From positions 1,116,001-1,180,000 of the forward strand of contig NZ_AP022826.1 of NCBI RefSeq assembly GCF_014466985.1: a stretch of DNA of 64,000 nt, read 5' to 3'. Numbering within the stretch: position 1 is the stretch's first letter; each line of letters opens with the position of its first letter. The notes beneath the pieces were generated by a model that saw only the letters and a program-made list of their open reading frames with translations, had not been told where the DNA came from and ran no database searches. This document shows positions 1-64,000 of this stretch, piece by piece. The stretch comes from Nitrosophilus labii (lineage in GTDB: Bacteria > Campylobacterota > Campylobacteria > Campylobacterales > Nitratiruptoraceae). The position numbers and the translations under genes are program-made.

Positions 1-237
1 CACACCGTTTATTTTTATGAGTCTTTCAAACATCATCTTTTCGTTGATATCCAAAAAACCGTAAAGAGTTTCGCTATCTTCCCTAATTATATGAGAAATA
101 TGAAGTTTTATATCTTGCTTTTCTATCTCGCTACTACAGTTTACGGAAACGAAAACCTCGTAAATAACGCCATTTACATTTAAATGTACCGAAGTTGGTT
201 CTTTCTTTTCTACTTTTCCTATAAGACCGACAATCAA
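1..237 (-). CDS. ruvA: Holliday junction helicase subunit RuvA, N-terminal part (runs off the window)
   Basis: RuvA binds the Holliday junction and loads the RuvB motor for branch migration. The 79 residues visible form the N-terminal OB-fold: a MIVGLIGKV start, a GVIYEV strand, and [12 protein letters not shown] followed by RLIKINGV, which are the family's conserved stretches. I place the start at a TTG (237-235) with a GGAG motif about 8 nt upstream; no in-frame ATG fits the family's N-terminus. The gene continues beyond position 1. It is divergent from murJ, so the 130 bp between them should hold promoters for both. The fragment is too short to judge the junction-binding HhH domains. Confidence 0.9.
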
Positions 238-370
238 ATCCAGCTCCAATTTTTTTTCGTATTGTAGTAAAAATTCTTTAGATTAAGTTAAAAATACAAA
301 TCAAATTATTATAACTATTTGTTAGTATTAAGTACAAATTTGATATATTTTCATTAAAAAGAGCGACAAA
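238..370. promoter_or_regulatory. Divergent intergenic region ruvA/murJ
   Basis: A very A+T-rich spacer between two divergent genes. A GATATATTTT stretch at about 338-347 could serve as a -10 region for murJ, and GAGCGAC just before 371 is a weak ribosome binding site. No operator or hairpin is evident. Confidence 0.3.
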
Positions 371-1777
371 ATGCTAAAAAAGATTTTTACCAACAGTTTC
401 GGAATACTTATATCTAGAATACTAGGTTTTATAAGAGATCTTTTGACCGCTTCAATACTTGGAGCAAACATTTATTCTGATATATTTTTCGTAGCTTTTA
501 AATTCCCTAATCTTTTTAGGAGAATTTTTGCCGAAGGTGCGTTTATTCAAAGTTTTCTTCCCTCATATATAGCTTCAAAACATAAAAATAGATTTGCAGC
601 TGCCGTTTTTATCAGATTTTTTACAATAATTTTCATCTTTTCCATTTTAGTTACACTTTTTTCTCCCCTTTTTACAAAATTGATAGCTTTCGGATTTGAT
701 GAAGAACTTATAAATATGGCTTCTTTATATGTGGCTATTAACTTTTACTACTTGGATTTTATCTTTATAGTTACTTTTTTAGCCGCTCTTTTACAATACA
801 AAGAACATTTTGCGACTACCGCTTTTTCAACCGCACTGCTTAATCTATCTTTGATATCGGCGCTTATAATTTTTCAAAAAAGCGAAAAGGAAAATATCGT
901 TTTTGCTATGAGTATAGCCGTTTTAATAGGCGGTGCTTTACAGGTTTTAATACATCTTTATATCTCTAAAAAACTAAATATACTAAAAAGATTGATACTC
1001 TCATTAAAAGGATTAAACAAAAAAAAAGAGAGTGTTAAAGAAGATCTTAAAAAATTTTACAAAAATTTCGTCCCTGCTATATTTGGCAACTCAACAGCTC
1101 AAATCTCTGCCTTTTTAGATACTTGGCTTGCCTCTTTTTTAGTAAGCGGATCGATCAGTTATCTCTATTATGCAAACAGAATCTTGCAACTTCCTTTAGC
1201 TCTTTTTGCCATAGCTACAGCAACCGCACTTTTTCCAACGGTTTCTAAAAAATTGAAAGATAAAAAAGATAAAGAAGCAAAAGAGATACTAAAGAAAAGT
1301 TTCTGGCTACTCGTTTTTTTACTCTCACTATCTACGGTAGGAGCTATAGTTCTAAGCGATGAAATAATCTGGCTTCTATTTGAAAGAGGTTCTTTTACGG
1401 GTGAAGATACTAAAAATACCGCATTCGTTTTAGCAATGTATATGATTGGTCTTCTTCCATACGGTCTAAATAAACTTTTTTCACTATGGCTTTATGCAAA
1501 TCATAAGCAGATAATAGCTGCAAAAATCGCTACATACTCATTGATCTGTAATATTGTTTTGTCGGTTATTCTGATATTTTATCTGCAAGCTGCCGGTTTA
1601 GCTCTATCTACTAGTATAGCGGGTTTTGTCTTACTCTTTTTAACCATAAAGGAGTTTGGTTTTAAAGAGTTTTTATCTTTTTTAGAAAGAAAAAAAATTC
1701 TATTTTTGCTTTTTTTGATCTTTTTAGAGCTTTTTATTTTACATACTTTTAAAAATTTTTTGTTTTTAAATCAATAA
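371..1777 (+). CDS. murJ: Lipid II flippase MurJ (MviN)
   Basis: MurJ is a MOP-superfamily inner-membrane flippase that moves lipid II across the membrane for peptidoglycan synthesis. The 468-residue protein is hydrophobic throughout, with about 13-14 predicted membrane spans. It carries the family signature near residues 40-66 (FKFPNLFRRIFAEGAFIQSF), including the conserved arginine pair and AEGAF. A second conserved stretch is QLPLALFAIATATALFP. It is somewhat shorter than the E. coli protein (about 510 residues), with a short C-terminal tail. It sits next to ruvA and upstream of cysS as in other Campylobacterota, although a cytochrome/cyclase pair separates it from cysS here. Confidence 0.93.
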   Translation: MLKKIFTNSFGILISRILGFIRDLLTASILGANIYSDIFFVAFKFPNLFRRIFAEGAFIQSFLPSYIASKHKNRFAAAVFIRFFTIIFIFSILVTLFSPLFTKLIAFGFDEELINMASLYVAINFYYLDFIFIVTFLAALLQYKEHFATTAFSTALLNLSLISALIIFQKSEKENIVFAMSIAVLIGGALQVLIHLYISKKLNILKRLILSLKGLNKKKESVKEDLKKFYKNFVPAIFGNSTAQISAFLDTWLASFLVSGSISYLYYANRILQLPLALFAIATATALFPTVSKKLKDKKDKEAKEILKKSFWLLVFLLSLSTVGAIVLSDEIIWLLFERGSFTGEDTKNTAFVLAMYMIGLLPYGLNKLFSLWLYANHKQIIAAKIATYSLICNIVLSVILIFYLQAAGLALSTSIAGFVLLFLTIKEFGFKEFLSFLERKKILFLLFLIFLELFILHTFKNFLFLNQ

Positions 1778-1962
1778 TAAAATAGAAAATTTTATATTTT
1801 TAAGAAATTTTTATCTTCTTAAGATAAAATTATATTACTATGTAATTAGTAAATGCAATTGTGACATTAATATTACAAATATGTCCTTAACGTCCCTTAA
1901 TTGCTATATAGTTTGATTTTATATGATATACTAAAATTAATATTCAATAAGGTTTGAATGTA

Positions 1963-2604
1963 ATGTTTAAAAAAAATATTATAAAAAAAAGTATAATTTG
2001 GATACTTTTTTGTTTAATAAATACAAACCTAATAGCCGCAAATAATGATAGCAGAATAAAAGATGAACTAAACTCTCCGCAAACTGAAACTCCACTAAAA
2101 CAGGCTTTAGGAGAAAAAAAATATAAACAAGAAATAAACTCCGGTAAGTATTACTTTGTTGGAAATACAAAATGCAGACTTTGTCATAGAGAATTTTTTA
2201 TAGGAAGAAAAAAGGATAAACACGATTTTGCTTTTAAAAGATTGGTAGAAACCGGACATGAAACCAATCCAAAATGCCTTGTTTGTCACACAACAGGTTT
2301 TGGCGTACCAACCGGATTTAAATCAATAGAAGAAACCCCTAGATTAGCAAATGTCCAATGTGAAGGGTGTCATGGACCAGGAAGTCTTCATATAAAAATC
2401 GCTAGAAAAACGAAAAAAGGCGGAGGTTTTTTAGCAAGTCCCGATGATCCAAAAGTTTTAAAAAAGATGTGTAACGCTTGCCATAACTCTAGATGGAACA
2501 GGTCGTACCATGAAAAAGATTTAGATAAAGTCTATAAACTATATAAAAGTCCAGATCCTAGAAAAAGAAAAAATAGAGTGACTAACGAAAATGAAAAAAA
2601 ATAA
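1963..2604 (+). CDS. Periplasmic tetrahaem cytochrome c
   Basis: A 213-residue exported protein: Lys-rich N-terminus, hydrophobic segment (residues 11-26), then a periplasmic domain with four CXXCH haem sites (CRLCH 71-75, CLVCH 105-109, CEGCH 133-137, CNACH 170-174). GPGSLH after the third site resembles the cytochrome c554/multihaem family. I chose the ATG at 1963 because the AAGG at 1948-1952 is well spaced from it; a TTG at 1954 is too close. The last 14 bases overlap the diguanylate cyclase gene, so the two are probably co-translated. The redox partner is unknown; the haem protein could feed a signal to the cyclase or simply share its promoter. Confidence 0.85.
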   Translation: MFKKNIIKKSIIWILFCLINTNLIAANNDSRIKDELNSPQTETPLKQALGEKKYKQEINSGKYYFVGNTKCRLCHREFFIGRKKDKHDFAFKRLVETGHETNPKCLVCHTTGFGVPTGFKSIEETPRLANVQCEGCHGPGSLHIKIARKTKKGGGFLASPDDPKVLKKMCNACHNSRWNRSYHEKDLDKVYKLYKSPDPRKRKNRVTNENEKK

Positions 2605-4144
2605 AGTATTAATAAAAAATAATATTGTAGGATTACTTATACTTTTAGTTTTATCTCTTTCGGCAATCTCCTTTTATAATTATAATATTCAAAAAAATCT
2701 TTTACTACAGCAGATGCAAAGCGACTCTAAAGATATCGTAAACTCAATAATATCTGCTATTCAAAGATTTCAAGAAATCAAATCTACGATGAATCTGCAA
2801 AAACTAGTCAGCGATATGTCCTTGGGTTTAGATATTTTTGAGTTTAGATTTTTAGCACCCGACGGCACTATAAAAAACTCTATGTTTAAAGATGAAATCG
2901 GAAAAGTTTACAACTCTTCAAGTTTTAGAAAAACGATGCAAGGAGATATGAAGATAGGCAAATTCTTCTTCGAAACAAGAGATTACGTAAAAGTTATGGC
3001 AATATACTATCCAATTTCAATGAATAACGATCTAATAGGAATAATAGATTTAGCGGTTGAAGTTCCACAATACACCTTCTTTGAGAAAAAAATATCAGAT
3101 TTAATCTTATCAAATAGAAAAATCGATCTACTAAACCTCCTTAAAGCGATAGAGGGTTCCATAAAAAACAGTATGACAATTTTTCACAAAACAGATATTG
3201 AAGATTTTCTAATAAATTATATAAAAAATGCAAAAAATATTCTTCAAATTACTATAGTCGATTATAAAGGAAATGTAATAGTTAGCAGTAATAAAAAAAT
3301 GATCGGTAAAAAAATTAACGAAGAAAAATTAAAAGATAAAGAGCTTATAGAGTTTAACGGAAAACCCGTATATCGTATGATAGTAAAAGATTCCATCTTT
3401 GGACAACACACACATAAAAAGCTTCTGCTTCTTATAGACGCAGCTCCTTATAAAGAGAATAAGAAAAGACTTTTAAATACGGCTCTTAGCACTAGTTTAA
3501 TAGCTCTTTTAATAGCGCTTTTCATAGCTAGAGCAATCTACACGGCCGCTATAAAACAGTCTCAAGAAGAAAAAGAGAGATTGGAAAAACTTGTAAAAGA
3601 GAGAACCAAAGAGATAGAGTTGTTGAGTAAAACAGACTCATTAACCGGATTGTGGAACAGAAGATATTTAGAAGAGATGTTAGAGCTAGAGTTTAGAAGA
3701 GCAAAAAGATATAAACATCCTGTTTCTATATTAATAGTAGATTTAGATCATTTTAAAAAAATCAACGATACTTACGGGCATTTAGCAGGAGATGAAGTTT
3801 TAAAAGAGAGCGCAAAAAGAATACTATCTACCATAAGAGAAACAGATTTTGTAGGAAGATACGGCGGTGAAGAGATAGTTGTGATTTTACCTGAGACAAA
3901 ACTAGACAAAGCTATAAAAATAGCTGAAAAGATAAAAAAAGCTATCTCAAAAGAACCGATAAAATTTAACTCTAAAGAGATTAAAGTTACCGCAAGTATA
4001 GGAATAAGTCAGATTTGTCCTAAACATAAAGACTATTTTGAAGCGTTTTCCGAAGCAGACGAGGCTCTTTATAGGGCTAAGAAAAACGGCAGAAACAGGA
4101 TAGAGATCTACTCTTCCCAGCCACCTTACACATTTTCGATATAA
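2591..4144 (+). CDS. Membrane sensor diguanylate cyclase (GGDEF)
   Basis: The 517-residue protein has an N-terminal membrane span (about 12-30), a periplasmic sensory region of about 260 residues, a second span (about 295-315), a short coiled coil, then a GGDEF domain that should make cyclic di-GMP from two GTP. The active site reads GGEE (residues 425-428). An RxxD inhibitory site (RETD, 416-419) lies five residues upstream, so product inhibition is likely. The sensory region resembles a double-Cache or CHASE-type fold by layout, but I cannot name the ligand. It overlaps the upstream tetrahaem cytochrome gene by 14 bp, which suggests redox or haem-linked sensing (inference). Confidence 0.88.
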   Translation: MKKNKVLIKNNIVGLLILLVLSLSAISFYNYNIQKNLLLQQMQSDSKDIVNSIISAIQRFQEIKSTMNLQKLVSDMSLGLDIFEFRFLAPDGTIKNSMFKDEIGKVYNSSSFRKTMQGDMKIGKFFFETRDYVKVMAIYYPISMNNDLIGIIDLAVEVPQYTFFEKKISDLILSNRKIDLLNLLKAIEGSIKNSMTIFHKTDIEDFLINYIKNAKNILQITIVDYKGNVIVSSNKKMIGKKINEEKLKDKELIEFNGKPVYRMIVKDSIFGQHTHKKLLLLIDAAPYKENKKRLLNTALSTSLIALLIALFIARAIYTAAIKQSQEEKERLEKLVKERTKEIELLSKTDSLTGLWNRRYLEEMLELEFRRAKRYKHPVSILIVDLDHFKKINDTYGHLAGDEVLKESAKRILSTIRETDFVGRYGGEEIVVILPETKLDKAIKIAEKIKKAISKEPIKFNSKEIKVTASIGISQICPKHKDYFEAFSEADEALYRAKKNGRNRIEIYSSQPPYTFSI

Positions 4145-4145
4145 T
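4140..4145 (+). promoter_or_regulatory. Candidate -10 box for cysS
   Basis: A perfect TATAAT lies 36-41 bp upstream of cysS and overlaps the stop of the cyclase gene. The preceding G and T-rich upstream sequence fit Campylobacterota sigma-70 promoters, which rarely keep a clear -35. Confidence 0.45.
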
Positions 4146-4180
4146 TTCATCTAAGTTTAGACTACCCCAAAGGTTTTTCT

Positions 4181-5578
4181 ATGAAAATTTTTGATAGCTC
4201 TTTAAAGAAAGAGGTGGAACTAAAACCTATAAAAAATAGTGAGATAAGAATTTACGTCTGCGGACCAACTGTTTACGACGATGCACACTTGGGACACGCT
4301 AGAAGTTCTATAGTTTTTGATATTTTGAGAAGATTTTTGATTCAAAAAGGCTATAAAGTCACTTTTATGAAAAATTTTACTGATATTGACGATAAAATCA
4401 TAAAAAAAATAAAGAAAAGCGGTAAGTCTTTAGAAGAGATCACTTCATACTACATAAAAAGATATCTAGAAGATATGGAGGCTTTAAATGTTTTAAGAGC
4501 CGATATAGAGCCAAAAGCAACCAAGAGTCTAGATGCAATGTTCGATATGATAGATAGACTTTTAAAAAAAGATTGTGCTTATATAACTAGGAGCAAAGAT
4601 ATCTACTTTGATACTTCAAAAGATAACCAATACTGCTCTTTAAGCCACAAATGCGATGAAGAGACCCTTAGCAGAATCGAACCAAATCCTCAAAAAAGAA
4701 ATGTGTCCGATTTTGCCTTATGGAAAGCTTGCAAGGAAGAAAATGATATCTGTTTTGACTCTCCTTATGGAAAAGGGCGACCAGGCTGGCATATTGAGTG
4801 TTCCGCTATGATATATAAAAATCTTGCTTACAAAGATGAAGAATATCAGATAGACATACATGGAGGAGGAGCGGATCTACTCTTTCCTCACCATGAAAAC
4901 GAAGCGGCTCAGACTAGATGTGCTTACGGTCAAAAACTTGCCAAATACTGGATGCATAACGGTTTTGTAACCATAAGCGGCGAAAAGATGAGCAAAAGCC
5001 TAGGAAACAGTTTTTTTGTAAAAGATGCACTAAAGGCGTATGACGGAGAGATTTTGAGGTTCTATCTGCTATCAACTCACTATAGAAGTAGCCTCAATTT
5101 CAACGAAGAGGACTTACTCAATTCAAAAAAGAGACTAGATAAAATTTACAGGCTTAAAAAAAGAGTTTACGGCGTAAAAGCTTCAAAAAAGGATGAGGAT
5201 TTTAAAAAGAGATTTTTTGCCGCGCTTAGCGAAGATCTAAATATCTCTAAAGCATTAGCCGAGATAGACCAGTTTTTGGCTACATCCAACGAATACCTTG
5301 ACAAAAATCCAAAGGACAAGGCATTTAAACAAAAAGTTTCCGCTACTATCGAACTTATCTCAAAAGTTTTGGGTGTTGGAGGGAAAGACGCTTACGAATA
5401 TTTTCAAATAGGCGTAGACCAACAAACAAAAGATAAGATAGAAAGACTCATAAAGATAAGAAGCGAAGCCAAAAAGACAAGAGATTTCCAAAAGGCGGAT
5501 TCCATAAGAGAAGAACTTAAAGAGATGGGTATAAATATAATGGATACGCCAGAGGGAACTTTATGGGAGAAAGAGTAA
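4181..5578 (+). CDS. cysS: Cysteinyl-tRNA synthetase
   Basis: A class I aminoacyl-tRNA synthetase that charges tRNA-Cys. The Rossmann fold signature is HLGH (36-39) and the second active-site motif is KMSKS (269-273). Zinc-binding candidates are the early Cys in YVCGPTVYD, the Cys in HIECSAM and the HHENE stretch, all typical of CysRS. The length of 465 residues is normal. It is followed 1 bp later by the ABC transporter, as in Campylobacter, and the two are probably one transcript. Confidence 0.96.
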   Translation: MKIFDSSLKKEVELKPIKNSEIRIYVCGPTVYDDAHLGHARSSIVFDILRRFLIQKGYKVTFMKNFTDIDDKIIKKIKKSGKSLEEITSYYIKRYLEDMEALNVLRADIEPKATKSLDAMFDMIDRLLKKDCAYITRSKDIYFDTSKDNQYCSLSHKCDEETLSRIEPNPQKRNVSDFALWKACKEENDICFDSPYGKGRPGWHIECSAMIYKNLAYKDEEYQIDIHGGGADLLFPHHENEAAQTRCAYGQKLAKYWMHNGFVTISGEKMSKSLGNSFFVKDALKAYDGEILRFYLLSTHYRSSLNFNEEDLLNSKKRLDKIYRLKKRVYGVKASKKDEDFKKRFFAALSEDLNISKALAEIDQFLATSNEYLDKNPKDKAFKQKVSATIELISKVLGVGGKDAYEYFQIGVDQQTKDKIERLIKIRSEAKKTRDFQKADSIREELKEMGINIMDTPEGTLWEKE

Positions 5579-5579
5579 A

Positions 5580-7289
5580 TTGAAGATAGTTTTAAAAAGA
5601 CTCCTGCCCTATTTAAAAGATTACAAATATCAGCTTTTCATTGCCATTATAGGAATGATAGCTACGGCTATAGGCACCAGCGCTTCGGCGTATCTGGTAA
5701 AGCCCGTTTTGGATGAGATTTTTATCAACAAAGACAAAGAGATGCTTAAAATCTTGCCCTTTCTTGTAATATTGATGTATCTATTAAAGGGCGGGGGAAG
5801 ATTTATACAGACCTACTACACGGAGTATATAGGCCAAGATATCATAAGAAGACTTAGAGACAAAATGCTCGATTCTTTACTTTTGATGGATATGGGATAT
5901 TTTGTCAAACAAAGAAGCGGAGAACTAATAAGTAGAATAACCAACGACATAAACAGAATCAGAAACGTCGTAGCCAATATGGTTCCGGAACTCTTAAGAG
6001 AGTCTCTCACCATCATAGCTTTAACGGCCGTCGTTATCTATCAAAGCCCAAAACTTGCTTTATATTTTTTAGTTATTATGCCTTTAGCTATCTATCCTCT
6101 ATCGCTTTTGGCAAAAAGGATGAAAAAGATCTCAAAAAAATCCCAAGAGAAGATTTCAGACATCACCTCTCATTTAACCGAGATTTTCAACAATATCGAA
6201 ATTATCAAATCTAACGTTAGCGAAAAAAAAGAGCTTGAAAGATTTAAAGAGCATAATAGTCACTTTTTCAATATCACTATGAAAAGCGTAAAAACAAGCG
6301 AACTTGTAAGCCCTCTTATGGAAGTTTTGGGAGCCATTGTGGTTGCCTTAGTTATTATTGTCGGCGGTAACGAGGTTATAGAAGGAAAAATGAGTGTCGG
6401 CTCATTTTTCTCTTTTATGACTGCCCTTTTTATGCTCTATACCCCTATAAAAAAGGTTTCTACCATTTACAACAAACTTCAAGACGCTATTGCGGCTAGT
6501 GAGAGAATTTTTGAGATAATCGACTTAAAACCGACTATCAAAGTTAACAAAAACAAGTTTAAAGAACAGATAAAAGATATAAAATTTGAAAATGTCTCTT
6601 TGTATTACGATGATAAAAGGGCTCTTGATAATGTAAGCTTTACCGCTAAAAAGAGAGAAGTAATTGCTCTTGTGGGTGATAGCGGCGGCGGGAAGAGTTC
6701 TATCGTTAATCTTTTGGTAAGATTTTACGATCCAAGCAGAGGAAGAGTACTTTTTAACGACAAAGATATCAAAGATTTTGATGTCAAAAGTATAAGAAAA
6801 AAGATAGCTCTCGTAACACAACGAATCTATATCTTTAGAGACACTATAGCCCAAAATGTTGCTTATGGAGAAGATTTTGAGAAAGAGAGGGTTATAGAAG
6901 CTTTAAAGTTGGCAAACGCTTATGAGTTCGTCGAACAGATGGAAAAGGGTATTTATACTGAACTTGACGAATTTGGTGCGAACTTAAGCGGAGGACAAAG
7001 ACAAAGAATAGCCCTAGCCCGCGCAATTTACAAAAATCCTGAAGTATTAATACTTGATGAAGCCACCAGTGCTCTTGATACCAAAAGCGAACAAAAGATT
7101 CAAGAAGCACTGAAAAATATCACAAAAAACAAAATCACATTTATAGTAGCCCATAGACTTAGCACCATTCAAAACGCAGATAAAATCTTAGTTATGTCAA
7201 AAGGTAAAAAAATATGCGAAGGAAAACATAATGAACTTATAAAAAGCTGCGAAGAGTATCAAAAACTACATAATATTTTTCAAAATTGA
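5580..7289 (+). CDS. msbA: MsbA-like lipid/drug ABC exporter (fused membrane and ATPase domains)
   Basis: A 569-residue half-transporter: six-span membrane domain (about 1-310) followed by an ABC ATPase. The ATPase shows Walker A GDSGGGKSS (366-374), the LSGGQRQR signature, Walker B VLILDEAT and an H-loop AHRLST. By synteny (cysS-msbA-pyrD) it is the Campylobacterota MsbA-type protein, expected to flip lipid A core as a homodimer; a drug substrate cannot be excluded from sequence. The start is a TTG directly after the cysS stop, with GGAGAAAGAG in the cysS tail as ribosome binding site. Confidence 0.85.
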   Translation: MKIVLKRLLPYLKDYKYQLFIAIIGMIATAIGTSASAYLVKPVLDEIFINKDKEMLKILPFLVILMYLLKGGGRFIQTYYTEYIGQDIIRRLRDKMLDSLLLMDMGYFVKQRSGELISRITNDINRIRNVVANMVPELLRESLTIIALTAVVIYQSPKLALYFLVIMPLAIYPLSLLAKRMKKISKKSQEKISDITSHLTEIFNNIEIIKSNVSEKKELERFKEHNSHFFNITMKSVKTSELVSPLMEVLGAIVVALVIIVGGNEVIEGKMSVGSFFSFMTALFMLYTPIKKVSTIYNKLQDAIAASERIFEIIDLKPTIKVNKNKFKEQIKDIKFENVSLYYDDKRALDNVSFTAKKREVIALVGDSGGGKSSIVNLLVRFYDPSRGRVLFNDKDIKDFDVKSIRKKIALVTQRIYIFRDTIAQNVAYGEDFEKERVIEALKLANAYEFVEQMEKGIYTELDEFGANLSGGQRQRIALARAIYKNPEVLILDEATSALDTKSEQKIQEALKNITKNKITFIVAHRLSTIQNADKILVMSKGKKICEGKHNELIKSCEEYQKLHNIFQN

Positions 7290-7290
7290 G

Positions 7291-7296
7291 TATAAT
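7291..7296 (+). promoter_or_regulatory. Candidate -10 box for pyrD operon
   Basis: A perfect TATAAT sits 27 bp upstream of pyrD, right after the msbA-like stop. It suggests an independent promoter for pyrD, the M16 protease, dapA and the SDR gene. Confidence 0.45.
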
Positions 7297-7322
7297 TCAA
7301 AGATAACAAAAAAGAGGCAAAA

Positions 7323-8381
7323 ATGTTTGACTATTACGATTTAAGAAAATTTATATTTATGTTTGATCCGGAAACGGCTCACGATATCGTAGAGAAGTTC
7401 TTAAAAAGCGCCGACTATTTCCCTACTCTTTTCAATCCTTTCATAGAAAAAAATTTCATAGACGACAAAAGGCTAAACCAAAAAATTTTTGGAAAAACGT
7501 TTTTAAACCCCGTAGGGCTTGGAGCGGGTTTTGATAAAAACGCAACTATGGTTAGAGCGATGCTCGCTTTTGGTTTTGGATTTACTGAGATCGGAACGGT
7601 TACACCAAAACCTCAAAGCGGCAATCCAAAACCAAGACTATTTAGATACCCCCAATATGAATCGATTCAAAACGCTATGGGTTTTAACAACGACGGAATG
7701 TATGAAGTGGCAAAAAGGGTAAGAAAACTCTACCCTTTTGCTATACCAATAGGCGTTAATATAGGAAAAAACAAAACCACTCCCCAAAGCGAAGCTTTGA
7801 AGGACTATGAAAAACTTATAAATCAGTTTAAAGAGCTTTGTGATTATATGGTGATAAATATCTCCTCTCCAAATACACCGGGTCTTAGAGACCTTCAAAA
7901 CGAAAAATTCATAAAAGAGCTATTTTTAATGGCAAAAGATATAACCGATAAACCTATTTTATTAAAAATAGCACCAGATATGGAGATTCAACAAGCTATC
8001 GACCTTACATCTATGGCCGTTGAAAATGGTGCAGACGGTATAATAGCTACAAACACGACTATCGACTATACTCTTATAAAAAATGCGAAAGATTTTGGCG
8101 GAATAAGCGGAAAAGTTTTAAAGAAAAAGAGTTTTGAGATATTCAAAGCAATATCTAAAGAGCTTTTCGGTAAAACTCTACTTATAAGCGTAGGTGGGGT
8201 GGATTCTGCCAAAGAGGCCTACAAAAGACTAAAAGCGGGAGCATCTTTGGTTCAGGTTTACACAGCACTCATTTTCAAAGGACCCTCTTTGATAAAAAAT
8301 ATAAACGAAGGTATTTTGAGGCTTATGGAGAGTAACGGATATAAAAATATAGAAGAAGTTATCGGAGCAGATCTAAAATGA
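7323..8381 (+). CDS. pyrD: Dihydroorotate dehydrogenase (quinone), class 2
   Basis: Oxidises dihydroorotate to orotate with FMN and passes electrons to quinone at the inner membrane (de novo pyrimidine pathway). The 352-residue length and the N-terminal amphipathic extension mark class 2. Key stretches are NPVGLGAGFDKNA (FMN/phosphate site), the catalytic serine in NISSPNTPGLR, ILLKIAPD and the glycine-rich ISVGGVDS near the C-terminus. The stop overlaps the next start by 4 bp (ATGA), indicating translational coupling. Confidence 0.95.
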   Translation: MFDYYDLRKFIFMFDPETAHDIVEKFLKSADYFPTLFNPFIEKNFIDDKRLNQKIFGKTFLNPVGLGAGFDKNATMVRAMLAFGFGFTEIGTVTPKPQSGNPKPRLFRYPQYESIQNAMGFNNDGMYEVAKRVRKLYPFAIPIGVNIGKNKTTPQSEALKDYEKLINQFKELCDYMVINISSPNTPGLRDLQNEKFIKELFLMAKDITDKPILLKIAPDMEIQQAIDLTSMAVENGADGIIATNTTIDYTLIKNAKDFGGISGKVLKKKSFEIFKAISKELFGKTLLISVGGVDSAKEAYKRLKAGASLVQVYTALIFKGPSLIKNINEGILRLMESNGYKNIEEVIGADLK

Positions 8382-9697
8382 AAAAAAGATTTTTTGCAAC
8401 AATTTCGTTGCTTATAACAATATTTACGGGAGGATTGATGGGCAGCAGTTTACCAAAATATTACGAAAAAACACTAAAAAACGGACTCAAAGTAGTAGCG
8501 ATACCAATGAAAAACAACTCAAACGTTATAACTACCAACATCTTTTATAAAGTTGGAAGCAGAAACGAAGTTTTAGGTAAAACCGGTATCGCTCATATGC
8601 TTGAACATCTCAATTTCAAATCTACAAAAAATCTTAAAGCCGGAGAGTTTGACCAGATAGTCAAGAGTTTCGGCGGAGTAGATAACGCGTCCACTGGATT
8701 TGATTATACCCACTACTTCATAAAATCAAGCGCTCAAAATCTTGATAAATCCCTTGAACTATTTGCCGAACTTATGGAGAACTTGACGCTTAAAGATGAA
8801 GAGTTTCAACCGGAGCGCCAAGTAGTAGCCGAAGAGAGACGATGGAGAACGGACAACAATCCAGTGGGATATCTCTATTTTAGGCTATTTAATAACACTT
8901 ATATCTATCATCCATACCACTGGACTCCCATAGGTTTTATGAATGATATTTTAAATTGGACTATAGAAGATATAAAAGAGTTTCACAAAATCTACTATCA
9001 GCCCAAAAACGCAATCATCGTAGTTGCGGGTGATGTGGATAAAGATGAAGTTTTTAAAAAAGCCCAAAAATATTTTGAACATATTAAAAACTGCTGCGAT
9101 ATACCAAAAGTACACCAAATTGAACCGAAACAAGATGGAGAAAAAAGAGTAATCGTCTATAAACCCAGTGAAGTAGAGATGATAGCCATAGCGTACCATA
9201 TACCAAACTTTGCACATCAAGATCAATTTGCCCTATCGGCCATCGCATCTTTGTTAAGTGACGGGAAAAGCAGCAGACTATACAAAAAACTTGTTGATGA
9301 GAAGAAGATGATAAATCAGCTTTACGCTTACAATATGGATCTAAAAGATCCTGGTGTCTTCTTGTTTATGGCTGTTTGTAACCCTGGAATCAAAGCTGAA
9401 GAGGTAGAGAGTGAGATTTTAGAAGAGATAGAAAAAATAAAAAGAGGCGAAATAGATAAAGAGGAGCTTGAAAAGATCAAGATAAACACAAAAGCAGACT
9501 TTATCTTCTCTTTGGAAAACTCAAGTAACGTAGCTGATATCTTCGGAAGCTATTTTGCAAGAGGAGATATTGAGCCGTTATTACATTATGAGGAAAATAT
9601 TGATAAACTAACGCCTAAAATTTTACAAGAGGTTGCAAAAAAACACTTTTATAAAGAAAACTCTACAACAGTGATTTTGAGAAAGGAAAAGAGATGA
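8378..9697 (+). CDS. M16 family zinc protease (PqqL/processing-peptidase type), exported
   Basis: A 439-residue protein with an N-terminal signal-like hydrophobic segment (about 5-22). The inverted zinc motif HMLEH (73-77, HxxEH) and a downstream Glu in VVAEERRWR give the M16 metallopeptidase site. The single M16 core plus inactive half matches the bacterial processing-peptidase-like group. It overlaps pyrD and dapA by 4 bp each, so the three are one operon. Campylobacter has a protease at the same position; the substrate is unknown. Confidence 0.88.
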
Positions 9698-10581
9698 GAA
9701 AGCTTAAAGGTGCAATGACGGCGCTAATAACGCCATTTAAAAACGGCAAAATAGACGAAGCTAAATATGCTGAACTTATACAAAGACAGATAAACAATAT
9801 GATTGATGTTGTTGTCCCTGTAGGAACTACGGGAGAAAGCGCAACATTAACTCACGATGAGCATAAAAGATGTATAGAAATAGCCGTAGAGGTATGTAAA
9901 GGTACGGATACTAAAGTTATGGCGGGAGCTGGCAGTAACTCTACTGCCGAAGCTATGGATCTTGCAAGCTTTGCTCAAAAAGCGGGAGCCGATGCAATTC
10001 TTAGCGTATCGCCATATTACAACAAGCCTACTCAAGAAGGAATCTATAAACACTATAAAGCTATAGCCGAATCTGTAGACATCCCCGTACTTTTATATAA
10101 CGTTCCTGGAAGAACCTCCGTAGATATCGCTCCAGAAACGGTATTTAGGCTATTTGACGAAATAGAAAATATCTACGGAATAAAAGAGGCGACGGGCTCG
10201 ATTGAGAGATGTGTAGAACTTTTGGCAAAAAGACCAGAACTTTACGTTATAAGCGGGGATGATGCTATAAACTACCCCATAATAGCAAATGGTGGAATGG
10301 GATGTATATCCGTTACGGCAAACATCTTGCCAGATAAGATCTCCACTCTTATTCATGCAGGAATAGCCGGGCAGTTCGATACCGCAAAAATGATAAACGA
10401 TGAGCTTTTCAATATCAATAAAGTTTTATTTTGTGAAAGCAACCCTATACCTATAAAAGCCGCAATGTATATCGCCGGACTTTTAGAAACGTTGGAGTAT
10501 AGACTGCCTCTTGTTCCCCCAAGCAGTGAAAATATGAAAAAGATCGAAGAAGTTTTGAAAAAATATGAAATAGTGAGGTAA
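9694..10581 (+). CDS. dapA: 4-Hydroxy-tetrahydrodipicolinate synthase
   Basis: Condenses pyruvate with aspartate semialdehyde in lysine and diaminopimelate synthesis. The 295-residue TIM barrel carries GTTGES (pyruvate site threonines), YNVPGRTS (catalytic Tyr) and the Schiff-base lysine in GIKEATGS. The start overlaps the protease stop (ATGA). No ACT or other regulatory domain is present, as expected for a dapA product inhibited by lysine at the dimer interface. Confidence 0.96.
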
Positions 10582-10583
10582 AA

Positions 10584-11351
10584 ATGAAAGGAAAAACTTT
10601 AGTCATAAGCGGCGGCACCAGAGGCATAGGTAAAGCTATAGTAGAAAGATTTGCAAAAGAAGGTGTAAATATAGCTTTTACTTACAACTCCAACGAAGAG
10701 TTGGCAAGCGGTATAGCAAAAGATATACAAGAAAGATACCACATCAAAGCAAAAGCCTACAAACTAAACATTTTAGAGCCTGATGAGTATAAAGCAGTTT
10801 TTAAAAAAATTGACGAAGATTTTGAGAGAGTCGATTTTTTTATCTCTAACGCCATAATTTCGGGAAGACCGGTTGTTGGCGGTTTTGCGCCCTTTATGAG
10901 ATTAAAACCGAAAGGTTTAAACAATATCTATACGGCAACCGTTTTAGCTTTTGTAGTAGGAGCGCAAGAGGCGGCAAAAAGAATGCAAAAAATAGGTGGA
11001 GGCGTAATTATATCTATGAGCTCTACCGGAAATATCGTCTACACTCCAAACTACGCGGGACATGGAAGTAGTAAAGCAGCCGTAGAGACTATGGTCAAAT
11101 ATGCGGCAGCCGAACTTGGAGAGTACAACATCAGAGTCAATGCCGTAAGCGGCGGCCCCATAGATACCGATGCTTTGAAAGCTTTTCCAAATTATGAAGA
11201 GGTAAAAGCCGAAACTATAAAAAGAGCCTCCATTAAAAGATTGGGAAAACCTGAAGATTTAGCCGGAGCTTGCTATTTTCTCTGCAGCGATGAAGCGGGC
11301 TGGATAACTGGACAGACCATTATAGTCGATGGGGGAAGTAGTTTTAAGTAG
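10584..11351 (+). CDS. fabL: FabL-like enoyl-ACP reductase (SDR)
   Basis: A 255-residue short-chain dehydrogenase. The Rossmann motif is GTRGIGKA near the N-terminus. The catalytic Tyr and Lys lie in YAGHGSSK, a Y-x6-K spacing typical of enoyl-ACP reductases rather than the Y-x3-K of ordinary SDRs. The stretch VNAVSGGPIDTDALKAFPN is close to Bacillus FabL as I remember it. It should therefore reduce enoyl-ACP in fatty acid elongation, probably with NADPH. It follows dapA by 2 bp; an SDR sits after dapA in Campylobacter too. Annotation as a generic SDR oxidoreductase would also be acceptable. Confidence 0.78.
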   Translation: MKGKTLVISGGTRGIGKAIVERFAKEGVNIAFTYNSNEELASGIAKDIQERYHIKAKAYKLNILEPDEYKAVFKKIDEDFERVDFFISNAIISGRPVVGGFAPFMRLKPKGLNNIYTATVLAFVVGAQEAAKRMQKIGGGVIISMSSTGNIVYTPNYAGHGSSKAAVETMVKYAAAELGEYNIRVNAVSGGPIDTDALKAFPNYEEVKAETIKRASIKRLGKPEDLAGACYFLCSDEAGWITGQTIIVDGGSSFK

Positions 11352-11352
11352 T

Positions 11353-11447
11353 AATTGGGAATTGGGAATTGGTAATTTGGAATTAGAAAAATTATTTTTA
11401 ATATTTTTTATACCCTAATTCCAAATTCCTAATTCCTAATTCCAAAA
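11353..11447. repeat. Inverted cluster of 7-nt repeats between the SDR gene and pgsA
   Basis: The left arm (about 11353-11386) is tandem heptamers of the AATTGGG type; the right arm (about 11415-11447) is the complementary TTCCTAA series. The arms can pair over about 33 nt with few mismatches, leaving a loop of about 28 nt of A+T. It directly precedes the pgsA ribosome binding site. It may terminate the upstream operon or affect pgsA expression; function unknown. Confidence 0.75.
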
Positions 11448-11467
11448 TAATTTTATAAAGGATTCTT

Positions 11468-11992
11468 TTGCTAAACATTCCAAACATTTTAGCTTTTATT
11501 AGACTATTAATAGCGCCGATAATGTTTATGTTTTTAGTAAACAGAGAACTATTTCCCAATATCCATCCAACTTGGCTAGATTTTTTTGCGGCGTTTTTGT
11601 TTGTATTAGCTTCCATCACCGACTTTTTTGACGGATTTATAGCAAGAAACTTTGACCAAATAACCCAATTAGGAAAGATACTAGATCCATTGGCTGACAA
11701 AATGTTGACTCTTGCCGGCTTTTTAGGGCTTATGATGTTAGGAAGAGCCGATCCTTGGGCTATATATCTGATCTTGACAAGAGAGTTTTTCATAACTGGA
11801 CTAAGAGTTGCCGCCGTTAGTGAAGGCAAAGAGGTTGCAGCCTCATTTTTGGGGAAAATAAAGACTATTATCCAAATGATAGCTATAGGATTTTTGATAA
11901 TGAACTGGCCTTTTGGCACATTGATTCTTTGGATCGCAGTAGGAGTAACACTCTATTCTGGATATGAGTATATAAAAGAGTATTTGAAGTGA
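11468..11992 (+). CDS. pgsA: CDP-diacylglycerol-glycerol-3-phosphate 3-phosphatidyltransferase
   Basis: Makes phosphatidylglycerol phosphate from CDP-diacylglycerol, the committed step to phosphatidylglycerol. The 174-residue membrane protein holds the full CDP-alcohol phosphotransferase motif (D-x2-DG-x2-AR-x8-G-x3-D-x3-D) in the segment from TDFFDGFIAR to LDPLADK. The start is TTG at 11468 with AAAGGA five bases upstream. Heptamer inverted repeats flank the gene on both sides, so it may be transcribed apart from its neighbours. Confidence 0.93.
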   Translation: MLNIPNILAFIRLLIAPIMFMFLVNRELFPNIHPTWLDFFAAFLFVLASITDFFDGFIARNFDQITQLGKILDPLADKMLTLAGFLGLMMLGRADPWAIYLILTREFFITGLRVAAVSEGKEVAASFLGKIKTIIQMIAIGFLIMNWPFGTLILWIAVGVTLYSGYEYIKEYLK

Positions 11993-12075
11993 TTGGGAAT
12001 TGGGAACTGGGTATTAGGAATTGACATATAAGAAAAAAATATATTTATACTAATTCCAAATTCCAAATTACTATA
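11991..12075. repeat. Second inverted cluster of 7-nt repeats, between pgsA and rseP
   Basis: Heptamers of the ATTGGGA type (GATTGGG AATTGGG AACTGGG TATTAGG) begin over the pgsA stop. They are followed by an A+T-rich loop and the complementary AATTCCA copies at about 12049-12070. It has the same unit and architecture as the cluster upstream of pgsA, with less exact pairing. Confidence 0.65.
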
Positions 12076-12089
12076 TTTAAGGAGTTTTT

Positions 12090-13154
12090 TTGGGTATTTT
12101 AGTAAGTTTATTTGTTTTATCGTTTCTAATCTTTTTCCACGAACTTGGACACTTTTTAGCGGCAAGATTTTTCGGCGTTAAAGTTGAAAGATTTAGTATA
12201 GGCTTTGGGCCTATCTTGGCAAAAAAAGATTATGCCGGTACGGAGTGGGCTATAAGCGCCATACCGCTTGGCGGATATGTTAAAATGAAGGGTCAAGACG
12301 ATCTCGATCCAACAAAAAGAGATCCCGACCCGGACAGCTATAACTCTAAAAAACCTTGGCAGCGTATAGTCATACTGTTTGCCGGTCCTTTTGCAAACTT
12401 TTTTTTAGCCTTTTTGTTATATTTTGCAATAGCTATAATGGGAAGCAACACTTTAGCTCCCGTTATTGGAGAAGTTGTAAAAGACTCTCCCGCATACGAA
12501 GCTGGACTAAAACAAAAAGACAAGATTGTCGAAATAAACGGTAAAAAAGTAAAAACGTGGGAAGATCTAAGTAAAATCATATCTACTAGCAACGGCGATC
12601 TAGTTTTAAAAGTTGAAAGAGAGAAAAAAATCCTCACTTTAAAGGTAACACCTAGGTTTTTGGAAACAAAAAATATTTTTGGAGAAAAAGTTAAAAAAAA
12701 GATGATAGGAATTGCCCCAGCTGCTGAGTTTATAAACATAAGCTATACACCTTTAGAAGCATTAAAAGTAGCTTACGATAAAACCATTGCGGCAAGTAAA
12801 ATGATAATAGTTGGAATAGAGAAGATGATAGAGGGAGTTGTTCCTTTAAAAGAGGTTGGAGGCGTTATCTCTATAATGGATATTACTGCGAAAGCCTCTC
12901 AGATGGGAATTATCGCTCTTTTTTCTTTAACTGCGTTAATATCGGTAAACTTGGGAGTTTTGAACCTGCTGCCGATCCCAGCTCTAGATGGTGGACACAT
13001 AGTTTTTAATATTTACGAATGGATAACAAGAAAAGTTCCTAGTGAAGAGATTATATACAGACTCACTCTACTTGGCTGGGCTGTACTTATAATGTTAATG
13101 GGACTTGGAATCTATAACGATATCAACAGACTAATGGGAGCTTCAAATGGATAA
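12090..13154 (+). CDS. rseP: Site-2 zinc metalloprotease RseP
   Basis: A polytopic intramembrane protease that cleaves anti-sigma factors or signal-peptide remnants. The zinc site HELGH (17-21) lies in the first span, a PDZ domain occupies about residues 110-200, and LDGGH near residue 300 supplies the third ligand. The length of 354 residues is usual for a single-PDZ homologue, shorter than the two-PDZ E. coli protein. The start is TTG at 12090 with AAGGAG about 5 nt upstream. Its stop overlaps the YggS-type gene by 8 bp. Confidence 0.93.
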   Translation: MGILVSLFVLSFLIFFHELGHFLAARFFGVKVERFSIGFGPILAKKDYAGTEWAISAIPLGGYVKMKGQDDLDPTKRDPDPDSYNSKKPWQRIVILFAGPFANFFLAFLLYFAIAIMGSNTLAPVIGEVVKDSPAYEAGLKQKDKIVEINGKKVKTWEDLSKIISTSNGDLVLKVEREKKILTLKVTPRFLETKNIFGEKVKKKMIGIAPAAEFINISYTPLEALKVAYDKTIAASKMIIVGIEKMIEGVVPLKEVGGVISIMDITAKASQMGIIALFSLTALISVNLGVLNLLPIPALDGGHIVFNIYEWITRKVPSEEIIYRLTLLGWAVLIMLMGLGIYNDINRLMGASNG

Positions 13155-13824
13155 ACTAAAACTTAGAGAAAATTTTGACGAAATAGTTCAAAGAGTGGAG
13201 AGAGCTAGACTAAGAGTTAGCGAATATCATATCGTAAAGATTGTAGCAATAAGCAAATATGTTTCAAGCGATGAAGTTAGAGAACTCTACGACCTTGGTC
13301 AAAGAGCCTTTGGAGAAAATAGAGTACAAGAACTAAAACAAAAATGTGAAGAACTTGAAGATCTTCCTATAGAATGGCACTTTGTTGGAAGACTTCAGAA
13401 AAACAAGATAAATCATCTAATAGAACTAGACCCATTTTTGATGCACTCACTTGACTCTTTGGAACTTGCTTTAGAACTAGACAAAAGATTGGAAGCAAAA
13501 GGCAAAAAAATGGATTCTCTTTTGCAGATAAACAGCGCCAAAGAGGATACTAAAGCCGGCGTTATGCCTGAAGTTGCCGTTGAAGAGTATCTAAAAATTA
13601 TCGAAAACACAAAACATATAAATCTAAAAGGTGTGATGACAATAGGCGCTCACACGAAAGATGAAAGCGAAATTAAAAAGAGTTTTGAAACCACATACAA
13701 AATATATGAGGCTCTACAGCCTCATGGAGCCAAAATCTGCTCAATGGGAATGAGCAACGACTTTGAACTAGCTATTGAATGCGGCTCAAATATGGTAAGA
13801 ATAGGCAGCCTGTTTTTCAAATAA
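13147..13824 (+). CDS. yggS: YggS/PROSC-type pyridoxal phosphate homeostasis protein
   Basis: A single-domain PLP-binding TIM-barrel protein of 225 residues that buffers free pyridoxal phosphate. The PLP lysine is in VAISKYVSS, followed by FGENRVQE and WHFVGRLQKNK, all diagnostic. The C-terminal SMGMSNDFELAIECGSNMVRIGS forms the phosphate site. It overlaps rseP by 8 bp. It is the last conserved core gene before the accessory island. Confidence 0.94.
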   Translation: MDKLKLRENFDEIVQRVERARLRVSEYHIVKIVAISKYVSSDEVRELYDLGQRAFGENRVQELKQKCEELEDLPIEWHFVGRLQKNKINHLIELDPFLMHSLDSLELALELDKRLEAKGKKMDSLLQINSAKEDTKAGVMPEVAVEEYLKIIENTKHINLKGVMTIGAHTKDESEIKKSFETTYKIYEALQPHGAKICSMGMSNDFELAIECGSNMVRIGSLFFK

Positions 13825-13845
13825 AATTGAAATAAGGGAAAACTT

Positions 13846-16800
13846 TTGAGTTCAAAGTTTTTTACAAATGTTGCTAGTAATAGTTTAGAAAATAGATTAA
13901 AAGATATTTTACAAAAACATAAAAATATCAAATATTTAGAATTTTTAATCGGATATTTTAGAATCAGTGGATTTAAAAAAATTGCAAATCTTTTGGATGG
14001 TATAAAAAGAGCAAGAATTTTAGTAGGAATAGATGTTGATAAATTTATCTTAGAAGCAAAAGAGCGTGGAGAAAAGATCGATGTTTTCAATCCTTTAAAA
14101 ATAGCAGATAACTTTAGAGATGAGCAGTTAAAAAAGCTTGAAAATGAAGATTATTTAAAAGAGATTGATGAGAGCATTGAGATTTTAGCTAATCTCTTAG
14201 CTACAAAAAAGATTGAGATAAAAATTCATCCAAATAAAAATATCCACTCCAAAATCTACATCTTAAGAGAAAAAGAGATAACAAGGCATGATGGAACTAT
14301 CGAATATATTGGCTCTGTTATTACGGGCTCTTCAAATTTGACCGAGAGTGGTCTTAGTAGAAATTTTGAGTTCAATGTAGAACTAAAAGATAGCGACGAT
14401 ATAGAGTTTGCTTTAAATGAGTTTGAGAGACTTTGGAGTGAAGCGGTAGAACTTACTTCAAAGGATATAAAAACAATCAAAGAAAACTCTTATTTAAAAG
14501 AAGTTACTCCATATGAACTATACATAAAATTCTTAATGGAGTATTTTGAAGATAGAGTTGATTTAGATATCAATTCTCACACTTTACCAAAAGGTTTTAT
14601 TAGATTAGCTTATCAGATAGATGCTGTAAATGAAGGAGTTAGCAAGTTAAAAAAGCATAACGGTTTTTTTCTATCTGATGTAGTTGGACTTGGAAAAACA
14701 GTAACTACTGCTATAATAACAAAAAGACTGTTAATGGAGGGATTAAAAGGTGAAATTCTTATCATAACCCCACCTTCAATAAAAAAAGAGTGGGAAGAGA
14801 CTTTTAATAAGTTTGATATAGGCACTTTTAAAAACTACCATATTACAACTTTGGGAAAACTACAAAGTATTGAGCCTCAAAATTTTGAGCTTATAATCAT
14901 AGATGAATCACATAAATTTAGAAACTTTTCCACTTCAAGATATGCTGAGCTTGAGAGAATTACAAAAGAGTCTTCAAAATACAAAAAAAAGATTATCTTA
15001 ATCTCCGCTACTCCTTTTAACAACCGCCCAGCAGACATTGCAAACCAGTTATATCTGTTTCAGGATAAAAGAGCCTCAACTATTCCAACTTTTTTTAATC
15101 TTGAAAATTTCTTCGCCCAAGTTGCAAAAGAGTATAAAGAGATCATAAAAAGCAGTCCAATTGATAAAGAAAAACTAAAACTTCTATCAAAAAAAATTAG
15201 AGAAAATATCTTAAGAGAGGTAATGGTTAGAAGAACAAGAAGCGATATACTAAACAATCCTATGTATAAAAAAGATTTACAAAAACAAGGTCTATCAATA
15301 CCAGAAGTAGAACCAGTCAAAGAGATTAAATACCAAATGGATGAAAAATTAACTAAAATATTTTATAAAACTGTAGATTTAATTACCGATAAGCTCTCAT
15401 ATGAAAGATACAAAATACTTTATTATCTAAAGCCAAATGCCAGGAAAAAATTTGGAAAAATTAGCCAAAATATTTTCGAAAAAGGTTCAATAGAACTTGC
15501 GAAATTAATGAAAAATCTTTTGATAAAAAGATTTGAAAGCTCTTTTCATGCTTTTAAAATATCCTTAAAAAGGCAACTTTCGCATTTAGAAAAACTTATA
15601 GAGATGTTCGAAGAAAATAAAATCTATATTGGAGTTAGTAAAAATATTTTTGATATTTTAGAAGATGAAGAGAGTGAAGAAAAGCTTGAAAAGCTACTTT
15701 TTGAGGGAAAATTAAAAGAGTTTAAAAAAGAAGATTTCGCAAATGGATATTTGGAAAAATTATACAAAGATTTAGAGATTTTAAAAGAGTTAAATAGTAT
15801 CTGGGAAAATGTAGAAAATGATCCAAAACTAAAGATTTTCAAACAAGAACTACAAAAACAAAAAGGAAAAAAAGTAGTAGTATTTACAGAATCAAAAGAC
15901 ACTGCCATTTATCTAAAAAATAATCTAAAAGATTTTAAGGTATTGGTAGTTCACGGAGAAAACAGAGAAAAACTAAAAGAGACTGTTAGAGAAAATTTTG
16001 ATGCAAACTACAAAACAAAAAAGGATGATTTTAATATCATCATAACTACAGATACCTTAAGCGAGGGGGTAAACCTACACAGAAGCAACACTATCTACAA
16101 TTATGACATCCCTTGGAACTCAACGCGCCTTATGCAGCGTATCGGAAGGATTAACCGTATAGGCTCAACTTTTGAAAAAATTTATATATACAATTTTATC
16201 CCATCAAGCGAAAGCGACTCTTTGATAGAGCTATCTAAAAAAGCCCTTATAAAACTTCAAACTTTTCATAGCACACTTGGCGAAGACAATCCTATCTTTT
16301 CAAAGGATGAAGAAGTAGGAAGTGTCGAGCTGTTTGAAAAAATAGATGATGATATAGATGAAGAGCTTAAATTTTTGGAAGAGTTAAGAGAGTTTAAAGA
16401 AGCTTATCCCAAAAAATTCAACTACATAAAAAATTTGCCTAAAAAAATCAGAGTTCAACGAAAGAACGACCTAAAAGAAGTTAGTTTCGTTTTTGTAAAA
16501 ACAAAAGAGGCAAAAGGCTTTTTTAAAGTCAAAAACGGTGTTTTGCCTATAAATTTTATAGAAATGGCAAAAAATCTAAAAGCTAATATCAACGAAAAAG
16601 GAGTATTACCTATAAAAGAGTTTCACTATGACCAAGTAAAAAAAGCTCTAAACTTTTTTGAAAACGAACTAAAAAAAGATTTGCGCTCAATTACCCAAAT
16701 CAAGATTGCAAACAGAAACGACAAAGAAGCCATCAAAATCTTAAAAAGCTATAGGAATAAACATATTATAGATACTAATAGCTATAAAATCCTCTCAAAT

Positions 16801-16977
16801 GCAATAGAACAAGGAATTATCCAAAATCTATCAAAACAGATAAAAGAAATTTCAAAAAAAGAGAATATCCCTTTAGAGATTGAAAAACTTATAGATAAAT
16901 ATAATCTAACTTTAAAAGACAACAAAAAAAAGGTAGATCTTAATATTGAAATTGTATTAAGCGAAACTTTTGTGTAA
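13846..16977 (+). CDS. PLD-SNF2 family defence helicase
   Basis: A 1043-residue protein. The N-terminal third is a phospholipase-D-like domain with HSK (134-136) and GSSNLTESG (about 163), lacking a complete second HKD motif. A superfamily 2 SNF2/RapA-like helicase follows: Walker A GLGKT (281-285), DESH box (353-356), SATPF motif III and a C-terminal arginine-finger region (RLMQRIGRINRIGS). It is expected to translocate on DNA with ATP. The start is TTG at 13846 with AAGGG upstream. The order helicase, methyltransferase, ATPase resembles the Hma-type defence module described from PADLOC work and shares gene types with DISARM, but DrmA and DrmB are absent. Function in phage defence is inference. 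Confidence 0.82.
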   Translation: MSSKFFTNVASNSLENRLKDILQKHKNIKYLEFLIGYFRISGFKKIANLLDGIKRARILVGIDVDKFILEAKERGEKIDVFNPLKIADNFRDEQLKKLENEDYLKEIDESIEILANLLATKKIEIKIHPNKNIHSKIYILREKEITRHDGTIEYIGSVITGSSNLTESGLSRNFEFNVELKDSDDIEFALNEFERLWSEAVELTSKDIKTIKENSYLKEVTPYELYIKFLMEYFEDRVDLDINSHTLPKGFIRLAYQIDAVNEGVSKLKKHNGFFLSDVVGLGKTVTTAIITKRLLMEGLKGEILIITPPSIKKEWEETFNKFDIGTFKNYHITTLGKLQSIEPQNFELIIIDESHKFRNFSTSRYAELERITKESSKYKKKIILISATPFNNRPADIANQLYLFQDKRASTIPTFFNLENFFAQVAKEYKEIIKSSPIDKEKLKLLSKKIRENILREVMVRRTRSDILNNPMYKKDLQKQGLSIPEVEPVKEIKYQMDEKLTKIFYKTVDLITDKLSYERYKILYYLKPNARKKFGKISQNIFEKGSIELAKLMKNLLIKRFESSFHAFKISLKRQLSHLEKLIEMFEENKIYIGVSKNIFDILEDEESEEKLEKLLFEGKLKEFKKEDFANGYLEKLYKDLEILKELNSIWENVENDPKLKIFKQELQKQKGKKVVVFTESKDTAIYLKNNLKDFKVLVVHGENREKLKETVRENFDANYKTKKDDFNIIITTDTLSEGVNLHRSNTIYNYDIPWNSTRLMQRIGRINRIGSTFEKIYIYNFIPSSESDSLIELSKKALIKLQTFHSTLGEDNPIFSKDEEVGSVELFEKIDDDIDEELKFLEELREFKEAYPKKFNYIKNLPKKIRVQRKNDLKEVSFVFVKTKEAKGFFKVKNGVLPINFIEMAKNLKANINEKGVLPIKEFHYDQVKKALNFFENELKKDLRSITQIKIANRNDKEAIKILKSYRNKHIIDTNSYKILSNAIEQGIIQNLSKQIKEISKKENIPLEIEKLIDKYNLTLKDNKKKVDLNIEIVLSETFV

Positions 16978-17011
16978 AATATTGTAAAAACTTTATACAA
17001 AAGGCTTTAAA

Positions 17012-17224
17012 ATGATTGTGACACTAAAAATAGACGATAGTATAAAAGATAAATTTTTATGGCTATTAAAACATTTTTCAAAAAAAGAGATTATAGTTTT
17101 AGAAAAATATGAAATGAGCGATGATGAGTATATCAAAAGTATTCCTGAACTTGAAGAAAGTATTATAAAAGAATCAAAAAAACCTGACAATGAGTTTGTA
17201 ACACTTGATAAACTTGAGTGGTAA
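17012..17224 (+). CDS. Antitoxin of RelE/YoeB-type pair
   Basis: A 70-residue acidic protein (MIVTLKIDD start, hydrophobic-basic middle, acidic C-terminal tail ending LDKLEW) directly upstream of a YoeB/Txe-like toxin, with overlapping ends. The size and layout are those of antitoxins whose N-terminal half binds DNA and whose tail wraps the toxin. It probably represses its own operon. It sits inside the defence cluster, between helicase and methyltransferase. Confidence 0.7.
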   Translation: MIVTLKIDDSIKDKFLWLLKHFSKKEIIVLEKYEMSDDEYIKSIPELEESIIKESKKPDNEFVTLDKLEW

Positions 17225-17226
17225 AA

Positions 17227-17487
17227 ATGTACAAATTGCTTTTTTCTCCTCAAGCTCAAAAAGATGCAAAAAAATTATCAAAAAGCAATCTTAAAGAAAA
17301 AGCATTAAATATTTTAAAAATTATTGAAAAAAAACCCTATCAATACCCTCCCCCATATGAACATCTAACGGGAAAGCTAAAAGGAAAAATCTCAAGACGA
17401 ATAAATAAGCAGCATAGAATAGTTTATGAAGTTTTTGAAGATAAAAAAGTTATAAAAGTCTATAGAATGTGGACACATTATGAGTAA
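17227..17487 (+). CDS. Txe/YoeB-family mRNA interferase toxin
   Basis: A small basic protein (86 residues from the ATG at 17227; a GTG at 17218 is also possible and would overlap the antitoxin). The tail RRINKQHRIVYEV followed by KVIKVYRMWTHYE matches the YoeB/Txe group of RelE-superfamily ribosome-dependent RNases, with the conserved arginines, His and terminal H-Y. It is predicted to cleave mRNA when the antitoxin is lost. It lies only 8 bp before the methyltransferase gene. Confidence 0.85.
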   Translation: MYKLLFSPQAQKDAKKLSKSNLKEKALNILKIIEKKPYQYPPPYEHLTGKLKGKISRRINKQHRIVYEVFEDKKVIKVYRMWTHYE

Positions 17488-17495
17488 GGTAACTA

Positions 17496-20400
17496 ATGGA
17501 TATAAAAGAGTTTTTAACTTCAAAATATGAACCTAAAAAATTTGAAAAATTCTTGATAGATACATTTTACGGTTTAACTATAGCAGGTAATGATTATGAA
17601 GATACAGAGCTAAATGAATCGGAAAAAAGAAATATCCAAAAATATAGATATTTAGGCTCTATAGAGCTTGATGATGGCAAAGAGATTGGATTTTTTGAAT
17701 TTGTCTCAAAAGATACAAACATAGAAAACAAAAGAGTAGGATTTAATGCTATTTTAAAAAAGTTGGCAGGTATTTATCTTTTAGATGGAGCGATAGCCTC
17801 TTTTTACCATCCAGATAGTCATGCTTTTAGATTATCTTTGATCACATTTGAATATGAGCTAGATGGTAAAACAAATGTTAGTAGTTTAAAAAGATACACT
17901 TATGTTTTAGGTAGTGGTATTCCAATAAAAACTGCTCAAATTCAACTTAAAAATCTAAACAACTCTTCACTTGAAGCTATAAAAGAGTGTTTTAGTGTAG
18001 AGCCGGTTAGTAAAGAGTTTTTTAATGAGTATAAAAGATTATTTGAAGAGGTTAATGAGTATTTAAAGAAAAATAATTTTGCAAATTTTAAGTTTGATGA
18101 GAAAAATATAAGATCTTTTAGTAAAAATCTGCTTGGTAGGATTATATTTTTATACTTTTTGCAAAAAAAATGTTGGCTTGGAGTAAGAAGGGAATGGGGC
18201 GATGGAAGTAGAGATTTTTTAAGAGAGCTTTTTTATAAAAATCAGAATAAAAATTTTTATGAAGATTTGCTAAAACCACTCTTTTTTGAAGCACTAAATA
18301 CGAAAAGAGAGGATGATTATTTTAAGCTAATTAATGCAAAACTGCCATTTTTAAATGGTGGACTCTTTGAAAAAAAAGAGTTTGATAATGAGTTTTTATA
18401 TATTGATAATGAAATTTTTGAAGATATACTTGAGACCTTTTCAAGGTTTAATTTTACAATTATTGAAGATACACTTGATGATGTTGAAGTGGCAATCGAT
18501 CCTGAAATGTTAGGGCGAGTATTTGAAAATCTTTTAGAAGAAAATTATCGAAAAGGAAAAGGAGCTTTTTATACTCCAAGAGAGATAGTTTATTATATGT
18601 GTAAAAGTTCAATCTTAGAGTATCTATCTAACTTTTTTGAAAAAGATAAACTAAAAGAACTTGTTTTTTATAAAAAAACAGATGATAAATATTTTTTGCA
18701 AAATGGTAAATTAATAGTAGAAAAACTAAAAAATATTAAAATCTTAGATCCTGCTATCGGAAGTGGTGCATTTCCGATGGGAATGTTATTAGAAATTGTT
18801 GAGATTATTCACAACTTAAATAAAACTTTAAATGAAGAAGAGATTGCAAAACTAAAAAGAGCTATCATTGAAAATTCTATTTATGGAGTAGATATAGATA
18901 AGAGTGCAGTTGATATTGCAAAGCTTAGATTTTGGATAAGTTTGGTTGTAGATGAGACTAAGCCTCTTCCACTTCCAAATCTTGATTTTAAGATTATGCA
19001 AGGAAATAGTCTAATTGAGACTATTGATGGATTTGATGTAGTTCCTGCTGATATCTATGAAAAAAAAGAGCAAAAACAAAAAAATCTCTTTGAATTAGAG
19101 GATTTAACTCTTTTTGATAAATCTCTTTTTGAAGATTTAAAAGAAAATATTCATAAATTTTTCAATGAAACAAATCCGAAAAATAAACAAAAACAAAAAG
19201 AAAAAATAAAAAAAGATATTAAAAAGCTTATTTTAACTTATATAGATGAAAAAGAAAAAGAACTTGGATATAGGGAAAAAGATTTAACTCTTGGAGCAAA
19301 TTCAACAAATAAGAAAAAAATAATAAATCAAATAGATGAACTATATGACAAAATTGCAAAGGCAAAAAAGGTTATAAACGATTTATTAAACAATAACTTC
19401 CAAACAGATGAATTATTTTTATATAAGTTATTCTTTGGAGAGGTAATTAAAGAAGGTGGATTTGATATAGTTATAGGAAATCCGCCGTACATTAAAGAAT
19501 ACACTAATAAAAGTGCATTTGATAATTTATATAATTTAGAGTGTTATCAGGGTAAAATGGATATTTGGTATTTATTTGGATGTAAGGGGCTTGATTTATT
19601 AAAAGAAAATGGAGTTTTATCTTTTATTGCCACAAATAATTGGATTACTAATAGTGGGGCTAAAAAGTTTAGAGAAAAGATTTTAACAAATAGTCAAATA
19701 GTTGAATTTATAGATTTTAAAGATTACAAAGTTTTTGACACTGCTGGAATACAGACTATGATATTTATATTAAAAAAAGCAAATCCACAAAAACCATATG
19801 AAGCAAAAATTAAAAATTTAATTGATTATAGAATGGAGAAAAAAGAACTTAAAGAATTTTTAGAAAATACTAAATTTGGAGAGAGTTTTAATTCTATAAT
19901 TTTACTTGATAATCCAAAAGAGCCGATTCATTTTATCAAAAAAGAGATATTTAAAATTATTGAAAAGATAAAACAGAAACAAAATTTTTATATAAAAGAA
20001 GATGAGATAGCACAAGGTATAGTCATTCCACAAGATTATTTAAATAAAAAGAATGCACAAATTTTAAATTTGAAGATTGGACAAGGTATTTTCGTTTTAA
20101 CCAAAGAAGAATTAGAGAATTTGAATTTAACTAAAAAAGAATTAGAGCTAATTAAACCATATTACACTAGTGATGAAGTAAGAAAATTTTATACGAAAAA
20201 AGATAATGCTAAATATATAATCTATACAACATCAAAATTTAAAAATCAAAAAGAGATAGAGCCTTATCCAAATATAAAAAAACATCTTGATAGATTTAAA
20301 GAAGTGATAACCTCAGATAATAAACCTTATGGACTTCATAGGGCAAGAGATGAAAAGTTTTTTAAGGGAGAAAAAATAACTGTTCAAAGAAAATGTCCTA

Positions 20401-20948
20401 AAGAACCTATTTTTAGTTATAGTAACTTTGATACATATTTATCAGCGATGTATTATATTATAAAAACAAATAGAATAAATCTGAAATATCTTTTAGCCTT
20501 ATGTAATTCAAAACTTTTTGCTTTTTGGCTAAAGTTTAAAGGAAAAATGCAAGGAGATAATTATCAAATAGATAAGGAACCATTATTAAATTTACCTATA
20601 TACAAAATTGAAGATACCAAGCCTTTTGAAATTTTAGTAGATTATATAATTTTTTTAAAAAGTTTAGATAAGGATATAGATAAATATGTATCAAATAAAC
20701 ATATTATAAAAGAATTTGAAGAAGTCCTTGATGCAATGATATTTGAGCTCTATTTTGAAGAAGAGTTTAAAGCTAAAAATATAGAGTTTATAAAATTTGT
20801 AAAAAGAGATTTTAAGGATTTAAAAGATTCTAATACTATTTTAGAAAGTTATAATATCTTAACCGAATCAAAAAATGAAATTAGAAATAATCTACTTTTA
20901 CTTGATATTGAATTTAATGATATATTGTTGATTAAAAGGAATTTGTAG
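17496..20948 (+). CDS. TaqI/Eco57I-type N6-adenine DNA methyltransferase, large
   Basis: A 1150-residue protein with SAM motif I DPAIGSGAF (418-426) and catalytic motif IV NPPY (662-665). Between them is a charged Lys/Glu-rich insertion (about 540-630). The C-terminal third (from about 850) resembles a TaqI-type target recognition domain. I see no clear PD-(D/E)xK nuclease motif in the N-terminal 400 residues, so it may be methylase-only and mark self DNA for the helicase/ATPase partners; a type IIG enzyme is the alternative. The stop overlaps the ATPase start by 1 bp. Base composition is much richer in A+T than the core genes, suggesting transfer. Confidence 0.83.
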   Translation: MDIKEFLTSKYEPKKFEKFLIDTFYGLTIAGNDYEDTELNESEKRNIQKYRYLGSIELDDGKEIGFFEFVSKDTNIENKRVGFNAILKKLAGIYLLDGAIASFYHPDSHAFRLSLITFEYELDGKTNVSSLKRYTYVLGSGIPIKTAQIQLKNLNNSSLEAIKECFSVEPVSKEFFNEYKRLFEEVNEYLKKNNFANFKFDEKNIRSFSKNLLGRIIFLYFLQKKCWLGVRREWGDGSRDFLRELFYKNQNKNFYEDLLKPLFFEALNTKREDDYFKLINAKLPFLNGGLFEKKEFDNEFLYIDNEIFEDILETFSRFNFTIIEDTLDDVEVAIDPEMLGRVFENLLEENYRKGKGAFYTPREIVYYMCKSSILEYLSNFFEKDKLKELVFYKKTDDKYFLQNGKLIVEKLKNIKILDPAIGSGAFPMGMLLEIVEIIHNLNKTLNEEEIAKLKRAIIENSIYGVDIDKSAVDIAKLRFWISLVVDETKPLPLPNLDFKIMQGNSLIETIDGFDVVPADIYEKKEQKQKNLFELEDLTLFDKSLFEDLKENIHKFFNETNPKNKQKQKEKIKKDIKKLILTYIDEKEKELGYREKDLTLGANSTNKKKIINQIDELYDKIAKAKKVINDLLNNNFQTDELFLYKLFFGEVIKEGGFDIVIGNPPYIKEYTNKSAFDNLYNLECYQGKMDIWYLFGCKGLDLLKENGVLSFIATNNWITNSGAKKFREKILTNSQIVEFIDFKDYKVFDTAGIQTMIFILKKANPQKPYEAKIKNLIDYRMEKKELKEFLENTKFGESFNSIILLDNPKEPIHFIKKEIFKIIEKIKQKQNFYIKEDEIAQGIVIPQDYLNKKNAQILNLKIGQGIFVLTKEELENLNLTKKELELIKPYYTSDEVRKFYTKKDNAKYIIYTTSKFKNQKEIEPYPNIKKHLDRFKEVITSDNKPYGLHRARDEKFFKGEKITVQRKCPKEPIFSYSNFDTYLSAMYYIIKTNRINLKYLLALCNSKLFAFWLKFKGKMQGDNYQIDKEPLLNLPIYKIEDTKPFEILVDYIIFLKSLDKDIDKYVSNKHIIKEFEEVLDAMIFELYFEEEFKAKNIEFIKFVKRDFKDLKDSNTILESYNILTESKNEIRNNLLLLDIEFNDILLIKRNL

Positions 20949-22786
20949 TGAAAAGAATTAATAGTATTAAATTAAAAAATTTTAAGTTTTTTTATGATGA
21001 AGAGACTTTAAAATTTAATAAAAAAAATATTTTAGTTTATGGAGAAAATGGAAGTGGGAAAAGTTCGCTTTATTGGGCTTTATATACATTTTTACAAAGT
21101 AGTTTTAAAGATGATGAGGGAGTAAAAAAATATTTTGATAAAGAAAATAGTCAAAATTTAATCAATAAATTTGTAGATGATTTGCAAAAAGATGATGCTT
21201 TTATAGAACTTGAATTAATAGATACCAATTTACAAAAAACTACAACTTACAAAATTTCAAAAAATATAATTAATACAAATAAAAAAGAAGATACCCAGAT
21301 AAAAAAAGCAAATTTAACAAGTGATTTTATAAACTATAGATTGCTTTCAAAAATTTATGATTTTAAAAATTCACAAGATATTGATTTGTGGAGTTTTTTT
21401 GAAGATTATATTTTAGATTTTATTGTTTTTACTGAAAGTGAATATGAAAATTTAGCCAATTTTTGGGAGTATTTAAAAAAAGGATTAGAAAAAATAAATA
21501 ATAGATACCCTACAATCACATCTTCTATTTATAAAGATTTTCAATCGCAAATTACAAAATTTAATGAGAAAATGGAAAATTTATTAAATGAAATTTCAAG
21601 AAATACCAATAAGCTTTTACAAAATGCTTTTAAAGAAAATATTGAAATAAAGTTTAGTTACAAAAAAGCAACATATAATGATTTTTTACCAAATAGTAAA
21701 AAAAGGAATCATAAAACATTACCACCAAAAATAAATATAGAAGTTACTTTTTTTGATGAAAAAATAGATAAACCACATACTTTTTTAAATGAAGCAAGAC
21801 TTACTGCAATTGCATTATCTATTAGATTTGCAATTTTAAAAAATAGGCTTATAAGAGATGATGTTTTAAAAATTTTAGTTTTAGATGATCTACTTATTTC
21901 ACTTGACATGTCAAAAAGATTTGAAGTGATTGATATATTATTAAATGATGAAGATTTGAAAGAGTATCAAAAAATAATTTTAACTCACGATAGAGGCTTT
22001 TTTAATCTAATGCTACAAAAAATCAATCAATTTGAATGGAAAATATTTGAATTTTATAATAAAAAAGAAAATGGTATTGAAAAGCAGTGTATAAAGGAGT
22101 ATAAAGATAATCTAACTAAAGCAAGAGAGTTGTTTGAAAATCAAGATTTTGACACAAGTGCAAATTATTTAAGAAAAGAAGCAGAAAGCATTTTAAAAAA
22201 ATTTTTAGACCCGAATTTAAAATATATTAATAGAGAGTTTCAAAATTTAGAGGAATTAATCAGACGGGTAAAAAATGAATTGGATAATGAGTTTATAAAT
22301 AAGTTTAATAGAGTTTTTAAATTTACTAAAAAAGAAAATGAAGATTTAATTTTTATATATGAAAAGGAATTATTAGAAAAAATTGATACCGATTTTGAAA
22401 ATGATAATAATTTAGATCCTAATCAAAAAGGAAAATTAAGAGGACTTAAGAAAAAGTTATTTGATTTTACAAAAGAATATTATGAGATTAAAAAGGTTGA
22501 ACTTGAAATTTTTAATGAGTTAAAAAAAATAAAGGATAGAGTATTAAATCCTGCAAGTCACAATAGTGAAGCTCCACTTTTTAAAAAAGAAATTGAAGAA
22601 GCAATTGAGCTAATACATAGATTAAAAGAGTTTTTAAAAGATAAAAAAACTAAAAGAGAAATTAAACCTACGCAAGTTAATTGTAGTCAAAATAGAGAGG
22701 TAGAAAATAGTTTTCCTAATTGGACAAGTAATATTGTAATAGAACCAAAAGAAATTATTAAAAATATAAGAAATACAAATAGTTAA
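20948..22786 (+). CDS. SMC/RloC-like AAA ATPase of the defence cluster
   Basis: A 612-residue ATPase with an ABC/SMC-type head. It carries Walker A GENGSGKS (32-39), a signature-like LNEARLTAIALSIR, Walker B ILVLDD (acidic pair at 313-314) and an H-loop in ILTHDRGFF. The middle has only a short coiled segment. The last 250 residues (ARELFENQDFDTSANYLRKEAE onward) form a helical domain of unknown role. No HNH, TOPRIM or HEPN motif was seen. The GTG start overlaps the methyltransferase stop, so the two are translationally coupled. It is predicted to be the third component of the helicase-methylase-ATPase module. Confidence 0.78.
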   Translation: MKRINSIKLKNFKFFYDEETLKFNKKNILVYGENGSGKSSLYWALYTFLQSSFKDDEGVKKYFDKENSQNLINKFVDDLQKDDAFIELELIDTNLQKTTTYKISKNIINTNKKEDTQIKKANLTSDFINYRLLSKIYDFKNSQDIDLWSFFEDYILDFIVFTESEYENLANFWEYLKKGLEKINNRYPTITSSIYKDFQSQITKFNEKMENLLNEISRNTNKLLQNAFKENIEIKFSYKKATYNDFLPNSKKRNHKTLPPKINIEVTFFDEKIDKPHTFLNEARLTAIALSIRFAILKNRLIRDDVLKILVLDDLLISLDMSKRFEVIDILLNDEDLKEYQKIILTHDRGFFNLMLQKINQFEWKIFEFYNKKENGIEKQCIKEYKDNLTKARELFENQDFDTSANYLRKEAESILKKFLDPNLKYINREFQNLEELIRRVKNELDNEFINKFNRVFKFTKKENEDLIFIYEKELLEKIDTDFENDNNLDPNQKGKLRGLKKKLFDFTKEYYEIKKVELEIFNELKKIKDRVLNPASHNSEAPLFKKEIEEAIELIHRLKEFLKDKKTKREIKPTQVNCSQNREVENSFPNWTSNIVIEPKEIIKNIRNTNS

Positions 22787-22792
22787 GAAGAG

Positions 22793-23137
22793 TTGAATAA
22801 AATTTTAAAAGAGCAGTTTTTACCAAATATAACTTTATTTAAAATTCATGATTTAGAATATCTATTTGATGAGATTAGAAAACCTTCAAAAATTGATTAT
22901 TTTAACGAAAAAAGTGAAGAGATTTTAATAGATATTATAAAAGCAAAAGAGTGGAATATTGATGAAAAAATAGAATGGTGTAATTTTATCCAATATTTAT
23001 TTGAAAAAAATAAAATTAAAACAGATTTTTTAATAAGAAAATTTGCCGAAAAGGAAATAATAAATATAAATGGAAATTGGATCGATTGCAATTTTCTAAA
23101 AAAATTAAAAATTAAAGAAGATGAAATACCTTTTTAA
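22793..23137 (+). CDS. Hypothetical protein, 114 residues, defence cluster
   Basis: I do not recognise this protein. It starts at a TTG seven bases after the ATPase stop (AAGAAG upstream) and continues the operon. It is rich in Lys, Ile and Glu, with no signal peptide, membrane span or Cys motif; a WNIDEKIEWCNFIQYLFEKNK segment is probably helical. It may be a small accessory subunit of the module or the remnant of a longer gene. Confidence 0.6.
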   Translation: MNKILKEQFLPNITLFKIHDLEYLFDEIRKPSKIDYFNEKSEEILIDIIKAKEWNIDEKIEWCNFIQYLFEKNKIKTDFLIRKFAEKEIININGNWIDCNFLKKLKIKEDEIPF

Positions 23138-23167
23138 TTTTAGTAATGTCTTAAAAAAGAGGAACAA

Positions 23168-23788
23168 ATGATTTTTACTATCAAAAATATTTTAGCTATC
23201 AAAGAAGCAAATATAAAAATCAACGGTTTAACTGTAATTGCTGGAGAAAATGACAGCGGTAAAAGCACTGTTGGAAAAACCCTTTTTGCTTTAATCAAAT
23301 CTTTACAAATGAGCAAAAAAGGTTTTTTTTATAAAAACAGATATATATACATAACAGAAAAATTGATGGATTCATTAAAATATACTTTTAAAATAATTGC
23401 AAAAAACAAACAAGAGTATGATAAAACTGCAAAAAAAATAAACCAATTAAAAAAAGAGATAGAAGATATTTTAAATTCAAAAGAAAATGAAACAACAAAA
23501 CAAAAAAAGTATTTTAACACAATCAAAAAATACAAAAGCCAATTTGCTCAAAATGATATTGTAGATAAAATTTTTGAGGATTTTGAATTTGCTATGACTT
23601 TAAAATTTCAAGAGCAATTTAGAAAAGAAAATCTTTTAAGAATATTAAAATATCTTTTTGCAAATGATTATATAAAACATAACTCAACTAAAGGCGAAAT
23701 AATATTGGAAGATAAGATTACCGGAAGGATAAAGGGTCAGGTGATAATAATAACACTTTTTGATATAAAAGGAGGAGTCAGGGCTTAA
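23168..23788 (+). pseudogene. Truncated AAA ATPase, N-terminal half only
   Basis: The first 35 residues are a standard SMC/RecF-type ATPase head with Walker A GENDSGKST (26-34). A long coiled-coil-like Lys/Glu segment follows (about 75-150). Signature, Walker B and H-loop are missing because the reading frame enters the left copy of a direct repeat (from about 23723) and ends there; its last 20 or so residues are repeat-encoded. It therefore looks like an OLD/AAA-type defence ATPase cut short by repeat or mobile-element insertion. It may still be transcribed with the upstream genes (GAGGAA ribosome binding site). Confidence 0.7.
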
Positions 23789-23823
23789 ATTTGCAAAGTC
23801 AAAAGATTTAATTTAAACTTTGC
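23723..23823. repeat. Direct repeat copy 1 flanking brnTA (REP/RAYT-like)
   Basis: This copy contains AAGGGTCAGGTGATAATAAT followed by a GGCTTAAATTTGCAAAGT block and AAAAGATTTAATTTAAA. It matches the copy at 24321-24411 over nearly its whole length, apart from about 10 extra bases in the middle. The GGGGTCAGG plus AATTTTGCA-like core resembles repeats linked to REP-associated tyrosine transposases (from memory). Confidence 0.75.
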
Positions 23824-24041
23824 AATTTTTCTGCCAGCCACATTTTAATAATCGCCTGCCGACTTACTCCAATATGCTGTGCTTCTTTATCTAATTTTTC
23901 AATCATCCAAGCTGGAAAATCTATGTTTACTCTTTTTACTTTTTGAGATTTGTTTACCATTTTTATCTTTGATGTATCAAAATATTCTAAAATATCCTCT
24001 TTGTTTTCATCAAATTTTTTATCTATTTGAGATGCTTTCAT
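23808..24041 (-). CDS. brnA: BrnA antitoxin
   Basis: A 77-residue protein with a C-terminal ribbon-helix-helix motif (RVNIDFPAWMIEKLDKEA then GVSRQAIIKMWLAEKL), typical of BrnA/CopG-like antitoxins that repress the operon and neutralise BrnT. It overlaps the 3' end of brnT by 23 bp, the usual toxin-first order for this family. Its 3' end lies at the edge of direct repeat copy 1. Confidence 0.85.
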   Translation of the reverse strand: MKASQIDKKFDENKEDILEYFDTSKIKMVNKSQKVKRVNIDFPAWMIEKLDKEAQHIGVSRQAIIKMWLAEKLQSLN

Positions 24042-24294
24042 ATAATTTTACCTCCTTTTTTCTTGATCTTCTAACAGATATAATCCTAATTTTTTCTTCT
24101 CTATAAGTTATAATAGCTGTATAATATTTATTGTTAATTTTTCCAATAACTAAAAATCTATTTTCATCTAACTCTTGCTTTGATGGTAGTTCAAATGCAA
24201 ATGGGTCATCCCATAATCTTTTTGCTTCTTCAAAATCTATGCCATGTTTTTCTTTGTTTTTCATACTTTTATTCAAATCATATTCAAATTTCAT
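24019..24294 (-). CDS. brnT: BrnT ribonuclease toxin
   Basis: A 91-residue RelE-fold toxin. It starts MKFEYDLNKS, contains the family motif NKEKHGIDFEEAKRLWDDP and ends with IRIISVRRSRKKEVKLYE, which carries the basic catalytic residues. It is predicted to cleave RNA and arrest growth. It precedes brnA with a 23 bp overlap. The pair stands alone between two direct repeats, opposite in strand to the defence genes. Confidence 0.9.
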   Translation of the reverse strand: MKFEYDLNKSMKNKEKHGIDFEEAKRLWDDPFAFELPSKQELDENRFLVIGKINNKYYTAIITYREEKIRIISVRRSRKKEVKLYESISNR

Positions 24295-24320
24295 ATAAAA
24301 ATTATATCATATTTGTTAAA

Positions 24321-24411
24321 GGAAGGAAAAAGGGGTCAGGTGATAACAATAACACAAAAGGAGAAGTCCAGGCTTAAATTTGCAAAGTTAAAAGATTTAA
24401 TTTAAATTTTG
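24321..24411. repeat. Direct repeat copy 2 flanking brnTA (REP/RAYT-like)
   Basis: The second copy of the repeat at 23723-23823. It contains AAAAGGGGTCAGGTGATAAC, then CAGGCTTAAATTTGCAAAGT and the same AAAAGATTTAATTTAAA tail. Together the two copies bracket the brnTA pair in direct orientation about 500 bp apart. Confidence 0.75.
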
Positions 24412-24415
24412 TATA

Positions 24416-24646
24416 TTAACTATCACAACTTGGGGGCTCGGTATCGCAAGAAGTTCCCCCGCAATACTTTGCCTCCAACTCTTCAAGAGCCTTTCGCATC
24501 TCGGTAAGTATCAATTTTGCAGCTAAATCTTCATCTAGCTCAGGAATATCCCATCCATATCTTCTCATCCACTTTTCAAAAACCTCTTTAGTATCTTCAT
24601 GTATTTCCTCAGAGTATCTACACTCCTCTTTATATTCAGCTTTCAT
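24416..24646 (-). CDS. Small acidic Cys-tailed protein, unknown function
   Basis: A 76-residue acidic, helical protein (KKEVFEKW-like and EDLAAKLILTEMRKALEELEAKY segments) with a short C-terminal tail holding three Cys (CGGTSC, then PPSC). It has no signal peptide. The start codon overlaps the stop of the upstream SdhB/SdhE-like gene (TAATG), so the two are co-translated and probably act together. The tail could bind a metal or form disulphides. I do not recognise the family. Confidence 0.7.
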   Translation of the reverse strand: MKAEYKEECRYSEEIHEDTKEVFEKWMRRYGWDIPELDEDLAAKLILTEMRKALEELEAKYCGGTSCDTEPPSCDS

Positions 24647-25668
24647 TAAACTTCCTCTTTTTTATTTTCAATCATACTTTTAAGCTCATTAAATGAGATG
24701 ATTTCTAGATATATTTCCCTGCCAACTATTTTTTCAAAATTCCCAAAATTTTCTCTAAAATATTTTGCATCCTCATCTTTTGCACATATCAAAATCTCCG
24801 CTCCGCTATCCATCGCATCAAGCAGTACTGCCCCACCCTTTTTAAAAGCCATTTTTGGATTTACTTCAAGCAGTGTTTGACCTGCAAGTTTTTTTGATTT
24901 TGAAAACTCTACGATATTTGCGCCAAACTTTTTTAATCTACTTTTTACATCTTCATCTGCAAAATATAAAGCAACATTAATATCTTTTAAACTCTCTAGA
25001 GTTGGAATTTCAACTTTTTTAGAAAATTTGTAGCATATATTTTCTAAAATACTAACAGTTGGTTTTTTAGCCATATTTTTTAGCTCTTCAATCTCATTAG
25101 AATAATCTTTTCCCAAAAAAACGTTATTTTCATATTCTGAGTCCCAAAGTCCGCTTACGCCTTCGCTGATTGCTTTTAAAATCTCTTCTTTATTTTTGTT
25201 TCCTTTTTTAATCATACTATATGCCGTAACCAATACAGCATCACCTATATAATCTAAAGAGTATTCAAAGGCACTAGATGCATAATGAACATCATATAGC
25301 GATTTAAAATATTGGAAATCTCTTTCATCCGCAAATGGCTCAATAAGTTTAAAAGATTCAAAAAAATCTCTATCATCGATAACCATATCATCAACAGCTC
25401 TATACTTTGATACCGGCTCCATCACTATTTCAGTACCAAACTCATTTATTATCATCTTTGTTTTTGCCAAACTATTTACAACTTTACCATTGATTTTTAC
25501 ATAAAAATACTCTTTTTTCGGATAATCAAAATTAAAATCTTTTTTCTTAATAAAAGAGCAGATTTTTTCTATAGTATCTTGTTCATCAACATCTAAAACA
25601 AAACTTTTGTAATATGGCAGATAATCCATTTTTGCATTGAAAAAAAATGCTTTTACATTTAGTCTCAT
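24646..25668 (-). CDS. Cysteine-free SdhB-SdhE-like fusion protein (DUF5644/HdrB-like)
   Basis: A 340-residue protein. Residues 8-102 align with the N-terminus of the SdhB encoded at 30225: FNAKMDYLPYY against FNAETDYLPHY, and FGTEIVMEPVSKYRAVDDMV against FGTELTFDPVSKNRAVKDMV. The loop that holds the [2Fe-2S] cysteines is deleted and the last ligand Cys is replaced by Lys. The C-terminal part (AVLLDAMDSGAEILICAKDEDA) resembles the CCG domain of SdhE, again without CxxC. It is therefore a redox-dead paralogue, possibly a scaffold, assembly factor or regulator of the Sdh/Mfr complex. I recall Campylobacterota proteins of this type listed as DUF5644/HdrB C-terminal. Confidence 0.75.
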   Translation of the reverse strand: MRLNVKAFFFNAKMDYLPYYKSFVLDVDEQDTIEKICSFIKKKDFNFDYPKKEYFYVKINGKVVNSLAKTKMIINEFGTEIVMEPVSKYRAVDDMVIDDRDFFESFKLIEPFADERDFQYFKSLYDVHYASSAFEYSLDYIGDAVLVTAYSMIKKGNKNKEEILKAISEGVSGLWDSEYENNVFLGKDYSNEIEELKNMAKKPTVSILENICYKFSKKVEIPTLESLKDINVALYFADEDVKSRLKKFGANIVEFSKSKKLAGQTLLEVNPKMAFKKGGAVLLDAMDSGAEILICAKDEDAKYFRENFGNFEKIVGREIYLEIISFNELKSMIENKKEEV

Positions 25669-25729
25669 AAAAGCTCCTTTTATTATCCAATTCTACTACT
25701 AACACATTCTATCAAAAAAGATATTTCTT

Positions 25730-26809
25730 TTAGCTTTTTAAACTTCTATGTGCAATCTCTTCCAATAAAACTGTTGCATAACTTCCCTTAGGCAAAAAAA
25801 ATCCAAGCTCCACCCAAGCATTATCCTCTTTATATTCAAACTTTAAATCTTGCGGAAAAACCCATGCAAAACGTCTATCACCAAAAATCTTTATTCTCTC
25901 ATCATCAAAATCTTTCTCAATATCCCTAGCTAAACCATTGCTCCTTTTCACCTTTACTCCCGCCAAAAGCCCCGTTGGTGAAATATCTCTGTTTTGAAAT
26001 CTTTTTGATTCATCAATCACATTTTCTATCTCAAAAAACTTTCCGAAAGGATAATGGCCCGATAGATCACCGGGCAGCAACTTGAAAAACTGCTTTTGAT
26101 TTTTAAGCTCATCTATAATTCCACTTGGAAGGTTCAAGAGATTTTTTAGTTCATTTTTTTTAAAAGAGTTTACAAGTTTTGAGATCTCCACTCTTTTTGA
26201 AAGCCAAAGATTGAAAAGGTAGCTTTGGTATGCATTTATAAAGAGTTTCTCTTTCTTTTTGTTTCTCTCTTTTCTTTTTTGTTCTACTATCTCTTTTCCT
26301 ATAATATAGTTTTCCCCATCAACTCCAAATCTTTGATACCCAAAAAAGTTTGGCACTCCCTCTTTATCAATAATTTTTAAGACATTTTCTATCTTTTTTG
26401 CGTCAACCGGCATAACTTTTTTTAGTCTTATAAAAAACCTGTTTCCTTTTAAATGACCGATTCTTAGTTTATTTTTATGTCTTGTGATCTCTATTATCTT
26501 GATATTTTTATGAGAAAAACTTTTTAAATCTTCTTCAAATTTTTTGTTTATAGAGATATATTGATACGTAAGCGCGTTTTTATCTTTTAGACCGGCATAA
26601 CCTATATCTTTTAACTTTACTCCAAGTTGCTCGCTAAAAGCTTGAAGCATCTGCCATGTAGTAAGATTTTTCTTTCTAACTTTAAGTACAAGATGCTCCC
26701 CATCACCGCTAAAAGGATATAAAGGCTCCTCTTCTACGACAAAAGTTTCAGGGGATTGTTTAAAATAAAAATCTATTGGTGAGTGGTCTAAAAAAAATAG
26801 TCTATTCAT
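25730..26809 (-). CDS. truD: tRNA pseudouridine(13) synthase TruD
   Basis: Isomerises U13 of tRNA-Glu. The 359-residue protein has the TruD catalytic loop GYAGLKDKNALT with Asp76, the N-terminal FVVEEEPLYPFSGDGEHLVLKVRKKNLTT segment, and an NAYQSYLFNLWLS motif of the insertion domain. In Campylobacter truD lies next to thiL; here a toxin-antitoxin pair separates them. The 5' end overlaps the PIN toxin gene by 8 bp. Confidence 0.94.
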   Translation of the reverse strand: MNRLFFLDHSPIDFYFKQSPETFVVEEEPLYPFSGDGEHLVLKVRKKNLTTWQMLQAFSEQLGVKLKDIGYAGLKDKNALTYQYISINKKFEEDLKSFSHKNIKIIEITRHKNKLRIGHLKGNRFFIRLKKVMPVDAKKIENVLKIIDKEGVPNFFGYQRFGVDGENYIIGKEIVEQKRKERNKKKEKLFINAYQSYLFNLWLSKRVEISKLVNSFKKNELKNLLNLPSGIIDELKNQKQFFKLLPGDLSGHYPFGKFFEIENVIDESKRFQNRDISPTGLLAGVKVKRSNGLARDIEKDFDDERIKIFGDRRFAWVFPQDLKFEYKEDNAWVELGFFLPKGSYATVLLEEIAHRSLKS

Positions 26810-27212
26810 CAGTTTCCTTCAAAAACCCTTCATAATCCAAAATCTTTACTCCACAATCTATAAACTTTTTATCATTTGTTAAAAATATTTCACATTTATT
26901 CTCTTTAGCGCAAAAACATTGAAGCGTATCTTCTAAATCCCTATTATGCTTTAAAGCATATGCAATAGCACTTTTTATAACATTTTTGCCAAAAGGAACG
27001 ATATGCCAATCATTTAATACAGCTTGAAAAAATTTTAATGTCTTTTCTTTATCTTTTGTAATATAATAGAATGTGCTCAACATATCTTCACTTATATAAA
27101 CTTCATAATCTAAAAGTCTGTCGATTAAAGTTTTACGATATTTATGATTTAATCTCTTTTTTATTAAAATATCTAAAACTATATTGGTATCTAAAAATAT
27201 TTTACTCTTCAC
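26802..27212 (-). CDS. PIN-domain ribonuclease toxin (VapC-like)
   Basis: A 136-residue PIN domain. The first catalytic Asp is in KIFLDTNIVLDIL, further acids are in LEDTLQCFCAK, and the last is in FLTNDKKFIDCGV. Such toxins cleave tRNA or other RNA with Mg or Mn. It overlaps its antitoxin gene by 11 bp and truD by 8 bp, so it has become part of the thiL-truD transcription unit or was inserted there. Confidence 0.85.
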   Translation of the reverse strand: MKSKIFLDTNIVLDILIKKRLNHKYRKTLIDRLLDYEVYISEDMLSTFYYITKDKEKTLKFFQAVLNDWHIVPFGKNVIKSAIAYALKHNRDLEDTLQCFCAKENKCEIFLTNDKKFIDCGVKILDYEGFLKETDE

Positions 27213-27498
27213 CCACTTTCCTTTTTGCAGCTACCTCTCTTAAAGTATAAATATCTTTATCTACCAAATCTTCTTCCATCTCTATACTTCCGGCAAATTT
27301 TAAAATTCTTTTTAATCTCTCCTCTTTCTCTCTTTTCTCTTTCTCTTCTATCAACTTTTTTATCTCATCTGCATATTTGTTTGATACAAAAATCCCTTTA
27401 CTCTTTTTTGTCTTTTTATCTTCAATCTCAATCAAATCATACTCATCTAAGATTTTTATATTTCTTGCAAGCTCTCTAATCCCTATCTTTTTTGTCAT
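27202..27498 (-). CDS. Antitoxin partner of the PIN toxin
   Basis: A 98-residue protein with an N-terminal short DNA-binding-like part (IGIRELARNIKILDEYDLIEI, reminiscent of Phd/YefM or VapB folds) and a highly charged helical tail (EEKEKREKEERLKRIL). It lies directly upstream of and overlaps the PIN gene. It is expected to bind and inhibit the toxin and to autoregulate. Confidence 0.7.
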   Translation of the reverse strand: MTKKIGIRELARNIKILDEYDLIEIEDKKTKKSKGIFVSNKYADEIKKLIEEKEKREKEERLKRILKFAGSIEMEEDLVDKDIYTLREVAAKRKVGEE

Positions 27499-27550
27499 AT
27501 TTTGTCCCTTATCTGATTTTTTACCATTGTATGACTTTTTGTTTTATTTG

Positions 27551-28387
27551 TCAAGTAAAATGATGTGGCTTACAAATATTTCTGTAAGGCTTAAAAGCAG
27601 CTTTTGCAAAAATTGTTATAGGTGTTCTTGTAATTTTTGATATATTTAAAATTGCTTTTAAATCTCTTTTGTCGAATGCAAACAAAAGCTCATACTCTTC
27701 ACCGCTACAACCTACCCTTTTTGGAATTTTTTCAAAAAACTCAAATCCTATACGGTTTAGTTTTGAAAGTTTACCAAGATCCTCAAAAAGCCCGTCGCTT
27801 ATATCCATAGCTGCTTTTATATATCGTGAAACTCTTTTCATGAACTCTTTTTTTAAAACCGGTCTTTTAAATTTGGAATATTTTGATACCTTTACACCCC
27901 TAAATAGTCGATTTAAGTCTCTTTTTACACTGCCAAGTTCACCAGTATATGCCAGATAATAACCCTCTTTTACTCTTTTTCTAAAAATTGGTTTTTTTGT
28001 TTTAGATATCAAAGTTATAGATATATCAATCTTATTTGAAGCTATGGTGTCTCCGCCAATTATTTCAGTTTTATAAAAACTAGCGCAATCTCTAAGTCCC
28101 AAAGAGAGCTCTTTCATACAGATAGGTCTTATATCTTTTGGCAAACCTATACTTAAAATAGCGTATTTCGGCTCAGCATTCATAGCAATTGCGTCTGATA
28201 TATTTACAGCCATTGCTTTATAGCCTATCTCATAAAGGCTCATCCACTCTCTCTTAAAGTGTATATCTTCAAAAAAAGCATCTGCACTATATACAAACCC
28301 ATCTATATATGCCGCGTCATCTCCTATATGCTTGTTATTAAATAAACTTATAAACAAGTTCTCTTTATTCACACGAAACCTCGCCAT
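27551..28387 (-). CDS. thiL: Thiamine-monophosphate kinase
   Basis: Phosphorylates thiamine monophosphate to thiamine diphosphate. It belongs to the PurM/ThiL fold: Mg-binding IGDDAAYI near the N-terminus, SADAFFEDIHF, the NISDAIAMNAEP dimer motif and the AMDISDGLFEDL nucleotide site. It is somewhat short (278 residues from the ATG at 28387; a TTG at 28408 would add seven). The ATG fits family N-termini better. It is divergent from sdhA. Confidence 0.9.
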   Translation of the reverse strand: MARFRVNKENLFISLFNNKHIGDDAAYIDGFVYSADAFFEDIHFKREWMSLYEIGYKAMAVNISDAIAMNAEPKYAILSIGLPKDIRPICMKELSLGLRDCASFYKTEIIGGDTIASNKIDISITLISKTKKPIFRKRVKEGYYLAYTGELGSVKRDLNRLFRGVKVSKYSKFKRPVLKKEFMKRVSRYIKAAMDISDGLFEDLGKLSKLNRIGFEFFEKIPKRVGCSGEEYELLFAFDKRDLKAILNISKITRTPITIFAKAAFKPYRNICKPHHFT

Positions 28388-28466
28388 TTTTGGTAAGTAT
28401 TGTAACAAAGCGGTACTTAAAAAACCTCTTTGTAAATCTTTTAATTTTATTTATCTTATAAAATGG

Positions 28467-28472
28467 TATAAT
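28467..28472 (+). promoter_or_regulatory. Candidate -10 box for the sdhABE operon
   Basis: A perfect TATAAT preceded by TGG, 30 bp upstream of the sdhA ATG. AAGGA at 28490-28494 is the ribosome binding site. It is the clearest promoter in the window. Confidence 0.55.
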
Positions 28473-28502
28473 CAAAAAAATTTCATCATAAGGAAAATTT
28501 AG

Positions 28503-30215
28503 ATGGAAATACCTATTATAAAAAAAGACGTAATTATCGTTGGAGCGGGACTTGCCGGATGTGCAGCCGCAAGAGAACTTAAAAAGAGTGGAAAGGATGT
28601 TTTGGTACTAACTAAACTCCACCCTCTAAGAAGTCATTCCGGCGCCGCGCAAGGCGGTGTAAACGCCGCTTTGAGCGAAGAAGACGACATTGAACTACAT
28701 ATGTTCGATACCGTTAAAGGAAGTGACTATCTAGCCGATCAAAATGCAGTTGAACTTATGTGTAGCAAAGCTCCTGAAACTATCAGATGGATAGAAAAAA
28801 TGGGAGCTGTATTTAGCAGACGTGAAGATGGTAAAATAGCTCAAAGACCTTTTGGAGGACAGAGCAAACCAAGAGCATGTTTTGCAAAAGATAGAACCGG
28901 ACTTACACTTTTACAAACAATCTACGAACAAGCTTTTAAAGAGGGAGTAGAGTTCTGGGACGAGTGGTATGTGGCGGATATCTTATATAAAGATGGAAAA
29001 GCTTACGGTGTTGTTGCTTACAACTTAAGAGACTCAAAACCAGCAATATTTAACGCCAAAGCCGTAATGTTTGCTACAGGCGGTTACGCAAGAGCTTTCA
29101 AAATCAACTCAAACGCACATGCAAATACTGGTGATGGACTAAGTATCTTCGCAAGACACGGTCTTCCGCTTGAAGATATGGAGTTCGTTCAGTTTCACCC
29201 CTCAGGTCTTGCAGGGAGCGGGATTTTGATAAGTGAAGCAGCTCGTGGAGAGGGAGGTAAACTTTACAACTCCAAAGGCGAAAGATTTATGGAAAAGTAC
29301 GCTCCCGAAAAAATGGAGCTAGCACCAAGAGATGTGGTTAGTAGAGCAATAGCAAATGAGATAAGAGAAGGTAGAGGCGTAGGCCCTGACAATATGGCCG
29401 TATATCTTGATCTAACCCATCTAGGCGAAGAGAAAATTATGGAAAGACTCCCGGAACTTAGAGACCTAGCTCTAACTTTCCTTGGCCAAGATATGGTAAA
29501 AGAGCCTATTATGATAACCGTTACGGCGCACTACTCTATGGGCGGTATCCCGGTAGATATCGACGGACATGTGAGAAAAAACAAAGAGGAGTTTGTTGAG
29601 GGACTATACGCAGCGGGTGAGTGTGCTTGCGTAAGTGTTCACGGCGCAAATAGGTTAGGCGCCAACTCTTTGTTGGAAGCCCTCTTTTTCGGTAGACACG
29701 TAGGAGAGTCTATAGCAAAAGATTTGGATAATATCTCATTTGAAGAGGCTCAAAAAGTTGAAGCAAACAGAATGCTTGAGGAGATGGAGTTTCTTCTAAC
29801 AAACAATGGAAAAGAGAGTACGGCACAGCTTAGAAAAGAACTTCAAGATAGTATGTTTGAAAACGCAGGCGTTTTTAGAACAGAAGAGTCATTGATAAAA
29901 CAGAAAGAGAAGTTAAAAGAACTTAAAGAGAGATTTAAAAATATACGAATAGAAGATAAATCAAAAACATTCAATACAGACCTTCAAGAAGCAATTGAAC
30001 TAGGTCATATGTTAGATTATGCAGCTTTCATAGTTGAAGGCGCGATTGCTAGATGTGAGTCGAGAGGAGCTCACTATAGAGAAGATTTTACAAAAAGAGA
30101 CGATGAAAACTTCCTCAAACATACATTAGCTTATATGGATGAAGAAGGAAATATTACTTTAGAGTATATGGATGTGGTACTCGGCAAATTTGAACCTCAA
30201 GAAAGAAAATATTAA
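28503..30215 (+). CDS. sdhA: Succinate dehydrogenase / fumarate reductase (Mfr-type) flavoprotein subunit
   Basis: A 570-residue FAD protein of the SdhA/FrdA family. It has the dinucleotide motif GAGLAG (14-19), the covalent FAD histidine in RSHSGAAQGG (His45), the substrate site stretch HYSMGGIPVD, and HGANRLGANSLLEALFFGR. With SdhB and a CCG-type SdhE it forms a type E enzyme, like the methylmenaquinol:fumarate reductase of Wolinella and Campylobacter. Unlike Wolinella MfrA, no twin-arginine signal is visible here, so a cytoplasmic orientation is inferred. It is first in a three-gene operon. Confidence 0.92.
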   Translation: MEIPIIKKDVIIVGAGLAGCAAARELKKSGKDVLVLTKLHPLRSHSGAAQGGVNAALSEEDDIELHMFDTVKGSDYLADQNAVELMCSKAPETIRWIEKMGAVFSRREDGKIAQRPFGGQSKPRACFAKDRTGLTLLQTIYEQAFKEGVEFWDEWYVADILYKDGKAYGVVAYNLRDSKPAIFNAKAVMFATGGYARAFKINSNAHANTGDGLSIFARHGLPLEDMEFVQFHPSGLAGSGILISEAARGEGGKLYNSKGERFMEKYAPEKMELAPRDVVSRAIANEIREGRGVGPDNMAVYLDLTHLGEEKIMERLPELRDLALTFLGQDMVKEPIMITVTAHYSMGGIPVDIDGHVRKNKEEFVEGLYAAGECACVSVHGANRLGANSLLEALFFGRHVGESIAKDLDNISFEEAQKVEANRMLEEMEFLLTNNGKESTAQLRKELQDSMFENAGVFRTEESLIKQKEKLKELKERFKNIRIEDKSKTFNTDLQEAIELGHMLDYAAFIVEGAIARCESRGAHYREDFTKRDDENFLKHTLAYMDEEGNITLEYMDVVLGKFEPQERKY

Positions 30216-30224
30216 GGATTGAGT

Positions 30225-31193
30225 ATGGAAAAGCAAAAAGTTACTATTAACGTTTTTAGGTTCAATGCAGAAACAGACTATCTTCCTCATTATGATAAAT
30301 TCGAGATAGAGGTTTCAAAAGAAGAGGTTGTTTTAGATGTTTTAAATAGAATAAAATGGGAACATGATGGAAGTTTCACATACAGAAGAAGCTGCAGACA
30401 CGGGATATGCGGGAGTTGTGCCATCAAAGTAAACGGAAGAAGCACTCTTGCATGTAAAGAGAGAATGATAGATATGATAGAACTTTTTGGAACAGAACTC
30501 ACTTTCGATCCTGTTTCGAAAAATAGAGCCGTTAAAGATATGGTTGTTGACAAAAGCGATTTTTGGAAAAAACATGACTCCATTATCCCTTATCTAGTTG
30601 CCGAAATCGACGAACATCCCGAAAGCGAAAATATAGTTCCTCCAAATGAAGCCGAGAAGATTGATGAGGCCGACTACTGTATTCAATGCGGATGCTGTTA
30701 CTACGCTTGTCCCGTAGTAAATGAAGCAAATGAGGACTACTTAGGACCTGCCGCCTTCGTAAAAGCTTACAGATTCAATGCCGATGTAAGAGATGAAACT
30801 AAAAAAGAGAGGCTAAAAATCGTAGATAAACTAGGAAAAGGAGTTTGGGACTGCGTTAAATGTTATGAGTGTACGGAAGCCTGCCCTAAAGAGCTTGATC
30901 CTATGAGCAAAATAACAAAACTACACAATCAACTATTCCAAGAAGAAGTTGTGCAAAAAAATGTTGCCAGCCGTCATGCCGTAGGATTTAAAAAATCTAT
31001 AGAAAAACATGGTATTTTGGATGAAGGAATGTTAGTTGCATACAGTGAAGGTTGTGGGGTATTTAAACATATCCCGGAAGCTTTGGCTATGTGGAAAAAA
31101 GGCAAAATTGTTATGCCTTGGGAGATGCCAAAATCCAAAAAACTTGATGAGATTAAAAAACTAATTAAAATTTCATCTACAGCTAAATTTTAA
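30225..31193 (+). CDS. sdhB: Succinate dehydrogenase / fumarate reductase (Mfr-type) iron-sulphur subunit
   Basis: The N-terminal plant-type ferredoxin domain binds [2Fe-2S] through Cys57, 62, 65 and 77 (CRHGICGSC, then LAC). The C-terminal domain has CIQCGCCYYACP and CVKCYECTEACP for the remaining clusters. Electrons pass between the SdhA flavin and SdhE. The start at 30225 has AAGGA six bases upstream; a TTG at 30219 is too close. The paralogue at 24646-25668 copies its N-terminal fold without the cysteines. Confidence 0.93.
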   Translation: MEKQKVTINVFRFNAETDYLPHYDKFEIEVSKEEVVLDVLNRIKWEHDGSFTYRRSCRHGICGSCAIKVNGRSTLACKERMIDMIELFGTELTFDPVSKNRAVKDMVVDKSDFWKKHDSIIPYLVAEIDEHPESENIVPPNEAEKIDEADYCIQCGCCYYACPVVNEANEDYLGPAAFVKAYRFNADVRDETKKERLKIVDKLGKGVWDCVKCYECTEACPKELDPMSKITKLHNQLFQEEVVQKNVASRHAVGFKKSIEKHGILDEGMLVAYSEGCGVFKHIPEALAMWKKGKIVMPWEMPKSKKLDEIKKLIKISSTAKF

Positions 31194-31204
31194 AAGGAAA
31201 AAAG

Positions 31205-32083
31205 ATGAGTTTGAAGTATGCGCTTTATACAGGATGTACGGCAAGAGAAAGTACGCCGGAACTGCTAAAATCGACTTTGGCTGTTGCTAAAAAACTAGAT
31301 ATCGAACTTGTTTTGTTGGATGAAGCAAGTTGTTGTGGAGCAAGTCATCTTCAAGATTTTGACGATTTTTTATCTTTAGTTTTAAACGCAAGAAATATCT
31401 GCTATGCAGAAATGCTTGAACTTCCTATGATAACAATATGCAATACTTGTCAATTAAATACGGCACTAACTAAAAAAAGACTTGACGAAAATCCTGAACT
31501 TAAAGAGAGAGTAAACGAAAAACTTGGTGAAGTTGGTCTTGAATATAAAGGTAATGTTAGCGTCAGACACTTTTTATACGCACTTATAGAGGATTATGGG
31601 CTAGATAATCTTAGAAAAAAGGTTGTAAAACCTCTAAGTCAGTTCAACATAGCGCCATTTTACGGATGTCACAACATAAGACCAAGCGAGCTTCACCATT
31701 TTACAAACAACACTAAAGAATCAGCTTACAACCCTACAAGTCTTGATGATTTGATTGAGGCTTTGGAAGGAAATAGCGTTGATTACGAACATAAAAACAA
31801 GTGTTGCGGATTTCATGTGGATCTTCAAGCGCCAAAAACCGCAAATAGGCTAAGTGGTAACGCTTTAGTGGACGCTATAGACAACGATGCTGATATGATG
31901 GTTACTCCTTGCCCTCTTTGTCATCTAAATCTTGATGTTAAACAGCACGCGGCATCACGTGAGGTTGGAAGAGATATAAACCTGCCGGTTCTTCATCTTC
32001 CTCAACTAATAGGTCTAGCTCTTGGATGTACTCCTGAAGAAGTAGGAATCCAACATAACGTTACTGAAGTTAATATAGTTTAA
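31205..32083 (+). CDS. sdhE: SdhE/MfrE, CCG-domain membrane-interacting subunit
   Basis: A 292-residue HdrB-like subunit with two cysteine-rich CCG motifs: DEASCCGASHL with preceding CTARES and following CNTCQ, then KNKCCGFHVDL with YGCHNIRP and CPLCH. These bind [4Fe-4S]-type clusters and link the complex to methylmenaquinone in place of the haem b subunit of classical Sdh/Frd. It follows sdhB by 11 bp with AAAAGGAAAAAAG as ribosome binding site. Confidence 0.92.
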   Translation: MSLKYALYTGCTARESTPELLKSTLAVAKKLDIELVLLDEASCCGASHLQDFDDFLSLVLNARNICYAEMLELPMITICNTCQLNTALTKKRLDENPELKERVNEKLGEVGLEYKGNVSVRHFLYALIEDYGLDNLRKKVVKPLSQFNIAPFYGCHNIRPSELHHFTNNTKESAYNPTSLDDLIEALEGNSVDYEHKNKCCGFHVDLQAPKTANRLSGNALVDAIDNDADMMVTPCPLCHLNLDVKQHAASREVGRDINLPVLHLPQLIGLALGCTPEEVGIQHNVTEVNIV

Positions 32084-32382
32084 TCAAGAGAGCTTTTGCT
32101 CTCTTTAAACTTTTGCTTTTTAGGGAAGATAGTAAAGTTAAATTTACTGCCGACTACTTCTATCAATGTCAAAACTACCGCGCTTCCCGGCAAAATAATA
32201 ATTGGAAATAAAAAAACAATTTTTACGATATCTATTATTTGACCTTTGGCCTGTGGATAATTTTCAATATCCTTTCGCTTAAATGTTTTTATCATTTTTT
32301 TGGTTTCTCTGATTTCTCTTGTTGTTGCTATAAAACTTTTTCTTATATGTTTTTTAAATTTTTTCATAACGATATTATACAC
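32080..32382 (-). CDS. Small membrane protein, unknown function
   Basis: A 100-residue protein with a basic N-terminal half (KKFKKHIRKSF, KMIKTFKRKD) and one or two membrane spans (IVKIVFLFPIIILPGSAVVLTLIEVV). The PIIILPG plus hydrophobic stretch is faintly reminiscent of LETM1-like proteins, but I would not name it so. It is convergent with sdhE, overlapping by 4 bp. The start could be the internal ATG six codons in (MKKFKKH). Confidence 0.6.
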   Translation of the reverse strand: MYNIVMKKFKKHIRKSFIATTREIRETKKMIKTFKRKDIENYPQAKGQIIDIVKIVFLFPIIILPGSAVVLTLIEVVGSKFNFTIFPKKQKFKESKSSLD

Positions 32383-32439
32383 AATCTTTAAACGAACGGA
32401 AATAAGAGTAATTTTATCCTATTTTAATATTTAAACAGG

Positions 32440-32445
32440 TAAAAT
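32440..32445 (+). promoter_or_regulatory. Candidate -10 box for superoxide reductase
   Basis: TAAAAT 35 bp upstream of the gene. An AAGGAGG ribosome binding site lies at 32468-32474, the strongest type in this window, which suits an abundant detoxifying enzyme. Confidence 0.4.
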
Positions 32446-32479
32446 TATGGTGTGACAAAAAAATTACAAGGAGGCCGAA

Positions 32480-32863
32480 ATGCCAAAAATCAATAGATAT
32501 GTAGATATAAGTGAAGTTGAAAGAGAGTCTAAAAAAGATTATATTGACAGACATTCTCCATTCGTTCATTGTGAAAGCAGTGCAAAAAAAGGTGAAAAAT
32601 TTAAAGTCAAAGTAAAAGTTGGTGAAGAGTATTCTCACCCTGACGATTTTGATCACTATATCGCTTATGTTCAATTATGGGATGGTGAAAGACTTCTTGG
32701 ACAAGCAACTTTTACACCTGGAACATTAGGCAACGAAAAGAGCCAAGTAGAAGTTGATTTTTATATCATCCCTACAAAAAAACTTAAACTTACAGCTATG
32801 AGCTACTGTACTAAACACGGACTATGGGAAAGTGATCCTGTAGAAGTGGAAGTAACTGAATAA
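32480..32863 (+). CDS. sorA: Superoxide reductase (desulfoferrodoxin/neelaredoxin, class II)
   Basis: Reduces superoxide to hydrogen peroxide in the cytoplasm of anaerobes without making oxygen. The 127-residue protein has only the SOR iron centre: His25 (RHSPFVH), His53 and His59 (HPDDFDHYI) and the C-terminal Cys110/His113 (CTKHGLWES). The N-terminal rubredoxin-like iron site of class I proteins is absent. It is a single-gene transcript, ended by a strong hairpin. Confidence 0.93.
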   Translation: MPKINRYVDISEVERESKKDYIDRHSPFVHCESSAKKGEKFKVKVKVGEEYSHPDDFDHYIAYVQLWDGERLLGQATFTPGTLGNEKSQVEVDFYIIPTKKLKLTAMSYCTKHGLWESDPVEVEVTE

Positions 32864-32864
32864 T

Positions 32865-32892
32865 CATAAAACGGGCTTTCGCCCGTTTTATG
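32865..32892. terminator. Rho-independent terminator after superoxide reductase
   Basis: Twelve-bp stem CATAAAACGGGC / GCCCGTTTTATG with a TTTC loop, two bases after the stop codon. The A/T ends of the stem supply a U-tract in either direction. Confidence 0.9.
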
Positions 32893-32926
32893 AGCTTTTA
32901 ACTACTCTTTGGCTATTATTTTTTTT

Positions 32927-33595
32927 ATGACTACGGATAAAAAACATGAAATTTTAAAAAATCTAATCTTGCTTAAATGGCTTGGTTACAGATATATTGA
33001 TCCTATAAAAATAGAAAACAGCAAAAAAAACATAAATCTTCCAAATAAACTTGAAGACTTGAGACAAATCGTATTAAACTGTCATCTTTGCCAACTATCA
33101 AAAACTAGGAAAAACGTGGTATTTGGTGAAGGTAACCCTAACGCAAAAATAATGTTTATAGGAGAAGGTCCGGGAGCTACTGAAGATGAAATGGGAAAAC
33201 CTTTTGTAGGTAGAGCCGGTCAGCTTTTGACTAAAATGATAGAAAATGTTTTGGATATAAAAAGAGAAGATGTTTATATAGCAAACATTGTAAAATGCCG
33301 TCCTCCAAACAATAGAGTACCGACGGAAGAGGAAGCAAAAACATGTCTTCCGTATTTAGTGAAACAGATAGAACTAATAAATCCAAAAATAGTTGTTGCA
33401 TTAGGCAGCACAAGTTATAGATATCTTACTAATGATAACACTCCTATATCAAAAATAAGGGGAGAAATAGTAAAATATAAAGATAAAATACTAATCCCAA
33501 CATATCATCCAAGTTTTTTGCTTAGAAATCCATCTAAGAAAAAAGAAGCTTATTTAGATATACTTAAGATAAAGAGAGTGTTATGGGAAAATTGA
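32927..33595 (+). CDS. Uracil-DNA glycosylase, family 4 (FeS type)
   Basis: Excises uracil from DNA. Motif A is GEGPGATEDEMGKPFVGRAG, the C-terminal motif is HPSFLLRNP. The four [4Fe-4S] cysteines are CHLC, then CRPPNNR and, 15 residues later, CLPYL. Family 4 is common in thermophiles and in Campylobacterota. The ATG at 32927 is preferred; a TTG 18 bases upstream is possible. The 3' end overlaps the next gene by 13 bp. Confidence 0.92.
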   Translation: MTTDKKHEILKNLILLKWLGYRYIDPIKIENSKKNINLPNKLEDLRQIVLNCHLCQLSKTRKNVVFGEGNPNAKIMFIGEGPGATEDEMGKPFVGRAGQLLTKMIENVLDIKREDVYIANIVKCRPPNNRVPTEEEAKTCLPYLVKQIELINPKIVVALGSTSYRYLTNDNTPISKIRGEIVKYKDKILIPTYHPSFLLRNPSKKKEAYLDILKIKRVLWEN

Positions 33596-34818
33596 CAAAA
33601 ATTTTTACACTTTTTTTAGTTAGTTGTTCATTGTATGCAAAAAGCTTTTTGCTATCACCTTTACCGCTACCTCATACGGAAGTTTTAGACATAGAGCTTG
33701 ATAGATGCGACAAAGAGTGTTTATTATCTTTTTTAAAAAGTGGCGAAGTCTTTTCTTTTTTGGCAAAAGCGTCTAAAGTTCAAGATGAAACTATAAGAGA
33801 AAATTATCAACTTTTAGCATCGCTTTTAAATATAACTCCCTCTTTCGTTTATACGCATAAACTAAAAATTGCTATGCTTTTGCCTACAAAAAAAATAGGA
33901 AAATATGCTCAATCCTCTACAAAATCGGTAATCTCTTACCTTTTGACTAAAAATGTTAAATTTCATCTAAAAAGCTTTGAAATTGAAGATGAAGAGTACT
34001 TAACCATACAATCGGCGCTTTCTAAACTTGAGAGTGAGAATTTTGATTTTGTCATAGCACCTCTAACTTTGGAAGGTGCAAAAAATCTTGCCTCAATTCC
34101 TACTTTTTTAAATATCTATGTTCCTACTGTCAATAAAAATGATATAAAAAATCTTCAAAACACCAACTTGATTTTTGGAGGGATAGATTATAAAGATCAA
34201 ATAGAGGAGTTGTTAGATTTTGCAAATGAAAAAATAGTAATATTTTATGAAATAGAGAGTCCGCTTGCACATAAACTTACTACAATCATAGAAAACGAAT
34301 CAAACAAATCAATTGTAAAAAAAATTAAACTAAAAGACGAGGTAGCAAATCTGAAAAGATATTTTTATAAAAACCAAGAATTAAATTCTAGCACTATCTT
34401 CTTAAATACTCCTATTGTAAAAAGTTCTTTGATTATGTCGCAGTTAACACTTTACAATCTAGAGCCTCAAAACATTCTCTCCACTCAAATAAATTATAAC
34501 CCTTTGATTTTCAGCTTAACCCAATACAAAGATAGGAAAAGCCTTATACTTGCAAACTCGATAAATGGTGGTTCAAACTATCTTGAAGAGATTAACTCGC
34601 TACTTAATAACGATATTGTTTATAATTGGATAAACTATTCAGTATCGATAGGTATAGACTATTTTTATGCAAAAAAGTCAAAAGATAAAAGAGTTTTTAC
34701 TGAAGAGCTTGTCGATAACCAAGTTATATATAATGTTTATTTGGAAAAAGCTCTTCTAGGAAGGTTTAAAACTCTTGAGAGAAATTTTGAAATAGATCAA
34801 GAAACTCCTTTGGAATAG
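33583..34818 (+). CDS. Periplasmic protein with type 1 binding-protein-like fold (LpoA-like?)
   Basis: A 411-residue protein with a signal peptide (hydrophobic core about 7-19, ending ...SLYAKS). It then alternates beta/alpha elements such as LKIAMLLPTKKIGKYAQSS, FDFVIAPLTLEGAKNLA and VPTVNKN, in the order of periplasmic binding or LpoA/LppC proteins. I cannot name a ligand. It overlaps the uracil glycosylase gene by 13 bp, which suggests co-translation. It also overlaps the convergent thioesterase gene by 53 bp at its 3' end. Confidence 0.7.
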   Translation: MGKLTKIFTLFLVSCSLYAKSFLLSPLPLPHTEVLDIELDRCDKECLLSFLKSGEVFSFLAKASKVQDETIRENYQLLASLLNITPSFVYTHKLKIAMLLPTKKIGKYAQSSTKSVISYLLTKNVKFHLKSFEIEDEEYLTIQSALSKLESENFDFVIAPLTLEGAKNLASIPTFLNIYVPTVNKNDIKNLQNTNLIFGGIDYKDQIEELLDFANEKIVIFYEIESPLAHKLTTIIENESNKSIVKKIKLKDEVANLKRYFYKNQELNSSTIFLNTPIVKSSLIMSQLTLYNLEPQNILSTQINYNPLIFSLTQYKDRKSLILANSINGGSNYLEEINSLLNNDIVYNWINYSVSIGIDYFYAKKSKDKRVFTEELVDNQVIYNVYLEKALLGRFKTLERNFEIDQETPLE

Positions 34819-35146
34819 GTGAAGGTTTTTCGTTACATATAAAGGCTAGTTTAACATCCATCTCAAAAACAACACCTTCATCTTTATAGATTGTTTGTCT
34901 TAGTTTTACAAAAACTTTTCTAATTTCCAAAATTTTTGTCTTAACCTCCAAAATATCAGCAAATTTCGCACTTTTTTTAAATGATGCATCTATATGTACT
35001 ACTACAAAATGACACCCATCTTTTACAGGAAGCATACCGTTTTGGAAAAATAGCTCGCTCCTTGCTCTTTCGCAAAATTTTAGGTAGTTAGCATAGTAAA
35101 CTACTCCGCCGAGATCCGTATCTTCGTAATAGACTCTTATCTTCAC
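34766..35146 (-). CDS. ybgC: YbgC/FadM-type acyl-CoA thioesterase
   Basis: A 126-residue hotdog-fold protein with the 4-hydroxybenzoyl-CoA thioesterase signature YYEDTDLGGVVYYANYLKF; the Asp of EDTD is the catalytic residue. It probably hydrolyses short or medium acyl-CoA or acyl-ACP; in many proteobacteria it accompanies Tol-Pal genes, which are not seen here. The tail-to-tail 53 bp overlap with the upstream plus-strand gene is real coding on both strands, as both proteins are full length. Confidence 0.9.
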   Translation of the reverse strand: MKIRVYYEDTDLGGVVYYANYLKFCERARSELFFQNGMLPVKDGCHFVVVHIDASFKKSAKFADILEVKTKILEIRKVFVKLRQTIYKDEGVVFEMDVKLAFICNEKPSPIPKEFLDLFQNFSQEF

Positions 35147-35545
35147 TCTTTTTTCCCCTTAAATACGATACTTTGAATAATATTATTTAATTTTGTGCCC
35201 AAAATCGTGCCTAAAAACTTGCAATTCTTAAAAAAATAATTCTTTCATTGAACAACATTTTATATGTTAAACATTATTTTAATGAATTTTGATTATAATT
35301 TCTACTAAGTACTACCAAGGTAGTCCTCTTCCCTCAATTAACGGTAATGATCCTGGGATTTGTAAATTTTTATAGTTTTTTACTAATTTCACTTATCCAA
35401 CTTATCAGATTTAACTAAGTTGTCATAAAAGTCCCATAAATAGGACTTGTCCGACTTATCCTACTTATCCTCATCAATTTTTAAAAGCTTTCCAAACTTT
35501 TTAATTGAACCCTCTGAACAAATACCAATTATAAAACAATTGTAA
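35147..35545. other. A+T-rich gap with a gene remnant and short repeats, left of the IS3 copy
   Basis: No intact gene. At 35461-35541 the minus strand reads the C-terminal end of a protein (ICSEGSIKKFGKLLKIDEDK then stop), cut off by the IS3 end. At about 35390-35475 there is a cluster of degenerate 9-nt units (ACTTATCCT, GGACTTGTC and similar) with inverted partners. The remainder shows no recognisable signal. Confidence 0.5.
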
Positions 35546-35566
35546 TGCCCCTCCTTTTTTGCACAC

Positions 35567-36745
35567 CTAAGCTGCTAAACGAAACACTTCTGCCGGTGTT
35601 TTGTATTGAAGCGCCGAATGTTTTCTTTGTTGGTTATAAAAATCTATCCATTCTCCAATAATTTTGTTAGCCTCCTTGAGTGATTTGAAGTTATAATACC
35701 AAATACACTCCTCTTTGATTGTCCTGAAAAACCTCTCTATCATTCCATTTTGTCCTCAGCTGCACCTGCGGGGTTGTCGCCTTTGGCTCGGACGCTCTGG
35801 AGTATATGGTGTAATGAACTCCTGGGAAAAATTATACTCTTTGACCGTTTTGGTGAACGACTTGCTAGTGAAGACAAGACCGTTGTCACTTCGAAGGACG
35901 ATCTTGCTTTCAAATCTTTTAAGTTTACCAAACCGGTATATCAGTCCTTCCTGCAGTGCTGCTTCTGCTGTCTTGGCTTTTCCGTTTTCAGAGAGCCTCC
36001 AACCAACGATCTCACGTGTACAGGTATCGATGACACAGGCTAAGGTTGCCCAACCATCTTGCAAACTCCAAACTCTTATCATATCGATAGCCCATCTTTG
36101 ATTGGGATATTGTGAGCGTGATGGCATCACCTTTGCCCTCGGCCTATGACCTTTTGCTCGTTTTCTCACCTGCCAGCCTTTAATCTGCAGTATACGTTGT
36201 ACTAACTTCTTGTTCATTCCAAGTAGCAGTGCCAATCATCTATAACCGTAAGTGGGAAACTCCTTGATCTTCTCTTTGACCTTTCGGACTCGCTCCTCAT
36301 CCACTCTTGGTGTTCTTTGAACTGATTTGTAGTAAAAGCTCCTACGAACAATGCCAAAAAGATGGCAGAGTTTTGTGATGCTGATCAAATAACCTTCATC
36401 TCTCATTTCGCTCTGCACCTGCATCACTTCTTCTTTTCCCCTACAGAAGTCGTACTTTTTTAATGCAATATTTTCCAATGTCAGTTCATCAATAACTGCT
36501 TTCATCTCTTTTATTTTCTCTTCATAAAGTGCAGCTATATCTTTTGGACGAGACCGAAGTTGGTTCTCCATACCTTTTCTGGCTTCTTCCATCCACTCCT
36601 CGATTTCTCCAGATGTTAGGTCATATCTGCGTGAAACCTCTGTAACAGTTACTTTTCCTTGAAAAATATCCATCACTATTTTCGCTTTTTTCTTTGCTAT
36701 GAATCGTTTTATCTCTTCTTCTGGATTTTTATCTAATTTCTCCAT
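35567..36745 (-). pseudogene. IS3-family transposase, two lesions (TGA codon and 42-bp insertion)
   Basis: One frame runs from ATG 36745 to the stop at 35567-35569. It begins with a DUF1153-like helix-turn-helix and leucine-zipper part, then an IS3 OrfB part with the rve DDE core (RWAIDMIRVW, VLRSDNGLVFTS, and TPYTPE). A TGA at 36236-36238 replaces what should be Trp after TYGYR. A 42-bp insert at 35753-35794 then splits TPYTPE from QNGMIERFFRTIKEE and adds a second stop. Beyond the insert the frame continues to a normal IS3 end (WIDFYNQQRKHSALQYKTPAEVFRLAA). Active transposase is not expected. Confidence 0.85.
35753..35794. other. 42-bp G+C-rich insertion inside the IS3 transposase
   Basis: 28 of 42 bases are G or C, against about one third in the surroundings. 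The segment starts TCCTCAGCTGCACC and ends TTTGGCTCGGACG; in the transposase frame it reads RPSQRRQPRRCS then a stop. No similar sequence occurs elsewhere in the window. Confidence 0.8.
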
Positions 36746-36809
36746 TCTTTGAGCCCTTCATTTTCTCATTCTTTATGTATTATACACTGTGCAGTTGGAC
36801 TAGGGGTCA

Positions 36810-37119
36810 GTATAGTCAGTATAGGTATCCTGCGCTCCAAGATAACCTGGAAAGAGTGTCTCTATCTCACCTTGTGCAACTTTTTCCTCTTTTGCTTTCT
36901 CAAGAGCTTCTTTGGCACTCTTTTCTTCTAAAGCTTTAAGTCTTAGCTTCATTGTCTGGAGATTGTGTCTGAACCATACGTTTCTTACTCCTCCTACAGA
37001 GTAAAAATTCCTCTTTTTTTCAATTCGTTACTCGCTCGTATCTGTCCATGGGCGGATTGCTCTATAGCATAAGCAACTACAGCTTCTTCTATCTCTTTTG
37101 CCGCCCTATTTTTTGTCAT
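36810..37119 (-). pseudogene. IS481-type transposase remnant (N-terminal part, frameshifted)
   Basis: From an ATG at 37119 the minus strand reads KEIEEAVVAYAIEQSAHGQIRASNELKKRGIF. After loss of one base it continues in another frame as GGVRNVWFRHNLQTMKLRLKALEEK and ends IETLFPGYLGAQDTYTD at the IS3 border. This is the helix-turn-helix half of an IS481-family transposase as I know it. The rest of the gene is missing. The IS3 copy most likely inserted into it. Confidence 0.7.
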
Positions 37120-37235
37120 CGGCAATGCTAAAATACACCATAACGGCAAAGTGAAAATGTACCACCTGCGAAGTTAAAAAATAGAAGATTTTGTAAAATC
37201 TTCTTCTTTAGTTTTAAAGAGGGAGATTGGATGAA

Positions 37236-38372
37236 ATGATAAGCTATGAGGAGTTTGTAATGATACACACTTTAAAAAAGCAGGGGTACAGCATAAGGGG
37301 GATATCGAGAATTACCGGTTTAGATAGAAGAACAATTTCAAAAAGACTCAAGGAAGAGAGTTTGAAACCAAGGAAAAAAGTTGTTTACAAATCGAAGCTC
37401 GATACTTTTAAATCGTATATTGAAAAAAGAGTAAAAGAGGCTTTGCCAGATAAAATCCCTTCCACTGTTATTTACAGGGAGATTTTGGATATGGGATATG
37501 AAGGAAAAGGAAGAGTTGTTCAAAGCTTTGTAAGTGATTTATATAAAAAGTTTATGCCTTTAAAAGAGGAGAGTATTGTAAGATTTGAGACTTTGCCTGG
37601 TGAGCAAGCTCAAGTTGATTGGACAGTTATAAAAGGCGGCAAAAATCCAATATATGCATTTATAATGATACTTGGATACAGCAGATATACATACGTCTGT
37701 TTTACGGACAATATGAGATATGAGACATTTGAAGATTGCCATAAAAAAGCATATTCTTACTTTGGCGGAATACCTAAAAATATACTTTATGATAACCTAA
37801 AAAGTGTTGTAATAAAAAGAAACGCATATGGAGCAGGAAAACACAAATTTAATGAAAAGTTTCTTGATTTTTCACGAGACTACGGTTTCAATCCACTTCT
37901 ATGCAAACCATATAGAGCTAAAACGAAAGGGAAAGTTGAAAGATATATAGGATATTTGAAAAGAAACTTCTATATACCCTTAAAAGCAAAGCTGAAAAAT
38001 TCTTCTCTTGTCATCGATTGTAAGCTTTTAAATTCACAAATATTTAGCTGGCTTGAGATTACAAGTAATAGAGTACATTCTACACTGAAGCAAAAACCGA
38101 GAGAACTGTTTGAAATAGAAAAGAAGGCTCTGCTGCCACTTGTAAAAACAGCAGAGCCGAGGAGTTCATTAATGATACATACGAAAAGTAATTCTACAAA
38201 CAAAAAGGTTTTTGTGTCAATAGATAAAAACAACAACTTTTTTAGAAAAACCGAATATTCAAAAGAGGATAATAAACTTTATTTAAAAATATTGGATGAT
38301 AAAGTAAAAATAGAACCACAAACCTCTTTGAAAGATTATGAGGATTTGTTACAGGAGGCTGTAAATGAGTAG
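37236..38372 (+). CDS. istA: IS21-family transposase IstA
   Basis: A 378-residue integrase-type transposase. The N-terminal helix-turn-helix is GYSIRGISRITGLDRRTISKRL. The rve catalytic core follows, with Asp in QAQVDWT, Asp in NILYDNLKSVV and Glu in KGKVERYIGYLK, the D-D-E triad. The ATG at 37236 has GGGAG ten bases upstream; a TTG at 37227 is too near it. It overlaps istB by 8 bp, the normal IS21 arrangement. Confidence 0.92.
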   Translation: MISYEEFVMIHTLKKQGYSIRGISRITGLDRRTISKRLKEESLKPRKKVVYKSKLDTFKSYIEKRVKEALPDKIPSTVIYREILDMGYEGKGRVVQSFVSDLYKKFMPLKEESIVRFETLPGEQAQVDWTVIKGGKNPIYAFIMILGYSRYTYVCFTDNMRYETFEDCHKKAYSYFGGIPKNILYDNLKSVVIKRNAYGAGKHKFNEKFLDFSRDYGFNPLLCKPYRAKTKGKVERYIGYLKRNFYIPLKAKLKNSSLVIDCKLLNSQIFSWLEITSNRVHSTLKQKPRELFEIEKKALLPLVKTAEPRSSLMIHTKSNSTNKKVFVSIDKNNNFFRKTEYSKEDNKLYLKILDDKVKIEPQTSLKDYEDLLQEAVNE

Positions 38373-39180
38373 CAATAAATCAATACAAAAAAAGAGCATA
38401 TCATATGAAGCAGCCTCTATAGATGAAAGAATAAAAGAGTATGCCCTAATTTTCAGATTACCGGCAATACAAGAGAGCTACTCATATATCGCAGAACAGT
38501 CTATGAAAGAGAATCTCTCATATACCCGGTTTTTATTGAAACTATTTGAGTATGAGTATGAAAAAAAGATTCAAAGGTCCAAAGAAACCACTCTTAGATT
38601 GGCGGGATTTCCAAAGGTTAAAACTTTAGAGATGTTTGACTTTAAAAGCTCATCTGTAGATAAAAATATGATAAATGAACTATCTACTCTAAGGTTTATA
38701 GATAATGCCGAAAATATCCTGCTTATTGGTCCAAGCGGTGTAGGAAAAACCCATCTTGCCATAGCCTTGGGATATATAGCAACACAAAATAGAATAAAGA
38801 CCAGGTTTATTACCGCTGCAGATCTGCTATTGCAGCTTGAAATAGCCCAGCAGGCAGGCAGATTGAACGACTATTTTAAAAAAGTGATAAATATCCCAAA
38901 ACTCTTGATAATAGATGAATTTGGATATATAAAACTAAATGAAAATCAGGCCAACCTCTTTTTCCAGGTAATCAACAAAAGATACGAGAGCGGCTCGATC
39001 ATAATCACATCCAATCTTAACTTTACCAAATTCAAGGAGGTACTTAACAATGATGAAGCATTGACTACTGCAATACTTGATAGACTTATTCATCACAGTC
39101 ATATCTTAAACATTCAGGGTGAAAGCTATAGGCTTAAGCAAAAAAGAAAAGCAGGTATTTTTACAGGGTTAAACAGTTAG
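38365..39180 (+). CDS. istB: IS21-family helper ATPase IstB
   Basis: A 271-residue DnaC-like AAA+ ATPase. It has Walker A LIGPSGVGKTHLA, Walker B KLLIIDEFGYIKL, and sensor region IIITSNLNFTKF. IstB assembles on target DNA and stimulates the IstA strand-transfer complex. It is full length, with GGAGGC upstream of the ATG inside istA. Confidence 0.93.
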   Translation: MSSNKSIQKKSISYEAASIDERIKEYALIFRLPAIQESYSYIAEQSMKENLSYTRFLLKLFEYEYEKKIQRSKETTLRLAGFPKVKTLEMFDFKSSSVDKNMINELSTLRFIDNAENILLIGPSGVGKTHLAIALGYIATQNRIKTRFITAADLLLQLEIAQQAGRLNDYFKKVINIPKLLIIDEFGYIKLNENQANLFFQVINKRYESGSIIITSNLNFTKFKEVLNNDEALTTAILDRLIHHSHILNIQGESYRLKQKRKAGIFTGLNS

Positions 39181-39240
39181 TTTCTCAATGTAACAGGTGG
39201 TGCATTTTTACATTGCCGAAGTGGTACATTTTTGGGTTGC

Positions 39241-39517
39241 ACTTGACAATGTTTGAGTATCTCATAAAACGGGTTGCACTTTTGGAACATACATTAATGA
39301 CCGGAAACAAAGATATTTTAAAAAAGAAGAGCTTGAACATATTTACGAAGCGTTTGTTAAATCGATGAAAAGTTAAAATTGGCTGAGTGGATAAGTGGTT
39401 GAGTAGTTGGTTAGGAGAGTTGGTTATAAAACTACTCAACTGTTTTAACTATTTTAACCAATATCCAATATTTAATATCTTTTGCTATAATTTTAAAAAA
39501 TCTAAAAAGGATTTTAA
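39241..39517. other. Gap with a gene remnant and inverted repeats, between IS21 and aspC
   Basis: At 39284-39376 the plus strand reads the C-terminal tail of a lost gene (GTYINDRKQRYFKKEELEHI onward to a stop). A repeat cluster of TTGAGTAGTTGG-type units follows, with an exact 11-bp inverted pair GTTGAGTAGTT (39398-39408) and AACTACTCAAC (39430-39440). The rest is the aspC promoter region. Confidence 0.5.
39486..39491 (+). promoter_or_regulatory. Candidate -10 box for aspC
   Basis: TATAAT preceded by TTTTGC, 26 bp upstream of the ATG; AAAAAGGA is the ribosome binding site. Confidence 0.45.
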
Positions 39518-40681
39518 ATGTTTTCTAAAAGGATAGAGTCTCTTTCAGAATCTATGACTATAGCGATAACATCGCTAGCTAGAGAGTTAAGGGCTAGCGG
39601 AAAAGACGTTCTTAGTTTCTCAGCCGGTGAACCCGATTTTGATACTCCAAAAGCTATAAAAGAGGCCGCTATAAAGGCTATGGAAGAAGGTTTCACAAAA
39701 TATACGGCCGTTGAAGGTATCCCTGAACTTTTAGAAGCTATTAGTGATAAGCTTAAAAGAGATAATAACCTAACATATTCAAAAAAGCAGATCATAGTTA
39801 GTAACGGCGCAAAGCAGTCACTTTTTAACCTTTTTCAAGCTTTAATCGATAAAGGAGATGAAGTAATCATACCTTCACCGTACTGGGTAACCTACCCCGA
39901 ACTTGTAAAATATTCCGAAGGAGTACCGGTTTTTGTAGATACCACAGAAGAGAGCGGTTTTAAAATCACTCCTGAACAACTTAAAAAAGCGATTACTCCT
40001 AAAACAAAAATGCTCATCTTAACCACGCCTTCAAACCCTACGGGAGCGGTTTACTTGAAAGAGGAACTAGAAGCTCTGGCCGAGGTTTTAAAAGGAACGG
40101 ATATATATGTGGCAAGTGATGAGATGTACGAAAAACTAACTTACGAAGGGGAGTTTGTCTCAACGGCTTCAATTAGCGAAGATATGTATAACAGAACTAT
40201 TACTATAAACGGTCTTAGCAAATCCGCGGCAATGACGGGATGGAGATTTGGTTATCTTGCAGCGCCTAATGAAGAAATAGTAAAAGCTATGAAAAAACTC
40301 CAGTCTCAAAGTACCTCAAATATCTGTTCTATTACACAAAAGGCCGCTATTCCTGGACTAGATGGAACTATAGATAAAGATATAGAGTACATGAAAGAGC
40401 AATTTAAAAAAAGAAGAGACGAAGCTTGCGATATGTTCAATAGTATAGGGGGCTTAAGCGTAATCAAACCTGCCGGTGCGTTTTATCTTTTTGTAAATCA
40501 CTCCGAAATAGAAAATGACTCTTTAAAGTTCGCAAAAGAGTTTTTAGAAAAGGAAGGAGTTGCCGTAGTTCCAGGTATCGGTTTTGGTAAAGATGGATAC
40601 TTCAGATTCAGCTTTGCAACTGATATTGAAACTATAAGAGAAGGTATTAACAGAATAAAAAGATTTGTTCAAAACTATTAA
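39518..40681 (+). CDS. aspC: Aspartate aminotransferase (class I PLP)
   Basis: A 387-residue fold-type I aminotransferase of the Ib subgroup. Key stretches are SAGEPDFDTP (N-terminal substrate strand), NPTGAVY, the PLP lysine in NGLSKSAAMTGWRFGY, and the C-terminal substrate arginine in GYFRFSFA. It moves the amino group between aspartate and 2-oxoglutarate; prephenate aminotransferase activity also occurs in this subgroup. It is monocistronic, with a hairpin after it. Confidence 0.93.
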   Translation: MFSKRIESLSESMTIAITSLARELRASGKDVLSFSAGEPDFDTPKAIKEAAIKAMEEGFTKYTAVEGIPELLEAISDKLKRDNNLTYSKKQIIVSNGAKQSLFNLFQALIDKGDEVIIPSPYWVTYPELVKYSEGVPVFVDTTEESGFKITPEQLKKAITPKTKMLILTTPSNPTGAVYLKEELEALAEVLKGTDIYVASDEMYEKLTYEGEFVSTASISEDMYNRTITINGLSKSAAMTGWRFGYLAAPNEEIVKAMKKLQSQSTSNICSITQKAAIPGLDGTIDKDIEYMKEQFKKRRDEACDMFNSIGGLSVIKPAGAFYLFVNHSEIENDSLKFAKEFLEKEGVAVVPGIGFGKDGYFRFSFATDIETIREGINRIKRFVQNY

Positions 40682-40689
40682 TAATCTTT

Positions 40690-40707
40690 AAAGGGCTTAC
40701 GCCCTTT
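40690..40707. terminator. Hairpin terminator between aspC and the convergent small gene
   Basis: AAAGGGC / GCCCTTT seven-bp stem with a TTAC loop, in the 42 bp between two convergent genes. T-runs are short on both sides, so efficiency is uncertain. Confidence 0.65.
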
Positions 40708-40723
40708 TGGATTTTCTTAAAAT

Positions 40724-41017
40724 TTACTCGCCTCCAACTACTCCATCATCAATATCGGGTTTTGATTGTTCGTTTATATAATCTTTTCCAAACTCACTCT
40801 TAGCTAGTTTCAACGCCTCTATTAAATCGTCGATATTTTCATAAGGAATATGAACTTTCCACTCCGGTTCGTTTGCGTTACCGTTTAGCGAGATGCCTAT
40901 ACTAACTACCGGCTCACTCTTTTGTCCATATGGTTCGGTAACATGCGCTACTGAAACTATACCCTCTTTTGTTCCGTATAGATTAAATATCTTTATCTCA
41001 CTTCTTGTTTTAGCCAT
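40724..41017 (-). CDS. Conserved-looking hypothetical protein, 97 residues
   Basis: A soluble protein with alternating beta strands (EIKIFNLYGTKEGIVSVAHV, PVVSIGISL, EWKVHIPYENI) followed by one helix (DDLIEALKLAKSEFGKDYI) and an acidic, disordered tail. AGGAGC precedes the ATG at 41017. It has no membrane span, Cys cluster or known catalytic motif. I do not recognise it; coding quality (third-position pattern and ribosome binding site) supports a real gene. Confidence 0.65.
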   Translation of the reverse strand: MAKTRSEIKIFNLYGTKEGIVSVAHVTEPYGQKSEPVVSIGISLNGNANEPEWKVHIPYENIDDLIEALKLAKSEFGKDYINEQSKPDIDDGVVGGE

Positions 41018-41201
41018 AACCGCTCCTTTTTTAACCTGGTTTTTAAAAAGTATAGCACAAAACTTTAAATTAACAAAATTTCAGTTAAGAACATTTTACA
41101 AGCACTACGATGTAGATTTCGCCTTTTGCATTTTTTGGTAATCTATCAAAATCCATTTGTCTTACTATCCTAGCCTCTTAATTGGAAGTTATAAAAGTGA
41201 C

Positions 41202-41488
41202 CTAATCAAAAGATATAGTTGGCTTTTTAAAATATGGTTCAAAGTTGTTATCGATACCCATCTTGTCTATAACTATCTTATCATACAAAAAGTTTAAAAA
41301 GTAACTTTTTTGTACATCGTACATCTTTTTTCTTAATTAAGATTTACCGTATAAATCCCCTTTTTATAAAAGTGTCTGTTTCCTATACTAAAACGCTCAT
41401 CTCTTAACGCTAACGAAATACCCTCTTTTACATCCTTATACTTATGATTTAAAACTATTGTTGAATTTGATAGTGGATAAATGATCAT
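41202..41488 (-). pseudogene. Two fragments of a decayed gene, frame-shifted
   Basis: From an ATG at 41488 the strand reads KDVKEGISLALRDERFSIGN to a stop at 41333. In another frame, from an ATG at 41324, it reads YFLNFLYDKIVIDKMGIDNN to a stop at 41202. The two look like parts of one protein joined by an indel. I cannot identify the family. Each fragment alone could be a tiny gene, which is less likely. Confidence 0.4.
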
Positions 41489-41744
41489 CTTTTTATAAAA
41501 TATATTCGTATATATTAAAAATATGACGAAATTGATGATAAAAAAGATTTGTGGCCGTTGCGAAGTGATCCAACCTATAAGGTGTCTTTTATATAAATAT
41601 CTTTTTCTTCACAAAAAAATTTGAATATAAAGCCAAGTATATATGAGCTTTATTTTTTAATAGAAAATAACATACTTTTACAAAATCCCAATCTTCACAA
41701 ATATATGGCATCTGTGAAAAACTTCATAAAACGGTATAACAAGA

Positions 41745-41812
41745 GTTCTGTGCAGTAGCATTTCGAAAAAAATCTACAAATCAATAGAGGAGTTACAAAA
41801 TGATTTAAACCA
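41745..41812 (+). pseudogene. IS481-type transposase C-terminal scrap
   Basis: FCAVAFRK in one frame and KKIYKSIEELQNDLNQ in the next, joined across an A-run, matches the C-terminal part of IS481-like transposases. It may be kin to the N-terminal remnant at 36810-37119, about 5 kb away. Too short for certainty. Confidence 0.4.
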
Positions 41813-42091
41813 AAGATTACGACGATTATTTTTATGCAATAAGCGGTGAATGTTCTATAGATATTTCGTAAGATAGCTCACCATAAGAAACCATAAGCAA
41901 AATGAGAAAGTAATACCAATAGCTTTAATTCAGACAAATACTAACCCCCAAAATCTAATTAGCTACCATAGCTTCACAAAGAAAAAACGAGGTCTTAGCC
42001 GAATATCAAAAATATCAACAAAACACTTTAGAAAAAAAATTGTACGCTTTTTTACGATAAATTAACTTTATATTAAAGTTTCCAAAGCCAT

Positions 42092-42649
42092 TTAAAAATG
42101 ATGGATAGTACAGACAATTTTTTGGAATTTTTCTAGACAATCTTCACAAAATAGATACCCTTTTTTATCGGTCTCATCGATAGAGTTCGAAAAGTTCATA
42201 ACACAAGGAAAATTTGAACAGTGTTCAAGCCCTAAAGTATGACCTATCTCGTGAATAGATTCTGTTAGAACTCTATTAAATAACAACGAATCGTTCTCAG
42301 GAAGATTATAAAACGAGTTTTTAAGCCTTTTCGTCGATACGATACATACGGAATAAAAAGGAGAAGCCATCCCAAAAACAAAATTTAGTCCCGGCTCAAA
42401 TAGATCAACGTCGCATATCCCAAGAATAATATCTTCTTCAAAATCTTTCTCCAAAAGTAGAGTCTCCAAAAACTTTTCCGCTAAAAACTGCCTTCTTAGC
42501 GGATTATAAGCGGAGTACGGCAAAGGCAGATCGCCGATATATTGAACCTCCATATTTAAAACTTCTTTGACTTTTACAGTAAGCTTTTTAATAAACGATA
42601 TATCACTAATAGAAAACGTTTTTATCAAAACTCTTCTATATCTACCCAT
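42092..42649 (-). CDS. amzA: Archaemetzincin-family metallopeptidase
   Basis: A 185-residue zinc peptidase with the full family pattern: HEIGHTLGLEHC (HExxHxxGxxHC), then Cys-Val-Met four residues on and a final CEDC pair, which together give a catalytic zinc and a structural zinc. Archaemetzincins prefer basic P1' residues in characterised members; the cellular role is unknown. It lies 8 bp downstream of nrdG on the same strand, so it may be transcribed with the anaerobic reductase genes. Confidence 0.9.
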   Translation of the reverse strand: MGRYRRVLIKTFSISDISFIKKLTVKVKEVLNMEVQYIGDLPLPYSAYNPLRRQFLAEKFLETLLLEKDFEEDIILGICDVDLFEPGLNFVFGMASPFYSVCIVSTKRLKNSFYNLPENDSLLFNRVLTESIHEIGHTLGLEHCSNFPCVMNFSNSIDETDKKGYLFCEDCLEKFQKIVCTIHHF

Positions 42650-42657
42650 ATTTCTAC

Positions 42658-43344
42658 CTAAAAATTTCTAAAACCAGCTTCAACGGCTAAATTGAGTTTG
42701 TCTATAGCTAAAATTCTTTTTTGGTTTTGCATATCCTCTAGAAGCTTTTCTATCTTTATAAAGTTTTGAATATAAAATTTTCCTCTAAAATTCATATTTT
42801 TTAAGATTTTAGAAATATCTTCAACATCATTTTCGTTTAAAAGGTCGGTATGAACCGTAGTTCTTACTTCAAACTCTATGTTTGAGTCGTTTAATATCTT
42901 CAACGACTCTATCGTTTTATCAAAAAAATTAGTTTTTGTTATCTTCTGATACTTCTCTTTTGTAGCTTTTAGATCAAGAGCCACATAATCCAAAAGCCCC
43001 TCATCTAAAAGTTCTTTTAATAGTTTTGGATTGCTTCCGTTGGTATCGAGTTTTATTTTATAACCCAAATCTTTAACGGCTTTACAGATCTTCTCCAAAT
43101 CTTTATGCAGAGTAGGTTCGCCGCCACTTATTACTGCTCCTTCTAAGACCCTTCTTCGTTTTTTCAAAAACTTTAAAATTTCAGAAAAATCTTTCTCGTT
43201 TTTTCCAAAAACTATATCCGGATTGTGGCAATAAGGACATCTCATATTGCATCCGGCAAGCCAGATTATACAAGACGGCCTGTCCGGAAAATCAAGCAGA
43301 GTAAAAGTCGTTAATCCGTATACCTTTATACCGCTATCTTGCAT
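42658..43344 (-). CDS. nrdG: Anaerobic ribonucleotide reductase activating enzyme (radical SAM)
   Basis: A 228-residue radical SAM enzyme with CNMRCPYC (CxxxCxxC) holding the [4Fe-4S] cluster, and the GGEPTL SAM motif. It makes the glycyl radical on NrdD. It is longer than the E. coli NrdG (154 residues) and belongs to the PflA-like, longer type usual in Campylobacterota and thermophiles. Its 5' end overlaps the small glycyl-radical gene by 19 bp, which fits activation of that small protein. Confidence 0.92.
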   Translation of the reverse strand: MQDSGIKVYGLTTFTLLDFPDRPSCIIWLAGCNMRCPYCHNPDIVFGKNEKDFSEILKFLKKRRRVLEGAVISGGEPTLHKDLEKICKAVKDLGYKIKLDTNGSNPKLLKELLDEGLLDYVALDLKATKEKYQKITKTNFFDKTIESLKILNDSNIEFEVRTTVHTDLLNENDVEDISKILKNMNFRGKFYIQNFIKIEKLLEDMQNQKRILAIDKLNLAVEAGFRNF

Positions 43345-43496
43345 TTTTCCTCTTTAAACTGTTTTCTCTCTATATGTTCGCCTTTTTTACCTATGTTAAA
43401 ACTCTCAACAGGTCTATGATAACCCATAACTCTCGTATAAACCATACATTTTGTTCTTTTGTGTTTAAGTAATTCTAAAATCTCTTCTCTTCTCAT
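43326..43496 (-). CDS. Separate glycyl-radical tail of the class III ribonucleotide reductase (56 residues)
   Basis: A 56-residue protein containing TRVMGYHRPVESFNIGKKGE (21-40). This is the glycyl-radical loop that normally ends NrdD (pattern RVxGY with following W/F-N-x-GK-x-E); Gly25 is the predicted radical site. The large NrdD upstream ends at its zinc knuckle and lacks this loop. The ATG at 43496 has a perfect AAGGAGG five bases upstream (43502-43508), and the frame differs from nrdD, so it is a real gene, not a frameshift tail. It should dock on NrdD as GrcA (YfiD) repairs pyruvate formate-lyase in trans. NrdG is encoded directly after it. Confidence 0.85.
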   Translation of the reverse strand: MRREEILELLKHKRTKCMVYTRVMGYHRPVESFNIGKKGEHIERKQFKEEKCKIAV

Positions 43497-43501
43497 TTTA
43501 T

Positions 43502-43508
43502 CCTCCTT
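43502..43508 (-). promoter_or_regulatory. Strong ribosome binding site for the small glycyl-radical gene
   Basis: AAGGAGG followed by ATAAA and ATG. It decides the start at 43496 over an upstream ATG at 43541, and argues for independent, high-level translation. Confidence 0.85.
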
Positions 43509-43527
43509 TTTATATTGGTTTTTATCT

Positions 43528-45657
43528 TTAAGCTTTTTCATTTTCGTTACTTAAATACTCTTCTATCAACTCTTCGTCACATTTTGGACAAAACTCATGC
43601 TCGCCGTTAAGATAGCCGTGTTTAGGACATACGGAAAAAAGTGGTGTTACGGTTATGTAAGGTAGTTTATAGTTTTCGATAACTGCACGCACTAATCTTC
43701 TTGCGGCTTCTGCAGAGCTTACTTTTTCACTCATATATAGGTGTAAAACCGTACCGCCTGTATATTTGCATTGCAAGTCATCTTGCAACTCCAGCGCTTC
43801 AAAAGGATCATCGGTATACCCAACCGGAATCTGCGAAGAGTTTGTATAGTAGATATTTTCTCCAAAACCGGCTTGGATAATATCTGGATATCTCTTTTTA
43901 TCCTCTTTTGCAAATCTATAAGTAGTTCCTTCGGCGGGAGTGGCCTCTAGATTGTAAAGATTTCCTGTCTCTTCTTGATAAACTCTCAACTTTTCTCTCA
44001 TAAAATCCAAAACTTCCATCGCAAACTCTATGCCTCTCTCATCCGTTATGTCGTATGCGTCATTAGTGAAATTTCTAATCATCTCATTCATTCCGTTAAC
44101 ACCGATAGTTGAAAAATGGTTGTTGAAATTTGCAAGATATCTTTTAGTATATGGATAAAGCCCTCTTTCAAACATCTCATTTACAAACCTTCTTTTTTTC
44201 TCTAACGTAGATTTTGCTATATCCATAAGTCTTTCGAGTTCTTGGTAAAAACCTTTTTTATCCCCTTTAAATCTATATCCAAGTCTTGCCATGTTGATAG
44301 TAACAACACCGATGCTTCCCGTCATCTCAGCGCTTCCAAAAAGTCCATTTCCTCTTTTTAAAAGCTCTCTTAGATCTAGTTGCAACCTGCAGCACATACT
44401 TCTTACCGCATTTGGTTTATAACTGTCTGGATTTGGTTTTTTTTCACCGGTTTTTGGGTCTATGATATATTGACTTCCAATAAAGTTTTGAAAATAACTA
44501 CTTCCGATTTTAGCCGTATTTTCAAATAAAATATCGGTATTTTCCCCGTACCAATCAAAATCTTCGGTTATATTGACGGTAGGTATAGGGAAAGTAAAAG
44601 GCTGACCGGACTTATCGCCCTCAGTCATAACTTCGTAAAAAGCTCTATTGATGATATTCATCTCTTTTTGGAAATGTTTGTAGGTCAAAGATGTTAGACT
44701 ATCCACTCCCCTCTCTTTAGCTTTTTTTAGAAGTTTTTCGTCATCTTTGATATCTTCGAAAAGATGGCGATCGTTTTTGGTTGGAATCTGGTCTTTAAGA
44801 TCATCTGGAACAGTCCAGTCGATAGTTATATTTGTAAAAGGACTCTGCCCCCAGCGTGCTGGAACGTTGAGATTGTAAACAAAACTTCTAATCGCCTCTT
44901 TTACCTCTTCATAAGGCAAATCATCTTTAAAAACGTATGGAGCCAGATATGTATCAAAAGAACTAAATGCCTGAGCTCCGGCCCATTCGCTTTGCAAAAT
45001 TCCCAAAAAATTTGCCATCTGACCAAGAGCGGATCTAAAATGGTTTGGCGGCTTACTCTCTACTCTACCTCTAACTCCATTAAAACCTTCGTTCAAAAGA
45101 GCTCTTAAACTCCATCCTGCACAATATCCGGTAAGACAGTCAAGATCGTGTATGTGAATATCTGCATTTCTATGAGCGTACCCTTCTATTTTCGAATATA
45201 CTTTATCAAGCCAAAAGTTGGCAATTATCTTTCCTGCTAAATTATTTACAAGGCCTGCGTTTGAGTAACCGGTATTGGCGTTTGCGTTGATTCTCCAATC
45301 GCTTTTGTTTATATACTCTTGTACACTTTGTGTAGAGTTGATAAAAGTAGTGTCGTCACTAAGCCCGGCGATATGTTCTCTTTGCATCTTATGCAAAAAT
45401 CTGTAAGTTATGAAAGATTTCATCACATCAAAATAGCCGGCACGGTAAAGCTCATACTCTATGATATCTTGTATCTCTTCAACAGCTTTTACCGTATCGA
45501 AAGATATTCTTATAAGAACACTCTCATATACTCTTTTGTCATAAGGCACTAAAACACTGTCAAAAGCCGCTTTTATGGCATCTTCTATTTTGTATGCCTT
45601 AAATTCCTCAGTAGAACCGTCTCTTTTAATGATAATTTTAGGAAGAGGCAATCTCAT
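43528..45657 (-). CDS. nrdD: Class III (anaerobic) ribonucleoside-triphosphate reductase, large part lacking the radical loop
   Basis: A 709-residue reductase for dNTP synthesis without oxygen. The N-terminal ATP cone (IIIKRDGSTEEFKAYKIEDAI) gives allosteric control of activity; the ten-stranded barrel includes NVPARWGQSPFTNITID, CCRLQLDLRELL and GLFGSAEMTGSIGVV. The C-terminus ends with a zinc knuckle CPKHGY...EHEFCPKC and about 15 further residues. The glycyl-radical motif RVxGY expected next is absent and is encoded by the separate 56-residue gene that follows. Active enzyme therefore should need that small protein. Confidence 0.92.
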   Translation of the reverse strand: MRLPLPKIIIKRDGSTEEFKAYKIEDAIKAAFDSVLVPYDKRVYESVLIRISFDTVKAVEEIQDIIEYELYRAGYFDVMKSFITYRFLHKMQREHIAGLSDDTTFINSTQSVQEYINKSDWRINANANTGYSNAGLVNNLAGKIIANFWLDKVYSKIEGYAHRNADIHIHDLDCLTGYCAGWSLRALLNEGFNGVRGRVESKPPNHFRSALGQMANFLGILQSEWAGAQAFSSFDTYLAPYVFKDDLPYEEVKEAIRSFVYNLNVPARWGQSPFTNITIDWTVPDDLKDQIPTKNDRHLFEDIKDDEKLLKKAKERGVDSLTSLTYKHFQKEMNIINRAFYEVMTEGDKSGQPFTFPIPTVNITEDFDWYGENTDILFENTAKIGSSYFQNFIGSQYIIDPKTGEKKPNPDSYKPNAVRSMCCRLQLDLRELLKRGNGLFGSAEMTGSIGVVTINMARLGYRFKGDKKGFYQELERLMDIAKSTLEKKRRFVNEMFERGLYPYTKRYLANFNNHFSTIGVNGMNEMIRNFTNDAYDITDERGIEFAMEVLDFMREKLRVYQEETGNLYNLEATPAEGTTYRFAKEDKKRYPDIIQAGFGENIYYTNSSQIPVGYTDDPFEALELQDDLQCKYTGGTVLHLYMSEKVSSAEAARRLVRAVIENYKLPYITVTPLFSVCPKHGYLNGEHEFCPKCDEELIEEYLSNENEKA

Positions 45658-45686
45658 AAATTTCTCCTTGAAGCCTTTAGAAGGTC

Positions 45687-45692
45687 TTTATA
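45687..45692 (-). promoter_or_regulatory. Candidate -10 box for the nrdD operon
   Basis: TATAAA on the minus strand 30 bp upstream of the nrdD ATG; AAGGAG lies seven bases before the start. No NrdR box pair could be made out in the short divergent region to tamA. Confidence 0.35.
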
Positions 45693-45748
45693 CTTTCAAA
45701 AATATTGTAGCTAAACAAGATGATTTTTATGTGACACTCCATCAATGA

Positions 45749-45754
45749 TATAAT
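45749..45754 (+). promoter_or_regulatory. Candidate -10 box for tamA-tamB
   Basis: TATAAT preceded by GA, 32 bp upstream of the GTG start at 45786; AAAGGGAG is the ribosome binding site. Confidence 0.45.
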
Positions 45755-45785
45755 TAGAAACAAAATAGCCCAAAAAAGGGAGTTA

Positions 45786-47477
45786 GTGAGAATTTTTATT
45801 ATTTTAATAGTTCCTATTTTTATGTTTGCTTCTCAATTTGGTATCTTATTTGAAGGAAATAAGACTTTCGATAAAAAAATATTATATAAAGAACTGGGTT
45901 TTGAACAGAGTTTTTGGGATAAAGTCTTATATAGAAAATTTGAACCTAAAGTGAACGAAAAACTTCTCGATACTCTAAAAAAAGAGCTTGAATTTTTTTA
46001 CAAACAAGAGGGTTTTTGGCATATAGAAATTAAACTTAAAAAAGATATGAAAAATAAAAAAGCTATATTTGTTATTTACGAAAATGCTCCAATAATAGTC
46101 AAAAAGATAGAAATAACTTCAGATTTTAAAATAAATAATCTTATAGGTCCAAAAGAAAAAGAGAGATTTAGTACAAAAAAATTCATAAAATCTAAAGAAT
46201 CAATCAAAAAAGCGCTTTTAAAAAATGGCTTCTGCAGTTATTACTTTAACCCAAAAGCATATATATACACTAAAACAAATGAAGCTTTTTTGGTCTATTA
46301 TGTTGAAAAAAATAGCAAATGCAAAATTAAAGATGTCAATATATTTGGACTAAAAAGTATCTCAAAAGATGTAGTCTTGTCCCATATATATATAACTCCG
46401 CAAGATTATTTTGCTCTGGAAAAGATAGAGCAAAGTTACAAAAAACTTTACTCTTTAGAGTATTTTAGAAATATTATCATAGACTACTCTAAGAAGATAG
46501 ACAATCAAATTTTAGTGGACATTCATCTTAAAGAGAGAAAAAAGATCCATATCTATAAAGCCGGGCTAGGATATGAGAGTCTAAACGGTTTTCATATAAA
46601 TTTTTCATACAAAAATCTTAACTTTCATCAAAAACAGTTCGAATTACAAACTAACTACTCACAAAACAAAAAAGAGATTTTTGTCAAACTTTTCACACCA
46701 ACTGTAGAGATTTTTAAAAAAAAATTTGATCTTGTAAATGAAGCACTTTATAATATGGAAAAATATGATAATTTTGATGAAAAAAAAGGGAAACTTGGAG
46801 CTACATTGTTAAAGGAGTATTATGATCTATCTTATAAATTCTCTCTTTTTTGGGAAAATATAGATATTTATAATAGTTTGATTTCCGAAAATAGCGGTAG
46901 ATTTGACATTATATATCCATTTTTTGGAATGATATATGATAAAAGAGACTCAAAAATATATCCAAAAAGAGGATTTTATATAAAAAATGATCTTGAGGGG
47001 AGTTTAAAACAGATCTCTAGTGCTACATATATAAAAAATAGTGCGGAGATAGGATTTTTTAAAAGCTGGAAATATATAACCTTTTTTTTACGAACTAAAC
47101 TTGGTTTTATAAACACTTTTCAAGCAGATTTACCATCTTCCAAACTATTTTTCGCCGGGGGTATAAAATCAAACAGAGCTTATTCATACAACAGACTAAC
47201 TGCTACTGATTCTATATACAAAAGCGGCGGAAAATCACTGTTTGAAACTACTATAGAAACCGATTTTCCCCTTTATAAAAGATTAAAAGCGGCATTTTTT
47301 TGGGATAGAACAGTTCTTAGTTCCAAAAGTTTCAGATACGACTTAAAACCAGTTAACGGTGTCGGTTTTGGTTTTAGATATCCTACTCCTATGGGAAATC
47401 TAAAACTTGATTTTGGTTTTGATACCAACGATTTTAGACAAAATGCACTACATATCAGTATAGGAGCAACTTTTTGA
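45786..47477 (+). CDS. tamA: Omp85-family outer membrane protein, TamA-like
   Basis: A 563-residue protein: signal peptide (about 1-16, ending FAS), POTRA-like repeats (about 17-260; KIKDVNIFGLKSISKDVVLSHI is a typical POTRA start), then a 16-strand barrel with DKRDSKIYPKRGFY (motif 2 region) and GFGFRYPTPMGNLKLDFGF near the C-terminus, as in Omp85 proteins. Because a TamB-like gene follows with a 4 bp overlap, TamA is more likely than BamA. Start GTG at 45786. Confidence 0.85.
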   Translation: MRIFIILIVPIFMFASQFGILFEGNKTFDKKILYKELGFEQSFWDKVLYRKFEPKVNEKLLDTLKKELEFFYKQEGFWHIEIKLKKDMKNKKAIFVIYENAPIIVKKIEITSDFKINNLIGPKEKERFSTKKFIKSKESIKKALLKNGFCSYYFNPKAYIYTKTNEAFLVYYVEKNSKCKIKDVNIFGLKSISKDVVLSHIYITPQDYFALEKIEQSYKKLYSLEYFRNIIIDYSKKIDNQILVDIHLKERKKIHIYKAGLGYESLNGFHINFSYKNLNFHQKQFELQTNYSQNKKEIFVKLFTPTVEIFKKKFDLVNEALYNMEKYDNFDEKKGKLGATLLKEYYDLSYKFSLFWENIDIYNSLISENSGRFDIIYPFFGMIYDKRDSKIYPKRGFYIKNDLEGSLKQISSATYIKNSAEIGFFKSWKYITFFLRTKLGFINTFQADLPSSKLFFAGGIKSNRAYSYNRLTATDSIYKSGGKSLFETTIETDFPLYKRLKAAFFWDRTVLSSKSFRYDLKPVNGVGFGFRYPTPMGNLKLDFGFDTNDFRQNALHISIGATF

Positions 47478-50200
47478 GACTTTTTATCTACTCTTTTGAG
47501 GCTTTTTTGCTTATATTACTCTCTTTTGTTGTTATTCAAAGTGAAAAAGACCTACTCCAATCTTTAATAAAAGATGAATTGAAAAAAAACGATATTAACG
47601 TAAAAAAAGTTATCTGGAAAAAAATCGACTCTTTTGAATTTAAAGATATAAGCTACAAAAAACGAAAAATATCCAAAAATATCTTTTTAGATATTGACTA
47701 TCTATCTTTTTTAAATGGTTATATCGGTTTTGACTCAATGATTATAGATTCACTACAAATAGATAATCTTTTAAAAATCAAACAGAAAAATAGAAAAAAA
47801 AGTAATAAACTGTTTCCAATTCCCATATCCATTTACAATCTAACTATAGATGCAAAATATATAAGAAAAAAAGAGTCTATAAATATTTATACAAAAATTG
47901 AAAATATCAAAATCTTTAAAAATATTTCAGCAAGTGTTGAAAAAATGTCAATCGATTCAATATACGCAAAAATTAGAGCCAAAGGTTTTATAAAAAATCT
48001 AAAACTGACTCTTTTTGGTAGTGCTATCCCCAATAAAAAATATCTATCAAAATTTGTAAATGAGTTCGATTTAGGTAAAATAGATAAAATAGATTTTAAA
48101 ACAGTTATAGATACCCAAAAGATAGATTTTGTATTAACCACATCGGCAAAAGATTTTCTGAAAAAATTTAAAACTTCAGTACTCAAGTCAACTTTAAAAG
48201 GAGTTTATCTATATAAAGAAAAAGAACTAAAATCAAATCTTCTCACAAATGTAGGTTGTAAAAACACAAAAGCTTTAATAGAAGCCAAAATATTTTATAA
48301 AAATGATTTAAAATATAGAGGAAATGCAAAGATAGTAAATCTACCTAAACTTACAAAAGAGCTAAATCCCAAACTTTTCGAACAAGTAGATATCAATTTT
48401 AGCGGAAATCTTCAAAAAACAAAGCTAAAACTCTACAATAATTACTTAGAAGCACTAGCTAATATTGAGAAAAATAAAAGTGAGATAATATTTTCTTTAA
48501 ATACTAAAAAAATCTATTTTACTAACCTTATTCGAACTGATACACAGCTTAAAAAAATTTTCCTCTATCTTAATCTATATGGTACCTATAAAAAGAATTT
48601 GAACATTAATTATCATATTAAATCGAATCTTGTAGATATAATAGGTACTTACAAAAACCGTAGATTAAATGCCCAGCTACTTCTATCCTTTTCATCTTTA
48701 CTTAAAAGAAAAGGATTTAAAGTAGAAAAACTGTTTCCCCTAAAAGTTACTTCAAATACGTATCTACCACTAAATGTTAAATTTTCCAACAACATTTTAA
48801 ATGGCGATTTAGTATATAGCAAAAAACAGATTGATTCAAAAATATTTTTAAAAGATACTCAAATTTCAGTATATGGAAATCCTTTAGAAAAACTGTCTAT
48901 AGATTTAGAAGTAGACTCTTTGAAATCTCTAAATACTGAGCTTGAAAAAATTTATCCTATAAATATCAAAAATATTGATGCAAGATTAAAAGCTAAAATA
49001 CTTTTTGATATGAAAAACTATCACTACGAAGCCAATATAGTTTCTCCCCGGATAATTTACGAATATGAAAAAGACAGATTTTACACATTAACATATTTCA
49101 ATACCAATCTAAGAGGAGATCTTAAAAAAATCATAATAGACTATTACGCCTTCGCATTTAAAGAATATGGTATTTACGCAACTAAAAGTTCTGAGATTGT
49201 TTTTGACAAATCAAAAATATTAATAAAAAAATTATGGATAGAAGACAAGGTAAAAATTGACGGCCTTTATGAATTGAATAAAGAAGGTAGATTTAATATA
49301 AATGCAAAAAGTTATAAGTACTCCTCAGTAGAAGGAGTTATAGACTTTGATCTCGAACTTATCGTATATATCAAAAATAAAAATATTTTCACAGAAGGTA
49401 AGGTTTTTATAAATAGTGCAACAATCACACACAACCCTAAAAAAATAAGAACAATCAAAGATAAAGATATAATTATCGTTGATATACCAGAAGTAAAAAA
49501 ATCACTTTTTTTCAAAAAAAATATCGCTTTGAATATTCATATAATAAGTAAAAAAGCTTTTTTTTACAAAATAAAAGATATGAAAGCTCAGCTTTTTAGT
49601 GACTTAACTATCTGGAAAGAGTACCAAAAAGATTTGGAGTTACTTGGACAGATAGTAGTTGAAAAAGGCAAATACTATTTTGGAGAAAAAATGTTTAAGA
49701 TAACAAAAAGTGAGGTAGATTTTTACGGTCCTATTACAAACCCTTTTATAAATATAAATGTAAAATATGAAAAAGAGCCATATATTATTTATATTAAAAT
49801 AGTTGGTGAATTTGAAAATCCTATAATCACTTTTGATTCTGAGCCATTTTTATCTCAAAATGATATTTTGGCAATGATTATTTTCGATTCTAAACTCTCG
49901 TCATTGCTATTTAAAACTACCGGCGGAGAAAAATTTGCCGAAATGCTAAGCAATTTTTTCGTAAAAGATCTGATTAAAAACTTTGGATTGAAACTGGATA
50001 AATATTCACTTATTACATCTGGTTCTGGCATCGGCTTTGAGATAGGCAAAAAGATATCAGATAAAATTACTGTTCTTTACAAAAACGATCAAATATCCTC
50101 TATCATTATAAGATACAAAATCAACCGCTATCTACAAAGCGAAGTTTTTATAACCCCACAAAAGAGTGCATTTGATCTATATTATAAGATTGAAAAATAA
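47474..50200 (+). CDS. tamB: TamB/AsmA-like inner membrane-anchored periplasmic bridge protein
   Basis: A 908-residue protein with an N-terminal membrane anchor (about 3-21) and long repetitive beta structure. The C-terminal DUF490 domain has GQIVVEKGKYYFGEKMFKI, PFININVKYE, EFENPIITFDSEPFLSQNDI and GFEIGKKISDKITV. TamB-type proteins span the periplasm and move phospholipids or help outer-membrane protein insertion. The TTG start overlaps the tamA stop by 4 bp. It is shorter than E. coli TamB (about 1260 residues). Base composition is A+T rich like its partner. Confidence 0.85.
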   Translation: MRLFIYSFEAFLLILLSFVVIQSEKDLLQSLIKDELKKNDINVKKVIWKKIDSFEFKDISYKKRKISKNIFLDIDYLSFLNGYIGFDSMIIDSLQIDNLLKIKQKNRKKSNKLFPIPISIYNLTIDAKYIRKKESINIYTKIENIKIFKNISASVEKMSIDSIYAKIRAKGFIKNLKLTLFGSAIPNKKYLSKFVNEFDLGKIDKIDFKTVIDTQKIDFVLTTSAKDFLKKFKTSVLKSTLKGVYLYKEKELKSNLLTNVGCKNTKALIEAKIFYKNDLKYRGNAKIVNLPKLTKELNPKLFEQVDINFSGNLQKTKLKLYNNYLEALANIEKNKSEIIFSLNTKKIYFTNLIRTDTQLKKIFLYLNLYGTYKKNLNINYHIKSNLVDIIGTYKNRRLNAQLLLSFSSLLKRKGFKVEKLFPLKVTSNTYLPLNVKFSNNILNGDLVYSKKQIDSKIFLKDTQISVYGNPLEKLSIDLEVDSLKSLNTELEKIYPINIKNIDARLKAKILFDMKNYHYEANIVSPRIIYEYEKDRFYTLTYFNTNLRGDLKKIIIDYYAFAFKEYGIYATKSSEIVFDKSKILIKKLWIEDKVKIDGLYELNKEGRFNINAKSYKYSSVEGVIDFDLELIVYIKNKNIFTEGKVFINSATITHNPKKIRTIKDKDIIIVDIPEVKKSLFFKKNIALNIHIISKKAFFYKIKDMKAQLFSDLTIWKEYQKDLELLGQIVVEKGKYYFGEKMFKITKSEVDFYGPITNPFININVKYEKEPYIIYIKIVGEFENPIITFDSEPFLSQNDILAMIIFDSKLSSLLFKTTGGEKFAEMLSNFFVKDLIKNFGLKLDKYSLITSGSGIGFEIGKKISDKITVLYKNDQISSIIIRYKINRYLQSEVFITPQKSAFDLYYKIEK

Positions 50201-50201
50201 T

Positions 50202-50564
50202 CTATTCAACTATACATTGTCTGATATTATAGCCTCTTGCAAATTCTGGATTTACAAAAGTATCTCCTTTTAATCTCCACTCGCCTTTTTTCACCATTAC
50301 GTGACCTATTTTATTTGTTTTATCTAGACACAATATATCTTTTCCTTCCTCAAATGCTTCTCTTACCTCTTTTATATGTTCCACTCTTAGATTATAGTGA
50401 GCAATAAGCGCCAATGTTAAAAAAAGAAACATAAAAGGGATTGCTAATTTTGCTTTTTTCGACATAAATGGCCTAGTAGTTACAAATACAGTTATACCTA
50501 AAATAAACAAAGAGATAAAAATATATATTATCTCCTCTTTGAAAAAATTAGCTATACTATCCAT
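50202..50564 (-). CDS. Small membrane protein beside sirohaem decarboxylase
   Basis: A 120-residue protein with two N-terminal membrane spans (about 11-28 and 38-58) and a soluble C-terminal domain containing one Cys at each end (DILCLDKT and IRQCIVE). Its start overlaps the sirohaem decarboxylase stop by 8 bp, so the two are coupled. The domain could bind haem or a tetrapyrrole, but no CXXCH is present. I do not recognise the family. Confidence 0.65.
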   Translation of the reverse strand: MDSIANFFKEEIIYIFISLFILGITVFVTTRPFMSKKAKLAIPFMFLFLTLALIAHYNLRVEHIKEVREAFEEGKDILCLDKTNKIGHVMVKKGEWRLKGDTFVNPEFARGYNIRQCIVE

Positions 50565-51546
50565 AAGTTTCCTCCCACTCTTTAAATTGAGGTGAAAAAT
50601 ATTTAATCCTCACCTTTTTAAACTCTCTAGTAGAATATAGATATTTATACTCCGCAGCCTCTATCTCTTTTGCGATTTCGTTAACCACCTCTTCCACTTC
50701 ATCTTTGCTCTTGCCGTGGATCATAGAAAAAAGAGGATATGGCCAGTTCGGATATACCGGTCTTAGATAACAGTGACTAACAGCACTATATTCGGCAACT
50801 TTTTGACCGATCTCTTCGGCTCTGTTTTCTGGAATTTTCCAAACAACCATAGCGTTTGCCTTAAACCCAGCTTTTCTGTGGTATAAAATAGAAGCAAAAC
50901 GTCTCATAATACCAGCATCTTGTAATTTTTTAGCTTCTCTTTTCAAAAAATCGTAATCTATATTTAAGCTATCTACCATATTTTCAAAAGGCTTTTTTAC
51001 AGGCTCTATATCTTCTTGTAAAGTTTTAATCAGCTCAAAATGGATAGGCTCAAGCTCTATTTTAATCTTCTCTTTTTTCTTTATTTTCTCCTTTTTTGAC
51101 TTTTCGCCTTTTACGTCCAATTGCACGGAGATTTTGAACATCTTTTTGGTTGGTAGTATTATATACTCTCTCACTCCTGTTTTTTGGGCCATTATTTTTA
51201 TTGTTTTTTCAAGTCCAAGTTCACTATCTGGAGGTACCGCAAGAGTAAACCAAAGATTGAAAGGGTTGTCTCTTTCATAGTTGTGACTAACACCTGGATG
51301 CGTGTTTATGAACTCGGCAACTCTTTCTATATCATCTGCTTTAAAAGCCACCAGTGAAGAACTGTAACCCAAAGATTTGGTATCAAAAATTGCAGATGTT
51401 TGACGAATTATTTTCTCATCTTTCAATCTTTTATACAGATTCAAAACATCTTCTTCTTCGGCTCCTAATTTCTCGGCCAAATCTTTAAAAGGTCTTTCGC
51501 TAATAGGAAACTCTTTTTGAATTATATTTAAAAACTCTTTTTCCAT
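50557..51546 (-). CDS. Sirohaem decarboxylase, fused two-module (AhbA-AhbB / NirDL type)
   Basis: A 329-residue tandem of two Lrp/AsnC-like modules (about 1-150 and 165-329), each a winged-helix start (FKDLAEKLGAEEEDVLNLYKRLKDEKIIR; FENMVDSLNIDYDFLKREAKKLQDAGIMRR) plus a RAM-like beta domain (GVSHNYERDNPFNLWFTL; VSHCYLRPVYPNWPYPLFSMIHG). This is the sirohaem decarboxylase architecture used for haem d1 or for the alternative haem pathway. AhbA and AhbB, or NirD, L, G and H, are separate in many organisms; here they are one chain. The Met8-type gene is divergent next door. Confidence 0.88.
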   Translation of the reverse strand: MEKEFLNIIQKEFPISERPFKDLAEKLGAEEEDVLNLYKRLKDEKIIRQTSAIFDTKSLGYSSSLVAFKADDIERVAEFINTHPGVSHNYERDNPFNLWFTLAVPPDSELGLEKTIKIMAQKTGVREYIILPTKKMFKISVQLDVKGEKSKKEKIKKKEKIKIELEPIHFELIKTLQEDIEPVKKPFENMVDSLNIDYDFLKREAKKLQDAGIMRRFASILYHRKAGFKANAMVVWKIPENRAEEIGQKVAEYSAVSHCYLRPVYPNWPYPLFSMIHGKSKDEVEEVVNEIAKEIEAAEYKYLYSTREFKKVRIKYFSPQFKEWEETYG

Positions 51547-51676
51547 GTGAACCTCTATCTTATGATTTAGATAAATTGTATTGATATTTTTTCTCTTTTT
51601 CCTTGATAGTCATCAAATCTCTTATATGTTAGTTTATGATATCATTACTAGACTAGTAAATTGTTTAAGGAGATTT

Positions 51677-52249
51677 ATGAGTTATTTTCCTGCATTTGTA
51701 AATTTAACAAACAAAAAAACAGTTGTAATAGGTGGAGGTAAAATTGCTGGAGATAAGATTTGTCATCTTTTAGATTTTACAAAAGATATAACTATAATAT
51801 CACCTAAAATAGATCAAAGAGTAAAAGACTTTATAGATAAAAACTCTCTTAAATATATAAATAGAGAGTATAATAGCGGTGATATTAATGGTTTTTATAT
51901 AGTTATTGTAGCTGCTGACGATTTGGAACTTCAAAAAAAAGTCTATCAGGAGTGTCAAGAGAGAAAGATTCTCTGTAATAGCGTAGATAGCGTAGAGTAT
52001 TGCGACTTTATATTTCCATCTTACATTAAAAGAGGCGATTTAACAATCGCTTTTTCCACTTCTGGAGCTTCTCCCTCACTGGCAAAATATTTAAGAAGAG
52101 CGATTGAAAAAATAATTCCAAAAGATATCGGAAATTTTATAAAAGAGTTAAAAAAGATGAGGCAAAAGCTTCCTAAAGGCAAAGAGAGGCAAAAACTTTT
52201 AGATAGTAAAGCAAAAGAGTATATAGAAAAATATTTTAAAAAGGATTGA
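51677..52249 (+). CDS. Precorrin-2 dehydrogenase / sirohydrochlorin ferrochelatase (Met8/CysG N-terminal type)
   Basis: A 190-residue protein: NAD-binding VVIGGGKIAGDKI, the bifunctional aspartate region in IVAADDLELQ, SVDSVEYCDFIFPS, and SFSTSGASPSLAKYLRR-type C-terminal module. It turns precorrin-2 into sirohaem. The start at 51677 has AAGGAG four bases upstream; a longer reading from 51581 is unlikely. Together with the divergent decarboxylase it supplies sirohaem and its decarboxylated product. Confidence 0.92.
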   Translation: MSYFPAFVNLTNKKTVVIGGGKIAGDKICHLLDFTKDITIISPKIDQRVKDFIDKNSLKYINREYNSGDINGFYIVIVAADDLELQKKVYQECQERKILCNSVDSVEYCDFIFPSYIKRGDLTIAFSTSGASPSLAKYLRRAIEKIIPKDIGNFIKELKKMRQKLPKGKERQKLLDSKAKEYIEKYFKKD

Positions 52250-52250
52250 A

Positions 52251-52625
52251 ATGTTTAGTAAAAGACTTCTTTGGGGTTTTGCAATAGTTTTTCTTTTTTT
52301 GAGCGTAGTAGCACTTGTTACCAATATGCCCGAAAAAAAGAGTAAAAGAGTATATAGCGAAATTTTAGAAACTTTTCCGTATGAGATAAGAAAAGAGTTT
52401 GGAGGTCTAGATATTATAGATAAAAGAACGGGCAAAGATTTAGATGTTGCGAACTCAAAAGTCTTTGTAGCTTTTGACGAATTACTCAAAAAATGGGGAA
52501 AAACGCATATTAAACTTGAAGGAAAAACCGTCTACGTATTAGACGACAATAAAAAGATCGTTAAAAAGATAGTATTAAAAAATCAAGAAGAGTTACATTT
52601 TGTAAAAGAGTTTTTCGGCTTATAG
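52251..52625 (+). CDS. Membrane-anchored small protein, unknown function
   Basis: A 124-residue protein with one N-terminal span (about 7-24) and a soluble domain with alternating beta strands (THIKLEGKTVYVLDDNKKIVKKIVL). It follows the Met8-type gene by 1 bp, so probably shares its operon, and ends before a strong hairpin. It has no motif I can name; a role near sirohaem synthesis is only implied by position. Confidence 0.6.
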   Translation: MFSKRLLWGFAIVFLFLSVVALVTNMPEKKSKRVYSEILETFPYEIRKEFGGLDIIDKRTGKDLDVANSKVFVAFDELLKKWGKTHIKLEGKTVYVLDDNKKIVKKIVLKNQEELHFVKEFFGL

Positions 52626-52644
52626 TTTTTTTAAAAGATTAAAC

Positions 52645-52662
52645 CTCGGCCAAAAGGCCGAG
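52645..52662. terminator. Hairpin between convergent genes (Met8 operon and metal pump)
   Basis: CTCGGCC / GGCCGAG with an AAAA loop, extendable to GATTAAACCTCGGCC against GGCCGAGAATTTAATC. It is symmetric and likely works in both directions. Confidence 0.85.
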
Positions 52663-52665
52663 AAT

Positions 52666-55600
52666 TTAATCTCCTTTTTTGTAAAAAAGAAGATAAAGAG
52701 ATGGAAGAACAATCAAAGTCAACAGAGTCGAACTTATGATTCCACCTACCACAACAACTGCTAACGGATACTGTATCTCACTACCTACTCCTGTGGCAAA
52801 CAATAGAGGTAAAATACCAAACAGAGTAGTAAATGCAGTCATCAAAACAGGTCTTAGACGAAGAAGCGTTGCATCTTTGAGTAGAGTCTCCAGTTTTACG
52901 TGTGTATATCTCTTTTTTAACTCATCTATAAAACTTACCAAAACTATCCCATTTAGGACTGCAATAGCAAAAACTGCGATAAATCCCACTATAGCCGATA
53001 TTGTTAGATACTCTTTGCTTATAATAAGAGCGGCTATTCCTCCTATGAGTCCAAGAGGAACTCCAAGCATTATCAAAAGCGCTTTAGAAAAGGAGTTAAA
53101 AGCTGTATAGAGAAGTAAAAATATTATCAAAAAAGTAATAGGTATTATCAACATAAGTTTTTTAGTAGCTTCTTGCATATTTTTAAAATCTCCAGCCCAT
53201 TTTATATAATAACCAGCAGGAAAATCAACACTTTTTTTTATCGCCTCATTTGCCTCTTTTACAAAAGAGGCCATATCTTTGCCATCTACTTCCATAGAAA
53301 TCACCATATATCGACTCAAATTTTCCCTTTTTATAAAAGAGGGACCTTGGACTACTCTAATATCACAAACCTCTTCCAAAGAGACCATTTTGCCACTTTT
53401 TGAGCGTAGCTGAAGAGATTTTATATTTTCAATACTCTTTTTTGCATCCTTAATTTTAGGAACTATCCCAAACCTCCTGACTCCCTCAATCTTTTCGGTT
53501 ACCGGCTCTTCTCCAATACCGTATCTTATCACATCCATAACTTCTGCTACATCTAGTCCATATCTCGAAAGAGCTAAATAGTTCGGTCTTATCTCTATCT
53601 GTGCTTGACCCAATTGAGACTCAACCTCAACTCTCTCAAGACCATCTATATTTTTTATTACTTTTGTAATATTTTCAGCCAATCTACCTAGAATCTTTTG
53701 ATCTTCGCCAAAAATCTTTATAGCAAGTTCTGCTTTCACTCCCTCTAAAAGTTCCTCTATCCTCATAGAAATAGGCTGAGTCGGGATAAACTGAACATAA
53801 TCAAATCTCTCTTGTAGATCATGGGTCATCTTTTTTGCCAATTGTTCTATATTTTCAACGCTATCTTTTAAAGTAAGTAAAACCTCCATATAATTGGCCT
53901 GGGCCGTCTCACCTTTTTCGCTCCTTCCAATCATACTCAAAACCGACTCCACACTGCCGCCATAATTTTTAAGAATATACCTCTCAATATCCTGAGCCGT
54001 ATTAATACTTTGAGTCAGTGCGGTACCAGGTATAGCTATAACACGATACATAATAGACTCTTCATTTAGTTCTGGCATAAACTCTCTTCCTTGCTGCAAT
54101 AAAAGCCAAATCGTTACAAAAAAAAGAACCGCTACTACAGCTACCACAGATTTTGCATACTTTAATGAGTATTCCAAAAGAGGCAAATATACATTTTTTA
54201 TAACTTTCATCAAAGGACTGGTAGAATTCTTTACAGGCTTTAAAAGCAGATATGACAAAACAGGAATCAAAAAAAGAGCTACAGCCAAAGAACCAATCAT
54301 AACAAAAACAATATCTATAGCCATAGGCGAGTAGAGCTTTCCGGCCAAACCTTCAAGACTCAAAAGCGGTATGAAAACGGCAACTATTACTAAAGTAGCA
54401 AAAAAGACAGGTTTTGTCACACCTGCAGTGGCTTCAGAGATTATCTGTGATTTTGAAAGCCCCTTATGTTCGTGAAGTAGTCTAAAGCAGTTCTCCACTA
54501 TAACTATAGTAGCATCTACTATCATACCTATAGCTATAGATAGACCGCTCAGACTCATAAGATTTGCACTGATTCCGAACTTCTTCATAAGCAAAAAGGC
54601 TATAAGTAAAGATAGTGGAAGCGAAACTATAACAATCATGGCACTTCTAATCTCAAACAAAAACAAAAACAAAATTACCGCAACCAACAAAGCTCCGCTA
54701 AGTAGTGCAGAAGTCATAGTATTTACCGCTTTATGAGTAATCTGTGTTCTATCGTATATACTCCTTATAGACACACCTTTTGGCAGTGCGGAGTTTACCA
54801 AAGGGAGCTTCTCTTTTATATGCTTTACCACTTTTGCAGCATTGGTTCCGCTTCTTTGCAAAACCATCCCAAACATCACTTCATCTGAGTTCAAACTCAC
54901 AGCCCCAAACCTGGGGGCCTTTCCTATAACAACTTCGGCAACATCACCTATGGTGACAGCTTTAGCCTCTTTTGCTTTTACAACACTGTTTTTAATATCT
55001 TCTATACTTTCATAAAGCCCGGCACCTCTTATTAGATACTGCTCCCGGTTCATCTCAAGATACTGTCCGCCAGCTGCTTGATTACTCTTTTGCAAAGCCG
55101 ACACAATCTCTTCAAAAGTAGCATCTACCGCTTGAAGGCGCTTAGGGTCTATCAAAACTTCATACTGCTTAACAAAGCCTCCCCACCCTACAACCTCTTC
55201 TACTCCGTCAACAGATTTCAAAAGAGGAGCCACCGTATAATCGTGCAGTTCTCTAAGCTCACTCAGACTTAGTTTTTTACTTTTATCTTCTAACACATAC
55301 CAAAATACTTGTCCTAATCCAGTAGTATTAGGCCCTATAACAGGTTTGCCCCACCCTTTTGGAATATCAACGTTTCTTAGTCTCTCAGCAACTAACTGTC
55401 TTAGAAAATAGATATCATACTTATCTTCAAAAAAGACAGAAACATAAGAAAGTCCAAAAAGCGAATTTGAAAGAATCAGTTTAACCCCAGGAAGTCCGGC
55501 CATAGCCGACTCTATAGGATATGTTATAAGTTTTTCTATATCTTGAGCAGAATTTCCCGGACTTTCAGTATAAATAACTACCTGTTTGGGAGTAATATCA

Positions 55601-55716
55601 GGAAAGGCATCAATAGGTATCTCTTTGTATGCTTTATATCCAAAACCAGCAATTGCTATGAAAAGAGCTATGATTAGAAGTTTATATCTAATTAGTAAGC
55701 TGAAAAATCTTTCCAT
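52666..55716 (-). CDS. Heavy-metal efflux RND transporter (CusA/CzcA family)
   Basis: A 1016-residue inner-membrane proton antiporter with twelve predicted spans and two periplasmic loops. The fourth-span motif SGLSIAIGMIVDATIVIVEN holds the proton-relay Asp and Glu and is closer to CusA-like pumps. The porter region (QPISMRIEELLEGVKAELAIKIFGED) reads more like CzcA, so the metal (Cu/Ag or Zn/Co/Ni) is left open. It is third in a four-gene minus-strand operon with a small secreted protein, outer-membrane factor and adaptor. Confidence 0.9.
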   Translation of the reverse strand: MERFFSLLIRYKLLIIALFIAIAGFGYKAYKEIPIDAFPDITPKQVVIYTESPGNSAQDIEKLITYPIESAMAGLPGVKLILSNSLFGLSYVSVFFEDKYDIYFLRQLVAERLRNVDIPKGWGKPVIGPNTTGLGQVFWYVLEDKSKKLSLSELRELHDYTVAPLLKSVDGVEEVVGWGGFVKQYEVLIDPKRLQAVDATFEEIVSALQKSNQAAGGQYLEMNREQYLIRGAGLYESIEDIKNSVVKAKEAKAVTIGDVAEVVIGKAPRFGAVSLNSDEVMFGMVLQRSGTNAAKVVKHIKEKLPLVNSALPKGVSIRSIYDRTQITHKAVNTMTSALLSGALLVAVILFLFLFEIRSAMIVIVSLPLSLLIAFLLMKKFGISANLMSLSGLSIAIGMIVDATIVIVENCFRLLHEHKGLSKSQIISEATAGVTKPVFFATLVIVAVFIPLLSLEGLAGKLYSPMAIDIVFVMIGSLAVALFLIPVLSYLLLKPVKNSTSPLMKVIKNVYLPLLEYSLKYAKSVVAVVAVLFFVTIWLLLQQGREFMPELNEESIMYRVIAIPGTALTQSINTAQDIERYILKNYGGSVESVLSMIGRSEKGETAQANYMEVLLTLKDSVENIEQLAKKMTHDLQERFDYVQFIPTQPISMRIEELLEGVKAELAIKIFGEDQKILGRLAENITKVIKNIDGLERVEVESQLGQAQIEIRPNYLALSRYGLDVAEVMDVIRYGIGEEPVTEKIEGVRRFGIVPKIKDAKKSIENIKSLQLRSKSGKMVSLEEVCDIRVVQGPSFIKRENLSRYMVISMEVDGKDMASFVKEANEAIKKSVDFPAGYYIKWAGDFKNMQEATKKLMLIIPITFLIIFLLLYTAFNSFSKALLIMLGVPLGLIGGIAALIISKEYLTISAIVGFIAVFAIAVLNGIVLVSFIDELKKRYTHVKLETLLKDATLLRLRPVLMTAFTTLFGILPLLFATGVGSEIQYPLAVVVVGGIISSTLLTLIVLPSLYLLFYKKGD

Positions 55717-55725
55717 AATGACTCC

Positions 55726-56859
55726 TTAGTGACCGTGCCCGCCAAGTTCAGATCTAAGAAGCATAGATTTGACAAAATAGACCCCCTCAGCTACATATTC
55801 ACTTCCAGGTTTTACTCCTAAAACCGCTACCTCATCTTTGTAATCATCAACTACTTTAACCACTAAAGGAACATATTTAACTTCATGCTCTTCATGCTCT
55901 ATATGCTCTTCATGCTCTATATGCTCTAAATGTTTTTTGTGCTCTTTATTTGTCTCATCTTTATGGGACTCAGCCTCATTGGAAGGAACAAATATCACCC
56001 ACTCCCCTTTAAACATGGTAAGTGCACTTTTTTTAACAGCAACATATCTTTTAAACGGTTTCATACTCAATCTAATTGTGCCGTAAGCATTAAGTAGAAG
56101 CTTCTCCTTTTGGCTCTCTATCCAAAAAAGAACTTTTGCTCTTTGTGTCTCCTCATCCACTTTTGGTAAAAGCTGCTCAAATCTACACATAAAAGTTTTA
56201 GGTCCGATTTTTAGTTCCCCTTTTGTTTGGCTATCTATGTTGAATGCATCTTTTAAATTGACATAAGCAATAGCGTAAAACCCTCTCTCCTTTACAATCT
56301 CAGCTATTGTAGTCATAGCTTCTATATTTGAGTGAACGGGAACTAAAAGTTTACTAACCACCCCTTCTGCATGAGCTTTTATAACGAGGGTGTCGGTAGT
56401 TTTTTTTAGACTTTTAGTATCTATACCCAAAGATGAAAGCTGTGACTTTACAGTAGCCAGTTTAGCCGAAATTTCGTCTATTTTTATTGTCTCCTCAGTC
56501 AACTCTTTTTTCGAAACCAAACCTTTTTTGTAAAGTTTTTGTATAGATTCGAGATTTTTTTTTGCAGAACTTAGCTGTTTAGAAAGATAGACAAACTCCG
56601 CTGTTAGTTTTGAAAGTTCCAAAGATTTAACAAGAGCGATTTGATCTCCTCTTTTAATCTTTTGTCCAGGTTTTACAAAATACTTTTCTAGATGACCAGA
56701 AACTCTTGAGACTATATTTTGTCTCTGATTTGATAGCTGAACTACTTTGGCATTGACATCTACTCTTTTTCCAAAAAGTTTATACTCCGCCTTCTTAATC
56801 TCTATCTGTGAAGCAAAAAGCACTATGGAAGATAGTATCATAACTATTATCTTATTCAT
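55726..56859 (-). CDS. RND periplasmic adaptor with His/Glu-rich insert
   Basis: A 377-residue membrane-fusion protein: signal peptide, lipoyl half-motifs (VSGHLEKYFVKPGQKIKRGDQIALV), alpha-hairpin (about 75-145), then beta-barrel and membrane-proximal domains. A repetitive segment near residues 305-335 (EHKKHLEHIEHEEHIEHEEHE) is very rich in His and Glu and could chelate metal before handing it to the pump. A second His pair ends the chain (GGHGH). It overlaps the outer-membrane factor gene by 8 bp. Confidence 0.88.
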   Translation of the reverse strand: MNKIIVMILSSIVLFASQIEIKKAEYKLFGKRVDVNAKVVQLSNQRQNIVSRVSGHLEKYFVKPGQKIKRGDQIALVKSLELSKLTAEFVYLSKQLSSAKKNLESIQKLYKKGLVSKKELTEETIKIDEISAKLATVKSQLSSLGIDTKSLKKTTDTLVIKAHAEGVVSKLLVPVHSNIEAMTTIAEIVKERGFYAIAYVNLKDAFNIDSQTKGELKIGPKTFMCRFEQLLPKVDEETQRAKVLFWIESQKEKLLLNAYGTIRLSMKPFKRYVAVKKSALTMFKGEWVIFVPSNEAESHKDETNKEHKKHLEHIEHEEHIEHEEHEVKYVPLVVKVVDDYKDEVAVLGVKPGSEYVAEGVYFVKSMLLRSELGGHGH

Positions 56860-58030
56860 TGTAAAATCCTTGTAAATAATTTAGTTCTATAATATAGTCA
56901 TTGCACTTTTTCATAACAGACAATATTTTTCTTTTAGTCTTTAAAAGTCTGTTTTTAGCATCAAGAAGATCAAGTAGAGAACCTTTTGAGATGGCATAGC
57001 CCTCTTTAAAAAGCTCAAGAAGCTCCATCTCTTTTTTTAAAAGCTTTTTTTGTTGATGATATATATTTTTTAAATTTTTCAAAGATTCTCTTAATGAATC
57101 TATCTTGATAGATTGGAAATTTTTAATGTAGTCTCCCTCAAATAGTGATTGCAAAGCTTTAATGCGAGCTATCTGTTCCTCCTCTTTTTTAAGATTAAAC
57201 AAAGGTAGTTCCAAAGCCACACCAAATCTTGCTATCTTTTGTTCAGGCTCTTTTTCATACTCAGCAAAAATATCTATCTCTTTAATTAGCCGCTTGCTTA
57301 TTTTTGCCTCTTTTAGATAGAACTCTCTCTTTTTGGAAGCTATCTTTACTTCAGGACTTTTTAAATTTTTTAGCTTAATAGAGCTAAAATCGTAAAGAAA
57401 AGCATCTTTCAAAGCCACTTTTTTTTTGATACCTGCAATTGACAAAAGATTTTGATATGTCATAAAAAGTTCGTTTTCGTAAGATAAAATAGCATTTTCA
57501 ATCTCTGCCCTCTCCAAAGAAGCCTGTAAAAATTTTGCTTTTGTCCCAGTTCCGTTTTTATACCTCTCTTTTGCTATTAAAACAACTTTTTTTGCAATCT
57601 CCAGCTCCTCTTTAATTAAACCGAGAAGTCTTTTTTTATAAACATAATCTGTATAGGCTTTTTCTAAGATTTTTAAAAAATTTGCTTTTTGCTTTTTATA
57701 GATTGCAACTGACAAAGATATTTTTGCGTTTGAAAAAGATTTTAGCTCCTCACTAACACCAAAAAGCCTAACAGGTTGAGAGATGGTACCTCTATAGCCA
57801 TTTTTGATACTATCAAGTTCTGTATCGAACCTGCTTGTCTCAAGTTCAAATGTAGGATTTTTATAGCGCAAGGCTATCTCTTTCTCTTTTTTTGAAATTT
57901 CAGTTTTAAGTTTGCGATTTTTTAAAAATAGAGACTCTTTTAGAGCCATATTTTTAAATGTTTCAAAATCTACCGCAACATTTGCCCATAAAAATATGGG
58001 TAAAAGAAGAAAAATAGACAATAGTCTCAT
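56852..58030 (-). CDS. TolC-like outer membrane factor of the metal pump
   Basis: A 392-residue protein with a signal peptide (about 1-16) and two repeats of long coiled-coil helices (about 25-205 and 220-390) as in TolC/CusC/CzcC. A conserved-type turn occurs in FLKILEKAYTDYVYKKRLL. No lipobox was seen. It forms the exit duct with the CzcB-like adaptor and RND pump encoded downstream. Confidence 0.85.
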   Translation of the reverse strand: MRLLSIFLLLPIFLWANVAVDFETFKNMALKESLFLKNRKLKTEISKKEKEIALRYKNPTFELETSRFDTELDSIKNGYRGTISQPVRLFGVSEELKSFSNAKISLSVAIYKKQKANFLKILEKAYTDYVYKKRLLGLIKEELEIAKKVVLIAKERYKNGTGTKAKFLQASLERAEIENAILSYENELFMTYQNLLSIAGIKKKVALKDAFLYDFSSIKLKNLKSPEVKIASKKREFYLKEAKISKRLIKEIDIFAEYEKEPEQKIARFGVALELPLFNLKKEEEQIARIKALQSLFEGDYIKNFQSIKIDSLRESLKNLKNIYHQQKKLLKKEMELLELFKEGYAISKGSLLDLLDAKNRLLKTKRKILSVMKKCNDYIIELNYLQGFYNE

Positions 58031-58073
58031 ACTATACCCCTTTTAGTAGTTTTAAATGGTTGTTTAAAAAAAG

Positions 58074-58379
58074 CTATTTTTTGGGAGGTTTGTATGATGG
58101 TTTCAAAAAAGGAGGTTGGTAGATTTTTTGAAAATAAGATATCTTTTTAGAGAATTTAAGCTCAAAAAAGATTGCGCTAAATGTGTTAGGAATAACACTT
58201 TGGTGGAGTATATGGTGAAAATCGCATATATCACCGCAATTATTGCTTTTTTGAGTCTCCAGTACAAACTCTTTTACTTCTGTGTGCTCACAATGATCGG
58301 CTACATTAAAAACAATCGCGTGCGATACGTTAAAAAACATTGAACAAAGCAGTAGTATGAGCAATACTCTTTTTTTCAT
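58074..58379 (-). CDS. Small secreted Cys/His protein heading the metal efflux operon
   Basis: A 101-residue protein with a clear signal peptide (MKKRVLLILLLCSMFFNVSHA). The mature part has DHCEHTE, then CGDICDFHHILH, a clustering of Cys and His that suggests metal binding, and a Pro/Lys-rich tail. It lies 43 bp upstream of the outer-membrane factor gene on the same strand. A periplasmic metal sensor or chaperone is a reasonable guess. A plus-strand reading frame over the same bases lacks such features. Confidence 0.65.
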   Translation of the reverse strand: MKKRVLLILLLCSMFFNVSHAIVFNVADHCEHTEVKEFVLETQKSNNCGDICDFHHILHQSVIPNTFSAIFFELKFSKKISYFQKIYQPPFLKPSYKPPKK

Positions 58380-58492
58380 TATTGACTACTTTTTTAAAAA
58401 ATACATAGCTAATTTTACTATTGTAAAATTATCGTAAATTTAGTAAATAGATGTAATCTTTGTCAATGATACTTTTTAAAGTTTTACTTTTT

Positions 58493-59515
58493 TTATATCT
58501 CTATCTCTTCTACAATATTTAACCCAAATCCACTAAGCCCTACAAACTCTTTCCCTTTTTGAGAAGTTAGAAGTTTAATATTTTTAACACCTAGATTTTT
58601 CAATATCTGCGCTCCAACTCCAAACTCTTTTGTCTGATCTATAGTTTTATCAGGATTATTGATAAATATCAAAGTTCCACTGTTTTTTTTGAGATACTCT
58701 ATAGAGTTTATCAAAGATTTGTATCTTTTTTGATTAAAAAGTAATTCCACATCCAACACAACATTGTGAAATTTTACGTTACATGTCTCATGGGGACTGT
58801 AAAACTGAATCGCCGTATGGGTATTATTGAGATGGTCTTTAAAGTCGATTCTTTTTGCTTTCACATCAAAAAAGTCTATTATCTTTTCATCAATCTTTTC
58901 AACTAAAGATTCGTTTCTAAGCCTATACTCGACTATGTCAGAGATATAGACAATTTTTAGATTATGTTTTTTAGCAAACTTTTCTAAATCCTCTCTTCTT
59001 GCCATCGTACCGTCTTCATTCATTATCTCGCATATAACAGCCGCTTCTCTAAGTCCGGCTAATCGACAAATATCCACTGAGCCTTCTGTGTGTCCGGTTC
59101 TAACCAAAACACCTCCCTCTTTTGCTACCAAAGGAAAAATATGTCCAGGTTTTACAAAATCTTCTGGTGTACTAAGAGGTGATGCCAAAAGTTTTATAGT
59201 TAGATCTCTTTCATAAGCAGATATTCCTGTTGTAGCTTCTTTAGCATCAACCGAAACTGTAAAAGCAGTTTCATGCTGAGAGCTGTTGTTTTTAACCATA
59301 GGCTCTAAGTCCAAATTCTTCGCTATCTTTTTTGAGATAGCAACACAAATAAGCCCCCTTGCCTCCAAAGCCATAAAATTTACTTTTTCTGGAGTGCTAA
59401 AAGTAGCAGCGTATACCAAATCCCCCTCATTTTCCCTATCTTCGTCGTCAATCATAACGACCATATTTCCTTTTTTTATCTCTTCAATAGCCTCTTTTAC
59501 TCTTTGAATCGGCAT
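58493..59515 (-). CDS. ribB: RibBA with active DHBP synthase and degenerate GTP cyclohydrolase II domain
   Basis: The first 200 residues are 3,4-dihydroxy-2-butanone 4-phosphate synthase for riboflavin: VMIDDEDRENEGDLV (Mg and substrate acids), TGISAYERDLT and the RTGHTEGSVD motif. The remaining 140 residues follow the RibA fold (FGVGAQILKNLGVKNIKLLT at the end) but lack the C-x10-CxC zinc ligands and the LRCDCG stretch. GTP cyclohydrolase activity is therefore not expected here and must come from another gene. Similar degenerate RibBA proteins are known in Helicobacter and Campylobacter. Confidence 0.88.
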   Translation of the reverse strand: MPIQRVKEAIEEIKKGNMVVMIDDEDRENEGDLVYAATFSTPEKVNFMALEARGLICVAISKKIAKNLDLEPMVKNNSSQHETAFTVSVDAKEATTGISAYERDLTIKLLASPLSTPEDFVKPGHIFPLVAKEGGVLVRTGHTEGSVDICRLAGLREAAVICEIMNEDGTMARREDLEKFAKKHNLKIVYISDIVEYRLRNESLVEKIDEKIIDFFDVKAKRIDFKDHLNNTHTAIQFYSPHETCNVKFHNVVLDVELLFNQKRYKSLINSIEYLKKNSGTLIFINNPDKTIDQTKEFGVGAQILKNLGVKNIKLLTSQKGKEFVGLSGFGLNIVEEIEI

Positions 59516-59742
59516 TTAAACTCCCATTTTTTCTGAAATTATATCATTTAAGCACTCGGATGTCATTTATCTAACGTTTTTAATCTTTTCAACTCTTTTT
59601 AAAAACCTCTCAAGTAAAATTATTAAAAAATTGCTAATATTAAGATGTATTTTATTAGTAATAATAAATTAAAAATATTAAAAAGATACTGTCAAGTATT
59701 ATTCGCAATTTTCCTTCCCAGCAAGTTATATTTCATTGCATA

Positions 59743-59925
59743 TCAAGCAGCTTTAAGCTGCGTCTCATAGATTTTCATAACCTCTTGAAGCTTGTCTGGT
59801 TTGATATAGCTTCTTTCAATTTTCCAATCTTTAGTATACTCCATATTATCGATTTGTGAGAAATGGTAAAATTGTAGTGAATCTCCAATACCAGATTGAA
59901 GCACTTCGATAGTGTATACTCTCAA
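59743..59925 (-). CDS. Small hypothetical protein or gene fragment, 60 residues
   Basis: From a TTG at 59925 to a stop at 59743: RVYTIEVLQSGIGDSLQFYHF to KLQEVMKIYETQLKAA. It is soluble, with no motif recognised. No convincing ribosome binding site precedes it, so it may be the remnant of a larger gene lost with the nearby integrative element. It lies 50 bp downstream of the Fic gene on the same strand. Confidence 0.35.
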   Translation of the reverse strand: MRVYTIEVLQSGIGDSLQFYHFSQIDNMEYTKDWKIERSYIKPDKLQEVMKIYETQLKAA

Positions 59926-59974
59926 TTTTTTACAATTTGGTTAATCAATTTAAAAGAAAAAATCTAAATTATTT

Positions 59975-60946
59975 TTATCTTTGCAAAAACTTTCCCACTA
60001 CCTCTTTAGCTGATAACCATCTATTTTTTTGTTTAAGTGCTATAACTTTTCCTCTTTTGATAAGCTGTCTTACACTTTGCTCACTATATCCTAGATCTTT
60101 TAAAAGTTTCGATACCGGCTCTAGTTTATAGCCTCTTTTTTCATAGAGAGCTAGTATCATTCTATCTATGCTTTCTCGAAGTCCTTCTAAAATTATCGAT
60201 TTTAAAATAGTTGATTTTGCAGATGTGAGTTTTTGAATTACTTCATCTTTTTTGGGAGCTCTGTTTTTATATAATTCAAACAAAGGTAAAAGTTCTTTAT
60301 CTATCTCTTCCAAGCCTTTGTAATAGAGTTTTTTATTTTTATCATCTCCTTTAATAATGACTAACGGATATCCGTTGCTAATAAGGACGTAGTTTAAAAT
60401 TATCCTGCCTGTTCTTCCATTTCCATCGCTAAATGGATGTATCTCTTCAAAAAAGGCATGTAAGATAGAGAGTTTGGTAAAATCAAATTTTTTTTGATTA
60501 AAAAAAGCAAAGTCTACAAATATTTTTATCCACTCTTCAATGAAATGTTCCGGAAGATTGAACGCTGCACCTGTTATTTTTACCGCACCTTTTCTGAACT
60601 CTCCACTGTTCCCTAAGCTTTTGTTGATTTGGCGAATTAAAGAAGTTCCGAACAAAAACTCATTTTCTTTGAGATTTTCGTATGCGAGTTCATAAATAAA
60701 TTTTGCGGTTTTGAAGTAGTTGTATGCTTCTTGTGCACTTCTTGTTAAAACTTCATTTTTTGTTAAAATCTCTTTAAGCTCTTTTGAGGAAACAAAGTAA
60801 CCTTCTACTAAAATGGAATTTCTTGTCTCTTCTTCTAAAAGATAGAGCCACTCTCTGTTTTCTACTTTTGGCTCTTCAAGTCCTCCCAAATTATGAAGGA
60901 TCTCTTTTCTTTTTATAATAAGTTGTTCATCTATTCCCATTGTCAC
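59975..60946 (-). CDS. Fic-domain protein (AMP transferase type), class II self-inhibited
   Basis: A 323-residue protein. The core motif is HPFSDGNGRTGR (H-x-F-x-D-GN-GRxxR), which AMPylates target hydroxyls. An N-terminal inhibitory helix with SILVEG ([ST]xxxE[GN]) precedes the domain, placing it in class II. The C-terminal part ends in a winged-helix-like region (LLKDLGYSEQSVRQLIKRGKV). It resembles the widespread Fic/DOC solo proteins; the target is unknown. An ATG six bases downstream of the annotated one is also possible. Confidence 0.9.
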   Translation of the reverse strand: MTMGIDEQLIIKRKEILHNLGGLEEPKVENREWLYLLEEETRNSILVEGYFVSSKELKEILTKNEVLTRSAQEAYNYFKTAKFIYELAYENLKENEFLFGTSLIRQINKSLGNSGEFRKGAVKITGAAFNLPEHFIEEWIKIFVDFAFFNQKKFDFTKLSILHAFFEEIHPFSDGNGRTGRIILNYVLISNGYPLVIIKGDDKNKKLYYKGLEEIDKELLPLFELYKNRAPKKDEVIQKLTSAKSTILKSIILEGLRESIDRMILALYEKRGYKLEPVSKLLKDLGYSEQSVRQLIKRGKVIALKQKNRWLSAKEVVGKFLQR

Positions 60947-61322
60947 GCTTTATTTATGGATTTTGATTATTTTACCATAAAATCAACACTTTCAAGTGTC
61001 ACTTTAAATAACAATACTTGTATCGTGACAATTTAAAAAACAAAATACCAAATATATCGTATGAAACTAGAATGCCAAACTGCTAAACTAAATTTTACTC
61101 TCCAATTGGATTGTTGCTTCATGACGTTTATTTGAAATTAAATGTGCATATCTCATAGTTGTTTCAATTTTTAAAAATCATAATGTTTAAGCTTTTCAGT
61201 TTCATATTCACTAAATTTTAATTCAGATCATAATTGGCTGGTCGTAGATTCGAGTCCTGCCGAGCCCACCTCTTATTTTCATCCAATCTACAAGTTATCT
61301 TCTAAAAATCGCCATATATATT
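60947..61322. other. A+T-rich gap downstream of a cytochrome gene, with a tRNA remnant
   Basis: No gene. The only clear structure is the tRNA 3'-end remnant at 61236-61270. The rest (about 60950-61230) reads as non-coding with stops in all frames, and no repeat or promoter is obvious. Confidence 0.5.
61236..61270 (+). other. 3'-end fragment of a tRNA (possible att site)
   Basis: The sequence holds a T-arm (stem GTAGA / CCTGC with one mismatch, loop TTCGAGT) followed by the acceptor 3' strand CGAGCCC and A-CC. The 5' two-thirds of the tRNA are absent. Such 3' ends are duplicated when integrative elements enter a tRNA gene. A canonical copy would read GCAGG in the stem; two changes here indicate decay. 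Confidence 0.55.
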
Positions 61323-61655
61323 TTACTTTGAAAAAACCTCATACAAATAACTCTTTTCAAATATGGACTCTTTTAATAACTCTTTTTCCACATGGCATTT
61401 TGAACAGTTTTTGATAGCCCTATGTTCAGGTATCTTTGAATCTATCAACTTTTTTTTACTATGACACTCAAAACAGTCTTTACCGCATTCGGTATTTGGC
61501 CCAGTATAGTCTTTATGGCACTCTATACATCTTTTTAAAACTTTATGATAACTCTTATCTATAGATTTTTTCAATACAGGATGACAAGCTATACAATCAC
61601 CACTGCAAGCAAATAAAAATTGAGTAAAAAGCAAAAAAATATAAAATCTTTTCAT
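61323..61655 (-). CDS. Small periplasmic tetrahaem cytochrome c
   Basis: A 110-residue protein with a signal peptide (about 1-16) and four CXXCH sites (CIACH, CIECH, CFECH, CSKCH). Extra His between the sites (SYHK, PEHRA) can serve as distal ligands for bis-His haems. The size and spacing resemble NrfH-unrelated, small cytochrome c3/c7-like carriers. No reductase partner is adjacent, so the electron acceptor is unknown. Confidence 0.85.
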   Translation of the reverse strand: MKRFYIFLLFTQFLFACSGDCIACHPVLKKSIDKSYHKVLKRCIECHKDYTGPNTECGKDCFECHSKKKLIDSKIPEHRAIKNCSKCHVEKELLKESIFEKSYLYEVFSK

Positions 61656-61935
61656 ACAGACTCTTTTTATGCAAAGATGTAAATAATTTTTTTAACTATT
61701 ACCAGATCAAGTTTTGAAAAGTATAATTTATCGCTATTATACTAAAACCATTACTGTTTTGCATCTATGTAAGTAATTATTTCTATATCAAAGTGTAAGC
61801 TAATTGCAAGGAGTATATATATACAAAAAAAATCCATAGAAAAGGGACAATGCCCTTTTCAAAATCTTTCATTTTTCTTTACACTAACGCATAAATGATT
61901 AAAATAATTTAATCTCATAAATCAGTATGTTTTAC
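61656..61935. promoter_or_regulatory. Intergenic region with the terminator of the outer-membrane protein gene
   Basis: The first half is the upstream region of the cytochrome gene on the minus strand, A+T rich without a sharp -10 box. The second half carries the hairpin at 61839-61860. No small gene was found. Confidence 0.35.
61839..61860 (-). terminator. Rho-independent terminator of the outer-membrane protein transcript
   Basis: GAAAAGGG / CCCTTTTC eight-bp stem with a six-base loop. On the minus strand it is followed by TATGGATTTTTTTTG, a proper U-tract, 76 bp after the stop of the barrel protein. Confidence 0.8.
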
Positions 61936-62769
61936 TTATCTAAAATTCCATGTAACGCAAAACGCACCGTATAAAGTCTCGGTAGTATTTTCAGGCCAAT
62001 AAATATTCCTTAGTGTTCCACCGATGACTGCTTGTTTAGGTCCTCCTCCCTCTCTATACATATAATCATATCCTATACCGGCACCTATCTCTAAACCAGG
62101 AAAAACGGTATAGTTAAACCATAAAGAGAGTTGGCCGTTATATCCTCCGGCATCACTAAAATCTACGGCAGTTATATTGGTATTGGTAGTCTTTTGCCAT
62201 ACTGGAAGACCTATAAGAGCTTTTGCCGTTATTCTAAGTCCTTTTGCGGCTGCAGGAGAACTCTCATACCAGTATCCTCCGTTTACGATAAGCGAAGCGG
62301 AGCGCTCCTCCACTACTCCTTGATTAGGATCGGAGATAAAATCAAATCGTTTATAAGTATTGAGTACATATTGTACTCCCCCTACAATACGATGAGAATT
62401 TGTCAATTTGTAATGAAGTAAAAAAGTCATATTGTTAAGTAAAATATCGGCTTTATTTGTTTGATAAATTCCGTTTATATATACGTCTTCATCCAAATCA
62501 TTAGGATATAGCGTCGAAGCTAGATCGTACGAAAAATCGTAACGTTCGCTTAGTCTTACGAGTCCTCCAGTTATATAGTAGATATCAGTGCTAACAGCTT
62601 CTGAATTTACGTACGTTCCCGAAAGCGTCGTTACCTCCTCTTTATACTTTACGTTATTGAGTCCGACGGCCATATAAGAGTAGCCGTCAAAACCAGGCTC
62701 CCCAGCCCACGATATATTGAAAACAGCAGCTAAAGCCAATAGTTTTAAGATACCTTTTTTCAATTTCAC
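61936..62769 (-). CDS. Outer membrane beta-barrel protein
   Basis: A 277-residue protein with a signal peptide (Lys start, LLALAAVFNISWAG) and alternating amphipathic strands ending in aromatic residues (GAFCVTWNFR at the C-terminus). Examples are YSYMAVGLNNVKY, HRIVGGVQYVLNTYKRF and LEIGAGIGYDYMYR. About 12 strands are likely. It could be a porin-like or transport barrel of the OmpW/transporter-like kind; no closer family could be assigned. It is 6 bp downstream of the large acidic protein gene, so the two share a transcript. Confidence 0.75.
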   Translation of the reverse strand: MKLKKGILKLLALAAVFNISWAGEPGFDGYSYMAVGLNNVKYKEEVTTLSGTYVNSEAVSTDIYYITGGLVRLSERYDFSYDLASTLYPNDLDEDVYINGIYQTNKADILLNNMTFLLHYKLTNSHRIVGGVQYVLNTYKRFDFISDPNQGVVEERSASLIVNGGYWYESSPAAAKGLRITAKALIGLPVWQKTTNTNITAVDFSDAGGYNGQLSLWFNYTVFPGLEIGAGIGYDYMYREGGGPKQAVIGGTLRNIYWPENTTETLYGAFCVTWNFR

Positions 62770-62775
62770 TCCTTT

Positions 62776-64000
62776 TTAAAAACTTGCCGTCTCTAAAAGA
62801 TTTTCTATAAAACCTTGAAAATCACTTACCTGTTCTAGATCGCTTTCATCGTAATTCTCGAAAAACCTAGTAAGATCATCGTCACTTACGTATTTAAACG
62901 CGGTTACCAAATCGTAACTGTCCGTAATAACGTCATAAAAATATTTACCTATATATTTTTCTTGCAACTCATATTTGTAGTAGGTTTTACTGCTAATATA
63001 ATCAATAGCATAAACTCTTGCATCTCTATCGTAATCGCTATAGACTCTAATAAAATCTTTGCCATCAATTACAAAGTGTTCCCAACCGCTCCAATAAAAT
63101 GAATCACAAGTATTATCTGAGTTTAATACAATGTAGTCGTTTTCATCAAACGGGACATAAGTACCGACATACATCTGTTCAAACTCACTCCAATTCGTAA
63201 CATTGGAGTCTATATCTATAGCCCTATGATAATCTCCGTCAAATATTGAGAGATAAAACTCATCATCGTGTTGCTTATATAGACCGTGAGCTATTAAATA
63301 TACGTTATAGTGTTTATTAAGTGACGGATTATATATGGTTGCCGAAGATACAAGCCATATTTTTTCCGGATCTTTTTTAGGATCAGTAATATAAAAAGTC
63401 CCGGTATTATCAAAAGCTCCTGTTACTTTGTCATACCATTCTGTATTATTTATCCAATCATTATTTTCTAAAGTATATTCACTAAACTCCATATAGTCCA
63501 AGTCTAGATCTATCTCAGTATAATATTTTTTATAAACCCAAACATAATCCGTACCGTTAAAATCTTCGTATGATTCTGCCCAGATCGAATAAAACTTGTT
63601 TATCCCGTTATCAACCAATGTTTTTAAAGTTGTATCGTTTGTTGCAGTTACTGTAATCTCCAACTGTTTACTTAAAACAGGATCGTTTTCTATCTCATTT
63701 GCGTATGTAGTTAGATTTTGAGACTCCTCTGTAGTTAGATTTAAATCTAGATTTTGGGTTACTTTATTTTCAACGTAGCTTAATGTATCGTTACCGTCAG
63801 TCACAGTTTCGTTTGTATCTACTATATACTTTATAAGAGCCGCCGTATCTTTAACTGTACCTATATGCTCTATTTGAGCTTGTGATAGTTTCTCTTTTAA
63901 AGTATCAGGATCGGTAAAATTGTTATCTCCGTTTAGTTTTTTGGCCACTATATATTCTGCGGTAGTAACGTTTGAGATGATTATATCTATAAGATCTCCG
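62776..64000 (-). CDS. Large acidic exported protein, partial (N-terminus beyond the window)
   Basis: The frame stays open to position 64000, so at least 408 residues and the start are missing; a GTG at 63948 is an internal codon. Visible sequence begins DLIDIIISNVTTAEYIVAKK and is rich in Asp, Asn, Thr and Tyr. It has a mixed beta part with repeated tyrosine-rich strands (FYLSIFDGDYHRAIDI, FIRVYSDYDRDARVYAIDYI). The start resembles the domain after N-terminal Ig-like or lipoprotein leaders in surface proteins. Surface or periplasmic location is inferred from the neighbour barrel gene; no function can be given. Confidence 0.65.
   Translation of the reverse strand, partial: GDLIDIIISNVTTAEYIVAKKLNGDNNFTDPDTLKEKLSQAQIEHIGTVKDTAALIKYIVDTNETVTDGNDTLSYVENKVTQNLDLNLTTEESQNLTTYANEIENDPVLSKQLEITVTATNDTTLKTLVDNGINKFYSIWAESYEDFNGTDYVWVYKKYYTEIDLDLDYMEFSEYTLENNDWINNTEWYDKVTGAFDNTGTFYITDPKKDPEKIWLVSSATIYNPSLNKHYNVYLIAHGLYKQHDDEFYLSIFDGDYHRAIDIDSNVTNWSEFEQMYVGTYVPFDENDYIVLNSDNTCDSFYWSGWEHFVIDGKDFIRVYSDYDRDARVYAIDYISSKTYYKYELQEKYIGKYFYDVITDSYDLVTAFKYVSDDDLTRFFENYDESDLEQVSDFQGFIENLLETASF

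Follow-up and report, generated by a model that had tools for sequence, protein, structure and literature searches.

The covalent attachment of FAD to complex-II flavoproteins is aided by the factor SdhE/SDHAF2 (PF03937), which binds the flavoprotein and which, in bacteria, binds both SdhA and FrdA (review PMC10238741). This factor and the HdrB-like subunit also named SdhE are different proteins, and SdhE denotes the latter below unless PF03937 is named. MfrABE of W. succinogenes is a related SdhABE-type enzyme of the same phylum as the organism studied here; it is periplasmic, carries non-covalent FAD and was reported with three subunits when purified (PMC2680327). W. succinogenes is a harmless laboratory organism in which Frd and MFR can be studied genetically (PMC2680327). 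Further described relatives are HP0468 of H. pylori and the solved structure 3KWL, an H. pylori protein of 514 aa and unknown function. HP0468 is annotated as DUF5644 (PMC9570263), and one study reports it as a protein of unknown function that is raised by hydrogen (PMC6090961). A published function of this family, under either HP0468 or 3KWL, was not found in the open-licence literature, where DUF5644 occurs only as a table entry and 3KWL only as a list entry. The C. jejuni member is presumably Cj1459, and neither this name nor the term 'HdrB C-terminal domain' is mentioned in the same literature. Likewise, a description of a ligand-free SdhB, or of a cofactor-free SdhB-SdhE module, was not found there.

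The window analysed here, that is, the whole stretch of 64,000 nucleotides from Nitrosophilus labii, contains on its minus strand an intact frame of 340 codons in the neighbourhood of sdhABE. Its product is a redox-dead fusion with the folds of SdhB and of the second CCG domain of SdhE, from which the first CCG domain has been lost. The protein, its parts and the genes with which it is compared are located in the window as follows.

24646..25668, minus strand: cofactor-free SdhB-SdhE fusion, 340 aa, kin of DUF5644 / HdrB-like_C (open reading frame, hhalign, AlphaFold2, fold matches, purifying selection)
25372..25668, minus strand: beta-grasp domain of SdhB, residues 1-99, whose [2Fe-2S] loop is either deleted or replaced (alignment, fold)
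25054..25371, minus strand: helical C-terminal domain of SdhB, residues 100-205, equal to the DUF5644 region, without the [4Fe-4S]/[3Fe-4S] ligands
24997..25053, minus strand: low-confidence linker, residues 206-224, at the site of the first CCG domain of full-length relatives (pLDDT; split and fused relatives compared)
24649..24996, minus strand: second CCG domain of SdhE/HdrB, residues 225-340, ligand cysteines absent
24416..24646, minus strand: small Cys-tailed ORF, 76 aa, overlapping the stop codon of the fusion by 1 base
25730..26809, minus strand: truD, immediate upstream neighbour on the strand of the fusion; context only, outside the function claimed
28503..30215, plus strand: sdhA, flavoprotein of the neighbouring SdhABE
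30219..31193, plus strand: sdhB, the real iron-sulfur subunit and true paralogue of the N-terminal part of the fusion
31205..32083, plus strand: sdhE, the genuine HdrB-like subunit, which has 10 ligand cysteines and is paralogous to the C-terminal part of the fusion

For the single protein, Pfam gives only weak signals under the cut-offs, one for Fer2_3 (residues 18-104) and one for HdrB-like_C (residues 265-318), and a sequence search of the PDB ranks 3KWL first (E 3e-7), with E. coli SdhB behind it (E 0.03). In profile-profile comparison with hhalign, a profile of 19 relatives with the length of the window protein (A1) matches the true SdhB profile at E 8e-28 over 203 columns that cover both SdhB domains, and the true SdhE profile at E 1.5e-15, the gap-poor part being the region of the second CCG domain. 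The same relationships were recovered from relatives in which the two parts are separate proteins, since the N part matches the whole of SdhB at E 5e-32 and the C part the whole of SdhE at E 6e-38 over 282 columns; the split C part also matches methanogen HdrB, at E 2e-11 in sequence and with a TM-score of 0.87 in modelled structure. The AlphaFold2 model of the window protein has a pLDDT of 89 and a pTM of 0.84, with pLDDT values below 50 at residues 210-223, and a Foldseek search with this model returned 3KWL first (E 1e-14), followed exclusively by SdhB/FrdB chains up to rank 21. A second structural aligner superposed residues 1-207 of the predicted structure on SdhB/FrdB over their entire length, with Z 13-14 and an rmsd of 3-5 A, and matched residues 225-340 to HdrB residues 141-278 with Z 12.4 and an rmsd of 2.5 A. 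Thus, the N-terminal match to SdhB, which the first-pass annotation had confined to the first 100 residues, is real and extends over the entire subunit, and the ferredoxin and CCG folds, whose absence would have spoken against that annotation, both appear in the model; the proposed SdhE-like character of the C-terminal half is also real, albeit limited to the second CCG domain.

With SdhB/FrdB, the fusion shares both domains, the fold and a series of residues (FxF(N/D)AxTDYLPxYK, N72, P98, R103, DF and GxA), while it differs from them in having no ligand set and in forming a clade of its own (100/100). The CCG fold is common to the fusion and SdhE/HdrB, and full-length relatives align along the entire SdhE, whereas the window protein has no CCG cysteines and retains the second CCG domain alone. 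3KWL, the top match both in fold and in PDB sequence, belongs to the same family, but has the first CCG domain that the window protein lacks.

The loss of iron-sulfur ligands is complete in the window protein, which has none of the ligand cysteines for the [2Fe-2S], [4Fe-4S] and [3Fe-4S] clusters and no cysteine at any of the five positions of the second CCG domain, in agreement with what the first reading of the sequence had claimed for the [2Fe-2S] and CCG cysteines. Among 120 relatives aligned with true SdhB, cysteine occurs in none at three of the [2Fe-2S] positions and in one at the fourth; the four [4Fe-4S] positions are devoid of it in all 120 and carry Tyr, Leu or Ser instead (C164 is Ser in 115/120). 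A ligand set is retained in 0/120. A lone cysteine is found near SdhB position 212 or 222 in part of the family; its frequency near 212 varies with the alignment used, being either 18/120 or about 60%. The window protein lacks it and carries Asp or Ser instead. This lone cysteine makes no cluster site, because one cysteine cannot hold a cluster. At the ten ligand positions of SdhE, 28 full-length relatives have cysteine in 0/28 at nine and in 3/28 at one. Since the ligands are absent, electron transfer via iron-sulfur clusters is impossible for the fusion. The family also has a signature of its own, in that Gly-Asp-Ala (GDA) replaces the Gly-Pro-Ala (GPA) that is invariant in SdhB. Acidic residues stand at former SdhE cysteine sites in full-length C parts (L006, L040, L041 and other loci), namely Asp at C44 in 22/28, Glu or Asp at C79 in 25/28 and Asp at C236 in 17/28. 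These might form a new metal or polar site in the full-length members; the replacements are not kept in the 340-aa type.

As a sequence family the window protein is not new, as it belongs with DUF5644 (PF18712) / HdrB-like_C (PF22196). It scores under the Pfam cut-offs itself (HdrB-like_C 16.9 bits, no DUF5644 match), and membership follows from 3KWL being its best match and from its position in the same clade as relatives that pass; one of these, L024, can be aligned with it end to end and scores 33.8 for HdrB-like_C and 28.5 for DUF5644. Since DUF5644 maps behind the N-terminal domain in the relatives, it corresponds to the helical domain that in SdhB binds clusters and here no longer does. 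No DUF5644 was detected in 14 control genomes, and PHROGs and PADLOC gave no useful match for the window protein. A known family with a solved structure, present in relatives of Helicobacter, Campylobacter, Sulfurospirillum and Sulfurovum, thereby gains an identity as a cofactor-free SdhB-SdhE module, which makes its role testable.

Across 249 Campylobacteria genomes the family takes three forms: a split pair of adjacent genes of about 210-235 and 211-281 aa (L006, L041, L045 with 236 + 277 aa, L049, L051), a fusion of about 500 aa like 3KWL (L046, L047, L052, L056), and the form of 324-375 aa to which the window protein belongs. Both CCG domains are present in full-length members, be they pairs or single fusions, whereas the window form has lost the first. 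A likelihood tree of 55 sequences places all 32 ligand-free proteins in a single clade with 100/100 support, apart from SdhB, MfrB and FrdB; the tree is unrooted, and judged by branch lengths, the closest group of true subunits is the SdhB of SdhABE. The ligand-free family therefore arose once within Campylobacterota and is paralogous to the SdhB-SdhE electron-transfer module. Selection is still acting on the gene, for the near-copy in another genome (L088) is 96% identical, with a dN/dS of 0.16 indicating purifying selection, lower values (0.02-0.06) being found for sdhABE; the frame is stable and non-decayed, as had been noted from the sequence. The loss of every ligand and of one domain could be read as the decay of a pseudogene, or the likeness as due to chance, but this is hardly credible and was rejected in view of the dN/dS, the near-copy, the signature residues of the family such as GDA, and the conservation of the gene in at least 160 of the 249 genomes.

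In the window, the small ORF, the fusion gene, truD, a PIN toxin gene with its upstream ORF, and thiL follow one another on the minus strand, and then come sdhABE on the plus strand and soxZ. The fusion gene and sdhA are on opposite strands and 2.8 kb apart, separated by truD, a toxin-antitoxin pair and thiL. Linkage was counted in 80 loci from named genomes, of which 65 are assessable and 15 cannot be judged; the contig search brought mostly Sulfurovum relatives, and the counts are weighted accordingly. In 57/65 assessable loci sdhA or sdhE lies within 8 kb, and in 8/65, each with both flanks of at least 3 kb, neither does. The gene stands less than 1 kb upstream of sdhA on the same strand in 45 of the 57 linked loci, less than 1 kb downstream of sdhE in 5, on the opposite strand in 4 and farther away in 3, which gives 50/65 assessable loci with the gene on the same strand within 1 kb of sdhA or sdhE. 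In Sulfurovum and others it is placed directly before sdhA or after sdhE, and in two f6 genomes (L042, L043) the gene, sdhA, sdhB and sdhE form a tight run. The description of the gene as near the sdh operon thus applies beyond the window, as the gene usually adjoins sdhABE where both occur. The order thiL, truD, gene and small ORF recurs in L088, L089 and L091. In the f10 genomes and L051, which have no sdhABE at this place, a split pair is flanked by truD/thiL and soxZ, an arrangement that may reflect the loss of sdhABE from an earlier cluster. In the Helicobacter-like and Campylobacter-like genomes looked at, the gene is not near the frd genes. In the Helicobacter-like loci L045-L050, the split or fused gene is preceded by a pepF-like peptidase gene and an ORF of 154-156 aa without Pfam match, and followed by a gene for a TerB-like membrane protein.

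The small Cys-tailed ORF had been proposed in the first-pass annotation as a partner with which the fusion could form a new complex. In five genomes of sister genera in the same family that have no fusion gene, this ORF is present directly after truD with 72-85% identity, and a close copy of it was not found in most carriers of the fusion gene. Because it is conserved after truD where the fusion is absent, the ORF goes with truD and not with the fusion protein, and it was rejected as a partner. Distant likely relatives of the ORF (E 1e-7 to 1e-5) occur across the class.

Carriers of the fusion gene number at least 160 of the 249 Campylobacteria genomes, comprising 130 by DUF5644 match and 30 further full ORFs by judgement. 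At least 116 of the approximately 160 carriers have no SdhE or MfrE, and nearly all of these have fumarate reductase. FrdB is present in 150 of the approximately 160, an association confounded by descent, as the carriers belong mainly to few families; the only 2 carriers with neither FrdB nor SdhE are fragmented assemblies. Conversely, the gene is missing from 48/57 genomes with the cytoplasmic SdhABE of the window type and from 49/199 genomes with FrdB, and it is therefore not a general requirement of either enzyme. Strict co-occurrence with sdhABE was rejected on these counts, and the wide presence in genomes lacking sdhABE, which the first reading had named as evidence against its own proposal, was indeed found. 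Co-occurrence proves little here, given that a complex-II enzyme is present in almost every genome of the class. The carriers without SdhE/MfrE would suit a protein that serves in binding or sensing outside complex II, with the sdh linkage as a relic of the duplication that produced the gene, as would the position of the gene beside thiL, truD, murA or pepF-like genes, and not frd, in several families, and the rise of HP0468 with hydrogen with no known link to Frd (PMC6090961). Nevertheless, the linkage survives differing gene orders and the carriers almost always have Frd or SdhABE, so that we consider such a role somewhat unlikely.

The partner suggested by ancestry, linkage and distribution is a complex-II enzyme, and we propose, with a probability of roughly 0.4, that the fusion is a non-redox accessory protein that binds the complex-II flavoprotein (SdhA/FrdA) in assembly or control. 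Of the earlier reading, the stable frame with kept folds and lost ligands is upheld, together with its conservation across the class and its linkage to sdhABE; the suggested role may be structural, regulatory or in assembly, but its restriction to the Sdh/Mfr enzyme is not supported, given the carriers without SdhE/MfrE. The fusion would act by binding, without electron transfer, and its likeliest partner would be SdhA in this organism and FrdA where fumarate reductase is the sole enzyme. The SdhB-like part may dock at the site of SdhB/FrdB, or on the assembling SdhB-SdhE pair, and the bound fusion would hold the subunit, or help it to mature, until displaced by the genuine electron-transfer subunits; alternatively, it may set the amount of enzyme assembled. 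Docking in the manner of SdhB is not assured, because the [2Fe-2S] loop, which is expected to face the flavoprotein, is deleted. In addition, the sdh linkage could be partly inherited from tandem duplication, which counts against the assembly role.

The fusion could also be a permanent structural subunit, that is, an inactive second module on mature SdhABE/FrdABC that stabilises the dimer or the membrane contact. The frequent location of the gene close to sdhABE on the same strand is compatible with this, and the full-length forms keep the fold of the complete SdhB-SdhE pair, so that both partner surfaces could persist; but the gene is missing in most genomes that have the same SdhABE, and the purified MFR-type enzyme of W. 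succinogenes was reported with its three subunits (PMC2680327), which makes a permanent subunit unlikely.

The PF03937 factor was found in 0/150 Campylobacteria genomes, with the positive controls detected. It resembles the fusion solely in the job proposed here, that of a non-redox flavoprotein helper, the two sequences being unrelated. The identity of the family bears on how this phylum, which lacks the usual assembly factor for the flavoprotein, matures its fumarate reductase and succinate dehydrogenase. The SdhA of the window retains the flavin-linking His region (SHSGAAQGG) and has no evident signal peptide at its N-terminus; the enzyme differs in these respects from MFR and scores far under the cut-offs of the MFR models. 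A role of the fusion as a chaperone dedicated to the flavinylation of SdhA/FrdA, in place of the absent SdhE/SDHAF2 (Sdh5), would agree with this retained His region, with the absence of PF03937 from all 150 genomes and with the known binding of the bacterial factor to SdhA and FrdA (review PMC10238741). Such a chaperone is nonetheless quite improbable, as many genomes of the class have such flavoproteins without the fusion, and flavinylation cannot generally depend on it. More broadly, it is conceivable, if rather doubtful, that iron-sulfur-free complex-II subunits throughout the class serve to mature SdhA/FrdA or to attach their flavin, the phylum being devoid of SdhE/SDHAF2; if true, an electron-transfer module would have become the chaperone of the very enzyme from which it derives.

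Several genes of the window surround the locus described here. The gene for the PIN-domain (VapC-like) toxin and the small ORF upstream of it occupy 26802-27498 on the minus strand, between truD and thiL; this pair is also present in L088 and is absent from the sister genera, where thiL adjoins truD. Directly downstream of the small Cys-tailed ORF, a BrnT-type toxin and a CopG-family antitoxin are encoded at 23808-24294 on the minus strand. At 17496-22786 on the plus strand, the gene for a Type IIG restriction enzyme-methyltransferase is followed, with an overlap of 1 base, by that for an SMC-like ATPase, and the two possibly constitute a defence island.
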